Origin: Actinomycetota bacterium
GTDB lineage: Bacteria; Actinomycetota; Geothermincolia; Geothermincolales; RBG-13-55-18
Length of the DNA: 49,784 bases
Assembly: GCA_013178005.1 (NCBI GenBank)
Contig: JABLXL010000031.1
Span: 1-49,784 of the forward strand
Direction: 5' to 3'
Below the pieces are notes generated by a model. It was not told the origin of the DNA. It worked only from the letters and a program-made list of their open reading frames with translations, and did no database searches. This document shows, in pieces, positions 1-49,784 of the stretch; positions within the stretch are counted from its first letter, which is position 1, and each line of letters starts with the position of its first letter. Position numbers and translations under genes: made by a program.

Positions 1-127
1 GGTTTTGCTCCTGCGCTTCCTTCAGACTCAACCTCGCGATTGAGCCCTTGCGCTTCGCTAGTCCTTCACCTCCGTCAGGTTGGACAGGGGACTTTCACCC
101 CCGAGCTGCCGGCCATGCCCGGCACAC
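1..127 (-). mobile_element. Group IIC intron, 5' end (partial, runs off left edge)
   Basis: Read on the minus strand from 127, the sequence opens GTGTGCC-GGGCATGG, then GGGGGTGAAAGTCCCC, GCGCAAGGGC, and TCTGAAGGAAGC followed by GCAAAACC. This order matches domain I of bacterial group IIC introns such as the Oceanobacillus iheyensis intron (from memory). The 5' end falls directly after a terminator hairpin and a TTCTT stretch, the usual target of class C introns. The remaining domains and any maturase lie outside the window. Confidence 0.85.
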
Positions 128-160
128 AAGAAGGAGGGCCCCGGTTCCCCGGAGCCCTCC
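128..160 (-). terminator. Rho-independent terminator of the propeller protein gene; intron target
   Basis: On the minus strand, GGAGGGC pairs with GCCCTCC and continues through a wobble and CCGG/CCGG to a GGAA tetraloop, about 12 bp in all, followed by TTCTT. It lies 33 bases past the stop of the upstream minus-strand gene. The T-rich tail ends where the group II intron begins, so the tail doubles as the intron-binding site. Confidence 0.85.
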
Positions 161-192
161 GTGTTCGTTAGCGTGCATGCAGTTTACGGCGC

Positions 193-2739
193 TTACGGCG
201 CGTAGCCGATGGAGTCGTGGGCCCAGGTACGGTCGTTGCCATACATGGACCGCTCGCAAATGACCGGCCCGCCCGTCGAGGTCACCATGGTGGAGACGTT
301 GTAATCGGTGACGAAGTCGTTGATATTGAAGGTCAGGCGGGAGTTGCCGTCGATCATGAAGACCTGCCCTGGCTGCATTCCCGTGCTGGTCATGAAGTCC
401 AGGTTAACCATGACCGCCTCGGGATTGGGGTTCTGCACCAGCACGAAGGTCTCCATGCCCCCGTCTGTCGCCCCCTCGGCCAGGTACCAGGTGTCAGCAG
501 GGGCGATAACCCCCAGAGAGTCGGTGCCCCAGGCGCGGTTGTCGCCGTACATGGCCCGCTCGCAGATCACTAGTCCCTTCCCCGCCGTGACATGGGTGGA
601 GACGTTTAAGTCGGTCACGTAGTCGTTGACCTTGAAAGTGTGGCGGGAGTTGCCCGCGACGAGGAAGTCCTGCGGTCCCTCCACCGGCCCCTTGCCGGTC
701 ATGAAGTCGAGGCTCACCGTTGCCGCCGTGGGCAGGGGGTTCTGCACCAGCACGAAGGTCTCCATGCCCCCGTCGGTGCAGCCTTCGGCCAGGTACCACT
801 CGGTCGAAGGCATGGTCGCCCCGATGGAGTTATGGGCCCAGGTACGCCCGTTGCCGTACATGGCCCGCTCGCAGACGACGTTTCCACCTTCGGAGGTGAC
901 CAGGGTGGATACATGAAAGCTCGTCACCTCGGAGTTGAGATTGAAGGAGATACGTGATAGTGCCGGGACGTACACGTCCTGCATGTCTGGGGGGTTCTTG
1001 GGGCCCTTGTCGGTCATCAGCGTCAGGTCGACGGTGACCGGCGAGTCGTTCGGGTTCTGCACCAGTACCCAGGTCTCCATGCCGCCGTCGGTGCAGCCCT
1101 CCGCCAGGTACCAGTCGGCTATGGCGGGCACGAAGGTCACCACCACTTCGTGGTGCATGGTGACGTTGGCGATGGTGTAGGAGAACTCGGGGACGGGGTT
1201 CACCGGCACGCCGTTGTCGATCACCGAGCCCGTGCGGTAGCCTTCATCCGGGGTGATGGTGATGGTGGCGTCCTCGCCGATCCCCACTACCTGGCTCTCT
1301 GGTTCGACCATGCCGTGGCCGCCCTCCACCCGCGCGTTGACGATGCGCTGGGTGATGTCCGCGGAGTACCAGATGCGTTCGTAATCCTCATCGCTGCCGT
1401 AACCCTCCCAGACGGCGTGTGGGTTGCCGTCGATGTCCAAAGCCATCTGGGGAGCACACTGTTCGTAGTCCGATTGGGTCGAGAGCGAAAGCGGCATGGA
1501 CCAGCCGGAGCCCAGGTTGGCGGTGTACCAGATGTCCTCATCGCCGCCGTCCGAGACCACGTGGGGGTGGTCGAAGGGGTCGATCGCCAGACCGATGGGA
1601 TATGATCCACCGTGTCCGTGGTCGCCGCTTAAGAGCTCCGGGTAGGACCAGCTCCCCCCGGCGTTGGTGGAGTAGAGGACGGAGCAACCCCCTCCGTAGG
1701 TGCTGTTGTGTCCGTGCCAGACGACGTGGGCTTTCCCCGCCGAGTCCGTCTTTATAGCGGTGCCGTAAGGACCGTCATCGTCGGGGGAGATGCTCAGCGG
1801 CGCGGACCAGTCTCCCCCGGCGTTGGTGGTGTACCAGATCAGCCATTCGTTTTCCGAGTCGTCGTACCCTCCCCATGCCACGTGGGCGGCACCCGATCCG
1901 TCCAGCGCTATCTGGGAACCGCGCTGGTAGTATTGGGACTGGGTGGAGAGGCGCACCGGGCTGGACCAGCTCCCCCCGGCGTTAGTGGCGTAGTAGACCT
2001 GCTCGTAGTCATTTTCCGGGTCGTACCCATACCACACCACGTGGGTGGCGCCCGATGCGTCCAGCGCCATCCGGGGATAGTACTGGTTGTATTGGGACTG
2101 GGTGGAGAGGCGCACCGGGCCGGACCAGCTCCCCCCGGCGTTGGTGGCGTACCAGATCTGCTCGTAGTCTCCGTCCGGGTCGTACCCATCCCACACCACG
2201 TGGGCGGCGCCCGATGCGTCCAGCACCATCTGGGGATAGTACTGGTTGTATTGGGACTGGGTGGAGAGGCGCACCGGGCCGGACCAGCTCCCCCCGGCGT
2301 TGGTGGCGTACCAGATCTGCCAGATGCCTTCCGTGGCGTCGTACCCTTCCCACACCACGTGGGCGGCGCCCGATGCGTCCAGCGCTATCTGGGGATAGTA
2401 CTGGTCGTATTGGGACTGGGTGGAGAGGCGTGCCGGGCTGGACCAGCTCCCCCCCGCGTTGGTGGCGTAGTAGATCTGCTTGCTGTAGCCGTCCGGGTCG
2501 TATCCATCCCACACCACGTGGGCGGCGCCCGATGCGTCCAGCGCTATCTGGGGCTCGTACTGGTCGTATTGGGACTGGGTGGAGATGTCCGTCGGGCTGG
2601 ACCAGGCCGGCGACGCCGTCGCCGCGGGCAGGCCGGCGGAGAAAAGGAGGGCTGCCGCCAGCAACACCGCCGCCGAGAGAACCCCCTTCCTTGCCACGCC
2701 CTTCTTGCTTGCTCTACGGTTTTTTTCTCTCGTTCTCAT
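193..2739 (-). CDS. Secreted eight-repeat beta-propeller protein with C-terminal WYLAEG repeats
   Basis: 848 aa. Residues 1-43 form a signal peptide (basic start, hydrophobic core, cleavage near ATASP). About eight repeats of ~53 residues follow (W-S-x-P-x-x-L-S-T-Q-S ... HVVW-x-GYD ... WYATNAGG), resembling BNR/sialidase-like blades; eight would suit one closed propeller. A small module around residues 455-525 (ITITPDEGYR) resembles bacterial surface beta-domains. Three ~105-residue repeats then each begin WYLAEG-x-TDGGMETxVLVQNPN and end CERxMYGN. The blades are nearly identical at DNA level (159-bp unit), implying recent expansion. No catalytic site was recognised; a surface binding or structural role is inferred. 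Confidence 0.8.
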   Translation of the reverse strand: MRTREKNRRASKKGVARKGVLSAAVLLAAALLFSAGLPAATASPAWSSPTDISTQSQYDQYEPQIALDASGAAHVVWDGYDPDGYSKQIYYATNAGGSWSSPARLSTQSQYDQYYPQIALDASGAAHVVWEGYDATEGIWQIWYATNAGGSWSGPVRLSTQSQYNQYYPQMVLDASGAAHVVWDGYDPDGDYEQIWYATNAGGSWSGPVRLSTQSQYNQYYPRMALDASGATHVVWYGYDPENDYEQVYYATNAGGSWSSPVRLSTQSQYYQRGSQIALDGSGAAHVAWGGYDDSENEWLIWYTTNAGGDWSAPLSISPDDDGPYGTAIKTDSAGKAHVVWHGHNSTYGGGCSVLYSTNAGGSWSYPELLSGDHGHGGSYPIGLAIDPFDHPHVVSDGGDEDIWYTANLGSGWSMPLSLSTQSDYEQCAPQMALDIDGNPHAVWEGYGSDEDYERIWYSADITQRIVNARVEGGHGMVEPESQVVGIGEDATITITPDEGYRTGSVIDNGVPVNPVPEFSYTIANVTMHHEVVVTFVPAIADWYLAEGCTDGGMETWVLVQNPNDSPVTVDLTLMTDKGPKNPPDMQDVYVPALSRISFNLNSEVTSFHVSTLVTSEGGNVVCERAMYGNGRTWAHNSIGATMPSTEWYLAEGCTDGGMETFVLVQNPLPTAATVSLDFMTGKGPVEGPQDFLVAGNSRHTFKVNDYVTDLNVSTHVTAGKGLVICERAMYGDNRAWGTDSLGVIAPADTWYLAEGATDGGMETFVLVQNPNPEAVMVNLDFMTSTGMQPGQVFMIDGNSRLTFNINDFVTDYNVSTMVTSTGGPVICERSMYGNDRTWAHDSIGYAP

Positions 2740-3286
2740 CCTCCGGCCTCCTTCCGTCCAGATCCCTGTGATGCTCTTTTTGCTTCTTGTGACACCCGAT
2801 ATACTCTGCCGGGGATGAGTGGGGGTCGACCCAGCCCAGGCTTATCTCCGTGAAGGCCCTAACGCTATATATTACCATATATTACCAGACAATAAACCAC
2901 GAAATCACCTCCCATAGACACTCCACGAGGATTTGTTCATGGGCTTCGAGAATTATCATCCAAAAAAATTATCCCATAAAATCGTGGCCTGAGATAGATA
3001 TCTCTTTCCCTGCGTCCCGAAGTACCAACCGGTCGCGCTTTCCCTAAATCTTTTTAATAACACACGGCATTACTTCGCGTTGGTTTCAATGAGACAAGGC
3101 ATGGCCTTGGGCGGCGATAATAAGACATGTTCGTTCTCTCATTTCTGCGGCGATAAACTAAAACACACCCTCTCTTCACAGCCCCTTAATACTGGCTTGA
3201 TAGATTGCGTGAGCAGGAAGATTAGCGCAACTTGTCAATATTTGCGGCACCACGAGGCCTGTGAAGGGGCATGAAGGAGGAGCAAA
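2740..3286. promoter_or_regulatory. Divergent AT-rich intergenic region
   Basis: 547 bases between two divergently transcribed genes, much lower in GC than the flanks. A candidate minus-strand promoter is TTGTCT (about 2888-2893) with TATAGC 17 bases further on, inside a direct repeat of TATATTACCA (about 2870-2890). The plus-strand gene has an RBS (GGAGG at 3276-3280) but no convincing promoter. No RNA gene or further coding region was seen. Confidence 0.4.
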
Positions 3287-3934
3287 GTGGAAGAAGGCAG
3301 TGTACAAGCGGGTTTGCGTGATGGCCGGGAATCCGGGAACGAACGATCTGTGGATGTGCTCGCGTCCTGTTGTGGTACGGACGGCGGCACGGAGTCTGGA
3401 GATCTCAAGCTGGAGGTCCCTACCGCCGGCAAGGCGAGCGCTTCGGGAACAAATCGTCGAAGGCGTTGGAAGAAGGTCGTTGGCGCTACGGCCTTATCGC
3501 TGGCGATCGCGGGCGTGAGCTTTTTCGGGGGCATGAAATTTGGGGAAAGCCGGGTGTCGAGCGGACCCGGGGGTAGCGCACCTGGAGAGGCTCGGATGGA
3601 AAACTCAGGCGAAGAGGCACCGAGTTTTCCCGGCGGCCCCATGGCGGGAGGTGCCATGGGGGCGATAGGCGAGGTAACGGCGATCAGCGAATCAAAAATC
3701 ACCATTGAGGATGAGCGGTCCGGTTCCTCAAGAACATATTCCATCAAGTCCTCCACCCAGATCCTGGATGGCGAAAAGGAGGCGGAGATAGACGATATAG
3801 AGGTGGGAGACAGAGTCATGGTCGTGCCAGACGGTTCGGATGCGGGTGCAGCCGCCCGTATCATTATCAACCCGGGCATGGGTGGACCGGGGGGAAGAGT
3901 TGAAGGGAACTCGGCTGCTGCTCCGTCCACCTGA
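3287..3934 (+). CDS. Single-pass membrane protein with DUF5666-like domain
   Basis: 215 aa from a GTG start with GGAGG six bases upstream. Residues 1-60 are polar and end in a basic RRRRWKK anchor. Residues 62-84 form one transmembrane segment. Glycine/proline-rich linker follows, then a compact domain at about 126-195 (GEVTAISESKITIED ... EVGDRVMVV), the pattern of DUF5666-type beta-barrel domains that often occur on secreted or lipoproteins. Topology is probably N-in/C-out. It stands alone between a divergent gene and a 390-base gap. Function unknown. Confidence 0.65.
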   Translation: MEEGSVQAGLRDGRESGNERSVDVLASCCGTDGGTESGDLKLEVPTAGKASASGTNRRRRWKKVVGATALSLAIAGVSFFGGMKFGESRVSSGPGGSAPGEARMENSGEEAPSFPGGPMAGGAMGAIGEVTAISESKITIEDERSGSSRTYSIKSSTQILDGEKEAEIDDIEVGDRVMVVPDGSDAGAAARIIINPGMGGPGGRVEGNSAAAPST

Positions 3935-4245
3935 GGAAGCGATGTCGTGAGGGCGTGCTGTAGGTATTTCGATTGCTGGCATCGACGCATGGTGGGGTTT
4001 GACTTCATATGTCATGCGGCGACCCTGAAGTCCCGAATCCGAAGAGTCTGGTGAGGGCTTTTTGCTGCTCGGGTAGGTCGCCGGGCTTGGGAATAAGCCG
4101 ACCCTTTATGCCCAGGCGTGGGCCATGAGAAACCCACGACAGGCGGTTGGCGGACAAGCTAACCATGAAGGACAGACACCGCGCCGGCGATAGGGCTCAT
4201 CCGGTACGCGGGGCGAATGACTCGAGGACACAGTTCCGATATCCC
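3935..4245. other. Intergenic region with two hairpins and a possible decayed reading frame
   Basis: Two adjacent inverted repeats are visible: GGTCG ... CGACC enclosing GGCTT/AAGCC (4076-4103), and CGTGGG/CCCACG (4117-4138). The first could terminate the upstream gene but its tail is only weakly T-rich. The minus strand stays open for about 55 codons ending near 4010 without a plausible start or RBS, so it could be a remnant of a mobile or decayed gene. No known riboswitch class was recognised. Confidence 0.3.
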
Positions 4246-4274
4246 TTGACATATATAATAATAATAATATTATT
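4246..4274 (+). promoter_or_regulatory. Promoter with overlapping AT palindrome for the Fe-S gene
   Basis: Consensus TTGACA at 4246-4251 and TATTAT at 4268-4273 with a 16-base spacer. The perfect palindrome AATAATATTATT (4263-4274) covers the -10 box and could be an operator. The downstream gene has GGGAGGT at 4314-4320. Confidence 0.65.
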
Positions 4275-4324
4275 TTAGTAATATCATCCTAGCTCGGAGG
4301 AGCGAAAGCGAAAGGGAGGTCGGG

Positions 4325-5380
4325 ATGAGAGAGGCTGTTTACGAGGAACTGGGCCGCCACCTGGACAAGGCGGTGGCGGGTGTGCCCATGTCGCCCAAGC
4401 TTCTGGAGATTCTCAAGATACTTTACCCGGGCGAGGAGGCAGAGGTGGCCTTGAAGCTGGCCATCTACGAGAACCGCACCCTCGCCGAGCTGGAGGCGGC
4501 GTTGCCGGAAAAGGCCGGGCGGCTTGAGGCCATCCTTTACGCCATGGCCCACCGTGGCACGGTGTTCACCGAGCAGAAACCTGGCAAGGAGAGGATCTAC
4601 CGCCTCCTCCCCAGCATCGTGGGCTTCGTGGAGGTGCCCTTCCTGGACGGGCAGGACACGCCGGTGAAGCGCGAGCTTTCGCGCTTGTGGAAGGAGTACA
4701 TAAACGAGGGCTTCGGCGAGGAGATGGCGAGAGGCATCCCGCTCATCCGGGTGGTGCCCATCGAGGAGACCCTCGAGGACGCCTCCCAGGTCCTTCCATA
4801 CGACGCGCTCACCGAGAAGGTGAGGGAGGCCTCCTTCATCGCCGTGGGCCATTGCCCCTGCCGCCAGATCGGCAAGTACACGGGCGAGGGATGCGACCGC
4901 CCCACAGAGCGTTGCATGCACTTCGGGAGCCTGGGGCGCTACATGGTGGAGATGGGCAAGGCGCGAGAGCTGACCGCGGACGAGGCGCTCGCCATGCTCA
5001 AGAGCGCCACCGAGGAGGGCCTGGTGCACGTCTGCGACAACCTGGAGGGCAGCCTGCGCACCATCTGCAACTGCTGCCCCTGCTGCTGCGGCTTCTTCCG
5101 CGTGCGCTCCGAGCGGGGTCTTCTCACCTACGCGCGCTCGAACTACGTGGCGGCGGTGGAGGGCGAGGACTGCATAGGCTGCGGCACCTGCGTGGAGAGA
5201 TGCCCCGTTAAGGCCATCTCCCTGGTGGAAGGTGTCGCGGTGGTGAACGGCGAGGTGTGCATCGGCTGCGGGGTGTGCGCCCCGACCTGCGAAGGAGCGG
5301 AGGCCATCCGGCTCAGGTTGCGCGAGGAGACAGCGCCGCCTGCCGCCCTGCAGGAATTCCTCGCCGCCAGGATGAAATAA
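4325..5380 (+). CDS. Cysteine-rich 4Fe-4S protein with N-terminal winged-helix-like region
   Basis: 351 aa, start supported by GGGAGGT six bases upstream. Residues 20-95 look like a helical/winged-helix region. A cysteine-rich middle section follows: GHCPCRQ (176-181), C190/C197 (PTERCMH), C237 and CNCCPCCCG (248-256). The C-terminus is a ferredoxin-type double cluster: CIGCGTCVERCP (283-294) and CIGCGVCAPTC (312-322). Proteins of this layout are common in anaerobes and are annotated only as 4Fe-4S binding. A cytoplasmic electron carrier or redox-responsive protein is inferred. It has its own promoter, and its last ~13 codons are repeated 132 bases downstream. Confidence 0.75.
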   Translation: MREAVYEELGRHLDKAVAGVPMSPKLLEILKILYPGEEAEVALKLAIYENRTLAELEAALPEKAGRLEAILYAMAHRGTVFTEQKPGKERIYRLLPSIVGFVEVPFLDGQDTPVKRELSRLWKEYINEGFGEEMARGIPLIRVVPIEETLEDASQVLPYDALTEKVREASFIAVGHCPCRQIGKYTGEGCDRPTERCMHFGSLGRYMVEMGKARELTADEALAMLKSATEEGLVHVCDNLEGSLRTICNCCPCCCGFFRVRSERGLLTYARSNYVAAVEGEDCIGCGTCVERCPVKAISLVEGVAVVNGEVCIGCGVCAPTCEGAEAIRLRLREETAPPAALQEFLAARMK

Positions 5381-5515
5381 TAGTAAGCAGCGGGAATGGG
5401 ATCGGAGCCGGGCGCTGGCGGTGGGCGAGTGAAGATCGCTACCCGAGTGAGGGTGATGGAGAAGAGGCCGCCTCCCGCCCTGCAGGAATTCCTCGCCGCC
5501 AGGATGAATTCATAG
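5335..5515 (+). repeat. Duplicated 3' end of the Fe-S gene
   Basis: The coding end at 5335-5373 recurs at 5467-5505 with one mismatch over about 38 bases. Both copies encode the ending LQEFLAARM followed within a few codons by a stop. The offset is 132 bases, a multiple of three. The second copy lies in non-coding sequence. Confidence 0.85.
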
Positions 5516-5576
5516 AAAGTAGAGAAAACCAGGAGCGGCACCATAACCATGAGCTCGCAACGAAGTAGGTGCCGGT

Positions 5577-5624
5577 TTCTTCCAGAGCGAGGGAAAAAGC
5601 GTGCGTCCCCTTGCTCTGGAAGAA
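5577..5624. repeat. Long inverted repeat (17-bp stem)
   Basis: TTCTTCCAGAGC (5577-5588) pairs perfectly with GCTCTGGAAGAA (5613-5624), continuing inward with a G-T wobble, an A-T and three G-C pairs, leaving a ~14-base loop. Neither flank is T-rich, so it is not a classical terminator. It lies in the 487-base gap before the TetR gene and may be a transcript-end structure or palindromic repeat element. The rest of that gap holds only the duplicated gene end. Confidence 0.6.
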
Positions 5625-5867
5625 GTTACTATCAAATATAGGTTGTTTACTGGAGTGTAGGTGGGAACCCGAAAAAGGTTTGTTATTCACGCTGGGAGAG
5701 AGCCGGCGGTTGAGGTATGGGCAAAACACCGACATAGCATGTTAAACGGATCACCAAGCCTTTAGGGCGAAGCGTCATATCCTGGGGCTTGGAGGTCCGG
5801 GTCGGAAGGCGGGCGACCTGACAGGTGATGGAGACGCTTGATAGGACTTGAACTCAGGAGGGTGCAA

Positions 5868-6458
5868 GTGGCGAACGCGAAGGCGGCGAGGAAGGAAAGA
5901 AGCCGTGAGAGGATCCTCACGTCCGCGGGGGTACTGCTGCGCGAAAAGGGCATCTCCGGCGCCAGTGTGGCGGAGGTGATGGAGGGCGCGGGGATGACCG
6001 TGGGAGGTTTCTACGCCCACTTCCCCTCCAAGCGCTCCCTGGTGGCGGAGACGCTCCGGGACACTTTGCGCAGGTCGCGTTCCCTGCTCATGGCCTCCGC
6101 GGAAGGGAAGCGGGGGGCGGACTGGGTTAGCGCGATGGCTCGGAGCTACCTGTCACCGCAGCACCGCGACAACCCGCGTGTGGGATGCCCGCTGCCGTCC
6201 ACCTTGGGCGAGGTGGCCAGAGAGGACGAGGAGGTCAGGAAGGCGCTGGCTGAGGAAATGGGTGAAGCGGTGTCCGAGGTGGCGTCGCGCTTGAAGGAGG
6301 AGGGGGTCGAGGACCCCCGCGGAGAGGCGCTGGCGCTGTTCTCGATCATGGTTGGCGGCCTGACCCTTGCCCGGGCGCTAAAGGGTAGCACCCTGTCCGA
6401 CCAGGTCCTTCTGGCTTGCCGCCGCCACATCGAACGTTACCTGGCCGGATCTCGATAG
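5868..6458 (+). CDS. TetR/AcrR family transcriptional regulator
   Basis: 196 aa from a GTG start; GGAGGG lies about five bases upstream, better than the TTG at 5838. The N-terminal helix-turn-helix reads RERILTSAGVLLREKGISGASVAEVMEGAG, with recognition helix TVGGFYAHFPSKRSLV, typical of TetR. The C-terminal half (about 80-196) is the helical ligand-binding/dimerisation region; RVGCPLPSTLGEVAR resembles TetR subgroups that respond to small organic or electrophilic compounds. Its target is not apparent; the next gene downstream is a lipoprotein. Confidence 0.85.
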   Translation: MANAKAARKERSRERILTSAGVLLREKGISGASVAEVMEGAGMTVGGFYAHFPSKRSLVAETLRDTLRRSRSLLMASAEGKRGADWVSAMARSYLSPQHRDNPRVGCPLPSTLGEVAREDEEVRKALAEEMGEAVSEVASRLKEEGVEDPRGEALALFSIMVGGLTLARALKGSTLSDQVLLACRRHIERYLAGSR

Positions 6459-6615
6459 ATCACCTCCCAAAGGACCCACGGATGCCTCCCTGTGGCTGGG
6501 GCGATCGCAGGCGCGCCGCGCGCGGGTTCTGGAAAAACCGGGAAAAGACCCCTCCCTCCCCGTTATGGTGATATAGTCAAGGCGTGGCGGCGGCTTTGCT
6601 TGAGGATGAGGGGGG

Positions 6616-8286
6616 ATGGCCGTGAGAGGCTTGTGTTTTTCCGTGGCTGCGCTCCTGCTCGCGGGTCTGGTTGCCGGCTGCGGCGGAAAGCAGGAGGGGA
6701 AGCGGCATGTGTGGGATTTCGACGACCCCTCCGGATACGCGTTCGACGCCGGGCTGGTGAGCGTGGGCGAGGGAGGGAATTCCCTGGCCGAGCTTAAGAG
6801 GCTGCCCGGGGAAGCCTTCTGGACTGCCTCCTATGCGCATCCCCTTCCCGGACAGGCGCCAGAGTACCACCAGGGCGCCTTTGACGCCAAGGGAAACCTG
6901 GTGGTTGTCGGCTCCAACACTGACACGCCGCAGAGGCCGATCACCGGCCAGCTCATGGTCGCCAAGTACAGCCCGGATGGGCAGCTCCTGCCCGGTTGGC
7001 CCAGGTTCCACACCGACCCCGCATACCGCTGGAACGAGGGAGAGGACATATCCCTGGACGGAGCCGGGAACATGGCCATCGCCGGTTACTCCATCGTGGA
7101 CGGGAGGTCATGGGTCTTCTCCGTGTGGAGGCTGGACGCCGAGGGGAACATGCTTCCGGGCTGGCCGCAGCACGCGGCCTCGGGTCGCGCCTACGGGACG
7201 GGAGTGGTCATCGATTACGGCGGCGATGTCGTGGCTTGCGGTTCCTCGAGCAGCCGCATGCTACTGGCGAAGTACCGGCCGGACGGCGTTGCGGTGGATG
7301 GATGGCCCAAGGCCCTCGAGCCCGTTCCCGGCCAGGGAGCCTTCTCCTACGATATCATCCAGGATATGGAAGGGAACCTTGTCGTCGCGGGGTACGCGGA
7401 TTCCGCCGCCGGCGGCCGGGACGCGGTCCTCTACAAGCTCGACCCGGAGGGGAATGTGCTGCCAGGCTGGCCGAAGGTCTGGGATTCAGGCCCCGGGACC
7501 TACGACGAGTATTTCGCTCTCTCCCAGGACGCCGGCGGGGATTATTGCGTCGTGGGCACAGGCCAGGGCGCTAGCGCGGAGAGCGGCAGGCTGCTGGTGA
7601 CCCGCTACAGCCCCGACGGGGAGCAGAGGGTCGGGTGGCCGCAGATCTACGGACAGGATGGCGTGCGCAACTACAGTCCTCCCGACGCCTGGCGGGGAAG
7701 CGTCGACAGCGCGGGAGGCATCGCCGCCGCCTTCATCGCTGCCGCCGCGGCTCCCCAAGTCCTTACCCTGCGCTACAGGCCGGACGGCTCCCTGGCCGAC
7801 GGCTTCCCTAAGACGGTGGCCAGGGAAGGCTACCTTGTGGGTACGCGTTCCTGCGTGGTCGACGGGGAAGGCAACATCTATACCCTGGGCTTCTCCCACC
7901 CCGTGGGCAACGAGGACGCCGACCACACCACCTTCGTCGCCAAGTATCCTCCCGGCGCCTATGCCGCCGCCGGGCCTTTCCTGGTCACCCGGGAAGGCGT
8001 CGGTTACACCAGGCTGACCAGCTTCGCGGAGACCCTGGGCGAGGGCAGCGAGGGCGACGTCCTCTACCAGCTCTCGCCGGACGGCGTGAGCTGGTACTAC
8101 CACGACGGATCGCGGTGGGCCGAGGCAGCGGGCCGAGGAGAGGCCAACCCCGCGGATGAGGTGGATGCCCACATCGGGGACTTTGCCGCGCAGGCCGGGA
8201 GCGGTACCCTGCACCTCAGGATCTTTCTGGCCGGCGACGGAAGCCAGGCGGTGCGCCTGGATGCCGTGAGCGTGGAATACGAATGA
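6616..8286 (+). CDS. Propeller-type lipoprotein
   Basis: 556 aa. The signal peptide ends in lipobox LVAGC with the lipidated cysteine at residue 22; a polypurine GAGGGGGG precedes the ATG. Residues ~70-430 contain six or seven repeats of pattern Y-x-P-D-G-x-x-x-x-GWP followed by a beta-rich stretch (GNLVVAGY, GNMAIAGYS), a beta-propeller signature like SBBP or delta-60 repeats. The C-terminal ~120 residues are a separate beta domain. Extracytoplasmic, membrane-anchored; a binding role is inferred and no enzyme motif was seen. Confidence 0.75.
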   Translation: MAVRGLCFSVAALLLAGLVAGCGGKQEGKRHVWDFDDPSGYAFDAGLVSVGEGGNSLAELKRLPGEAFWTASYAHPLPGQAPEYHQGAFDAKGNLVVVGSNTDTPQRPITGQLMVAKYSPDGQLLPGWPRFHTDPAYRWNEGEDISLDGAGNMAIAGYSIVDGRSWVFSVWRLDAEGNMLPGWPQHAASGRAYGTGVVIDYGGDVVACGSSSSRMLLAKYRPDGVAVDGWPKALEPVPGQGAFSYDIIQDMEGNLVVAGYADSAAGGRDAVLYKLDPEGNVLPGWPKVWDSGPGTYDEYFALSQDAGGDYCVVGTGQGASAESGRLLVTRYSPDGEQRVGWPQIYGQDGVRNYSPPDAWRGSVDSAGGIAAAFIAAAAAPQVLTLRYRPDGSLADGFPKTVAREGYLVGTRSCVVDGEGNIYTLGFSHPVGNEDADHTTFVAKYPPGAYAAAGPFLVTREGVGYTRLTSFAETLGEGSEGDVLYQLSPDGVSWYYHDGSRWAEAAGRGEANPADEVDAHIGDFAAQAGSGTLHLRIFLAGDGSQAVRLDAVSVEYE

Positions 8287-8410
8287 AGGAGCGTTTCCCG
8301 GCGGCGGAGGCGCATCCGCCGCTAAGGGAGAGAGGGGGAAAGGGATGTTCGCCGGGATCATGCTGAGCGTCGCAGTGGCCGCGATGCTACTCACGGAGAG
8401 GCATTCGCGT

Positions 8411-8439
8411 TTTATGAGATATTAACTGCGGCCTATAAT
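8411..8439 (+). promoter_or_regulatory. Candidate promoter of the CMD selenoprotein gene
   Basis: TATAAT at 8434-8439 with TTTATG 17 bases upstream (8411-8416). The -10 is consensus, the -35 is poor. It lies about 105 bases before the first possible start of the gene. Confidence 0.4.
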
Positions 8440-8544
8440 CGACGCCCCGGGTTTATCACGGTTGCTCACATTCCTATCACGCGCTTGTATGGGGCGGAAT
8501 ATGTGGAGGCAGTATTGGTATAAAGGAAAGAGGGATGGGAGGGA

Positions 8545-9180
8545 TTGAGTAAAGTGGTCGGCAAAGGGACGGTGCGGGCAGCGGGGTATCTGGCATATGC
8601 TGCGTGCCTAGTTTGCGCGTTCAGGAGCGCGAAGGTGGAACCGATGATCGAGCTGCACGAGCGCGACTGGTCCGTCTTCGAGGAAGGGCTGTCGCGGCGC
8701 AGCTTTCGCGACCTCTCGCATTTCCTGTATCACCTCAAAGGGTTGCTCCAGGCGCAGGTTCCCCTGGCCGAGATGTATCTCGGAAGGGCGCTGTCCCCCG
8801 CCTTCAGGGAGCGCATCATGCTGGTCACCGCGTACGCGAACCGGTGCGGGTGGTGACAGTTCGCGCACAGGCGATTCGGTCGGATCGCGGGGATGAGCGA
8901 GGAGGAGATGCGGGATCTGACCACCCTGGACCCCGCGAAGTTCGACCCGAGGGAGCACGCGGCCCTGTGCTGGGTGAAGGAGATGCTCACCCGCCGGGAG
9001 GGCGCATCGGAAGGCACGGCAAGGCGGTTCGAGGAGACTTTTGACGAGCGGGAGAGAAGGCACGTGATCGCTGCCGTGAAATCGATGTACTTCTTCAACC
9101 TGGCCGGCAACACCCTGGATCGCTGGCTGCGCCTGCTCACGGGCAGGCCGCCGGAACCCCCCGCCTCATGTGCTCTGTAG
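8545..9180 (+). CDS. AhpD/carboxymuconolactone decarboxylase-family selenoprotein (UGA = Sec)
   Basis: 211 aa if the UGA at 8854-8856 is read as selenocysteine (residue 104). The two open stretches are in the same frame with nothing missing, and the junction reads C-G-W-U-Q-F-A-H, matching the AhpD/CMD active site CxxC-x3-H with the second Cys replaced by Sec. Flanking helices (ERIMLVTAYANRC before, GRIAGMSEEEMRDL after) are typical of the family. A SECIS-like hairpin follows the UGA. The likely role is thiol/selenol peroxidase or disulfide reductase activity in the cytoplasm. The start is uncertain: TTG at 8545 gives an N-terminal extension, while ATG at 8644 (AAGGTGG upstream) would give ~178 aa, closer to the usual family length. 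The gene is monocistronic and convergent with the kinase. Confidence 0.8.
8854..8888 (+). promoter_or_regulatory. Bacterial SECIS element (CMD selenoprotein)
   Basis: UGA at 8854-8856 is followed by a stem GCGATTC (8871-8877) / GGATCGC (8882-8888) with apical loop GGTC (8878-8881). The loop lies 22-25 bases after the UGA, within the spacing of bacterial SECIS elements, and a loop beginning with G matches their consensus. The pairing includes one G-U. Confidence 0.75.
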
Positions 9181-9233
9181 CCGTCGCAAACATCCGCTTC
9201 GATACGGATTCCGCGCGCGATCAAGGCAAAGCA

Positions 9234-11783
9234 TCAGGGGATGGTGAAACGGAAGATGGACCCCCCGCCTTCGCGGTGTTCGTGCCAGATGCGGCCTCCG
9301 TGCCCGTTCACTATCTCGCGGGCGATATAGAGCCCCAGCCCTATGCCCTGAGAGGTCCGGCGCAAGGTGTCCTCCACCTGGTGGAAGCGCTCGAAGATGA
9401 GTTCGCGCTCGCTCTCCGGTACCCCCACCCCGTGGTCCATTACCGATATGAGGGCGCCCTCATCCCCGTCCTCCACGGTCACGTCTATGGTGGAGCCGGG
9501 CGGGGAATGTTCGCAGGCGTTGTCCATGAGGATGACTAGCACGCGGCCTATCTTCTCGGCGTCCATGGAGCGGAGCGCGGGAGATTCCGCGATGCGCAGG
9601 TCGAAACGGTAGGCGGGCCACTTCTCCCGCATCTCCTCCACCGCCGCGGAAACCACATCCGAGGGCGACGACTCGCGTTTTTTCAGCTCCAGGCGCCCCC
9701 TCTCGATGCGCGATACGTCGAGCAGCTCCTTGATCAGCGCGTCCATGCGGTCCGCGCCCTCGTTGATGATGTTGAGGAATTCATGTCGCTGGTCCTCGTC
9801 CAGTCGGTCCGCGTAATCCCTCAGGGTGAGGGCGTAGCCCTTCATGAGGGTGATGGGGTGCTTGAGCTCGTGGCTGGCCACGTCGACGAAATCCTTGATA
9901 TCCTGCTCGAACGCCATGCGTTCCTCCTCGATGGCCAGTATATGCGCGAGGGTCCCCAGGGCCGCGAGGTCGTCTTCCTCCAGGCCCTCCCTGGCGGGGT
10001 CCATGAGAAAGAGGCAACCCCTGTTCCTTCCCGCCACCGCGACCGGGTACGCAGCGAAGAACTTGGGCTTGTGTCTTATCGCCAGGGGCGAGGTGTCCAC
10101 GAAGCCCTCGGAGGCGATGTCCCTTATCACCACGGGCTCCTTGAGGTTCTTGGCGATGACGTCGTAGGCGAGATAGCGGCTCGCGTCCTCGACCGCCCGC
10201 GGCTGCGGCGACACGGTCTCACTGGTGTAGATGGAATACCCCCCGCGCCCGTAACGCATGTACGCGGCGAGGGCCACTCCGAGCATGTCGTGGGCGCTGG
10301 TCACGACCCTTCCGATGTTCTCGTCGGCGTCCGCCCCCATGGAGAAGAAGAGGCGGTTAAGGCGCGACATCCTCTCCCGCGCCCGGAACTGCTCGTTGAT
10401 ATCGCGGGCGTTGACCACGATTCCCCCCACGTCGGGGTCGTCCAGCATGTTGTAACCGATGACCTCGAAATAGCGCCACCCTCCCGTGCTTTCGCGGTAG
10501 CGGAACTGGAGGCGTTCGACGCCGCCAGGGGTGAGGAGAAGGCGTGTGAAAGCCTGCATTACGGACTGGAGATCATCGGGGTGCACGAGCTCGAAGGCGT
10601 TGCGTTCCAGGAAATAGCCGCGCTCATACCCGAGCACCCTTTGCACCGAGGGGCTTTCGTATGTCACTTTGCCCTCCCGGTCGATGATCACCACGATGTC
10701 CAGGGCGTTCTCGATCAGCGCCTGGAAGCGCTCCTCACCTCGCTGGACTTTGTCCAGCATGGTGTTGATGGACGAAGCGAGAGCCGAGACCTCGTCCCTT
10801 CCCTCCACGCTTACGCGGGCGTCGGTGTCCGCGCTTTCGCCTATCGCCGTGACCTCCGCGCTGAGGCGTTGGAGGCGGGAGAGAACCATCCTCTCCACGA
10901 TTAGAAACGTGGCGGCTCCGAAGAAGATGAAGGCTGCGAAAAGGAGGATCACATACCAGATGAGGGTATCCAGCCCCTGCTGCCGGATGGTACGTGGAAG
11001 CTCCGCCTTGATGATTAGCGAGGGCTCGCCGAAGACGTCATATATCAAGGCATAGGCAGCGATGCGTTCAGGGTCCAGGCTGTGGGTGACGTATTCCTCC
11101 CCCCTCAGCAAGCCGGTCTTGGCTTCCTCGAAGTCCTGCGGCATCTCTCCGCCGGCGATGGACGCGATATCCAGATCCTGGTGGCTGATCTCCGCGAGCC
11201 GCTCGATCTCCTCCTCGTCCAGCATGCGGCCCATGATCATGGTGCCTCGGGAAGGACCTTCGGCGGCGCTGTTGAGGATGGGTTCCGCCGCGAAGAGAAG
11301 GGTCCCCTCGGAAAGGGCCAGCACCCCGGATAACCCGAGCTCGCCTTCCTCGACCGGCCGAGCGTCGAGGACGGACGGAAGTATCTCGATAAGGTCGGGA
11401 TAGGGGGGAAGGAGCCCTGCGCTCACGGGGTCGTAGCGTTTTCCGTAAACCGGTTTTCCCTCGGTGTCCAGAAAAAGGATCACGCTCAGGCGCAGGTTTT
11501 CGAAAACCAGCGGAGCGAGGTTAGAGGCGATGAAGGCCTCGTTTCGGTCGGCCATGAAGTTGTAGGAGTCGTCCCACCAGGCCCAGTCCTTGAGCACCGT
11601 GTCGATGTTCTTCAGGTTGTCATCGAAGACGTTCCTGGCGCGGAGGACCTCGTTCCTGGCGTCGTCTCGCTCGAGCCGTTCGTAGCTACCCATGATATAG
11701 AGCCATGAGAAGATCATGAGTATGGCCAGAAGGGCCAGGAATATACCCGAAAGTATATAGGCGGTCTTTTTCCGCAGCGACAA
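9234..11783 (-). CDS. Membrane sensor histidine kinase: CHASE4-HAMP-PAS-GAF-HisKA-HATPase
   Basis: 849 aa. TM1 is at about 8-30 and TM2 at about 273-297, enclosing an extracytoplasmic CHASE4-like domain with the hallmark DWAWWDDSYNF (67-76). HAMP follows at about 298-350, PAS at about 352-465 (SPSVQRVLGY, FELVHPDDL), a GAF-like domain at about 480-620, then HisKA with phosphoacceptor His638 (DVASHELKHP) and a HATPase domain with N box DNACEHSPPG, DHGVGVP and GIGLGLYIA. It probably senses an extracellular ligand plus a cytoplasmic signal. No adjacent response regulator, so an orphan kinase. Convergent with the selenoprotein gene. Confidence 0.9.
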   Translation of the reverse strand: MSLRKKTAYILSGIFLALLAILMIFSWLYIMGSYERLERDDARNEVLRARNVFDDNLKNIDTVLKDWAWWDDSYNFMADRNEAFIASNLAPLVFENLRLSVILFLDTEGKPVYGKRYDPVSAGLLPPYPDLIEILPSVLDARPVEEGELGLSGVLALSEGTLLFAAEPILNSAAEGPSRGTMIMGRMLDEEEIERLAEISHQDLDIASIAGGEMPQDFEEAKTGLLRGEEYVTHSLDPERIAAYALIYDVFGEPSLIIKAELPRTIRQQGLDTLIWYVILLFAAFIFFGAATFLIVERMVLSRLQRLSAEVTAIGESADTDARVSVEGRDEVSALASSINTMLDKVQRGEERFQALIENALDIVVIIDREGKVTYESPSVQRVLGYERGYFLERNAFELVHPDDLQSVMQAFTRLLLTPGGVERLQFRYRESTGGWRYFEVIGYNMLDDPDVGGIVVNARDINEQFRARERMSRLNRLFFSMGADADENIGRVVTSAHDMLGVALAAYMRYGRGGYSIYTSETVSPQPRAVEDASRYLAYDVIAKNLKEPVVIRDIASEGFVDTSPLAIRHKPKFFAAYPVAVAGRNRGCLFLMDPAREGLEEDDLAALGTLAHILAIEEERMAFEQDIKDFVDVASHELKHPITLMKGYALTLRDYADRLDEDQRHEFLNIINEGADRMDALIKELLDVSRIERGRLELKKRESSPSDVVSAAVEEMREKWPAYRFDLRIAESPALRSMDAEKIGRVLVILMDNACEHSPPGSTIDVTVEDGDEGALISVMDHGVGVPESERELIFERFHQVEDTLRRTSQGIGLGLYIAREIVNGHGGRIWHEHREGGGSIFRFTIP

Positions 11784-11980
11784 CTGCTCCTCCTTCGCCG
11801 TTCTCGGTCAAGTCCCTGACGGCTTGCCGAAAGGCGCGTTTAGATCATCAGGGCGCCTCCGCCATCTTGCCTTGCGCTTACGATATATGGCAACGCCACA
11901 AGACCCCCGGCCGGCGCTTGAACCCATCATATGGCCCCTTATAAACATATTATGCCATATCGCCAGGCCTTGTCGCTGCG

Positions 11981-12210
11981 CTTCAACGGGGGATGTTCCG
12001 CCTCGGCGAAGTGGGGTACTGTAAGCGGCCGTATCCCCTCGCTTCAGCGAGGGATGTCTATCTCTCGTACAAGCCAGCGACAGCGGTGCGGATTAGCGAG
12101 GTATATTCATCCCGCTCACAGGGGATAAATGAACTCATTCGCATCTGCACAGGATGCCGCTGGTGCGGGTTAACAAGGTATGTTCATCTCACTCACGGGG
12201 TCGGCGCCGG
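11981..12210. repeat. Degenerate repeat array continuing from the 3' end of the CrtI-like gene
   Basis: Four related segments start near 11981, 12042, 12091 and 12169. The best pair (12081-12124 and about 12158-12200) agree at roughly 34 of 44 positions. On the minus strand the gene ends VSEMNIPC-stop, and the copy at about 12092-12122 still reads VSGMNIPR-stop. The older copies keep only the core (GCTTCAGCGAGGGATGT and GCTTCAACGGGGGATGT). Together they occupy most of the 386-base gap beside the histidine kinase. Confidence 0.65.
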
Positions 12211-13795
12211 CGGCGAGGTACTCCGCCGCCTTCAGCCCGCTCAACATGGCTGAAGGAACTCCACCCAGGGCGAGCATGGAGAAAGCCTGGTAGCCCGCCA
12301 TGTACAGGCCCGCGATGGGGGTGCGCACGAGCTCGATGGCCTCGTGGCCCTCGCGGGCGACCCTCTCCCATGACCACCCGGCGACCGCGCCCTCGCTGCG
12401 CCCTCCTCTCTCCTCGAAGGTGAGGGGGGTGGCCACGTCCGTATAGGTGACGGCGCGCGCCAGGCCCGGAATGAAGCCCTCCGCCTCCTCAAGCAACGCA
12501 TGCGCCAGGGATGTCTTGTAGGCGAAATACCCCCGCGCGCGCCTTCCGCGACCCGAACGAAAGCGGGCGAAGTGCCGGTAGTGGGCGGCCGTCCTCAACA
12601 CCAGTACGGCGTGTCCCGGAGGAGCCACGCGGGGGTCGTCCGCGGAGAGGAGGGCGGCCTCCATCTCCTCGCCCGCGAGGGAGGAGGGGTCGATAATGGG
12701 GGCGTCCCAGTCGGGTCCGCTGCCCGGGAGGGGCGCGCCTTCCCGGTGGCGGCGGTGGATGACCCTGCTTGCCTCGCGAAAGGCGGATAGGTCCGCTAGC
12801 GATGCGTCCAACCCCAGGCATACCTGCAGGTTGGAATGGGTCTGCCGAGCGGACCTCACGGCGTCGTAAAGCCCGTCCGGCACCGAGTCTCGGGGCAGGA
12901 GCCTGAGAATAGTGGATTTGAAATCGGCGTTGCTGATCACCGCCTTGGCGCTTATCCTCGCCCCGTCGCCCAGGATAACGCCGGTCGCCCTTCCCCTCTC
13001 CACCGTGATGCGGGAAACGCGGGTGCCAAGCGTCAGTCGGCTGGCAGGATTTACCCCCCCGGAGAAGGGTGTCCCGATTGTATCCTCTTCGCGTTGCGCG
13101 CGATTCCGGCAATGGGAAGGGTCGCCGGGGCGCGGGAGTTCAGGCTCCCAGCCCAGGACGCCCGCGAGCAGGTCGCAAAGCCCGCGCATGCCTACGGAGG
13201 GGTAATGAATGCCCTTGTCGCAGAGCAGGGACCACATGGCGGAAAGGAGGGCCATGTCGGAATAGGGCTCGCGGCTTCCCATGCTCCCCAGGATACGCTT
13301 CAGCCTCAAGTCCTCGATCAGGCCGTCCAGGTAATCCTTAGAGTCAACGGCCTCCGCGCGCCTGAGGCTTGCCGCTCCCTCCCGCGCCAGGCGGTCCTGG
13401 AGGCGCGCCATGCTCCGCACGTGGCCGAAAAACCTGCTTATCGCTGCTTCCTCGGCTGGGAAATATTTACTTAACCCGTCGATCATCTCCTGGTAGGGGC
13501 GGGACAGGGGGACGCGCATCCCGAAGGCCCTGAGCTCGTAATGGACGCGCCTGGTTTCAAGCCCGCTCGTGATTCCCACTTTCTGGAGGATGTCCCTAAC
13601 CAGGTCGGGGGAGCTGAAGCCAAGGGGGCCCATGGGGAAAAGGAATCCCTTGCGTTCATAAGAGTAGGCGGTGCCTCCCGGATGGGGGTCCGATTCCAGG
13701 ACCAGCACCGTAAGGCCCTCGGCCGCGAGGCGGGCGGCGGCGGTGAGGCCTCCCAGCCCCGCGCCCACCACCACGGCGTCGAAATCGTCGCTCAA
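12170..13795 (-). CDS. CrtI-like FAD-dependent oxidoreductase (phytoene desaturase/retinol saturase type)
   Basis: 541 aa from a TTG start preceded by GGTGGAGGAA seven bases upstream; a longer ATG start at 13864 lacks an RBS. The N-terminus has the dinucleotide-binding motif GAGLGGLTAAARLA (residues 11-24), the ESDPHPGGTA segment and the FPMGPLGF region typical of CrtI-family desaturases/isomerases. The C-terminus carries the FAD-contact motif (GLYMAGYQ ... GGVPSAMLSGLKAAEYLA). Substrate unknown; no carotenoid genes are adjacent. FAD-dependent oxidation or saturation of an isoprenoid or polyene is inferred. The stop is followed by degenerate copies of the gene end. Confidence 0.8.
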   Translation of the reverse strand: MSDDFDAVVVGAGLGGLTAAARLAAEGLTVLVLESDPHPGGTAYSYERKGFLFPMGPLGFSSPDLVRDILQKVGITSGLETRRVHYELRAFGMRVPLSRPYQEMIDGLSKYFPAEEAAISRFFGHVRSMARLQDRLAREGAASLRRAEAVDSKDYLDGLIEDLRLKRILGSMGSREPYSDMALLSAMWSLLCDKGIHYPSVGMRGLCDLLAGVLGWEPELPRPGDPSHCRNRAQREEDTIGTPFSGGVNPASRLTLGTRVSRITVERGRATGVILGDGARISAKAVISNADFKSTILRLLPRDSVPDGLYDAVRSARQTHSNLQVCLGLDASLADLSAFREASRVIHRRHREGAPLPGSGPDWDAPIIDPSSLAGEEMEAALLSADDPRVAPPGHAVLVLRTAAHYRHFARFRSGRGRRARGYFAYKTSLAHALLEEAEGFIPGLARAVTYTDVATPLTFEERGGRSEGAVAGWSWERVAREGHEAIELVRTPIAGLYMAGYQAFSMLALGGVPSAMLSGLKAAEYLAAGADPVSEMNIPC

Positions 13796-14268
13796 AGCGC
13801 TTCCTCCACCCTGTCCGGTTGCTCCCTTAGGGAGCCCCGGGATCTGTGATCCACCACCGTCCATGATAAGCGTGATTTATGCGCGGAGATAGGCAAAGCT
13901 TTTGCTCCCTGCGGGGGCCAATGGATCAACGTGAGCGTATCGGCGAAGCGGGCCGATTGCGTGAAGCGCGCCTGGCGCAGTTGCCTGATCGCTCGAAAAA
14001 GTTGCTTCATCGGCTGAAAAAATCTCTGCCGAAGCTCAAATTGTCCGCGAAGCGAAGTGGCGCGCCTCGCGTTGGCCATGGGCCAGAAGAGGCTAATCTG
14101 AGGCGGCGGGAACGAGGCATGACCATGGCGCGGACGGCTTGCCCTAAGACTCGGGAGCGCGTGAGCGATGTTATATCTCCCTATGAAGTGTGGCTGGCGG
14201 CTTCCCGCATCGCGAGATGGTGGTGATAGAATGTGGGAAAGCGAACGGAAACAGGAGGGGTGATACTT
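13796..14268. other. Divergent intergenic region
   Basis: 473 bases between divergently transcribed genes, containing purine-rich and GC-alternating stretches (about 13930-14060) with short self-complementary pieces such as ATCGGC/GCCGAT. A TAGAAT near 14226 could be a -10 box for the amidohydrolase but no good -35 is seen. No coding sequence was supported. Confidence 0.3.
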
Positions 14269-15804
14269 ATGCGTATTCCCATGGGCAAACTGGCGAAGGC
14301 CTTGGCCGCGGCGTTTGCGCTGGCCGCGCTCGAACCGGTGGTGGCGGAGCGTCGGGAACGCAGCGCGAGGCGGGAGGCGGAGGTGTGGTCGCCTCCTCGG
14401 GGCGAGGGCTACCTGATCGAGAACGCGGAGATCGTGGACGTGCTCACCGGAGCCGTGATGCACAGGCGCGGGATACTGGTGAGGGACGGCCGCATAGCGG
14501 AGGTCCTCACCGAGAAAAAGGCCTCTGAGATGAGCGGCGTGGCCAGACTCGACGCGGGCGGGCGATATGTAACCCCGGGGCTTATCAACGCCCACTGCCA
14601 CATGATACTCACCTCCACCTTGAGGTTCGGGCCATCCGTGCTTTCCGCTGCGGTGCGGCAGTTCGAGCGCAACTTCGAGGAATGCGTCACCCATGGGGTC
14701 ACCACGGTCAGGGACGTGGGCACCCTGCCCCTGCTCATGGGCAGGTACATCAAGGCGGTGGAGGAGGGTAGGCTGCTCGGCCCCAGGGTTCTGCGCGCCG
14801 GTTCGTTCATCAACGCGCCCGGGGGATACCCCGATTTCCTGCCCGCGTTGCCCGGGCCGGTGGCGCGGAGCCTGGGGGAGTTCGAGTTCGCGGTGAGGAC
14901 GCCGGAGGAGGCGGTGGAGGCGGTGGAAAGGAACGCCGAACTCGGGGCCAGATTCATCAAGACCGCCTTCGACGACCGCTCCCTTTTCGTGGGGCAGAAG
15001 CCCCTGAACATCCTGGACGACGCCTCCTTGAGGGCGCTGGTCGAGGCGGCGCACGCGCGGGGGATGAAGGTCTCCGCGCACCACCGCTTCCGCAAGGGTT
15101 TCCTGCGCGCCATGGAGTTCGGGGTGGACGGCCTCGAGCACCTCCCCTCCGACCAGGTCCTCGAGGACCGCGAGGTGGAGGAGTTCGCGTCCGGAGACCA
15201 TTTCATCGTTCCGACCGTCCAGGTGGGGTGGGCGCTTTGCGGGGAGAGCAACGGCGACCCCTATCTCGAGCATCCCCTGGTGCGGCAGGCCCTGGCGCAC
15301 CGCCTGGAGGTGGTGAGGACGCTGTATCCATCCGTGTGCGAGCCTGCCATTCACCGCGAGATCCTGCGTTTCGAGAAGCGTTACCGGGATCCCGGATACA
15401 CGGAGAAGAGGCGCCTCATGTTCACCCTCGACCCCAAGATATTCACCGAGGCCCTGGTCAAGGGCCAGGCCAACCTGAACAAGCTATACCATGCCGGCGT
15501 CCTCATCGGCTGTGGCAACGACGGGGGCACCCCCCAGGGATTTCCAGGGGGGCTGGGCGTGGAGATGGTGCTCATGGAAAGCATGACCGACATGACGCCC
15601 CTGCACGTGCTGCAGGCGGCGACCATAAACAACGCGCGCATCCTGGGGATGGAGGACGACCTGGGCACGGTGGCCAAGGGCAAGCTCGCCGACCTGGTCC
15701 TGCTCCCCGGCAATCCCCTGGAGAACATGCGCCACGTGCTCTGCCCGCATGCGGTGTTCAAGGAAGGCAAGCTGGTTTACAGCGACCACAGCCTCTTCTT
15801 TTAA
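14269..15804 (+). CDS. Amidohydrolase family protein
   Basis: 511 aa; ATG preceded by GGAGGGG eight bases upstream. After an Ala-rich N-terminus (residues 6-27, possibly a weak signal or membrane stretch) comes the amidohydrolase small beta-domain and the first metal motif INAHCHM (His109, His111). Further expected ligands are HH in VSAHHRF, the His in GLEHLPSD, and the Asp in GCGNDGG. The C-terminus (ATINNARILGMEDDLGTVAKGKLADLVLLPGNP) is the classic composite-domain ending of imidazolonepropionase/prolidase-like amidohydrolases. A metal-dependent hydrolase of a cyclic amide, peptide or similar bond; substrate cannot be assigned. Confidence 0.85.
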   Translation: MRIPMGKLAKALAAAFALAALEPVVAERRERSARREAEVWSPPRGEGYLIENAEIVDVLTGAVMHRRGILVRDGRIAEVLTEKKASEMSGVARLDAGGRYVTPGLINAHCHMILTSTLRFGPSVLSAAVRQFERNFEECVTHGVTTVRDVGTLPLLMGRYIKAVEEGRLLGPRVLRAGSFINAPGGYPDFLPALPGPVARSLGEFEFAVRTPEEAVEAVERNAELGARFIKTAFDDRSLFVGQKPLNILDDASLRALVEAAHARGMKVSAHHRFRKGFLRAMEFGVDGLEHLPSDQVLEDREVEEFASGDHFIVPTVQVGWALCGESNGDPYLEHPLVRQALAHRLEVVRTLYPSVCEPAIHREILRFEKRYRDPGYTEKRRLMFTLDPKIFTEALVKGQANLNKLYHAGVLIGCGNDGGTPQGFPGGLGVEMVLMESMTDMTPLHVLQAATINNARILGMEDDLGTVAKGKLADLVLLPGNPLENMRHVLCPHAVFKEGKLVYSDHSLFF

Positions 15805-15905
15805 CCGCCACTTAAGTGCCAGCTGGGATAACGACCCCGTGGGCAGGCTCTTCAGGAGATCGGTTCGCCTTCCCTGGGGCTCCTCAGCCCGCCTTCGAGC
15901 CTGGT

Positions 15906-15968
15906 AGGGTGCCTGGGTCCAGAAACAGGGTGCCTAGGTTCGGAAACATGGCGCCCAGGTTCGGAAGC
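15906..15968. repeat. 21-bp tandem repeat, three copies
   Basis: Three consecutive 21-base units at 15906-15926, 15927-15947 and 15948-15968 share the frame AGGGTGCCTxGGTxCxGAAAC, the third being more diverged. They lie between the amidohydrolase gene and the acyltransferase gene and are not in a supported frame. Confidence 0.8.
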
Positions 15969-16048
15969 ATAGTGGACGGAGGTGCGCCCTATCCTTTAAC
16001 CTAATAGGGCGAAGGGAAAGGTGTGCGGGGAGTGGAAAGGCTCGGCCC

Positions 16049-16894
16049 ATGTGGTGGAGATACGTGCTCATCCGGCCGTTCTTCGCGCTGGCCGCGAGGT
16101 CCAAGAAATACGATCTAAAGGTTTCCGGCACGGAGAACGTCCCCCGGTACGGTCCCTTTATCGTGGTCTCCAACCACCAGAGCAGCCTGGATATCGTTGC
16201 CGTCGCCCTCGCGCTCAAGCCGGCCCTCGTCCACAGCCACATGTGGCCCTGGGCCAAGACGGAGATCGCCCAGGGCAAGGAAGGCCCCATGGGCTGGGCG
16301 TTGTGGAAGATCTTCGGGGTCATCCCCATCGACCGCTCCAAGAGCGACCATTCCGAGGCCATCCTATCCAGCCTCAAGTACCTGCGCCGCGGCGAGCTCG
16401 TTTTCGTCTTCCCCGAGGGGACCAGGAGCAAGCCGGGCGAGGTCAAGCCCTTCCAGTTCGGGGTGGCCAACCTGGCCCGGGCCGCCCCGGCCCCCATCCT
16501 CCCCGTGGCCACCTACAGGCGGGAGGACGGCGGCATCCAGGTGAACATCGGCAAGCTCTTCACCCTGCCCCCCAAGAAGAGGATGTACGAGGTGCTGGGC
16601 GACCTGGAGGAGAAGGCGGAGGGGCGCTTCATCCGGCAGGTGGAGACCCTGCGGGAGTGGGCGGACACCGTGCCGCGGGATAAGAAGGGCATGAAGCTCA
16701 TCGCCAGGATGGTGAAGATCATCACCGATTTCGTGAACCGCCAGGACGTCTCCTTCGACCTGTTCTTCCGCCTGGCGGAGGAGGAGGACAACGAGTTCAT
16801 CCGCGATCGGGTTATGGAGCTGCTTCCCGAGGGATGGAAGAAACTGGAGCCAGAGGGAAAGCTCAAGCCCCTTTCCTTCATCAAGAAGGATTAG
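16049..16894 (+). CDS. 1-acyl-sn-glycerol-3-phosphate acyltransferase-like protein (PlsC family)
   Basis: 281 aa. The acyltransferase motif NHQSSLD (His43, Asp48) and FPEGTRS (121-127) are intact, as is the internal VIPIDRSKSD segment. The first ~200 residues match the PlsC domain. The C-terminal ~80 residues are a charged helical extension beyond the usual family length. It likely transfers an acyl chain to lysophosphatidate or a related acceptor at the inner membrane face. GGAAAGG precedes the ATG. No cotranscribed neighbour. Confidence 0.85.
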   Translation: MWWRYVLIRPFFALAARSKKYDLKVSGTENVPRYGPFIVVSNHQSSLDIVAVALALKPALVHSHMWPWAKTEIAQGKEGPMGWALWKIFGVIPIDRSKSDHSEAILSSLKYLRRGELVFVFPEGTRSKPGEVKPFQFGVANLARAAPAPILPVATYRREDGGIQVNIGKLFTLPPKKRMYEVLGDLEEKAEGRFIRQVETLREWADTVPRDKKGMKLIARMVKIITDFVNRQDVSFDLFFRLAEEEDNEFIRDRVMELLPEGWKKLEPEGKLKPLSFIKKD

Positions 16895-17185
16895 GCCGCT
16901 CGGCTAACAAGCAAACTTTTTAGGGTCGGGGCTTGAGTTTGAATTCCCGGCCACGGCCAATCATTATGCTCCGAAGGGTGCCGCGCGGATGATCCACCGA
17001 CCGCGAGACCGACGGCTGATTACATATGCATGGAGAAAACGGAAACTTCAGGGTGATATAACTCTGTCTGCAAGACGAAAAGGCGCGTTGCCCCTTGCGG
17101 CTGTCTGGTCCGATGTCCGGTTCCGATTCCTGGGGCACATGACTCACTCCTCGGGCATCGAGCTTGGTGCCGGTGATCGGGCCTG

Positions 17186-17235
17186 ACCCTCCGGCCTAGG
17201 GCCGATGGCCAGCCCTGACCCCTCGGACTGTGATA
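17186..17235. repeat. Dispersed intergenic repeat, copy 1
   Basis: A ~50-base segment (core ATGGCCAGCCCTGACCCC) matches 24874-24930 over most of its length, including GGGCCT-ACCCT-C at the left and TCGG at the right. It sits just upstream of the TetR promoter. Confidence 0.7.
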
Positions 17236-17236
17236 C

Positions 17237-17285
17237 TTGACGAACAAAATCACCCGCATTATATTCTTTGAACAAACATTCAAAG
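17237..17285 (+). promoter_or_regulatory. TetR promoter with palindromic operator
   Basis: TTGACG (17237-17242), 17-base spacer, TATATT (17260-17265). Immediately after the -10 lies a perfect 7-bp inverted repeat CTTTGAA (17266-17272) / TTCAAAG (17279-17285) separated by six bases, placed over the probable start point. This is a good candidate autoregulatory operator. Confidence 0.7.
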
Positions 17286-17312
17286 ATGCCTGGGGGATGC
17301 GCGGGGGGAGGC

Positions 17313-17921
17313 ATGGCCTGGCCTAAGGAAAAGGCGGAAAAGCGCAAGAAGGAGATCCTCGAGAACTTCTATGCGGTGCTGGCCAGCGAGGGCCTGGAAG
17401 GAGCTTCCATCGCCAAGATCGCGGACCGCATGGGCGTCAATCCCAGCCTGATCATCCACTACTTCTCCACCAAGGAGGAGATGGTCGTCTCGTTGGTGGA
17501 CTACATCCTCGATAGGTACGAAAGCGCGTTCCTGCCCCGGCTGCGCGAGATCGACGACCTTGAGGAGCGGCTGGAAACCGCCGCGAAGGACATCTTCAGC
17601 GTCGATTGGGCTGGGTTGGTCGACCAGGGCGTGTTTTACGCCTGTTACTCCCTGGGGTTCCGCAACCCCAGGGTGAGAGAGAGCTTCCGCAGGATGTACG
17701 ACAGGCTGCGCGAGGTGCTGACGGAGGAGTTAACCGCCATGGCAGACGCGGGCATCGTTTCGGATGGAAACCCGGAAAAGCTGGCGGGGCTGGTGATCGC
17801 TATGCTCGAGGGATACGACTTCTACCGCGGTATGCTGGATGAGGGCGAGGTGGAGGAGTTCGGCAGATTCTGCAAGGAAAGCGTGATTGCAATACTGCGG
17901 GGACAGTACGGCGGAAGATAG
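17313..17921 (+). CDS. TetR/AcrR family transcriptional regulator
   Basis: 202 aa from ATG 17313, preceded by a G-rich GGGGGGAG; ATGs at 17268 and 17286 are possible but lack an RBS and overlap the operator. The HTH is at about 15-60: ILENFYAVLASEGLEGASIAKIADRMGVNPSLIIHYF. The C-terminal domain carries LVDQGVFYACYSLGFRNPRVRESFRRMY, like fatty-acid or multidrug-type TetRs. The C45-family gene begins 50 bases downstream on the same strand and is the likely target along with the regulator itself. Confidence 0.85.
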   Translation: MAWPKEKAEKRKKEILENFYAVLASEGLEGASIAKIADRMGVNPSLIIHYFSTKEEMVVSLVDYILDRYESAFLPRLREIDDLEERLETAAKDIFSVDWAGLVDQGVFYACYSLGFRNPRVRESFRRMYDRLREVLTEELTAMADAGIVSDGNPEKLAGLVIAMLEGYDFYRGMLDEGEVEEFGRFCKESVIAILRGQYGGR

Positions 17922-17971
17922 AAAGGGGCGCCGTCGCTGGCGGCGAGGCCACTGAGGTTAAAGGAGGGGTA

Positions 17972-19366
17972 ATGCTCGAGGTCATCAAAGCCAAGGACGA
18001 TTTCACCTACGGTTACGCGGCCGCGAAGGGGCGCGAGCGCCTGTTCCGCGAGTTGCTGAAGTACGCCGCCGCGGCGCTCAGGCGCAGGGGGGCGGATCCC
18101 GCGCAGGAGGCCGCGCGGGCGCAACGTCACCTGGCCTTGCTGGAGGAGCGCTACCCCGCTCAGCTGGAGAGGACGCTCGGTCTGGCGCGCGCCATGGGCA
18201 TGGACGCGCGCGAGGTGGCCACCGGGGAGCTGGCCCTGGCGTCCACGGCCGCCACGGGGTGCACCAACTTCGCCGCCGTCCCCCCGGCGACCTCCGACGG
18301 CAGGGTCTACGTATCCTGGAATTTCGACCTCCCGCCCTGGGTGCGCACCATCGTGGGCAGGATGCCCCTCTACGTTAGGGACATCGCGGGCCGCAAGCCC
18401 TACGTGTGCATGGGGCTACCGGTGCTCTTCGGGATCGGGGTGATGAACGGCGATGGCCTCTCCTCCTGCGTGAACTCGGTGGGGGCCATGGACGAGGGAG
18501 AGGGCCTGACCTTCTTCGAGCTCAACAACCTGGCCATGGAGACCCAGTCCACCGTGGACGGCGCGGTCGGCGTGTGGCGCGACAACCCGCGCGAGGTGGT
18601 GCCTGGCCTGGCCGTCTCCATCATCATGAACGCCAACGACATCTTCGCGGATATGAACGGGGAGGCGGTGGTCATCGAGCACTCCCACCACCACATGGCG
18701 GTGGCCAGGGCGTCCGAGCACGGCGGGGTGCTGGCCTCGGCCAACCACCACCAGTTCCTGGACCGTTCCCTCTCCGGGGGGGCGGACCCCATAAGCGAAC
18801 CCCTGATCGCCGGCTCCTACGCGCGCCTTGCCCGCATGTGGGAGCTGCTGGAGTTCTTCAAGGGCCGCATCGACCACCTCACGGCGAGGATGATCACCAG
18901 GGACCACGGCCTCAACTACTCCACCCTGAAGGAGTTCGGCCTGGAATACGACCCCTACGGCGAGCGGGTGGACGACGCCACCATCTGCTGCCACCCCTGG
19001 AACTTCTTCCGCCACCTGCGGAGGCTGGAGCTGGTGGAGGCGCTGGTGGAGTTGAACATCGCCCGGACCCTCAACAACTTCCTCATGGACCCCGCGCGCT
19101 GCACCATCTACGTCACCCCGGGCAATCCCTGCCGCGAGCAGTACGTGCCGGTGTGGGTGGGGGACGCCCTGCGCATGGAGTGGGCGGACAAGGCCAGACA
19201 GGAGATAGACTACGCGCCCGGCTGGAAGCCCAAGGCGCGGGCGAAACGCATCGACGTCTTCCGCCGCCCCTACGCCACCAGGATCAGCGACTGGATGCGC
19301 TCCATCGGCCTCGGCATCTTCCGCGGCCTGGATGGCCTGGTGGCCAAGTCGGTGGTGAAGGAATAG
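17972..19366 (+). CDS. C45-family (acyl-CoA:6-APA acyltransferase-like) Ntn hydrolase
   Basis: 464 aa; AAAGGAGGGGT precedes the ATG. The segment ATGCTNFAAVPPATSDGRVYVSWNFD (beginning near residue 94) is the C45/AAT signature; Cys97 would be the N-terminal nucleophile exposed by autoproteolysis after Gly96. Further family features are VMNGDGLSSCVNS, ANDIFADMNGEAVVIEHS and ASANHHQF. Members hydrolyse or transfer acyl groups on amides. It has no signal peptide, so is probably cytoplasmic. The TetR gene upstream likely controls it. Confidence 0.75.
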   Translation: MLEVIKAKDDFTYGYAAAKGRERLFRELLKYAAAALRRRGADPAQEAARAQRHLALLEERYPAQLERTLGLARAMGMDAREVATGELALASTAATGCTNFAAVPPATSDGRVYVSWNFDLPPWVRTIVGRMPLYVRDIAGRKPYVCMGLPVLFGIGVMNGDGLSSCVNSVGAMDEGEGLTFFELNNLAMETQSTVDGAVGVWRDNPREVVPGLAVSIIMNANDIFADMNGEAVVIEHSHHHMAVARASEHGGVLASANHHQFLDRSLSGGADPISEPLIAGSYARLARMWELLEFFKGRIDHLTARMITRDHGLNYSTLKEFGLEYDPYGERVDDATICCHPWNFFRHLRRLELVEALVELNIARTLNNFLMDPARCTIYVTPGNPCREQYVPVWVGDALRMEWADKARQEIDYAPGWKPKARAKRIDVFRRPYATRISDWMRSIGLGIFRGLDGLVAKSVVKE

Positions 19367-19539
19367 GCGCAGGCGTTGGTGGGCAAAGGCCACGGGTCCA
19401 CATCCGGAGCGACGGTGCCGTGATTCACCCCGTCGCGCGCGCATGAGCCGTGGAAGAACACACGGGCGTTCGCGCTTTCATGGGTTCTAAGAGAGACACC
19501 GCGCTCCGGCTATCCGGCCGTCATGTCCCGGAGGTCGCG

Positions 19540-20334
19540 CTAGGGCTCGATCACCTCCAGGTTCCTGTCGTCGCTGATGAGCTGGAACTCCCTTGAATAC
19601 AGGATCATGATCGGCTGCGCCGACACGTCAAGGCCGGCGAGGATCCTGCCCAGTGGGTGCGGGCCGAACTCGATCGTGCCACGGGGAGGCATGTCCACCC
19701 CCCTGCGGGACTGGGTCCGGTAGCTCAAGCGATAGATCTTGTCGTTCTTGTAGGTGGCCACGGCCATGGTTTCGCGATGGTACTCGAATTCCGAGGCCTC
19801 AGGCTTGACGGAAAAGCTGAAGATCTCTTCCCCTGCGTCCTTCAAGGTACAGGTCCTGGTGCCGTCTGGCTCGTCTTGGAAGGTTATATCCCCGATGAAC
19901 TTGGCATACCCAAGCAATTCGTTCCCCAGCAACATGGCCATGCGCGTGTCGACAGCGATATGGCGAATGAACAGCGTGGCGCCGCCCAGGTCGGGTTTGA
20001 GCATGTCCTCCAGGGTGGGCGGAGAGATGTCCTTGCCGATGAAGGTGGGAACGACGAAAAGGACCTCGTTGTAGGGCGGGATGTTCCTCTTCTGATACTC
20101 GATCCCGACCGCCGCGACGAGGGTTCTTTCTTTGGGAAGCAGAACGGGGACGAAATCCCCGATGGGCAGGATATCCAGGACCTTCGGCCTGGAAGCCGTG
20201 AATATCGCCGCCATCTGGACCGCCTTTTCGCCCAGCAACGGCATCTGGAACACTTCTCCCGTTGAGGGAAGCGCGACATCCCTCAGCTCCACGCCCTCGA
20301 AGAAACGGTCGAATCCCTCCTTGCTGATCTTCAT
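19540..20334 (-). CDS. Acetoacetate decarboxylase-family protein
   Basis: 264 aa. The core includes PPYNEVLFVVPTFI and NELLGYAKF, where Lys145 corresponds to the Schiff-base lysine of the acetoacetate decarboxylase fold. The C-terminus (FGPHPLGRILAGLDV) fits the same superfamily. True decarboxylases usually carry adjacent Glu residues and a Pro before the Lys; here Ala precedes it, so decarboxylation or another Schiff-base reaction (aldolase-dehydratase) are both possible. GGAGG lies upstream of the ATG on the minus strand. It lies convergent with the C45 gene. Confidence 0.7.
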   Translation of the reverse strand: MKISKEGFDRFFEGVELRDVALPSTGEVFQMPLLGEKAVQMAAIFTASRPKVLDILPIGDFVPVLLPKERTLVAAVGIEYQKRNIPPYNEVLFVVPTFIGKDISPPTLEDMLKPDLGGATLFIRHIAVDTRMAMLLGNELLGYAKFIGDITFQDEPDGTRTCTLKDAGEEIFSFSVKPEASEFEYHRETMAVATYKNDKIYRLSYRTQSRRGVDMPPRGTIEFGPHPLGRILAGLDVSAQPIMILYSREFQLISDDRNLEVIEP

Positions 20335-20659
20335 GGTCTAACCTCCTTCATTCCGGCGCCCCTGCCGAAAACCACTTCCCTTCATCCACAGGTTCGCGGC
20401 GCGGTCGCGGATCGCGCGGAGCCGCTCCTTGGATCGGATCCCGAGGCGCCCCATCCCACGGTCGCTTCAACCCCTCTCGCCACATGGCCATCCCGTTTTC
20501 ACCTCCCCAGCGGGACGCAGACACCCACCCTGCCGAAGGTTGCGCTTCAAGGGGCGAGCCGGTTTCTGTGAACGCGCCCGCGCGTCCATTACGTGCGGGG
20601 CCCGAACCGTGTCGTCCGGCATGAACGAGCTGAAATGCGCCATGCAGCGAAAGAGCCCC
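20335..20659. other. Intergenic region, nothing recognised
   Basis: 325 bases of high-GC sequence between two minus-strand genes. It must contain the promoter of the acetoacetate decarboxylase-family gene, but no clear boxes, hairpins or coding sequence were found. Confidence 0.3.
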
Positions 20660-21520
20660 CTATTCCAGGTCGTAATCGTCCGGAATGACCTTCATGCGCA
20701 GCAGCTCGGGGTCGTGCCCCGGGATGACGATGTCGGCCATCATGTCCAGCTTGGCCAGCGAGCGCATGATGTCCCCCGGGTTCAGCACCGAGGGACCGAA
20801 ATACCCGCCGTAGCGGGAGCCCCAGACGCGCGCGATGGTCTCCTGGATCTCGGGGTCCTCGAGGTCCACCTTCTGCCCCGCCACTCCTCCCAGCCCCACG
20901 ATCTCGGCGAACTTGGCGGGGAAGCGCTTGGCCAGCCCGGCGTACATGTAGGCGGCGTCTCCGAAGATGATGGCCCTTCCGCGCGAGGTGTTCACCGCCA
21001 CCGCCTGGTGTCCGGCGGTGTGGCCGGCGGCGAGGATGAGCTCGATGCCATCACGCAGCTTGAAATCGCCGTTGACCAGCTTGAACCTGGGGACGAGGTC
21101 TATCCACTCATCCGGGTAGCATCCCACCGCCTGGTAGCCCATGGGAAAGTAGGACTCCAGCATCTCCGCTTCCTGCACGTAGAAGTCGGCGTTCTCGAAG
21201 AGGTGGAGGTAGCCGGTGTGGTCGTGGTGCAGGTGGGTGACGATGACCGTGTCGATGGCGAGGGGGTCGATGCCGTGCTGCTTGAGCACGTTGGGCACCT
21301 CGAGCTCCGGTGTGCGGGGCTTGGGACCGAAGATCCACTTGGGCACGTGGTCGTGCTGGTAGCTTCCGTCCACAACTATTTTCTCTCCGTCATCGCCCTC
21401 GATGAGGAATATGAAAACCGGGAGATCCGCGAAATACCCGGCGGCCAGGGGGCTCATGATGAGGCCCCAGTTCATGTGGAACCAGCCGGTGAGCATGGGC
21501 TTGATCTTGTACTCTTTCAT
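20660..21520 (-). CDS. Metallo-beta-lactamase-fold hydrolase (AHL lactonase-like)
   Basis: 286 aa from ATG at 21520, with GGAGAAAGGGG upstream. The metal motif THLHHDHTG (His96, His98, Asp100, His101) is complete, with later ligands in AAGHTAGH, GDAAYM and the C-terminal IPGHDPELL. The layout (N-terminal LTGWFHMNWGLI, long insert around YDEWIDLVPRFKLVNGD) resembles N-acyl homoserine lactonase-type enzymes. A cytoplasmic hydrolase of a lactone or ester is inferred; the substrate is unknown. Confidence 0.8.
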   Translation of the reverse strand: MKEYKIKPMLTGWFHMNWGLIMSPLAAGYFADLPVFIFLIEGDDGEKIVVDGSYQHDHVPKWIFGPKPRTPELEVPNVLKQHGIDPLAIDTVIVTHLHHDHTGYLHLFENADFYVQEAEMLESYFPMGYQAVGCYPDEWIDLVPRFKLVNGDFKLRDGIELILAAGHTAGHQAVAVNTSRGRAIIFGDAAYMYAGLAKRFPAKFAEIVGLGGVAGQKVDLEDPEIQETIARVWGSRYGGYFGPSVLNPGDIMRSLAKLDMMADIVIPGHDPELLRMKVIPDDYDLE

Positions 21521-21919
21521 CGCCCCTTTCTCCTTTCTCTCATCACATCCGGTCAAACGCTAGCCCGTCTCTCCCGTGCGGCGGAGAGATGGTCGACCAT
21601 GCCGCATACGCTCGAAAACGCGTGCCCGAGCGCGCGAAGGCCTCTTCGGCGTTCCCATTGTGCTGGAAGAATAAGGTAAGTTCCTCCAGCACGATCTTCG
21701 CCGTGGCGCCCGATCTCGAAGCCCGTTTCGACCATGGGTCCGAGAAAGCCTTCCCGAATCCGCCAAGTCCGGCAACCATGGCGCCAAGCCATGGAGGCTA
21801 GCCGGTTATGCCGAGAAAACGCCCTCGGAAACGGGCCCCGCTCTCCTGGCGACCGATGTGGTCGGGACCTTCAGCCTCTTATTCCCCCGTTGCAGACAGC
21901 GCCTGAATTTATAGACTAT
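21521..21919. other. Intergenic region with weak minus-strand open frame
   Basis: About 400 bases upstream of the MBL gene. A 78-codon minus-strand frame (21543-21779) is open but has no RBS and no recognised domain; it may be a decayed gene fragment. GCTGGAAG-like and CCATGG-containing short palindromes occur near 21660-21800. Otherwise no feature. Confidence 0.25.
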
Positions 21920-21978
21920 TTGTACTAATTAATATTATAAAGTACAATTGTTGTCAAGGGGTTGACCTGGGTTATGAT
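21920..21978 (+). promoter_or_regulatory. TetR promoter with inverted-repeat operator
   Basis: TTGTCA (21951-21956) and TATGAT (21973-21978) with a 16-base spacer. Just upstream, TTGTACT (21920-21926) and AGTACAA (21941-21947) form a perfect 7-bp inverted repeat around an AT-rich centre. Position next to the -35 box suggests an operator for the adjacent TetR protein. Confidence 0.65.
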
Positions 21979-22015
21979 TGACCGAGGGACGTGACTTGCG
22001 GAAACGAGGGAGCGG

Positions 22016-22603
22016 ATGGGAAGGCCGGAAAGCGGGAAGGAACGGCTGCTGAAAGCGGCTTTGCAGGAGTTCTCCGAGCGCGGGTACAAGCGGACGACCC
22101 TGGAAGACATCGCCGCCAGGGCGGACGTTTCCAAGGGAACGCTATACAACTATTTCCGGAGCAAGGAAGAGATATTCGACCAGGCCTGCGACTACGCCTT
22201 CAAGTGCTGGGACGACTGGGCTTGTGAACGGGCCGAGGAGGCGGAGGACCCTCTGGACAAGCTGCGAACGCTCGCCCGGGAGCTCTATGCCTACCTGGGA
22301 GAACACCCGGAGATAAAGAGACTGCTGCGCAGGGAGCCGGACCTTTTCCCTGTCTTCGGCCCACTGACCTACCGGCATGGCGGGGACCTGGACACGGTGA
22401 AGATGCTGAGGTCCATCCTTGCCTCCGGCATCAAGCAGGGATCGGTCCGCGATATGGATATCGAGGGCGTCATCCAGATACTGGGAGCGATTTTCCGCCT
22501 GTTCGTCGTCGGTTATGCCGACCTCGACGAGCCAGAGAGGCGCAACCTGGCCGAGGCGGCGCTGAACATCATCGTCGACGGGCTCAAGGCCCGGGGCGAC
22601 TGA
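22016..22603 (+). CDS. TetR/AcrR family transcriptional regulator
   Basis: 195 aa, GAGGGAG just before the ATG. The HTH occupies about 8-55: ERLLKAALQEFSERGYKRTTLEDIAARADVSKGTLYNYFRSKEEIF, a near-consensus TetR domain. The C-terminal portion has the helical pattern of AcrR-like regulators (YLGEHPEIKRLLRREPDLF, VIQILGAIFRLFVVGY). The E1 dehydrogenase pair begins about 105 bases downstream on the same strand, so it is the likely regulated operon. Confidence 0.88.
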   Translation: MGRPESGKERLLKAALQEFSERGYKRTTLEDIAARADVSKGTLYNYFRSKEEIFDQACDYAFKCWDDWACERAEEAEDPLDKLRTLARELYAYLGEHPEIKRLLRREPDLFPVFGPLTYRHGGDLDTVKMLRSILASGIKQGSVRDMDIEGVIQILGAIFRLFVVGYADLDEPERRNLAEAALNIIVDGLKARGD

Positions 22604-22708
22604 GGCCGGGCGCGGGGAGCGGGCCCGGGCGACCCCACCCCGGCGCCATATATATTCGTAGGAGCGGGGATTCCGTGGTGTTTACGGCACCAGCGACCTG
22701 GAGGTGCG

Positions 22709-23737
22709 ATGATGAAACCGGATATCGAACGCCTGTACCGGCAGATGGCGAGGATGAGGTTCTTCGAGGAGGCCCAGGCAGATCTCTGGGACCGCGGCTT
22801 GATACCGGGAGAGATGCACCTGGGAATCGGGGAGGAGGCGGTGGTGGCGGGGGTCCTCGACCACCTTGAGGAGGGGGACGCCCTCGCCCTGGACCACCGC
22901 TCGACCCCGCCCCTGGTGGCCAGGGGGGTGGACCTCGCCTCCATGCTCCTGGAGGTGATGGGGGAGGAGGAAGGGTTGTGCCGCGGCATGGGCGGCCATA
23001 TGCACCTCTTCTCGCGGGAACACCTGGCGGGATCTTCCGGCATCGTCGGGTCATCCGCTCCCCTGGGGGCGGGATTCGCCCTGGCCGCCCAGTGCCTGAG
23101 CCCCGGTGCGGTGGCTTTCTCCTTCTTCGGGGATGGCGCCGCAAACCAGGGGCTGGTGCTGGAGAGCCTCAACCTGGCCTCGGCATGGAAGCTGCCACAG
23201 GTCTTCGTGTGCAAGGACAACCGCTGGGCCATCACTACGCGCACTCGCTCGGTGACCGGGGGTTGCCTGGCGCGGCGGGCGGCCTCTTTCGGCATGCCCG
23301 CCTACCGCGTTGACGGCACGCAGGTGGAGAAGGTGTGGGTGGCTGCGGGGAAAGCGGTGAGGAGAGCCAGGGCGGGACGTGGCCCGAGCTTCATCCTGGC
23401 GTCCTGCCCGCGCATGGAGGGCCATTTCCTCGGGGATCCCCTCTTGCGCGTGTACAGGGAGCCCCTCAAGCAGACGGTGGAGATAGGGCCCCCGCTGGCG
23501 CGGGCCATGCTCTCCAAGCCGCTGGCCGCGCTCATCCAGCGCTGCGGGTACCTCGGGAACATCGGCAGGACCATTGCCACGCTGGGCGGGGAGAGGTATC
23601 TCCTGGCCATTGACCCTTTGCGCCGGGGCGCGAAGCTTCTTTCCGAGGAAGCCCGCGCGAGGATCGAATCGGAGGCGAAGAGCGAGGTCGCGGAAGCGGT
23701 CTCGCGGGCCATGGAGAGGAGGGGCCGCAATGACTAG
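22709..23737 (+). CDS. Thiamine-dependent 2-oxoacid/acetoin dehydrogenase E1 alpha subunit
   Basis: 342 aa, tandem ATG start (22709/22712) with GGAGGTG seven bases upstream. The thiamine diphosphate motif runs from GDGAANQG (141-148) to the Asn in VCKDN (171). Other family features are GQEAVVxG-like GIGEEAVVAG, the DHRSTPP segment and CRGMGGHMHL (91-100), which is characteristic of pyruvate/acetoin dehydrogenase E1 alpha. The C-terminal ~90 residues are atypical. It overlaps the beta subunit gene by eight bases. E2 and E3 components are not nearby. The substrate (pyruvate, acetoin or branched-chain 2-oxoacid) cannot be settled. Confidence 0.85.
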   Translation: MMKPDIERLYRQMARMRFFEEAQADLWDRGLIPGEMHLGIGEEAVVAGVLDHLEEGDALALDHRSTPPLVARGVDLASMLLEVMGEEEGLCRGMGGHMHLFSREHLAGSSGIVGSSAPLGAGFALAAQCLSPGAVAFSFFGDGAANQGLVLESLNLASAWKLPQVFVCKDNRWAITTRTRSVTGGCLARRAASFGMPAYRVDGTQVEKVWVAAGKAVRRARAGRGPSFILASCPRMEGHFLGDPLLRVYREPLKQTVEIGPPLARAMLSKPLAALIQRCGYLGNIGRTIATLGGERYLLAIDPLRRGAKLLSEEARARIESEAKSEVAEAVSRAMERRGRND

Positions 23738-24743
23738 GATGACCTTCGCATCCGCCATCGACCACGCGCTGGAGACGGCCATGGAAAGGGATAATCGGGT
23801 CGTTGTCCTCGGCGAGGACGTGACCATGCTGCGGCGCAACCTCTACGTGCGCTTCGGCCCGAAGAGGGTGCGCCAGACCCCCATCAGCGAGGCAGCCTTC
23901 CTGGGTGCGGGGGTGGGAGCAGCCATGGCCGGCCTGCGCCCGGTGGTGGAGATCATGCTGGTGGACTTCATCGCCGTGGCCTATGACGCCCTGCTCAACG
24001 AGGCGACCAAGGTGAGAGCTTTCTCGGGAGGGAAGTGGAGCGTCCCCCTGGTGGTGCGCGCGGCCTGCGGCGGCGGCTACGGGGACGGCGGACAGCACGA
24101 ACAGTGCCTGTGGGGGATGCTCGCCGGCATGCCCGGCCTCTCGGTGGTCGTCCCCTCCAACCCAGCAGACGCTGCCGGCCTCATGCTCTCCGCCCTGGCG
24201 TGTGACGACCCAGTTGTCTTCCTCGAGCACAAGCTGCTCTCTGACTACTGGCTCGATTACCTGGGCGGCGCCAGCCGGGGCACGGTGAGCTTCGACGTGC
24301 CCGCGGAGGGGACGGAGGGGGAGGTGGAGAAGCCGCCGCGCCCGGTGCCCATCGGCGAGGGGCGGGTGGTCGCGCAGGGATCGGACCTCTCCATCTTCAG
24401 CCTGGGGGTGAGCCTGCACCGCTGCCTGGAGGCGTTGCCGTCTTTAGCGGATAAGGGGATCAGGGCGGAGGTCATCGACCTGCGCAGCGTGGCCCCACTG
24501 GACCGTGATCTTATCGTGGATTCCGCTCGTAAAACGGGGCGGGTCCTGGTGGTGGACGAAGACTTTATCGGCTTCGGCCTCTCGGGGGAGATAGCGGCGG
24601 TCATGGCCGAGGCGGGGTTAAAGGTGGACTTCGCGCGCGTGTGCACGGAGGGCGTGATACCCTTCGCGCGGCGCCTGGAGGACGAGGCGCTGCCCAACGT
24701 GCGCCGCATCGCCGAGGCAGCCCTTGCCATGGCATCGAGGTGA
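23730..24743 (+). CDS. Thiamine-dependent 2-oxoacid/acetoin dehydrogenase E1 beta subunit
   Basis: 337 aa, ATG 23730 overlapping the end of the alpha gene, GAGGAGGGG upstream. Family landmarks: ALETAMERDNRVVVLGEDV, TPISEAAFLGAGVGAAMAGLRPVVEIM, PLVVRAACGGGYGDGGQHEQ, and the transketolase C-terminal domain with DLRSVAPLDRDLIVDSARKTGRVLVVDED. It forms the heterotetrameric E1 with the preceding alpha subunit. Translation is probably coupled to alpha. Confidence 0.88.
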   Translation: MTRMTFASAIDHALETAMERDNRVVVLGEDVTMLRRNLYVRFGPKRVRQTPISEAAFLGAGVGAAMAGLRPVVEIMLVDFIAVAYDALLNEATKVRAFSGGKWSVPLVVRAACGGGYGDGGQHEQCLWGMLAGMPGLSVVVPSNPADAAGLMLSALACDDPVVFLEHKLLSDYWLDYLGGASRGTVSFDVPAEGTEGEVEKPPRPVPIGEGRVVAQGSDLSIFSLGVSLHRCLEALPSLADKGIRAEVIDLRSVAPLDRDLIVDSARKTGRVLVVDEDFIGFGLSGEIAAVMAEAGLKVDFARVCTEGVIPFARRLEDEALPNVRRIAEAALAMASR

Positions 24744-24873
24744 TGAAAGCGAGGCAATACAAAGGCAAGAAACAAGGATTATTGGTCTTGCTGGTAGTTT
24801 ATACCATGTTAGCGTTGGGGTTATGCAAGTGAGGCCGCCGAATCCCTTGATCGCGCTTGATGCTAATAGCCGG

Positions 24874-24930
24874 GCCTTACCCTACGTCCTCAGGCCCATG
24901 GCCAGCCTTGACCCCTCGGCCTATGACCCC
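24874..24930. repeat. Dispersed intergenic repeat, copy 2
   Basis: Matches 17186-17235 (core ATGGCCAGCC-TGACCCCTCGG) and continues with a further TGACCCCTGGGCC. It runs into the last codons of the minus-strand histidine kinase, which ends at 24921. Confidence 0.7.
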
Positions 24931-27065
24931 TGGGCCTTGGGGAGGGTGAAGCGGAAGGCGGCGCCCCTGCCGGGGCTCGATTCCACCGTCACTCTTGCCC
25001 CGATAAGGTCGGCCGCCAGCCGTACGATGTAGAGTCCGAGACCTATGCCCTCCCCGTGTTTGTCCATCTCCTCCAGGCGCGTGAAGGGGTCGAAGATGAC
25101 CTCGGAAAGCTCGGGTTCGATGCCCTCGCCCTCGTCCCTCACCTCCACCTCGATATGGTCTTCCCTTTCCTCGGCCAGGAGGGTGATGGGGGAGAGGTCG
25201 TCGCTGAAGCGCCGCGCGTTGTCCAGCAGGTTCTTGAGGATGAGCCCGAGGCAGTAGGGGTCGGTCTCGGCCTGCATGCCGTTCCCGCGCAGGACTACTC
25301 GTACGCGTCTGCGCGCGTCACCCGGCAGCGTGGAGCAGGCCTCGTTGAACGCCGCCTCGACGCTGCAGGGCGACATCTCGACGGCCACTTTTCCGTCCCT
25401 CAAGGAGGAAACGGTGAGAAACTTTTCCAGGAGCGAGTCGAGGCGATGGCATGAACTGACGATATGGTCCAGAATCTCATCCCTCTCCTCTTGCGAAAGG
25501 CGCGGAAAGTAGTTGCGCAGAATGATGGCGAACCCGTTGATCACGGAGAGCGGGATGCGGAATTCGTGGCTGGTGATGCTGATGACCTCGCTCTTGAAGC
25601 GGTCAGATTCCTCCAGCATGCGCTTAGCCTCAGAAAGCTCCTCCACCCGGTCCATGAGGTGAAGGGAGAGGAGGTGGTTCTCGATGAAGAGGCCGATCCT
25701 CGCCGCCAGTTGATCGAGAAAGTCCAGGTCCATGGGGTCCAGGGAGAACCGGTTCAATTTCTCCCCCACCAGCAGGGTCCCCTGCGTCCCGCCGGGGCCC
25801 CGCAGCGGCACCAGGGCCACCAGGCCGCGCTCACGCATCTCGGAGAGCAATGTCTCCTCGGCTGTCTCGACGACCGTGTCCCAGTCCTCCGCTAGCACGA
25901 TCCGGTCCCGGAGGCGGTAGAGCCGGGAGCGCTCATCGTCCTCGCGGCGGAACCCAAAAGTCTCCCCGCCGCGTTCACCGGAGCCCATAATCCAGTTGAC
26001 CCCCTTCCCCGTCACCGCCGCCGGCACCACCGCGGTCAGCTCCTTGAGCCCCAGCCGTCCGCAGGCCATCACCAGGCAAACCACCACACCATCCCGTATA
26101 TCTTTTCTCGACGTGATGGCGACGGACGCCTCGTGTAATAATTCCACCGCGTCGTAGAGGCCGGAGAAGAACAGTCGTGAGGCGAGTCGGGAAGCCCAGC
26201 GTAGCGCCATGGGCGTGAAGGCCACGGCGATGATGAGGGTGGACACCGATATGGCCAGGTTCAACTCCGCGTCGTTATTCCACCAAGCGCTTGTGAGGGC
26301 ATATATTGCCACCAGCGGCACCCCGAAGAGCGCGAGGGTTAGAAGGTAGGAGAAGGTCTGCCGTACCGCCATGCGCACGTCCAGCAGCCGGTGCCTGAGG
26401 ATGGCGTAGGCGGTGAAGCCGATGGGGATCAAGGTCAAGGGGTATATCCAGTCGGTGGTGACGTCGGGGCTCATCAGCGCGGGCAGCACTCCTGCCAGGA
26501 GCACGCCGAGGGGGATGAAGACCCCGAACCCGATGAGGATATAGGTGGCGCGGGCGCGGTCAATGCCCGGGGACCTTCTTCGCTTGAGGTGGATTAACCA
26601 GAGAGAAGATGCCCCCAGAACGCATGTCGTGGCGATGGAGAGGGGGTGCAACGGGCCGTTGGTCTGCCGGTATACTCCGTTGGCGCAGGTGGCCTGGGTC
26701 AGGATCCAGGGCGTGAGGTTAAGAAGCGAGAGGGCGGCGATGGAGGGCAAGAGGAACCTCAGCCACCGGCGTCCGGGATGGCCTCCCTTGAGAAAGGCGA
26801 GACAGAAGATCAAGAAGAGGCCTCCCGCGAGAGTTATGAGAAAGTAAGAAACCCGATATATCCAGGTGACCAGTAGGGGAGAGGGATCCGCCACTATCCT
26901 GCTCGGGGTCGGGCAGATCATCCATAGGGAGAAGAGGAAAAAGGCCGCCGCCAGGGAGCGGTTAAGGAAGCCTTTCGGTTTCGCCCTATATATGGAGAAA
27001 GCCAGGAAAAACCCTAATGCCGCCGAGATATAGGAAACGGTAATGGCGACAATCGCGTTGCCCAT
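24921..27065 (-). CDS. Membrane sensor histidine kinase (7TM N-terminus, GAF, HisKA, HATPase)
   Basis: 714 aa; GGGGG precedes the ATG on the minus strand. Residues 1-290 hold about eight hydrophobic segments, resembling the 7TM histidine-kinase sensor module (RHRLLDVRMAVRQTF is typical of its end). A GAF-like domain occupies about 300-465, with a short coiled linker. The phosphoacceptor is His500 in SITSHEFRIPLS, and the HATPase domain has NLLDNARRFS, DEGEGIEP and GIGLGLYIVR. No response regulator is adjacent, so it is an orphan. Its last codons overlap a dispersed repeat. Confidence 0.88.
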   Translation of the reverse strand: MGNAIVAITVSYISAALGFFLAFSIYRAKPKGFLNRSLAAAFFLFSLWMICPTPSRIVADPSPLLVTWIYRVSYFLITLAGGLFLIFCLAFLKGGHPGRRWLRFLLPSIAALSLLNLTPWILTQATCANGVYRQTNGPLHPLSIATTCVLGASSLWLIHLKRRRSPGIDRARATYILIGFGVFIPLGVLLAGVLPALMSPDVTTDWIYPLTLIPIGFTAYAILRHRLLDVRMAVRQTFSYLLTLALFGVPLVAIYALTSAWWNNDAELNLAISVSTLIIAVAFTPMALRWASRLASRLFFSGLYDAVELLHEASVAITSRKDIRDGVVVCLVMACGRLGLKELTAVVPAAVTGKGVNWIMGSGERGGETFGFRREDDERSRLYRLRDRIVLAEDWDTVVETAEETLLSEMRERGLVALVPLRGPGGTQGTLLVGEKLNRFSLDPMDLDFLDQLAARIGLFIENHLLSLHLMDRVEELSEAKRMLEESDRFKSEVISITSHEFRIPLSVINGFAIILRNYFPRLSQEERDEILDHIVSSCHRLDSLLEKFLTVSSLRDGKVAVEMSPCSVEAAFNEACSTLPGDARRRVRVVLRGNGMQAETDPYCLGLILKNLLDNARRFSDDLSPITLLAEEREDHIEVEVRDEGEGIEPELSEVIFDPFTRLEEMDKHGEGIGLGLYIVRLAADLIGARVTVESSPGRGAAFRFTLPKAQGS

Positions 27066-27193
27066 GGTATATAACCCCCTTAGATCTGTTCATATTATAC
27101 AATAAGCGAACGGACTTCGCGCACCGTTTTCAGACCGGCTCGTTATGCTGAGTCCCGGAAGAGCAACGGGAGAATCATTTACGAGGAGCCGGT

Positions 27194-27400
27194 GGAATGG
27201 GGGAGGGACTCGCTCAGCGAGACCTTGAAAGCTGCAATAAGCCGTTATAAGCCCTAACCCTGCCTCTAGGGTAATGGGGGGAAGGAAAAGGCAGCATTTT
27301 TCGAGTGGCAGACAAGCCGTTATAAGCCCTGGCCCTGCCTGTCTCGAATGGGTGAGGGGCTTGTTTAGCGAGACCTTGTAAGGGCTGCCGCGTCTCGCGT
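27194..27400. repeat. Nested direct repeats A-B-B'-A'
   Basis: Segment A (GAATGGGGGAGGGACTCG..., from 27194) recurs as A' near 27346 with AGCGAGACCTTG conserved. Segment B (AAGCCGTTATAAGCCCT..., from about 27238) recurs as B' near 27314 with CCCTGCCT conserved. All are direct. They fill much of the 486-base gap between a minus-strand kinase and a plus-strand synthetase gene; no coding sequence was supported there. Confidence 0.75.
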
Positions 27401-27551
27401 CCGGCGCGAAAGTCGAGTACGCCGGTACGGGCGGAGACCACGGATCGGCCCAGCAGCGGTCCGGGTGGGTAAAACGACGTCGCGGCCTGAGCAGCGACAT
27501 GAAGCGGAGCGATCGGCGGGCGGCACGTCGATGCCTAGTGGAGGTGTTCGC

Positions 27552-28970
27552 ATGAGAAAAGGAAAAGGCGTGGAGCTCGGCATGGACCTGGAGCCCTTTT
27601 TCAAGCCCAAGGGAGTGGTTTTAGTGGGAGCGCGGCGTTCCCCCGGCTTCGGTTTCATCCTACCCCTGGCTTTGCGACGGCAGGGATGGGGGGATCGCCT
27701 CTTTCTGGTCAACCCGGCCGGGGGCGAGCTACATGGCATGCCGGTCCACGAGAGCGTCGCCGCCGTCCCGGGCGACCCCGATCTCGCCGTGGTCATCGTC
27801 CCCGCCGCGGCGGTTCCCCCTGTCCTGGACGAGATCGGGGAGCGTGGCATCCGCCATGTCATCATAGAGAGCGCCGGTTTCGCCGAGACGGGGCAGGAGG
27901 GAGTGGAGCTGCAGCGGGCGGCGCGGGAGGTGGCCGGGCGGTGGGGCATGCGCGTGATCGGTCCCAACTGCGTGGGGGTGGTCAACACCGCGAACCGCTT
28001 CTCCACCGTCGAGGTGGTCGATGAGGCGCTATGCCCCGGTCCGGTGGCGGTCATCGCCCAGAGCGGGGTGTTCGGGAATATACTCCTGGACGGCCTGCAC
28101 CAGAAAGGGCTGTTCATCTCCAAGGCGGTGACCCTGGGCAATCGCATGGACGTCGACGAGTGCGAGGTGCTGGAATACCTGCGCCGCGATCCCGACACCA
28201 GGGTGATCATGATGTACCTGGAGGGCGCCGCCGACGGGAGGCTTCTCCGCGAAACCCTCGCCCGGGTGACGAGGGAGAAGCCGGTGCTGGTGCTGAAAAG
28301 CGGGCGCACGCAGGCGGGACGGCGCGCCACCGCGTCGCATACCGGGAGCATGTCGGGGGAGGACGATCTCTACGAGGCGGTTTTCAGACAGAGCGGCGCG
28401 GTGCGCGCGCGCTCGCTGGAAGAGTTGGTGGACATGGCGCGCGTTTTTTCCACTCAGCCCCGCCCGGCCGGCAACCGGCTGGGGGTAGCGACTTCCAGCG
28501 GCAGCCTTGGGGCGCTGGCCACGGACGCCGCGGTGGAGTCCGGGCTCGTCCTTCCCGACCTGGATCCGGCTTCCATCGACAGAGTACGAGCGATCGCGCC
28601 GCGGTGGATGAACGTGCGCAACCCCCTCGACGTGGGGCCCTCCGGAGCCTTCATTCCCGCCATAACCGCGCTGGTGGAGGATCCCGGCATCGACATGGTG
28701 CTCTCCATCGCGGTTATGCCCTACGCCGTGTTCCATGAGTTCAAGGAGCGCGGGGTGTCCGTGAGGGATTTCCTGGGAATCGCCTCCGGGATTCGCGATA
28801 AGGCACCCGAAAAGCCGCTGGTCTTATGCTCCATCGGCGACGAGGGTTTCGTCCGCGACCTTGACGAAGCCGTGGGCCCCGAGGTGCCCGTGCTGACCTC
28901 TCCGGAAAGGGCCGTGAGAGTCATGGCGGCCCTCTGGAGATACGGGAAGACGAGGGCGGAAAGGGTTTGA
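27552..28970 (+). CDS. Acyl-CoA synthetase (ADP-forming) alpha-type protein
   Basis: 472 aa; GGAGGTG precedes the ATG by five bases. The N-terminal CoA-binding Rossmann domain (about 15-110: PKGVVLVGARRSPGFGF) is followed by the succinyl-CoA ligase flavodoxin-like domains (GPNCVGVVNT, AVIAQSGVFGNILLDGL) and the segment ATASHTGSMSGED, whose His is the likely phosphorylated residue. This is the alpha part of ADP-forming acetyl/acyl-CoA synthetases, which convert acyl-CoA + ADP + Pi to acid + ATP. The ATP-grasp beta subunit is not adjacent. A paralog lies at 42997-44454. Confidence 0.85.
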   Translation: MRKGKGVELGMDLEPFFKPKGVVLVGARRSPGFGFILPLALRRQGWGDRLFLVNPAGGELHGMPVHESVAAVPGDPDLAVVIVPAAAVPPVLDEIGERGIRHVIIESAGFAETGQEGVELQRAAREVAGRWGMRVIGPNCVGVVNTANRFSTVEVVDEALCPGPVAVIAQSGVFGNILLDGLHQKGLFISKAVTLGNRMDVDECEVLEYLRRDPDTRVIMMYLEGAADGRLLRETLARVTREKPVLVLKSGRTQAGRRATASHTGSMSGEDDLYEAVFRQSGAVRARSLEELVDMARVFSTQPRPAGNRLGVATSSGSLGALATDAAVESGLVLPDLDPASIDRVRAIAPRWMNVRNPLDVGPSGAFIPAITALVEDPGIDMVLSIAVMPYAVFHEFKERGVSVRDFLGIASGIRDKAPEKPLVLCSIGDEGFVRDLDEAVGPEVPVLTSPERAVRVMAALWRYGKTRAERV

Positions 28971-29351
28971 GCGAAACGGGCCACCTTTTCCAGGCATGAT
29001 GCGACCGGAGTTCGGAAATCACCTCGCCTCGCCCAAGATATCGTATAATTCAACATTCCATGACGGCGGGGTGTCGGCAGCAAGGAACGGAGCTGCGTTG
29101 TGCGATCGCCAGTATCTCATCTTCGGTAACGTCCATAGTTTTCCTTCGAATGGGAATGGGGTATCAGGGCGTCCGGTGGTATCGATGGCGCATGTTGACG
29201 GTGCCGGGTAGTCCGATTCACGGACCCCGATGGCGAAGTCCACGGTATGACCTGCTTGAATTAGCATCTAAGGTTTTCCGGCGGGATCAAGGGCTTGTGA
29301 TATCCTTTTCGGGTGGAATGTTGGAATACCGCGAGCGAAGGAAGTAAGGAT
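28971..29351. other. Intergenic region with possible decayed coding fragment
   Basis: 381 bases. On the minus strand, 29267-29019 is open for 82 codons but without RBS or recognised domain; the short frame MDVTEDEILAIAQRS in another frame of the same strand suggests a frameshifted remnant. A sequence TCGTATAATTC near 29040 resembles a -10 box. No functional gene is supported. Confidence 0.25.
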
Positions 29352-30464
29352 ATGGAACAGACCAAGGCCGCGACCAGGGATTATGCCTCATATTCCGATA
29401 CGCCGTGGACGTTCTGGGACGTCCTTTACGCCCGCCGTTCCCACCGCAAGTACCTGCCGGGCGAGTTCGCGCCCGGGTTTTTCGCCTCCCTGGAAGAAGT
29501 TGTAAGGCTGGCCCTCTCCGTCCGGGGAGCGGAGGTAGGTGGCCTCAAGGTGGTCGCGGACTCTGAGCGGGTCGAGAGGATAAAGAGGAGGATACACAAG
29601 GGCACGCAGGGCAAGATCAACCTCTGGCTGAACCGCGCGCCGGTGGCGGGTTTCCTGGTGCTCGCCGTGCCGCGCGCGGACGCGAAGAGCGACCGCCCGC
29701 GGGAGCTTCCCCTCGCCTCCATGGCGGCCGAGGACGTCGTGCTCTGGCTCACCGAGGCGGGACTTGGCACCTGCTGGCTGGCGGGCCTCAACCAGCGCGA
29801 GGTGGCGCAGGCGCTGGGCCTGGACCGGGAGGCCTACGTGTCGGCGGTGATCCCCTTCGGGAAACCCAAGCCGCGGGTCAAGGCCATGGACGTGGACCAC
29901 TTGCTGTACCGCCAGGTGTCGAGGAAGCGCAAACCGCTCGAGGACATCGCCTACCTCGAGACCATGGACAGACCCTATGCCGTGCGCGAGCCGGAGTGGG
30001 GGTCCTTCTCGGCCCCGGCTACCCAGGACGTCGCGGGCTTGCTGCGCCGGCTTGGAGAGAAGCGCGAGGGCGGCGCGGGAGTCCTCCTGGACCTCGCCCT
30101 GGAGGCGTGCTTCGAGGCGGCGCGTATCGCCCCCAGCGCGGGCAACACCCAGCAGTGGCACTTCGTCGGCATCCGCCGCGAGGAAGCCCTGGCGGAGCTG
30201 GCGCGCGCGTGCGGCGTGGAGGGCGCGTGGCGGGCCGCCGTGGTGGGGGCCGCCGAGCCCGACCGCTCCTACCTTTACACGATGCTGGAGAAGCCCTTCT
30301 GGATGATCGACGTGCCCATAGCGCTTTCCCAGATGTCCCTCATGGCGGCCTCCATGGGCCTGGCCGTGGACGTATGCGTGAGAGGCCTGGACGAGGCGGC
30401 CGTGAACTCGATCGCGGGGCTGAAGCCCAACCTGCGCGCCGTGGGCGTGCTGGGCATGCGATGA
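29352..30464 (+). CDS. Nitroreductase-family protein with two domains
   Basis: 370 aa from ATG 29352 with AAGGAT five bases upstream. The first domain opens ARRSHRKYLPGEF, the FMN-contact start of nitroreductases, and holds the helix pattern MAAEDVVLWLTEAGLGTCWLAGL. A second nitroreductase-like half begins near residue 240 (ALEACFEAARIAPSAGNTQQWHFVGI), an arrangement seen in the TM1586-like nitroreductase group. FMN-dependent NAD(P)H oxidoreductase of an unknown substrate, cytoplasmic. Monocistronic. Confidence 0.8.
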   Translation: MEQTKAATRDYASYSDTPWTFWDVLYARRSHRKYLPGEFAPGFFASLEEVVRLALSVRGAEVGGLKVVADSERVERIKRRIHKGTQGKINLWLNRAPVAGFLVLAVPRADAKSDRPRELPLASMAAEDVVLWLTEAGLGTCWLAGLNQREVAQALGLDREAYVSAVIPFGKPKPRVKAMDVDHLLYRQVSRKRKPLEDIAYLETMDRPYAVREPEWGSFSAPATQDVAGLLRRLGEKREGGAGVLLDLALEACFEAARIAPSAGNTQQWHFVGIRREEALAELARACGVEGAWRAAVVGAAEPDRSYLYTMLEKPFWMIDVPIALSQMSLMAASMGLAVDVCVRGLDEAAVNSIAGLKPNLRAVGVLGMR

Positions 30465-30655
30465 AGAAGGCCCCAGGCCATTCACGCCTCCGCCCCTGAG
30501 CGGGTCCGCGTGCCGATAAAAAGTCCGACCCATCGTTTACCCCTGCCGCCTGATGACGACGGGCGTTTGGGGGCCGGGCGCCACCCATCCGCAACGCCTC
30601 TCGGTTCGCCCGGTTGAACAACGGGCTTGGCGGCATAGCTTGGTTTACGTGCTCC

Positions 30656-30710
30656 GGGCCGTGGGTATATAGGGAAGCGAGAAAGACGAACAAGGGGGAT
30701 TCCACGGGCC
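30656..30710. other. Stem-loop upstream of the formate dehydrogenase gene
   Basis: GGGCCGTGG (30656-30664) can pair with CCACGGGCC (30702-30710) with one bulged base, closing a ~37-base loop, about 100 bases before the fdh start. A smaller hairpin GCCCG/CGGGC lies near 30608-30625. No match to a molybdenum-cofactor or other known riboswitch could be made. The rest of the 347-base gap (30465-30811) shows nothing further. Confidence 0.35.
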
Positions 30711-30811
30711 GCTAACCACGGAAGCGACTTTTCCAACGGAGCGTTTCAGCAGCATCTCCGCATCCCAACCACGACACTGTTCGCACAACCGGTTTTACTG
30801 GAGGTCGGGCG

Positions 30812-33496
30812 ATGATGGAAATGGTCATCGACGGGCGGCAGGTCGAGGTGATGGAGGGAAGCTCCATCCTGCGCGCGGCGGAGGCCGCGGGGATCTATAT
30901 CCCCACCTTGTGCGAGCACCCGGCGGTGAGGGCTATCGGCTCGTGCAGGGTCTGCCTGGTGGAGGACGAGGCGGGGCGCCTGGTCACCGCGTGCGACACT
31001 CCCGCCAGGGAGGGGATGGCCGTTCGCACCGTGAGCGAGAGGGTGCTGGATGCGCGGAAGGCAGTGCTGGAGCTCATCCTGAGCGCCCACCCCATGCACT
31101 GCGAGGTATGCGAGAAGAACAACCTCTGCAGGCTGAAGAAGCTCGCCGTGGAGATGGGGGTGACGGGAAGGGAGCTTCCCTTCGCCCAGGATTACCGTCC
31201 CATCGTGGACGCCAATCCCTTCTACCACCGGGATCTATCCAAGTGCATTTCCTGCGGTCTCTGCGTGAGGGCTTGCCTGGAGACGCAGGGCGCCGGCGCT
31301 TTCGAGATGCATGCCACCGGGGCGCGCGCCCGTCCCGCGGCCGGAAAGGATGGTCCGGTTGACGGATCCTCGTGCGAGTTCTGTGGCCTCTGTGTCTCCA
31401 TGTGTCCGGTGGGCGCGCTGATGGAGAAACCCCCTCTGCGCCTGGGACGCGAGGAGAGAACGGTGCGGACCACCTGTCCATACTGCGGCGTGGGTTGCAC
31501 CTTGGAACTTCGCATAAGGGAGGGGAGGATAATCGGGGTGGGAGCGGGAATCCCCGGCTCCCCAAACGGCTTCAGCCTTTGCGTGAAGGGGCGCTTCGGC
31601 CTCGATTTCGTGCACCATCCGGATCGCCTCACGAAGCCGCTGCTGCGAAAAAACGGGGAACTGGTGGAGGTTTCGTGGGAGGAGGCGCTTGGCGCCGTGG
31701 CTTCACGCCTGGGCGCGGTGATCGAGGAAAGCGGCCCCGACGCCGTGGCTTTCCTGTCGTCCGCCAAGGCCACCAACGAGGAGAACTACCTCCTGCAGAA
31801 ATTCGCCCGCGCGGTGGTCGGGACCAACAACATCGACCACTGCGCCCGGTTATGACACAGTCCCACCGTCGCCGGTCTGGCGGCAACCCTCGGAAGCGGG
31901 GCCATGACCAACTCCATCGCGGACCTTGAAAAAGCGGAGGTCGTCCTGCTCACCGGAAGCAACACCACCGTCAACCATCCCGTCATCGCCGAGGTCCTGA
32001 AAAGGTCGGTGCTGCGAGGCGGGATGCGGTTGATCCTGGTCGATCCCCGCGACCTGGACATCTCGCGTTACGCGGAGATGCACCTCAAGCCGGCGCCGGG
32101 CACGGACGTGGCCTGGATAAACGGGATGGCCAAGGTGATCATCGACGAAGGGTTGTGCGACAAGGATTTCGTGCGCGAGAGAACGGAGGGCTTGGAGGAA
32201 CTGCGAGAAGGGCTCTCGGCATATGATCCCCAAAGGGTGGAGGAGATAACGGGCATTCCTGCCGGGGAACTGAAGGCGGCGGCACGGCTTTACGCGGGCG
32301 CCGGAAGGGCGGCCATACTCTACGCCATGGGCATAACCCAGCATATCTCGGGCACCGACAACGTTATGGCCCTGGCCAACCTGGCGCTGCTTACGGGGAA
32401 TCTGGGGAAGGAGGGAGCGGGCATCAACCCCCTGCGGGGGCAGAACAACGTGCAGGGCGCCTGTGACATGGGAGCCCTTCCCAACGTCTTCACCGGGTAC
32501 CAGCGGGTCGATGACGCGGAGGCAGCCGGGAAGTTCGCGCGAGCCTGGGGCAAGGACCTGCCCGTACGGCCGGGCCTGACCGTGGTGGAGATGGTCGAGG
32601 CGGCAAGACGGGGGGAGATACGCGCCATGTTCGTCATGGGCGAGAATCCCCTGGTCACGGACCCGGATACGGGACATGTCGAGGAAGCCCTGCGCAACCT
32701 CGATCTCCTGGTGGTGCAGGACATCTTTCTCACCGAGACCGCGTCCCTGGCCGACGTGGTCCTGCCGGGGGCGTGTTTCGCCGAGAAGGAGGGGACGTTC
32801 ACCAACACCGAACGCAAGGTGCAAAGAGTGAGAAAGGCGCTTGAGCCGCCCGGGGAGGCGCAGGAGGACCTCGCCATCATCATGGATCTCTCCGGGCGCA
32901 TGGGCTATCCCATGCGCTACGCGAGCGCCGCCGAGATCATGGACGAGATCGCCGCCCTGACCCCAAGCTACGGAGGCATCAGCCACGCCAGGATAGAGGG
33001 AGGAGGGCTGCAATGGCCTTGTCCCGATCCCGAACACCCCGGCACCCCGGTGCTCCACGTGGGCTCCTTCCCGCGCGGCAAGGGGAGGCTCACGCCGGTG
33101 GAATACGTGCCTCCCGGCGAACTGCCCGACGCGGAATACCCTTTCCTGCTTACCACGGGACGGTCGGCGTTCCACTATCATGCCGGGTCGATGACCAGGC
33201 ACTCCGCGAGCCTGCTGGAGAAGGAGGGCAGGGCGTGGGTGGCGGTCAACGACGCGGATGCCTTGGAGCTGGGCCTGCGCGAGGGAGATGCCGTGCGCGT
33301 GACCTCCCGCCGCGGCACGGTGGTCAGCCGGGCCCACATCTCCTCGCGGCTGCGCAAGGGGAACGTCTTCGCGACCTTTCACTTCGGGGAGGAAGGGGCG
33401 AACCTCCTGACCAATCCCGTGCTCGATCCCAAGAGCAAGATACCGGAGCTGAAGGTATGCGCGGTGAGGCTGGAACGAGCGGAGGGGGGTGAATAG
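30812..33496 (+). CDS. fdhA: Selenocysteine-containing formate dehydrogenase, catalytic (alpha) subunit
   Basis: 894 aa reading the UGA at 31853-31855 as Sec348. The two halves are in one frame and the junction is CARLU-HSPTVAGL, the invariant Mo/W-ligand motif of Sec-type formate dehydrogenases. Domains in order: 2Fe-2S ferredoxin (C34, C45, C48, C61), NuoG-like His-Cys3 4Fe-4S (H93, C97, C100, C106), two 4Fe-4S clusters (C145-C155, C188-C198), the 4Fe-4S of the catalytic core (C222, C225, C229, C257), then molybdopterin domains and the C-terminal dinucleotide-binding fold (LRKGNVFATFHFGEEGANLLTNP). It interconverts formate and CO2, feeding the methyl branch of the Wood-Ljungdahl pathway. 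Soluble, cytoplasmic. The next gene begins one base after its stop. Confidence 0.93.
31853..31884 (+). promoter_or_regulatory. Bacterial SECIS element (formate dehydrogenase)
   Basis: After the UGA, GTCGCC (31868-31873) pairs with GGCGGC (31879-31884) including one G-U, closing a GGTCT loop (31874-31878) 19 bases past the UGA. Spacing and the loop-initial G match bacterial SECIS elements. Confidence 0.8.
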
Positions 33497-33497
33497 A

Positions 33498-35096
33498 ATG
33501 GCAGTTATTACCAGACCAGACCTCATGCCCCTGATCATCGAGGCTTTGGATGGACATGGTTTCATTGGCGAAGGCGATATCGAGGAAATATCCCTCCAAC
33601 TCCGCCTTCCCGCCAGCAGGGTCTATGGGTTCTGTGACCAGTTCGGCGACCTGCCACGACGCCCCGCCGAGATACGCCTCTCGGTGTGCGCAGGTCCATC
33701 GTGCCTGGCTGCCGGGGCCCTCGAGCTGTATGACGCCTTGAGGGAAGGGGCGCCGGCCGCGGTGGAGATATCGGCATGCGCCGGAGAACCGCGCTGGCAT
33801 GAGTCGGTCGCGGTGCGCGTTACCAATGGGGAAGGCGTGCGTATGGTGGATGGATTGAACCCGGCTGACGCGGACAGGTTGCTCGAGATGATCGAGGGGA
33901 AGGATCTCTCCGCGTACCCGCCTCTGGAGGAAGTGATGCCTCAGCCCGTGGAGGTGCCGGGGGATGGGAACGATTCCTCCTCAGCGGGAGCGGGCGAGAA
34001 GATGCCCGAAGGCTGGTGGAGTGCGGATGCGTTGCGGGAAGCGGCGGGGCCGGCCGGAAGGGAGATCCGGGAATTTCTGGAGGGTTCATTGCATCCGTGC
34101 GCGCATGCTGAGGGTCGCCCGCGGTTGTTGGTATGCGACACCCTGGGGGCGGAAACCGAGCACAGCGCGGACCTTGCGGCAACACTCCTCTTCGCAGAGG
34201 AGGTGGTCGCGGGCGCGGCCATGGCGGCGGCGGCGTACGGGGCTGGCCGGCTGGTTTTCTACGCGCCCTGGAACGACGGGGCATCCTGCGCGCGCCTGGG
34301 CGCTGTGGCCTCGCGCATGCTGGACGGCGCGGGAATGGCGCACTCGCTCTTCAGGGGTCCCATCCGCGTCGCTGCATGTCCGGGCACGGGAAGGGCGGCG
34401 GTAGTGGAAGGCACGATGCTGTGGGAGGCGGCCGCGGCGGGGACGGAAGCCGGCGCGGGGAGGCCGTGGGCGCTGGTTATCCCCGCCGGTCTCGCGCGGC
34501 GCGTGGCGCGGAACAGCCCGACGGCGCGGCAAGCCGGGGACGGAAAGCGGACCGGAGCGCTGGTAGGGGCGCAGGTCCGCGGCAAGCCGTGCCTGCTCCT
34601 GGAGGCGAGAGGGGAGATGAGCGTCGCGGACATTGCATCGTATGTGGGGGCGAGCAGCGGATGTAAGGCGGCGTACTTGGCCGGAGATCGCAACCGGGTT
34701 CTCCCCGCGGACCTTTTCTCCCGGGAGGGGTTGGAGGGATCCGGGAAGGTCGTGTTCCTGGAAGAGGGAACCTGCATGCCACGCATGGCTGCGCTTCTTG
34801 CGTCGCATGCCATTGGGGGTTGCTGTGGAGGCTGCGCGCCCGGCAGGACCGCTCCGGCGGCGGTGTCTCGCTTGATAAAGGAGATCGCGGAAGGCAGGGG
34901 AGGAGAAACGGCGGTTGCGAGTCTGGAGAGGATAGTGAAGCTGGCAGGCGAGCTCGCCCTGTGCGAGAAGCTCGGGCGCGCGCTCGAGCCGGTGCGCGAT
35001 TGCCTCGCTGGATTCGCCGCGGAATTCCTGTCCCATGCGCGCGGGGAGGCATGCCCGCCCGATCACGGCCGGGCATCGGCAACGGACGGGACGTAG
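33498..35096 (+). CDS. Degenerate NuoE-NuoF fusion protein, formate dehydrogenase partner
   Basis: 532 aa from ATG 33498 (GGAGGGGGG about nine bases upstream; GTG at 33489 is possible). Residues 1-130 resemble the thioredoxin-like 2Fe-2S NuoE domain: Cys64, Cys69 and Cys94 are present but the fourth ligand (expected near 98) is absent. Residues ~200-532 resemble NuoF (LAATLLFAEEVVAGAAMAAAAYGAGRLVFY, GSGKVVFLEEGTCM), but the GRGGAGFPTG FMN/NADH motif is missing and the 4Fe-4S motif SCGxCxPCR is CCGGCAPGR (442-450) with the last Cys changed to Gly; Cys489 remains. Probably a structural or altered electron-transfer subunit of the formate dehydrogenase. Confidence 0.65.
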   Translation: MAVITRPDLMPLIIEALDGHGFIGEGDIEEISLQLRLPASRVYGFCDQFGDLPRRPAEIRLSVCAGPSCLAAGALELYDALREGAPAAVEISACAGEPRWHESVAVRVTNGEGVRMVDGLNPADADRLLEMIEGKDLSAYPPLEEVMPQPVEVPGDGNDSSSAGAGEKMPEGWWSADALREAAGPAGREIREFLEGSLHPCAHAEGRPRLLVCDTLGAETEHSADLAATLLFAEEVVAGAAMAAAAYGAGRLVFYAPWNDGASCARLGAVASRMLDGAGMAHSLFRGPIRVAACPGTGRAAVVEGTMLWEAAAAGTEAGAGRPWALVIPAGLARRVARNSPTARQAGDGKRTGALVGAQVRGKPCLLLEARGEMSVADIASYVGASSGCKAAYLAGDRNRVLPADLFSREGLEGSGKVVFLEEGTCMPRMAALLASHAIGGCCGGCAPGRTAPAAVSRLIKEIAEGRGGETAVASLERIVKLAGELALCEKLGRALEPVRDCLAGFAAEFLSHARGEACPPDHGRASATDGT

Positions 35097-35106
35097 GGGG
35101 TGGGAG

Positions 35107-35787
35107 ATGAAGAGCATCACGCAGCGGAAGGGTATCGAGGAGATCGAGGCGATGCTGGGCTCCGCCCGCAGGGTGGCCATCGCGGGTTGTGGGACCTGTC
35201 CCTTCATGGCCGGCACGGGCGGCCCCAAGGAAGTCGTAGAGCTGGCGCGGACGTTGGAGGAGAGGAGCGTGGAGAGGGCGTGGAGCACGGTGCTTCCCGT
35301 GGCCTGCGAGCCACTGGCGCCGGAGGCGCAGAAAGAGTTCTCCTCGCTGCTGGAGGGCGCGGAGGCGGTGCTGGTCGCGGCGTGCTCCCTGGGGGTAAGA
35401 ATGGTCGCGGACCAGGTTGTCCTTCCCGTCCTCCCGGCCCTTAACACCTTGTTCATCGGACGCGAAGCGGAGCCAGGATTCTTCGTCGAGGAATGCGCGC
35501 AGTGCGGGGATTGCGTGTTGGGGGAGTATGGGGGCATCTGCCCCATCGTGCATTGCGCCAAGGGCCTCTTCAACGGTCCCTGTGGGGGCTCGGTGGGAGG
35601 CAAGTGCGAGGTGGACCCGAACCTTCCCTGCGGGTGGCAGCTCATATATGACCGCATGAAGGCCCTGGGGAGGGCGGAGGAGCTGGCAAGGATTCGACCT
35701 TACAAGGATTGGAGCAAGTCGCTCAGCGGCGGGGCGAGGCGCATGCGGGTTCCCGTGCCGCCCCCGAAGGAACCAGAGGGGAAATGA
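35107..35787 (+). CDS. metV: Methylenetetrahydrofolate reductase accessory subunit MetV
   Basis: 226 aa; GGGGGTGGGAG precedes the ATG. Cysteine-rich MTHFR C-terminal-type domain: CGTCPFMAGTGGPKEV near the start and CAQCGDCVLGEYGGICPIVHCAKGLFNGPCGG with GGKCEVD in the second half, providing Fe-S and zinc ligands. MetV partners MetF in acetogens, allowing ferredoxin-linked or other electron donors to reduce methylene-THF. The gene overlaps the following kinase gene by four bases (ATGA), and MetF is the gene after that. Confidence 0.88.
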   Translation: MKSITQRKGIEEIEAMLGSARRVAIAGCGTCPFMAGTGGPKEVVELARTLEERSVERAWSTVLPVACEPLAPEAQKEFSSLLEGAEAVLVAACSLGVRMVADQVVLPVLPALNTLFIGREAEPGFFVEECAQCGDCVLGEYGGICPIVHCAKGLFNGPCGGSVGGKCEVDPNLPCGWQLIYDRMKALGRAEELARIRPYKDWSKSLSGGARRMRVPVPPPKEPEGK

Positions 35788-37055
35788 GGAAACAACTCCT
35801 TTACGAGATCTCCAAGCCCGTCATCGCCGCGGTGGGGGTCCAGAACGTCCTGCGCGCCATCGTCGAGTCCATAACCAGGGGGACCGGGTCCAAGGGTTGC
35901 TCGTTGCTGGTGCTCGATCGAGAGGGAGGAAAACTCTACCACCGCGTGAGCTACGGGATCAGCGACGATTTCGTCGAGAAGGGCGCGGTGGAAGTTGACG
36001 AGACGCTGCGCGAAGTCCTGGGGGGGAAGTCGATCTCCATCCCCGATGTCTCCGTCGATCCCAGGGTGCGGCACGGAAAGGAGATGGCACGGGAGGGCGT
36101 CGCGTCCATACTCTCCATCCCCATGCGCTCCTACGGGGGCATCAGGGGCGTGATGCGCGTGTACTCCTCCGAGCGGCGGGATTTCACCAAGGACGAGATC
36201 GACTTCCTGGATTCCATAGCCGAGCTGTCGGGGCTGGTGCTGGAGAAGGAGGAGGAACACGACCGCGTGGCGCTGGAAGCGGAGCGCGCCCGCGAGGAGC
36301 TTCACCGCATGAGCGACGAGAGGGAGCGCTTCCTCTACTTCATGCGCATGGTGGCTCACGACCTCAAGGCCCCGCTGGCCGCGGTGCAGAGCTACCTGAA
36401 GGTGATGCTGCGAGGGAGCACGGGCCCCTTGACGGAGAAGCAGGAGGCGTGGCTCGACCGCAGCGTCAAGCGCATCGACCAGATGCTGGAGCTCATCAGC
36501 GACATCGTGGACATGTCCAAGCTGGAGGCGGGGATGATCGCGCCGGAGTTGAGCACGGTGTCGTGGACGGGGGTGCTGGAGAACTGCGTGGAAGTGGCCA
36601 GGGGTTTGACCGACGCCAAGGGGATAGAGTTGGCGGTGGACATACCCCCTGACCTGCCGGAGATCTTCGGTTCGGAGGTCCGCCTGTGCCAGCTGCTCAA
36701 CAACCTGGTTTCCAACGCGGTGCGGTACACGCCGCCGGGAAAGAGGATCTCCATCGTCGCGCGCCAGGAGGATGACGAAGTCGTCGTTTACGTGGAGGAC
36801 GAAGGCTGCGGGATCAGGCCTGAGTTGCTGCCCAAGGTCTTCGACGATTTTTTCAAGGGCGACCCCGAGTCCGGGGAGGGCACGGGCCTGGGACTCTCCA
36901 TATGCAAGCGCATAGTGGAGATGCACCACGGCGATATCCGCATCGAAAGCCCCGCGCCGGGGAAGGCGGAAGGGACCCGGGTGACTTTCAGCATACCCAA
37001 GGGCGCCATTTGCGATCTTACCTACTGGGAAAAGCAGAAGGAGGAGGAGCCGTGA
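35784..37055 (+). CDS. Soluble GAF-domain sensor histidine kinase in the metV-metF operon
   Basis: 423 aa, ATG overlapping the metV stop, CAGAGGGG upstream. There is no transmembrane segment or signal peptide. A GAF domain spans about 10-155 (CSLLVLDREGGKLYHRVSYGI, SIPMRSYGGIRGVMRVYSSERRDF), then a coiled linker, HisKA with phosphoacceptor His192 (MVAHDLKAPLAAVQSY), and HATPase (NLVSNAVRYTPPG, DEGCGIRPE, GTGLGLSICK). It is wedged between metV and metF with overlaps at both ends, and two single-domain response regulators follow. The natural inference is sensing of redox, C1 or energy state. The ligand is unknown. Confidence 0.88.
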   Translation: MRKQLLYEISKPVIAAVGVQNVLRAIVESITRGTGSKGCSLLVLDREGGKLYHRVSYGISDDFVEKGAVEVDETLREVLGGKSISIPDVSVDPRVRHGKEMAREGVASILSIPMRSYGGIRGVMRVYSSERRDFTKDEIDFLDSIAELSGLVLEKEEEHDRVALEAERAREELHRMSDERERFLYFMRMVAHDLKAPLAAVQSYLKVMLRGSTGPLTEKQEAWLDRSVKRIDQMLELISDIVDMSKLEAGMIAPELSTVSWTGVLENCVEVARGLTDAKGIELAVDIPPDLPEIFGSEVRLCQLLNNLVSNAVRYTPPGKRISIVARQEDDEVVVYVEDEGCGIRPELLPKVFDDFFKGDPESGEGTGLGLSICKRIVEMHHGDIRIESPAPGKAEGTRVTFSIPKGAICDLTYWEKQKEEEP

Positions 37056-37969
37056 AATCGGGCAGCAACCTCGAGAAGGTGCTGGAGGCAGGCCACTTCG
37101 CGGTCACGGCGGAGATAGGGCCACCCAAAAGCGGATCGGCGCGCGTGATAGAGGCCCACGGCGAGGAAATAGGCCACGCCGCCGACGCCTTCAACGTCAC
37201 CGACCACCAGACGGGCGTGGTGCGCCTCTGCAGCCTGGCGGCCTGCGCTATCCTGCGGCGCATGGGGCTCGACGCGGTAATGCAGATGCTCTGCCGCGAC
37301 GCCAACCGCATCAGGCTGCAGGGCGACATCCTTGGCGCCGTGGCGCTGGATATAAAGAACGTCCTCTGCCTCTCGGGCGACCACGTGAAGTTCGGAAACC
37401 ACCCCGAGGCCAAGGGGGTTTTCGACATCGACTCCGTGCAGCTGGTGCGGGCGGTCAAGGATATGAGAGATGAGAGGAAGTTCATCTGCGGCGAGGAGGT
37501 GGCGGGCGAGGTGCCCCTATTTATCGGCGCGGTGGAGAACCCCTACGCCGACCCCTTCGAGTTCCGCACCGCCCGGCTGGCGAAGAAGGTGGAGGCGGGA
37601 GCGGATTTCATCCAGACCCAGGCGGTCTACGACGTCCCCAAGTTCCGGCGCTGGATGGAGGAGGTGTGCGAAGCGGGGCTGGACAGGAAAGTCCACATAC
37701 TCGCGGGGATAATCCCCGTCAAGTCGGTGGGTATGGCGAGGTACATGAAGAAGTACGTTTCCGGAGTTGAGGTGCCGGACGAGATGATAACCAGGCTGGA
37801 GGGCGCGAAAGACGTGAAAGAGGAAGGTATCAGGATGATCCTGGAGATAATCGAGCAGGTGATGGATATCCCCGGGGTGCACGGGATCCACGTCCAGGCG
37901 GTAGGCTGGGAGGAGATCGTGCCGGAGATCATGGAGAGAGCCGGGCTCCTGCCCAGGCCCGTAATTTAA
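37052..37969 (+). CDS. metF: Methylenetetrahydrofolate reductase MetF
   Basis: 305 aa from GTG 37052 (GGAGGAGG upstream), overlapping the kinase stop. The MTHFR barrel is recognisable: FAVTAEIGPPKSG near the start, FNVTDHQTGVVR, LQGDILGAVALDIKNVLCLSGDHVKFGNHPEAK (FAD region), and AGADFIQTQAVYD (product/substrate loop). C-terminal ILAGIIPVKS and VHGIHVQAVGWEEIVPEI fit the family. It reduces methylene-THF to methyl-THF with FAD. It likely works with MetV two genes upstream, in the Wood-Ljungdahl methyl branch. Confidence 0.92.
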   Translation: MKSGSNLEKVLEAGHFAVTAEIGPPKSGSARVIEAHGEEIGHAADAFNVTDHQTGVVRLCSLAACAILRRMGLDAVMQMLCRDANRIRLQGDILGAVALDIKNVLCLSGDHVKFGNHPEAKGVFDIDSVQLVRAVKDMRDERKFICGEEVAGEVPLFIGAVENPYADPFEFRTARLAKKVEAGADFIQTQAVYDVPKFRRWMEEVCEAGLDRKVHILAGIIPVKSVGMARYMKKYVSGVEVPDEMITRLEGAKDVKEEGIRMILEIIEQVMDIPGVHGIHVQAVGWEEIVPEIMERAGLLPRPVI

Positions 37970-37982
37970 GGAGGTTCGGAAG

Positions 37983-38381
37983 ATGCCCCCCAAGATACTG
38001 GTGATCGACGACGATCCCGACATCGTGGACGCCCTTTCCGTCCTGCTGGAAGGAGAGGGGTACGAGGTGGTCTCCGCGAGAGACGGCGAGGAGGGCCTTG
38101 CGCGCATCAGGGAGGAGAGCCCGGACCTCATCATCCTCGACCTGCTCATGCCGAAGCTGGACGGCTATGGCGTATGCAGGACCCTCACCGACCCTCGCTG
38201 GTCCAAGTGGCGGGAGACGCCCATCATCGTCCTCACCTCGGTGCGGGAGGAGGCGAGCCAGCGCCGCTACGAGCTGGAGACGGGCATGCGCATGGACGTA
38301 GACGATTACATAGAAAAGCCCCTCGACCCGGACGTGGTCGTCGACCGCGTGCGTAAGATCATGGCCAGGAGAGGGGATTGA
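37983..38381 (+). CDS. Single-domain response regulator (CheY-like)
   Basis: 132 aa; AAGGAGG precedes the ATG, 13 bases after metF. A lone receiver domain: acidic triad VIDDDPD (9-11), phosphoacceptor Asp53 (IILDLLMP), the switch Thr/Ser in VLTSVRE and the Lys in YIEKP. No output domain. The unusual insert RWSKWRETP and EETGMRMDV-like region is shared in style with several actinobacterial receivers. It is a plausible target of the upstream GAF kinase, acting through protein contact or a phosphorelay. Confidence 0.9.
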   Translation: MPPKILVIDDDPDIVDALSVLLEGEGYEVVSARDGEEGLARIREESPDLIILDLLMPKLDGYGVCRTLTDPRWSKWRETPIIVLTSVREEASQRRYELETGMRMDVDDYIEKPLDPDVVVDRVRKIMARRGD

Positions 38382-38455
38382 GGTTTGCCGCCCCTTTGGG
38401 CGGGGAAAGTAATCATTAAAGGTCCGCTTGCTTGGGGCGAAAGGAGGGGGCGAGC

Positions 38456-38836
38456 ATGAAAAAGGTGCTGCTGGTGGACGACGACAGGGATTTCGTGGAG
38501 TCGACGCGCACCCTACTGGAGGAGAAGTTCGAGGTGGTGGTGGCCTACGACGGGGACCAGGGGATCGCCAAGGCGAGGGAGGAAAAGCCCGACCTCATCA
38601 TCCTCGACGTGATCATGCCCGTGGAAGACGGCTTCACCGCGGCGGACGAGATCGCGGGCGACGAGGAGCTCAGCAAGATCCCGCTGATCCTTCTCACCAG
38701 TTTCGGCTCCCGCATGACCAAGGAAACGGAGATACCACGCAGCCGCGGCATGGAGGTTTCCGCCGACGACTACATAGAAAAGCCGGTGGAGCCGGACGAG
38801 TTGCTGGAAAGAATAGCCAGGCTGATCGGGGAATAG
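38456..38836 (+). CDS. Single-domain response regulator (CheY-like), second copy
   Basis: 126 aa from ATG 38456 with AAGGAGG upstream, 74 bases after the first receiver. Acidic pocket VDDDRD, phosphoacceptor Asp51 (IILDVIMP), switch residue in LLTSF and Lys in YIEKPVEPDEL. No output domain. The two receivers are paralogous to each other but differ in the insert before the switch region. They may act in series with the kinase or be alternative outputs. Confidence 0.9.
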   Translation: MKKVLLVDDDRDFVESTRTLLEEKFEVVVAYDGDQGIAKAREEKPDLIILDVIMPVEDGFTAADEIAGDEELSKIPLILLTSFGSRMTKETEIPRSRGMEVSADDYIEKPVEPDELLERIARLIGE

Positions 38837-38993
38837 GTCTCCCCCGAAATCCAGGCGGGGAATTCGGCGGCTTCCGGGTGTGGGGCGGACGCGTCCGCGG
38901 GCACCGGCCTGAAACGCGGACGGCTTCGCGATGCCGGCTCCCCTATCGCTTCGGCGCGGTCTCGATATCCCTTCCCTACCGAGAAAGCACGGT

Positions 38994-39022
38994 TTGTCTG
39001 CGAGGATTATTATATATATAAT
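38994..39022 (+). promoter_or_regulatory. Promoter of the amino-acid ABC transporter
   Basis: TTGTCT (38994-38999), a 17-base spacer and a perfect TATAAT (39017-39022), in an AT-rich island within the GC-rich gap after the response regulators. The RBS of the first gene (AAGGAGG) lies just before its ATG at 39060. Confidence 0.75.
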
Positions 39023-39059
39023 TTCACCGTTGCCGGCCGAAGCGGGATAAGGAGGGAAG

Positions 39060-39875
39060 ATGCGCGGAAAAAGGTTTCTCATCGTCCTGACCCTCTCTCT
39101 CGCCCTCGCCCTGGTGGTGGCCCTGTTGGCCGCCGGATGCGGCGAGAAGGATGAGGAGAAAAAAGACGAGGGAAAGAAGGAGGAAGTAACCGTCACCACC
39201 ATCCAGAAGGGCAAGCTGCTCATGGGCAGCGACACCACCTACCCGCCCTTCGAATCCATCGGCGACGACGGCAAGCCGGAGGGATTCGACATCGACATAG
39301 CCACCGAGCTCGCCAAGCGCCTGGGCCTGGAGCTCGAGGTGGTGACCACGGCCTGGGACGGGATAATCCCCGGCTTGAAGGCGGACAAGTACGACATCAT
39401 CATGTCCGCCATGACCATCACCGATGAGCGCAAGGAGGAGATCGATTTCAGCGACCCCTACATCGACTCTAACCAGTCCATCGCGGTGAAGAAGGGGAAC
39501 ACGGAGATCAAGAGCGAGGCCGACCTCGCGGGCAAGGTGGTGGGGGTACAGGTGGACACCACCGGCCAGTTCACGGCGGAGGAGATCCCCGGGATCAAGG
39601 AGATCCGCAAGTACGACACCATACTCCTCGCCTTCCAGGAGCTGGAGCTGGGCAGGATCGACGCGATCCTTAACGACTATCCCGTAAACGCGTACCTGAG
39701 CAAGATGCGCGGCCAGACGGAGGTGGTCGCCACCATCAAGACCGACGAGCAGTACGGCATCGGCATCCGCAAGGGCAACGACCAGCTCAAGGAGGCCATA
39801 GACAAGGCGCTCGCGGAGATGAAGGCGGACGGCACCTACGACAAGATATTCGAAAAGTGGTTCGGCAAGGAGTAG
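39060..39875 (+). CDS. Amino-acid ABC transporter substrate-binding lipoprotein (GlnH/family 3)
   Basis: 271 aa. Signal peptide with lipobox LLAAGC, lipidated Cys27. Followed by a charged linker and the family-3 solute-binding fold: GSDTTYPPFESIGDDGKPEGFDIDIATELAKRLG, IIMSAMTITDERKEEIDFSDPYI and GIGIRKGNDQLKEAIDKAL. The Arg in TDERK and the Asp in GRIDAILNDYP fit a polar amino-acid ligand. Extracytoplasmic, membrane-tethered. First gene of the transporter operon. Confidence 0.92.
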   Translation: MRGKRFLIVLTLSLALALVVALLAAGCGEKDEEKKDEGKKEEVTVTTIQKGKLLMGSDTTYPPFESIGDDGKPEGFDIDIATELAKRLGLELEVVTTAWDGIIPGLKADKYDIIMSAMTITDERKEEIDFSDPYIDSNQSIAVKKGNTEIKSEADLAGKVVGVQVDTTGQFTAEEIPGIKEIRKYDTILLAFQELELGRIDAILNDYPVNAYLSKMRGQTEVVATIKTDEQYGIGIRKGNDQLKEAIDKALAEMKADGTYDKIFEKWFGKE

Positions 39876-39917
39876 GGCGCCGGCGGTTTGCCTGCATGAC
39901 CTGATGCGACGGATTGC

Positions 39918-39946
39918 GGCCCGCGCGCGAAAGCGTGCGGGCCTTT
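39918..39946 (+). terminator. Intercistronic hairpin after the binding-protein gene
   Basis: GGCCCGCGCGC (39918-39928) pairs with GCGTGCGGGCC (39933-39943) around a GAAA tetraloop, with a short TTT tail. An 11-bp stem with weak tail between the binding-protein and permease genes fits partial termination or 3' stabilisation that raises binding-protein expression. Confidence 0.65.
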
Positions 39947-39954
39947 CGACTTGA

Positions 39955-40740
39955 ATGGAGGTGATGGGGATAAACGGAAAAACCAGGATCGCGCTTTGGG
40001 TGATAGGGATCGTGGCCGCGGCGGCCCTGGTTGCCTTTTTGGCGGTTTTTTTCACCAGGTTCGAGGCGGGCAAGAAGTTCGTGGACGAGTTTTTCAACTG
40101 GCGGGTGTTCGAGAAAACCATGCCCTACGTGGCGAGGGGCCTCTGGGTCACCGTGAAGCTCGCCGTGATCTCGGAGGTGTGTATCCTCGCCGCGGGCCTT
40201 ATGGTGGCCATGGTGAGGATATCGAAGGTGAAGCCGTTTCGCTTTCTCGCGGCGGTTTACATCGACGTCATCAGGGGCATGCCCCTCCTGCTGCAGATCT
40301 TCATCGTCTATTTCGGCCTCGCCTATATGGGGCTCAACCTCAGCCAGTTCGTGGCGGGGGTGATCGCTCTCACCATCTGCTACGCGGCCTACGAGGCGGA
40401 GATCTTCCGCGCCGGCATCGAGTCCATCCACAAGGGGCAGATGGAGGCGGCGCGCAGCCTGGGCATGGGATACCTCAAGGCCATGCGGTACGTTATCCTT
40501 CCCCAGGCGATCAGGAACGTCATCCCGCCGCTCTCCAACGAGTTCATCGCCCTGCTCAAGGACACCGCACTGGTGGCGACCATAGGGCTGGCGGAGGTCT
40601 TCTTCCGCGGCAGGGAGATGATGGGTAAGTACGCCAGCGTGACCCCGCTCATGGGCGCCGCGCTGTGCTACCTCATCATCACCCTCCCCTTGATGAGGCT
40701 GGTGCAGTACATGACCACGCGTCTCTCCATGAAGGATTGA
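39955..40740 (+). CDS. Amino-acid ABC transporter permease
   Basis: 261 aa. Start is ambiguous: ATG 39955 lacks a clear RBS and ATG 39964 has GGAGG only two bases upstream. An N-terminal TM (14-35), then the HisM/GlnP-type permease core. The EAA loop reads EAARSLGMGYLKAMRYVILPQAIRNVIPPLSNEF. It has five or so TM segments and forms the membrane channel with the adjacent ATPase. Shares the operon with the binding protein. Confidence 0.9.
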   Translation: MEVMGINGKTRIALWVIGIVAAAALVAFLAVFFTRFEAGKKFVDEFFNWRVFEKTMPYVARGLWVTVKLAVISEVCILAAGLMVAMVRISKVKPFRFLAAVYIDVIRGMPLLLQIFIVYFGLAYMGLNLSQFVAGVIALTICYAAYEAEIFRAGIESIHKGQMEAARSLGMGYLKAMRYVILPQAIRNVIPPLSNEFIALLKDTALVATIGLAEVFFRGREMMGKYASVTPLMGAALCYLIITLPLMRLVQYMTTRLSMKD

Positions 40741-40849
40741 GGGTGTCGGCCGGTCTCCGCGGCGCGCCGGGGCGTCTTTCGTGCCGCGCGGGGCCATGGG
40801 TTAATATAGTTATTCGTTGCGTGACCGTGCGGTATTCCGGGAGGGGATC

Positions 40850-41596
40850 TTGAGCGGAGAGTACATGGTGGAGATCGTGGACCTCCACAAGCGGTTCGGC
40901 TTCCACGAGGTGCTCAAGGGGGTGAACCTCAAGGTCAAGCCCTCGGAGGTGCTGGTGGTGGTCGGGCCCAGCGGCTCCGGCAAGAGCACCATGCTGCGCT
41001 GCGTGAACGGCCTGGAGCACGCCACCAGCGGGCACGTGTTCATCGAGGGAGTGGACATAACCCAACACGGGATAGATATCAATGCCATGCGCCAGAAGGT
41101 GGGCATCGTCTTCCAGAGCTTCAATCTCTTCCCGCACCTCACCGTGCTGCGCAACGTGACCCTCGCCCCGGTCAAGGTGAAGAAGATGGACGCGGCGGAG
41201 GCGGAGGAGAAAGCCCTCCGCCTGCTGGAGAGGGTAGGCCTGAAGGAGAAGGCCGAGGCCTATCCGGCGCACCTTTCGGGTGGCCAGCAGCAAAGGGTGG
41301 CCATCGCCCGCGCCCTGGCCATGGACCCTGACCTCATGCTCTTCGACGAGGTCACCTCGGCCCTCGACCCTGAACTGGTCAAGGAGGTCCTGGACGTCAT
41401 GAAGGACCTGGCCCGCGAGGGCATGACCATGATGGTGGTCACCCACGAGATGGGCTTCGCCAAGGAGGTGGGAGACCGCCTCATCTTCATGGACGACGGC
41501 GTTATCGTGGAAGAGGGCCCCCCAGAGGATATTTTTACCAATCCACGCAGCCCCCGGGCCATCGACTTCTTCTCCAAGATCCTCAGCCACCTTTGA
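40850..41596 (+). CDS. Amino-acid ABC transporter ATP-binding protein (GlnQ-like)
   Basis: 248 aa from TTG 40850 with GGGAGG five bases upstream; ATG 40865 is an alternative. Walker [11 protein letters not shown]-loop [14 protein letters not shown], signature [15 protein letters not shown], Walker [15 protein letters not shown], and the switch His in VVTHEMGFA are all intact. It energises the transporter with the two genes upstream. The C-terminal codons [11 protein letters not shown] are repeated 141 bases downstream. Confidence 0.93.
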
Positions 41597-41835
41597 GCCG
41601 CCGGCTCCCTGCAAGGCGGCCGCGAGGCATGTGCCGACCCGGGCCGAAAGCGAAAGAGGCCGTCGGCGTCGGCAGCCTCGAATAGGTCGTGGGTGAAGTC
41701 CATCTACGTCTTCTCCAAGATCCTCAGCCACCTTTGAGCCGCCGGCTCCCGGCAAGGCGGCCGCGAGACGCTGCCGTCCCCGGGCCGGCAACGACAGGGG
41801 CCGTCGCCGGCGGAAACCTCGAATGGGCCGGGGAG
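41568..41835 (+). repeat. Tandem duplication of the ATPase gene 3' end (141-bp unit)
   Basis: Unit 1 (41568-41708) and unit 2 (from 41709) begin TCTTCTCCAAGATCC and share FSKILSHL-stop, then GAGCCGCCGGCTCC (a small hairpin) and GGCGGCCGCGAG. The similarity continues more weakly (GGGCCG...AGGGGCCGTCG...CCTCGAAT). The offset is 141 bases, a multiple of three. Unit 2 lies in non-coding sequence. Confidence 0.85.
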
Positions 41836-41878
41836 GCGGCCAGCGGCGTTTAATCGGAGGCGAGGCTGAGGGCACGTA

Positions 41879-42772
41879 CTACTCGCTCCCGGGCGGCGCC
41901 GTTTCGGGTTTGATCTCGGTGATGAACATGGCCGCGAGCATTATCGCGCACCCCAACCACCCCCGCCAGGATAGCCTTTCCCCCAGCAACCATATGCCGA
42001 AGAGCACGGAGAACACCGGCTCCATGATCAGCACCACCGAGGTGCGCACCGGGGAGATGACCTTCTGGGCCCAGGCCTGCACGAAGAAGGCGACGGCCGA
42101 GGCCAGGACGCCGCAGACGGCGATGGTCATCCACACGAAGCCCCCGGTGGGAAAGCTGAAATCCTCGAAGATGAGCCCGGACGCGGTATGGAGGAAGGCG
42201 ACCACTCCCATCTGGACAAGGGTGAGAAGCACCAGGTCGTGGCGCTGCACGAAGCGGTCCATGAAGATAATATGCAGCGAATAGGTGAAGGCGCACCCCA
42301 GGACCAGCGCGTCCCCGAGGTTTATCCCCTCTCCGGGTTGCAGGGAGAGGAGGGCGAGCCCGGCGGTGGCCAGGACCACGGAGATCACGGAGCGCGCGCC
42401 CGGCCGCTTGCGCAGGAAGATGGTGGAAAGCACGGGGACGAAGACCACGAAAAGCCCGGTGATGAAGCCGGCGTTGCCCGCCGAGGTGTATTTAAGCCCT
42501 ATGGTCTGCAGGGAATAGGCCCCGTAGAGGAAGAGGCCCAGCAGCGACCCCGCCGCCAGGGTACCGCGTTTCATGTCTCGTACCCGGCGCAGGGAAACGG
42601 CAGCCATGACCAGGAAGGCCAGCGCGAAACGGTAGGCCATGAACACGAAAGGGGGTATCTCCTCGAGGCTTTTCTTGACCAGGGAAAAGGTGAGCCCCCA
42701 CACCACGGTGACGGCGATGAGGGCGAACTCCGCCTGCCTCTCGCGGGAAAAATACCTTCGCTTCACCGGCAT
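41879..42772 (-). CDS. DMT/EamA-family transporter
   Basis: 297 aa with about ten hydrophobic segments, two tandem EamA repeats. The first has TVVWGLTFSLVKKSLEEIPPFVFMAYRFALA, the second HLVLLTLVQMGVVAF and SVVLIMEPVFSVLFGIWLLGERLSWRGWLGC, both typical of drug/metabolite exporters. An inner-membrane exporter, solute unknown. On the minus strand, alone between an ABC operon and a synthetase gene. Confidence 0.88.
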   Translation of the reverse strand: MPVKRRYFSRERQAEFALIAVTVVWGLTFSLVKKSLEEIPPFVFMAYRFALAFLVMAAVSLRRVRDMKRGTLAAGSLLGLFLYGAYSLQTIGLKYTSAGNAGFITGLFVVFVPVLSTIFLRKRPGARSVISVVLATAGLALLSLQPGEGINLGDALVLGCAFTYSLHIIFMDRFVQRHDLVLLTLVQMGVVAFLHTASGLIFEDFSFPTGGFVWMTIAVCGVLASAVAFFVQAWAQKVISPVRTSVVLIMEPVFSVLFGIWLLGERLSWRGWLGCAIMLAAMFITEIKPETAPPGSE

Positions 42773-42996
42773 GAACCTCGCTCCTTTTCAGCCACGTGGG
42801 GCGCCGTATCGGGTCCTTTGAAGCCGGACGGCGATAGACGCAAGGTGCGGAGTCGCTTGGGCGCCGCCGCTTCCTCGGCCACGCGATGCTTTCCGTTTCC
42901 TTTCGAGCGTCCCGCTTTCGCCCGCCTGCAGGAGGCCGGCGCGCCTGCCCGGAGGCGGGCGAAGGCTCGCTCGACTCGGGCGAGATCCGGTTCCCG

Positions 42997-44454
42997 TCAG
43001 GAGCGCGCTGCGCGGTACGCGTGGTATTCCGCCATGGCGCTCACGGCGCGGCAGGCGGACTCCACGTCGCTGAACACCAGCGGCCGGCAGCCGTCGTCCC
43101 GGCTTCCCCCGGAGTCTGTGCTCAAATCTATACTGGTGGCGACGTAGAGTGGAACCTGCAGCTCATGCATGAGGGAGCTCAACTCCCGGTGGAACTCCAC
43201 GAAGTGCTGGTCCATGATTTTCCAGATGGCGGAGATGTCCATGCCCCGCCCGCGTTTCGCCGCCTCGATCTCTTCCGCGCGGCGCGGAGCGCCTATCCAA
43301 AGGAACATCACCGCGTCGACCTCGCCGCTTTTCATGAGGATCTCGATCACCGGCTTGAGGATGGTGAAATCAAGGCCGGCCACCAGGTCCACCGGGTTTC
43401 CGGGCACCCACCAGTCGGGAAGAAGCCGCTCGAGTTCGCCCAGGGTTCGTTCGGAAAGGGCGGCCACTTCCAGGCCGATCTCGGTGCAGAAGTCCGAGGC
43501 GATGACGCCAAGCCCCCCTCCGCCGGTGATGATGCCCACGCGCTTGCCGCGCGGCAGGGGGCGATTCACGAAGGCCGCGGCGGTCACCCCGGCCTCCTCG
43601 ATGGAATGGGTAAGGATAACCCCCGCCTGGCGGCAGGCGGCCTCGAAAAGCCTGCCGCTAACCGCCATGGCCCCGGTATGCGACCTGGCCGCTTCGACCC
43701 CTTTCCCGGTCCTTCCTCCCTTGAGAAGGACCACCGGCTTGCGGGCCGTCACCTCGCGGGCATACTCCAGGAAGCGGCGGCCATCGGGGATGCCTTCGAC
43801 GTAGGAGACTATTACCTCCGTGTCGGGGTCCTCCGCGAGGTAGGCGTAGTATTCCTCGGAGGCGACATCGGCCTCGTTGCCGCTGGAAACCGCCTTGGAA
43901 ACGCCGAGCCCCGCTTTGACTGCGTGCCCGATGAGCATGTTGAGGATGTTCCCGCTCTGGGCCACGTAGCCTATCTTGCCCGGCGAGGGATGAAAGAGGA
44001 TGGGCATCCAGGGGTAAAGCCTGTTCTTCGGGCAGCACACGCCCTGGCAGTTGGGGCCGACCAGGATCATGCCCGCGTCGCGGGCCATTCTCACCATTTC
44101 GGCCTCCACCCGGGCCCCGTCCTCGCCCAGCTCCTTGAAGCCGGCGGTGATCACCAATCCCGCCTTGACTCCCTTTTCTATGCATCCGGAAAGGGCATCC
44201 AGGACCTGGCGGGCGGGGACCGTGAACACCGCCAGGTCGATTTCCCCGGGGATCTCCCGCACCGAGGGATAGGCGCGCAGGCCGAGGATGGTCTCGCGGT
44301 TGGGGTTCACGGGGTATACCTCCCCCTCGTAGCCCCCGGTGAGCAGGTTGTTGAGGATGAGGAATCCCCATTTGCGCATGCTTTCCGTGGCGCCGATGAA
44401 GGCCACGGAACGGGGTCCGAAGACGTAATCCAGGTTCTTCAGGCGCTGGTCCAT
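42997..44454 (-). CDS. Acyl-CoA synthetase (ADP-forming) alpha-type protein, second copy
   Basis: 485 aa. CoA-binding domain (about 12-105: PRSVAFIGATESMRKWGF, VYPVNPNRETILGL), ligase domains (VGPNCQGVCC, GYVAQSGNILNMLIGHAVKAGLG) and AARSHTGAMA with the likely phosphohistidine. The C-terminal ~90 residues (HRELSSLMHEL ... YHAYRAARS) extend past the paralog at 27552-28970. No ATP-grasp partner is adjacent. It likely makes or uses acyl-CoA with ADP/ATP. Monocistronic on the minus strand. Confidence 0.85.
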   Translation of the reverse strand: MDQRLKNLDYVFGPRSVAFIGATESMRKWGFLILNNLLTGGYEGEVYPVNPNRETILGLRAYPSVREIPGEIDLAVFTVPARQVLDALSGCIEKGVKAGLVITAGFKELGEDGARVEAEMVRMARDAGMILVGPNCQGVCCPKNRLYPWMPILFHPSPGKIGYVAQSGNILNMLIGHAVKAGLGVSKAVSSGNEADVASEEYYAYLAEDPDTEVIVSYVEGIPDGRRFLEYAREVTARKPVVLLKGGRTGKGVEAARSHTGAMAVSGRLFEAACRQAGVILTHSIEEAGVTAAAFVNRPLPRGKRVGIITGGGGLGVIASDFCTEIGLEVAALSERTLGELERLLPDWWVPGNPVDLVAGLDFTILKPVIEILMKSGEVDAVMFLWIGAPRRAEEIEAAKRGRGMDISAIWKIMDQHFVEFHRELSSLMHELQVPLYVATSIDLSTDSGGSRDDGCRPLVFSDVESACRAVSAMAEYHAYRAARS

Positions 44455-44613
44455 CTGCCGTGCAACTCCTTCTGCCTCGATGTCGCCATGATGGCGGTGG
44501 TGCCGCGCGGTGGCGTAAAGATTACGGCGTTAAAATTATAACCAAATAAGCGCCGGTGGCGAGAAGGGCATGGTGTCTCCATCTCCGGCGGCGCTTCCCA
44601 TAGCGTCCCGACC

Positions 44614-45444
44614 TCATACGGCTTTGTCGGGACGAAGACCCTTCCAGCGTTCTCCGACTGGGCATGCCTTCATGCAGGCGATGCAGAAATCCACGTCGGT
44701 TATGAACAGTTGTCCCGATTCCACCAGGGGGTCTCTTCGTTTCAGGTGACGAAGCAACATGGCTGTGAATGCAGGCCACTCCGAGAGGCGTCGAGGGCGC
44801 GTGCGCTCGAAACCCATAGACCAGTAATCGAAGCAGGGGTCAACGGAATATCCCGACGGGCTCAGGGCATTGACGGGACATGCGTCCAGGCATCTCGTGC
44901 AATTTTTTAGGCAGAGGTTCCATTCGCGGTAAGGGTCCGTTTCCAGGGGGGCTTCGGTGATGATGCCGCCCAGCCGTTGATGGGGTCCGAATTCGGGCGT
45001 TAGGAGCAGGTTGGAGCGCCCTATCTGCCCCATGCCGGCGCTGAGGGCGGCATGCTTGAGGGAGATATGGCCCACGGTTCGGGTATGGGGAAGTTTTTCG
45101 CCCGTTTTCGGATCGTGTTTGTGTATCTCTACCGGCTTATCCGAGGAAACGGGCAGGCTCAGGTAACCTTCCTTTTCCAACATCCGCCCGTACTTTTCGG
45201 CCACCTGGTCCAGCAGGCGCGAGGTTTGCATTTTGTTGCGCGTCCATATCCTGATGTCCGGCGCATATACGGCGCCGAGACTGTGTGAAACCGCCATTAC
45301 GATAACGGTACGGGCGGTAGGCATGAGGTCTGTCGCGGGCCTGGGAGGCGAGGCGAGGATTAATTCTCGCGCGTTCGCGATTCCCACCAGGTCGATGCCC
45401 TCATCGAGGAGGGCTTTCTTTATCGAGGAGGACGAAATCTCCAT
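44614..45444 (-). CDS. QueG-like 4Fe-4S protein (epoxyqueuosine reductase-related)
   Basis: 276 aa. The N-terminal half carries DLVGIANARELI, MPTARTVIVMAVSH and the AGMGQIGRSNLLLTPEFGPHQRLGGIITEAPLE segment typical of QueG/reductive dehalogenase-like proteins. Two 4Fe-4S motifs follow: CLKNCTRCLDACP (178-190) and CIACMKACP (254-262). It lacks a twin-arginine signal, so is cytoplasmic. True QueG proteins are longer and bind cobalamin; this is a shorter relative and the substrate is unknown. Confidence 0.75.
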   Translation of the reverse strand: MEISSSSIKKALLDEGIDLVGIANARELILASPPRPATDLMPTARTVIVMAVSHSLGAVYAPDIRIWTRNKMQTSRLLDQVAEKYGRMLEKEGYLSLPVSSDKPVEIHKHDPKTGEKLPHTRTVGHISLKHAALSAGMGQIGRSNLLLTPEFGPHQRLGGIITEAPLETDPYREWNLCLKNCTRCLDACPVNALSPSGYSVDPCFDYWSMGFERTRPRRLSEWPAFTAMLLRHLKRRDPLVESGQLFITDVDFCIACMKACPVGERWKGLRPDKAV

Positions 45445-45678
45445 TGGCGTCTCCTTTCTCCGTGCTTATCCTACACATCCAGGCGTGGCGATCCGATTCG
45501 TAGGCTTCTCCCTTTTATCTTGCCAACCACGTGTCTATCGCGAGGCGTTGGTTAAGGCAGGAGTACTTCACAAGCGCCGTTTCCTCCTCTGCCGGTTTAT
45601 GTTTGTGCCGCGCAAGGGCGACATAACGGGCACATGCGAGAATCGAATAAATCGATCTGCGCATGTACGTTCATACGG
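45445..45678. other. Intergenic region, nothing recognised
   Basis: The first ~230 bases of the 367-base gap between divergent genes. It must hold the promoter of the minus-strand QueG-like gene, but no convincing boxes or coding region were found. Confidence 0.3.
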
Positions 45679-45707
45679 TTGACTTTATGGTAACACGTGA
45701 TTATAGT
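45679..45707 (+). promoter_or_regulatory. Promoter of the SCP2-like gene
   Basis: TTGACT (45679-45684), 17-base spacer, TATAGT (45702-45707). It lies about 105 bases upstream of the ATG; a small palindrome GACATGTC follows near 45711, at or just after the start point. Confidence 0.75.
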
Positions 45708-45811
45708 AATGACATGTCAGTACTAAAACGGCTTCGAATGGGTTTTCTCCGGGGCGTAAAGCAGGGAAAAACCCGGGTCGGAAGCAAAAGGAACGTCAGA
45801 AGGAGGTAAGG

Positions 45812-46387
45812 ATGGAGATCAGCGAGAACATCGGGGTTAAGGAGTACTTCGAGGAAGTGGTGCCCAAGATGGTGGAAGAGCAGCTCTCGGGAGCCACCAT
45901 CACCGGTATGGAGGGAACGGTCTTCACGGTGGAGTTCGACATCAAGGGCGACCAGACCTACGTGTACGGCATCACGGTGAAGGACGCCAAGGAGCTGGAG
46001 GTCAAGGAGGGCGCCCTCGATAACCCCATGATCAAGGTGGAGATAGACGAGGACACCTGGCGCAAGGCCGTGACCGGGAAGATGGAGGGCGCCATGGACA
46101 TGTTCACAGACATGGGCCAGAACGCCAACCGCAAGAGGTATGACACCCTGAACTCGACCAAGGGCACCATGAACGTGGAGCTCGGCATGCCGGACGGCTC
46201 CTCCGTTCCCCTGAAGGTCGTGTTCAACGGAGCGTCCTCTCCCGAGGTCACCTTCAAGATCGGCCTCGAGGACTGGGCTCTCATGCAGAAGGGCGAGCTC
46301 GCCGGCCCAACCGCCTTCATGACCGGCAAGCTCAAGATCGAGGGCGATATGCCCTTCGCCATGTCCCTGGGCAACCTCATGATGTAA
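45812..46387 (+). CDS. SCP2 sterol-binding-domain-like protein
   Basis: 191 aa, AGAAGGAGG upstream of the ATG. Residues ~20-110 fit an SCP2-like lipid-binding fold (GMEGTVFTVEFDIKGDQTYVYGITVKDAKELEVKEGALDNPMIKVEIDEDTW), and the C-terminal GPTAFMTGKLKIEGDMPFAMSLGNLM is the classic SCP2 ending. Acidic, soluble, no signal peptide. Binds a hydrophobic ligand such as an acyl chain; partner unknown. Terminated by a hairpin just downstream, own promoter upstream. Confidence 0.8.
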   Translation: MEISENIGVKEYFEEVVPKMVEEQLSGATITGMEGTVFTVEFDIKGDQTYVYGITVKDAKELEVKEGALDNPMIKVEIDEDTWRKAVTGKMEGAMDMFTDMGQNANRKRYDTLNSTKGTMNVELGMPDGSSVPLKVVFNGASSPEVTFKIGLEDWALMQKGELAGPTAFMTGKLKIEGDMPFAMSLGNLMM

Positions 46388-46442
46388 CCCTCCTGAGCGG
46401 GGCGAAAGACCCGATAGGGCAACCTCGCAAGGGCGAACCCAG

Positions 46443-46480
46443 CCGGGGCGGGAGGCCAACTTCCCGCCCCGGTCGCTTTG
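46443..46480 (+). terminator. Rho-independent terminator of the SCP2-like gene
   Basis: CCGGGGCGGGA (46443-46453) pairs with TCCCGCCCCGG (46462-46472) around a short loop, 11 bp, followed by TCGCTTTG. The tail is only moderately T-rich. Confidence 0.65.
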
Positions 46481-46609
46481 CGATTCAGCATCTCCGGCGC
46501 GAGGGTTTAGAATATGCTTTTGAACGCCCGGTTCAGAGGCGGCGCATGTGCGCGATCGTTGCACCGGTTTCGGTGTTGAGTGGGCAACGGGAACCGGGTT
46601 CTTGCGGCC

Positions 46610-46651
46610 TGGCGTGCATATACGTGATTGTGGCGTGCATATGCGTTATTA
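46610..46651. repeat. 21-bp direct repeat upstream of the FGGY kinase
   Basis: TGGCGTGCATATACGTGATT at 46610 is followed at once by TGGCGTGCATATGCGTTATT at 46631, two mismatches in 20, spaced exactly two helical turns. It lies about 65 bases upstream of the kinase start and is a plausible operator. The rest of the 327-base gap holds the upstream terminator and nothing else. Confidence 0.65.
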
Positions 46652-46714
46652 ATTACACGGGTTTGGACGTCGAGGTAGCAGGCAACTGGAGCCAGGTCTC
46701 GCCCCGGGGTGCTT

Positions 46715-48310
46715 ATGAGTGATTTTTATTACGCTGGTTTCGACGTAGGCACGGGAGGTTGCAAGGGCATCCTTGCTTCCGCCCACGGCGATATGGTCGC
46801 CTCGGCCTTCCATCCCTATCCCTTGAGCTATCCGAGGCCCGGCTGGGCGGAACAGGACCCCGAGGATTGGTGGAAGGCGGCGTGCGCGGGGATGCGTAGG
46901 ATGCTCGAGCAAAGCGGTGTAGACCCCGCGAGGGTCAAGGGGGTTGGTTTCGCGGGTCAGATGCTGGGCGTGGTGCCCGTGGATGATTCGGGCGCCCCCT
47001 TGAGGCCGGCCATCATATGGCTCGACAACCGCGCGGAAAACCAGGCTGCTTCCATCATCCGCCGTTTCGGAGGCAGGAGGGCGATAACGCTTCTGGCGGG
47101 AGCGGCGCCCTCGGGGAAGGACGTGGTGTGCAAGCTGGCCTGGTTGAGGGAGAAAGAACAAGGCCTCTACGAACGCACCCGGTACTTTCTGGACGCCACC
47201 GGGTACCTGGTCGGCCGTGCCACCGGCCGGTTCGTCATGGACCATACCGGCGGCGGCGGAACGGGCATACTCAAACCGCACAACAGGGAGTGGTCCAGGC
47301 TGTTCGCAAAGCTCCTGGGCCAGGACCTGTACAGGCTGCCCCCCTTGCGTTCGAGCATAGAGGTGATAGGGGGTTTGAGAGAAAGCGCAGCGGAGGAGAT
47401 GGGGCTGTCTCCGGGGGCGCCGGTGATTGCGGGGATGGCGGACATTCCCGCCGCGGCCACGGGCTCGGGAGCCCTGCGGGACGGGGACGCCCACATCAAT
47501 ATCGGGACCTCGAGCTGGCTATGCCTCTCGGTGAGGAAGAAGCCAGGCCTGGGAAAATATGGTATTGCATCCGTGGTTTCGCCTGACCCGGAGATGTTCC
47601 TCGTCATCGGCGAGTCAGAGACGGCGGGGGCTTGTCTGGAGTGGTTTGCCGGAAAGATGGCGGTCGCCCTGCCGCGCTCGGCAGATGACGTGGAGGCCGA
47701 GCTCTTCAAGCGCCTCGACGCCGTGGCGGCGGAGGTGGAACCGGGCGCCGGCCGGCTGCTTTTCGCGCCCTGGATGTTCGGGGAGAGATCGCCGGTTCCC
47801 GACACCCTGGTGCGCGCCGCTTTCGTCAACCTCGGGCTTGGGCATACTTGGGAACATATGTTGAGGGCGGTTTACGAGGGCGTCGCCTTCAACCTGAGGT
47901 GGCTGCTGGACGCGGTGGCTTCGGCGGGTTACCCCTGCGACCCCCTGCGGGCGATCGGCGGCGGCGCCACGAGCGACGTGTGGATGCAGGTGGTTGCGGA
48001 CGTGACCGGGAGGAGCGTGGAAGCGGTCGAGCACGCCCGGGAAGCGGGGGCCATGGGTTGCGCCCTCGCCGTGGCCGTGGCAACGGGGGCCATACCTTCT
48101 TTCAAGGACATAAGGAAGGCCGTGCGCGTGAGGCGGGTGTTCGAGCCGGATCCCGGCAGCCGCCGGACATACGACAAGCTTTACGGCGTCTTCCGCGGCC
48201 TATATTCCAGATTGGCGGGACCCTGCCACAGCTTGAACTCCGGCCTCTCGTGCGCGATGGACCCCGGCAGAAAATCTCGGCTTGCCGCTGGGGCGCCCGG
48301 GGCGACCTGA
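46715..48310 (+). CDS. FGGY-family carbohydrate kinase (xylulokinase-like)
   Basis: 531 aa from ATG 46715 (GGGG close upstream; GTG 46709 possible). The FGGY fold is complete: FDVGTGGCKGILA (ATP-phosphate loop), AIIWLDNRAENQA, FLDATGYLVGRATGRF, VIAGMADIPAAATGSGA, INIGTSSWL and GGGATSDVWMQVVADVTGR. It phosphorylates a sugar or polyol; sequence landmarks sit nearest the xylulokinase branch. Upstream direct repeats suggest specific regulation. Followed 150 bases later by a DUF1638 gene. The C-terminal ~40 residues look atypical. Confidence 0.85.
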   Translation: MSDFYYAGFDVGTGGCKGILASAHGDMVASAFHPYPLSYPRPGWAEQDPEDWWKAACAGMRRMLEQSGVDPARVKGVGFAGQMLGVVPVDDSGAPLRPAIIWLDNRAENQAASIIRRFGGRRAITLLAGAAPSGKDVVCKLAWLREKEQGLYERTRYFLDATGYLVGRATGRFVMDHTGGGGTGILKPHNREWSRLFAKLLGQDLYRLPPLRSSIEVIGGLRESAAEEMGLSPGAPVIAGMADIPAAATGSGALRDGDAHINIGTSSWLCLSVRKKPGLGKYGIASVVSPDPEMFLVIGESETAGACLEWFAGKMAVALPRSADDVEAELFKRLDAVAAEVEPGAGRLLFAPWMFGERSPVPDTLVRAAFVNLGLGHTWEHMLRAVYEGVAFNLRWLLDAVASAGYPCDPLRAIGGGATSDVWMQVVADVTGRSVEAVEHAREAGAMGCALAVAVATGAIPSFKDIRKAVRVRRVFEPDPGSRRTYDKLYGVFRGLYSRLAGPCHSLNSGLSCAMDPGRKSRLAAGAPGAT

Positions 48311-48461
48311 GGGCCAAAGGACACGAGAGCGAAGCGGAGAAGACCACACTGCATATCATGGTGCATTCTGACGCCTTCGGCGACGATACAGGAGGGGGCA
48401 AAGTCAAAGCTTTGCGGTTTGGGCAGGATGAGGTGAAAGAGTTCTGCGGAAAGGCAGGATA

Positions 48462-49118
48462 GTGAGAAGACCGGTCAAGATAATCGCGTGCGCCACGGTG
48501 GCCGAGGAGCTAAAGCTCATGGGGGTGGGAGAAGGCGAGCTCGTGGAGTTGGAGTTCGGCCTGCACAACGAGCCCCGGGCGCTCCACGAGGCGCTGCAGG
48601 AGAGGATCGACTCCATTCCCGGCGAGGGAGAAATTGTCCTGGGCTACGGCCTCTGTTCCAACGCCGCAGTGGGGCTCTCCTCGCCCACACGCCGGCTGGT
48701 GATTCCGCGCGTGGACGATTGCATAGCCCTTTTCCTGGGCTCGAGGTTGGAACACCTGCGCAGGTTGAAGGAGGAGCCCGGCACCTATTTCCTCACCAAG
48801 GGATGGATCAAGGCGGCGGAGCTCCCGGTGGCCGAATACGAAAGGCTGGTGGAGAGGTACGGAGAGGAAAAAGCGCTGCGCGTGGCAAAGGCTATGCTCG
48901 CGAACTACCGCCGCCTTGTGCTCATCAACACCGGCAACTACAGGCTGGAGGAATTCCGCGCCGCCGCCGAGTCCATGGCGGAGACCCTGGGGCTGCGCTA
49001 CGAGGAGATACCCGGTTCGACACGTATGTTGCGCAAGATGCTGGAGGGGAATTGGGACTCCGAGTTCGTGGTGGTGGAACCGGGGCAAGAGACCACCCTG
49101 GAGATGTTCCTCCCCTAG
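48462..49118 (+). CDS. DUF1638 protein
   Basis: 218 aa from GTG 48462; AAGGCAGGA upstream. The DUF1638 signature is clear: IIACATVAEEL near the start, LGYGLCSNAAVGL, VIPRVDDCIALFLGS, TYFLTKGWI, and LINTGNYRLEEF. Three conserved cysteines (in ACAT, GLCS, DDCI) suggest metal or cofactor binding. Such proteins occur in methanogens and anaerobes often near corrinoid methyltransferases, but no such gene is seen here. Function unknown. Confidence 0.85.
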   Translation: MRRPVKIIACATVAEELKLMGVGEGELVELEFGLHNEPRALHEALQERIDSIPGEGEIVLGYGLCSNAAVGLSSPTRRLVIPRVDDCIALFLGSRLEHLRRLKEEPGTYFLTKGWIKAAELPVAEYERLVERYGEEKALRVAKAMLANYRRLVLINTGNYRLEEFRAAAESMAETLGLRYEEIPGSTRMLRKMLEGNWDSEFVVVEPGQETTLEMFLP

Positions 49119-49228
49119 CCAGGAGAGCTCGCGGCGGGAGCCTTTTCCCCATGGAGATATGCCTGCCTCACGAACGGTCGCGGAGCCGTTCGATACCCGC
49201 TGCATGGAAAAAACGCCCCGCTCGCTCG

Positions 49229-49257
49229 TTGTGTCGGGAAATAGGTTGTTGTAATAT
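49229..49257 (+). promoter_or_regulatory. Promoter of the tRNA pair
   Basis: TTGTGT (49229-49234), 17-base spacer, TAATAT (49252-49257), ending 25 bases before the first tRNA. Confidence 0.6.
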
Positions 49258-49282
49258 TATTAGCGCGCTTGCGTGTGAACGA

Positions 49283-49358
49283 GCCCGCTTAGCTCAGTTG
49301 GTAGAGCACATCCATGGTAAGGATGGGGTCAGCAGTTCGAGTCTGCTAGCGGGCTCCA
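49283..49358 (+). tRNA. tRNA-Thr (GGT)
   Basis: Acceptor GCCCGCT pairs with AGCGGGC, followed by discriminator T and an encoded CCA. Anticodon stem CATCC/GGATG encloses loop ATGGTAA, anticodon GGT. The T arm GCAG-TTCGAGT-CTGC is intact. Confidence 0.95.
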
Positions 49359-49373
49359 TTGATTAAAACGCGT

Positions 49374-49450
49374 GGCGGTGTAGCTCAGCTGGTAAGAGCG
49401 CGCGGTTCATACCCGCGAGGTCAGAGGTTCAAGTCCTCTCACCGCTACCA
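49374..49450 (+). tRNA. tRNA-Met (CAT), probably elongator
   Basis: Acceptor GGCGGTG pairs with CACCGCT (terminal G-U), discriminator A and encoded CCA. Anticodon stem CGCGG/CCGCG encloses TTCATAC, anticodon CAT. The initiator hallmarks (three G-C pairs as GGG/CCC at the stem foot, unpaired position 1) are absent. A lysidine tRNA-Ile with CAT cannot be fully excluded, but position after tRNA-Thr and before tuf matches metT of other bacteria. Confidence 0.88.
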
Positions 49451-49454
49451 GCCT

Positions 49455-49475
49455 TCAACGGGTGAAGCCCGTTGA
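49455..49475 (+). other. Hairpin after tRNA-Met
   Basis: TCAACGGG (49455-49462) pairs perfectly with CCCGTTGA (49468-49475) around a five-base loop directly behind the tRNA. Without a T tract it may be a processing signal for the 3' end. Confidence 0.5.
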
Positions 49476-49522
49476 TATAGACCGGGAGGCAAGAGCGCAC
49501 GGGCTCATGCCGCATGCGATTT

Positions 49523-49560
49523 CCCCGCCTGGCGCCTGAGGATCGGGCGGGGTCGTTTTT
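49523..49560 (+). terminator. Rho-independent terminator of the tRNA operon
   Basis: CCCCGCC (49523-49529) pairs with GGCGGGG (49546-49552), followed by TCGTTTTT. It separates the tRNAs from tuf, which therefore has its own promoter in 49561-49660. Confidence 0.75.
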
Positions 49561-49672
49561 AATGAGCGGTGCCCTTACGTACAAGGCATGGCCAGTCTTC
49601 ATGCGTGGATCAGTACGCTCCCGGACGGCGTGAAGAAGGGACGAAACGGATAAGGGACGGAGGAAAGTCAAA

Positions 49673-49784
49673 ATGGCCAAGAAGAAATTCGAGAGGACCA
49701 AGCCCCACGTGAACGTGGGGACCATCGGCCACGTGGACCACGGCAAGACCACCCTGACCTCGGCCATCACCATGTGCCTGGCCA
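49673..49784 (+). CDS. tuf: Elongation factor Tu, N-terminal part (runs off right edge)
   Basis: The first 37 codons, [20 protein letters not shown] onward, with the G1/P-loop [10 protein letters not shown] and switch region start. GGAGG is eight bases before the ATG. EF-Tu delivers aminoacyl-tRNA to the ribosome. The gene order tRNA-Thr, tRNA-Met, tuf is usual in many bacteria. Confidence 0.97.

Follow-up and report, generated by a model that had tools for sequence, protein, structure and literature searches.

AhpD-like, CMD-domain selenoproteins with a CxxU motif were first described in 2005, with a further report in 2008, from the Sargasso Sea and GOS metagenomes (PMC1088965, PMC2398784), in line with the original prediction, and they are listed in a 2026 review (PMC13188914). 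In the AhpD of M. tuberculosis, Glu118, Cys130, Cys133, and His137 form a proton relay (PMC3141380). The published model of the bacterial SECIS (bSECIS) has a 4–16 bp stem, a 3–9 nt apical loop with a G in its first two positions, 16–37 nt between the UGA and the loop, and a minimum free energy (MFE) of −7.5 kcal/mol or lower (PMC13188914). Here we describe a gene in the window, that is, the whole 49,784-nucleotide stretch of DNA that was analysed. The gene resembles the metagenome CxxU selenoproteins in its CMD/AhpD fold, in having Sec as the second residue of the CxxC motif, in a bSECIS just downstream, and in having Cys homologs, but differs in lineage, as it comes from an uncultured member of the Actinomycetota, Ca. 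Geothermincolia. We conclude with near certainty that it is one functional selenoprotein gene, in which UGA is translated as Sec by means of SelB, tRNA-Sec, and a bSECIS, and that its product is an AhpD-like redox protein.

Among solved structures, the closest to the window protein by both sequence and fold is P. aeruginosa AhpD PA0269 (2o4d, 2ijc, and 7xw1). The two proteins have the E-C-C-H relay in common and are about 25% identical, with a TM-score of 0.45–0.48 by query length; PA0269, at 145–165 residues, has Cys where the window protein has Sec. The window protein scores exactly at the cut-off of the AhpD core domain TIGR00778 (27.8 of 27.8), and its residues 78–183 align to the peroxidase-related enzyme model TIGR01926 with a score of 21.4, well under the cut-off of 81.8. 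It has no match at E ≤ 1 to AhpD sensu stricto (TIGR00777, which includes M. tuberculosis AhpD), and this model picks up only one of the ten family members (best E 0.0096), below equivalog level. Three further AhpD-related families are named as (seleno)proteins, namely NF041047 (GSU3128 family), NF041238 (AhpD_rel_CFYUT), and NF053654 (GroundWater_YciW). They give weak matches to one to three of ten members, with best E-values from 8.7e-5 to 0.0028. The window protein itself lies below the cut-offs of all named NCBIfam selenoprotein models and matches only NF053654, where its 13.4 bits compare with a cut-off of 310. A literature search found no description of Geothermincolia selenoproteins, which is weak evidence of absence. 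The suggestion that the subfamily may be undescribed is plausible, since the window protein reaches none of these selenoprotein cut-offs. The members appear to form an undescribed subfamily, recognizable by a hydrophobic segment near the N-terminus, the H-x2-D-W signature, and a conserved Cys close to the C-terminus, three features scored in the present family.

The gene occupies a single frame of the (+) strand from 8545 to 9180, in which the lone internal stop is a TGA at 8854–8856 and the terminal stop is a TAG at 9178–9180. Mechanical ORF calling divides this frame at the TGA into ORFs at 8545–8856 (103 residues) and 8893–9180 (95 residues), so that the two open stretches divided by one TGA, as first proposed, are indeed present, as are the two short proteins that gene callers were expected to record. 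With UGA read as Sec, the gene spans 8554–9180 (+) and encodes 208 residues from a GTG start; a TTG at 8545 would give a protein of 211 residues. The true start is uncertain. The sequence favors the GTG, as the spacing from a GGAGG at 8539–8543 suits it better than the TTG and the alignment of homolog starts agrees. The TGA encodes residue 101 of 208, within NRCGW-U-QFAHRRFG, and so falls at the second active-site Cys of the AhpD CxxC-x3-H motif (here CxxU-x3-H, read as C-G-W-U-Q-F-A-H), just where it had been predicted. The read-through protein matches the Pfam CMD domain PF02627 (E 2.4e-9; 37.5 bits against a cut-off of 23) over residues 75–146, on both sides of the TGA. Because this match is continuous across the TGA, the two ORFs are not a chance pairing. 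Upstream in the same frame, the window at 8400–8525 reads GEAFAFYEILTAAYNRRPGFITVAHIPITRLYGAEYVEAVLV followed by a stop, possibly the remnant of a gene. Elsewhere, at 1804–2605, the window holds a tandem array of 159-bp units in five copies with 87% matches.

Related genomes and a genome-contig collection yielded 12 further clear members of the family. Ten have a TGA in the same column; they come from genomes G007, G012, G014, G011, G019, G024, and G028 (two genes) and from the bins JPNA_maxbin.176 and Prado116. Together with the window, the TGA form thus amounts to 11 genes in 10 genomes. The other two members have a Cys codon in this column, as anticipated for relatives of a Sec gene. These (loci L013/L028 and L019) belong to Candidatus Solincola daggyaiensis (G001), of the same genus, whose gene is the positional ortholog of that in the window, and to G017, of the same order. 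Aligned members are 34–67% identical to the window protein, and the aligned UGA homologs 34–60%. The named relatives are Candidatus Geothermincolia of the Actinomycetota; the Prado116 bin, which has the TGA form, is labelled Thermodesulfobacteriota. An alignment-based scan of the genome-contig collection found nine relatives and a single-sequence scan of it none, an alignment-based scan of viral contigs also found none, and a plasmid search gave one distant match of 26.9% identity. The second member in G028 (L024; C83:6147–6647) contains two in-frame UGAs and a weak SECIS. Its second UGA sits where other members mostly have Gly, and the gene may be decaying or may be a double-Sec gene.

Downstream of the TGA, at 8871–8888 (+), we found a 7-bp hairpin, GCGAUUC-GGUC-GGAUCGC, whose loop GGUC (8878–8881) begins at the 22nd base past the TGA, i.e. 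after a 21-nt spacer. Folding of the 24 nt around it gives this hairpin as the MFE structure, with −9.6 kcal/mol. Set beside the published bSECIS model, its 4-nt loop and 7-bp stem, the G residues that open the loop, the 21-nt spacing, and the folding energy all lie within the described ranges, bearing out the original identification of a GGTC-loop hairpin at this distance as a bacterial SECIS. The energy alone is unexceptional against both dinucleotide shuffles and synonymous recodings, and the significance of the hairpin therefore rests on its conservation across homologs. The loop and its closing pairs are formed by the codons for Phe-Gly-Arg, which among the 11 Sec genes are TTC in 11, GGT in 10, and CGG in 9 (CGA in the other 2); ten of the 11 keep TTC-GGT-CGR. 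The commonest codon thus makes up 1.00, 0.91, and 0.82 of these columns, against 0.80 or less at every other conserved four- or sixfold degenerate column. The Cys homologs have GGA-CGC and GCC-CGC at the loop codons, and the hairpin, when forced on them, has energies of +1.1 and −1.5 kcal/mol, i.e. it is lost in both. Pairing in the stem holds in 84% of cells, compared with 27–49% when the partner strand is slid by one to three bases, and the pair types vary (A-U, G-U, and G-C at one position, U-G and U-A at another). In two members, a register that leaves a 5-nt loop gives perfect pairing, and in the fixed register a double change occurs in one pair only. As covariation exceeds the shuffle control only modestly (14 of 500), the codon conservation weighs more.

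The genome of the window (3.6 Mb, 98 contigs, 97% complete) encodes the machinery needed to decode UGA as Sec. One contig (C49) carries an NADPH-dependent FMN reductase-like gene followed by selD, yedF, selA, selB, and selC, so that all four sel genes for which a search had been proposed lie in one cluster. SelD, YedF, SelA, and SelB are all above their NCBIfam cut-offs, and selC is a tRNA-Sec with anticodon TCA (78.8 bits). The selD at the head of the selD-yedF-selA-selB-selC cluster (L009:950–1987) is itself a selenoprotein gene, with an in-frame UGA in SGUAAK, the frame reading MSREIRLTHLSSKSG-U-AAKV. Among 31 genomes of the class, tRNA-Sec was found in 26 and selB in 27, and both are present in each of the eight Geothermincolia genomes that carry the TGA form. 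The Cys-form genome of S. daggyaiensis retains selB and tRNA-Sec; neither was found in the Cys-form genome G017, which is 82% complete. A second match to the tRNA-Sec model in the window's genome (contig C33, 65 bits) was rejected, as ARAGORN identifies it as tRNA-Cys(GCA). This 94-base tRNA-Cys (L010:5270–5363; C33:22273–22362) exceeds the Rfam tRNA-Sec gathering score, and comparable second matches to the model occur in several related genomes.

The window comes from a draft assembly of 98 contigs, TGT and TGC are each one base from TGA, and Cys homologs exist. The TGA could in principle be an error of sequencing or assembly, or else a nonsense mutation in a Cys-type gene that is decaying. 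We consider this very improbable, given that 11 genes in 10 independent genomes share the TGA column within a frame that is open and conserved on both sides, that only the Sec genes keep the same synonymous codons at the SECIS loop, and that the Sec machinery is in the genome. Even less credible is a changed code, with UGA read as Trp or another residue, or leaky read-through. The window by itself offers nothing but an in-frame TGA and would accommodate such a reading, but tRNA-Sec(UCA), SelA, SelB, and SelD are all encoded in the genome, the homologous residue is Cys and not Trp, UGA serves as the terminal stop of other family members in these genomes, and the SECIS is conserved. Sec at the UGA is the preferred reading, and the gene, its recoding context, its family, and its conservation are established computationally.

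The catalytic relay of AhpD is complete in the window protein. Cys98, the first Cys of CxxU (8845–8847), His105 (8866–8868), equivalent to His137 of M. tuberculosis AhpD, and Glu86 (8809–8811), all on the (+) strand, are invariant in the alignments, as is the Cys or Sec character of position 101; Glu86 lies 12 residues before Cys98, matching the gap from Glu118 to Cys130 (PMC3141380), and the AhpD spacing is kept throughout. An AlphaFold2 model of the window protein is all-helical, with a pLDDT of 82.9 and a pTM of 0.79. By hydropathy, residues 7–23 (8572–8622, (+)) form an N-terminal hydrophobic segment, over which the model predicts a helix (residues 5–27) at low confidence (pLDDT about 53); at that level the segment may be a membrane anchor or a signal peptide. 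Every aligned member except L036 has such an N-terminus, with K/R plus hydrophobic residues. The H-x2-D-W signature (His35, Asp38, and Trp39; 8656–8670, (+)) is present at the His in 9, the Asp in 10, and the Trp in 9 of the ten members of alignment A3. Cys206 (9169–9171, (+)), in a C-terminal -CxL/I tail, is found in nine of ten rows of alignment A1 and eight of ten rows of A3.

The protein most likely is an enzyme that reduces disulfides or peroxides and may be anchored in the membrane, with its activity and substrate putatively assigned by homology to AhpD only. We infer Sec insertion in vivo, catalysis, and substrate and, because the model has low confidence at the N-terminal helix and at the C-terminal tail, likewise the topology and the role of Cys206. 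In the proposed mechanism, SelB with tRNA-Sec(UCA) would decode the UGA at 8854–8856 under the direction of the bSECIS 21 nt downstream. Sec101 would stand in for the second motif Cys, such that the C98-x-x-Sec101 pair forms the redox center, with Glu86 and His105 as a proton relay of the AhpD type. Sec101 would attack a peroxide or a disulfide/thiol partner, and Cys98 would resolve the product into a selenenylsulfide intermediate. A dithiol donor would then re-reduce the enzyme, perhaps via Cys206, a conserved residue that may hand electrons on. The hydrophobic segment at the N-terminus may serve to anchor the protein or to export it. A more elaborate picture, in which Geothermincolia possess a membrane-anchored or exported AhpD-fold subfamily whose Sec101, Cys98, and a mobile Cys206 constitute a three-residue selenol/thiol relay at the external side of the membrane, is doubtful.

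An alternative is a selenoprotein of different activity, for example one that dehalogenates reductively, as the CMD-fold debrominase Bmp8 does, or one that catalyzes a reaction of the gamma-carboxymuconolactone decarboxylase type. Structures of Bmp8 (6ohi and 6ohj) are among the weaker fold matches, and it is not known where AhpD-like proteins bind their substrates (PMC3141380). We nevertheless regard such an activity as improbable, as the protein contains the full AhpD relay (E, C, C/U, H) whereas gamma-CMDs are without CxxC (PMC3141380), and AhpDs of the PA0269 type match far better.

The family also includes a probable exchange of Sec for Cys. The Cys gene of S. daggyaiensis is the positional ortholog of the window gene, as both have a DUF5122 propeller protein upstream and share a histidine kinase and an FAD oxidoreductase downstream. 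The tree places it as the sister of the window gene (support 100/99), and all other members of the supported group that holds it are Sec genes. Since the Cys gene is nested among Sec genes, the change there is most simply read as one from Sec to Cys. The propeller, the kinase (of the CHASE4-PAS type), and the oxidoreductase are common to close kin only. In two relatives, the family gene is immediately preceded by a gene for an HtrA-like serine protease (L029:2982–4034, with Trypsin_2 and PDZ domains, and an 81% identical homolog at L028:2026–3204); it is absent from that place in the window. The neighborhood comparison found no conserved adjacent partner gene across the family. Because the synteny is confined to close kin and the HtrA-like gene is missing in the window, we name no operon partner.

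AhpD-like CxxU selenoproteins have long been known, and so our understanding of selenoproteins is unchanged by this finding, which is firm but modest: a new subfamily of a long-known kind. Its contribution is a well-supported subfamily of selenoproteins in uncultured Actinomycetota, whose gene standard gene calling would cut into two fragments. The family also provides a natural experiment, in that the same-genus positional ortholog has turned to Cys and lost its SECIS while its genome retains the Sec machinery, with a second natural case in G017, where the Cys member resides in a genome without detected Sec machinery.
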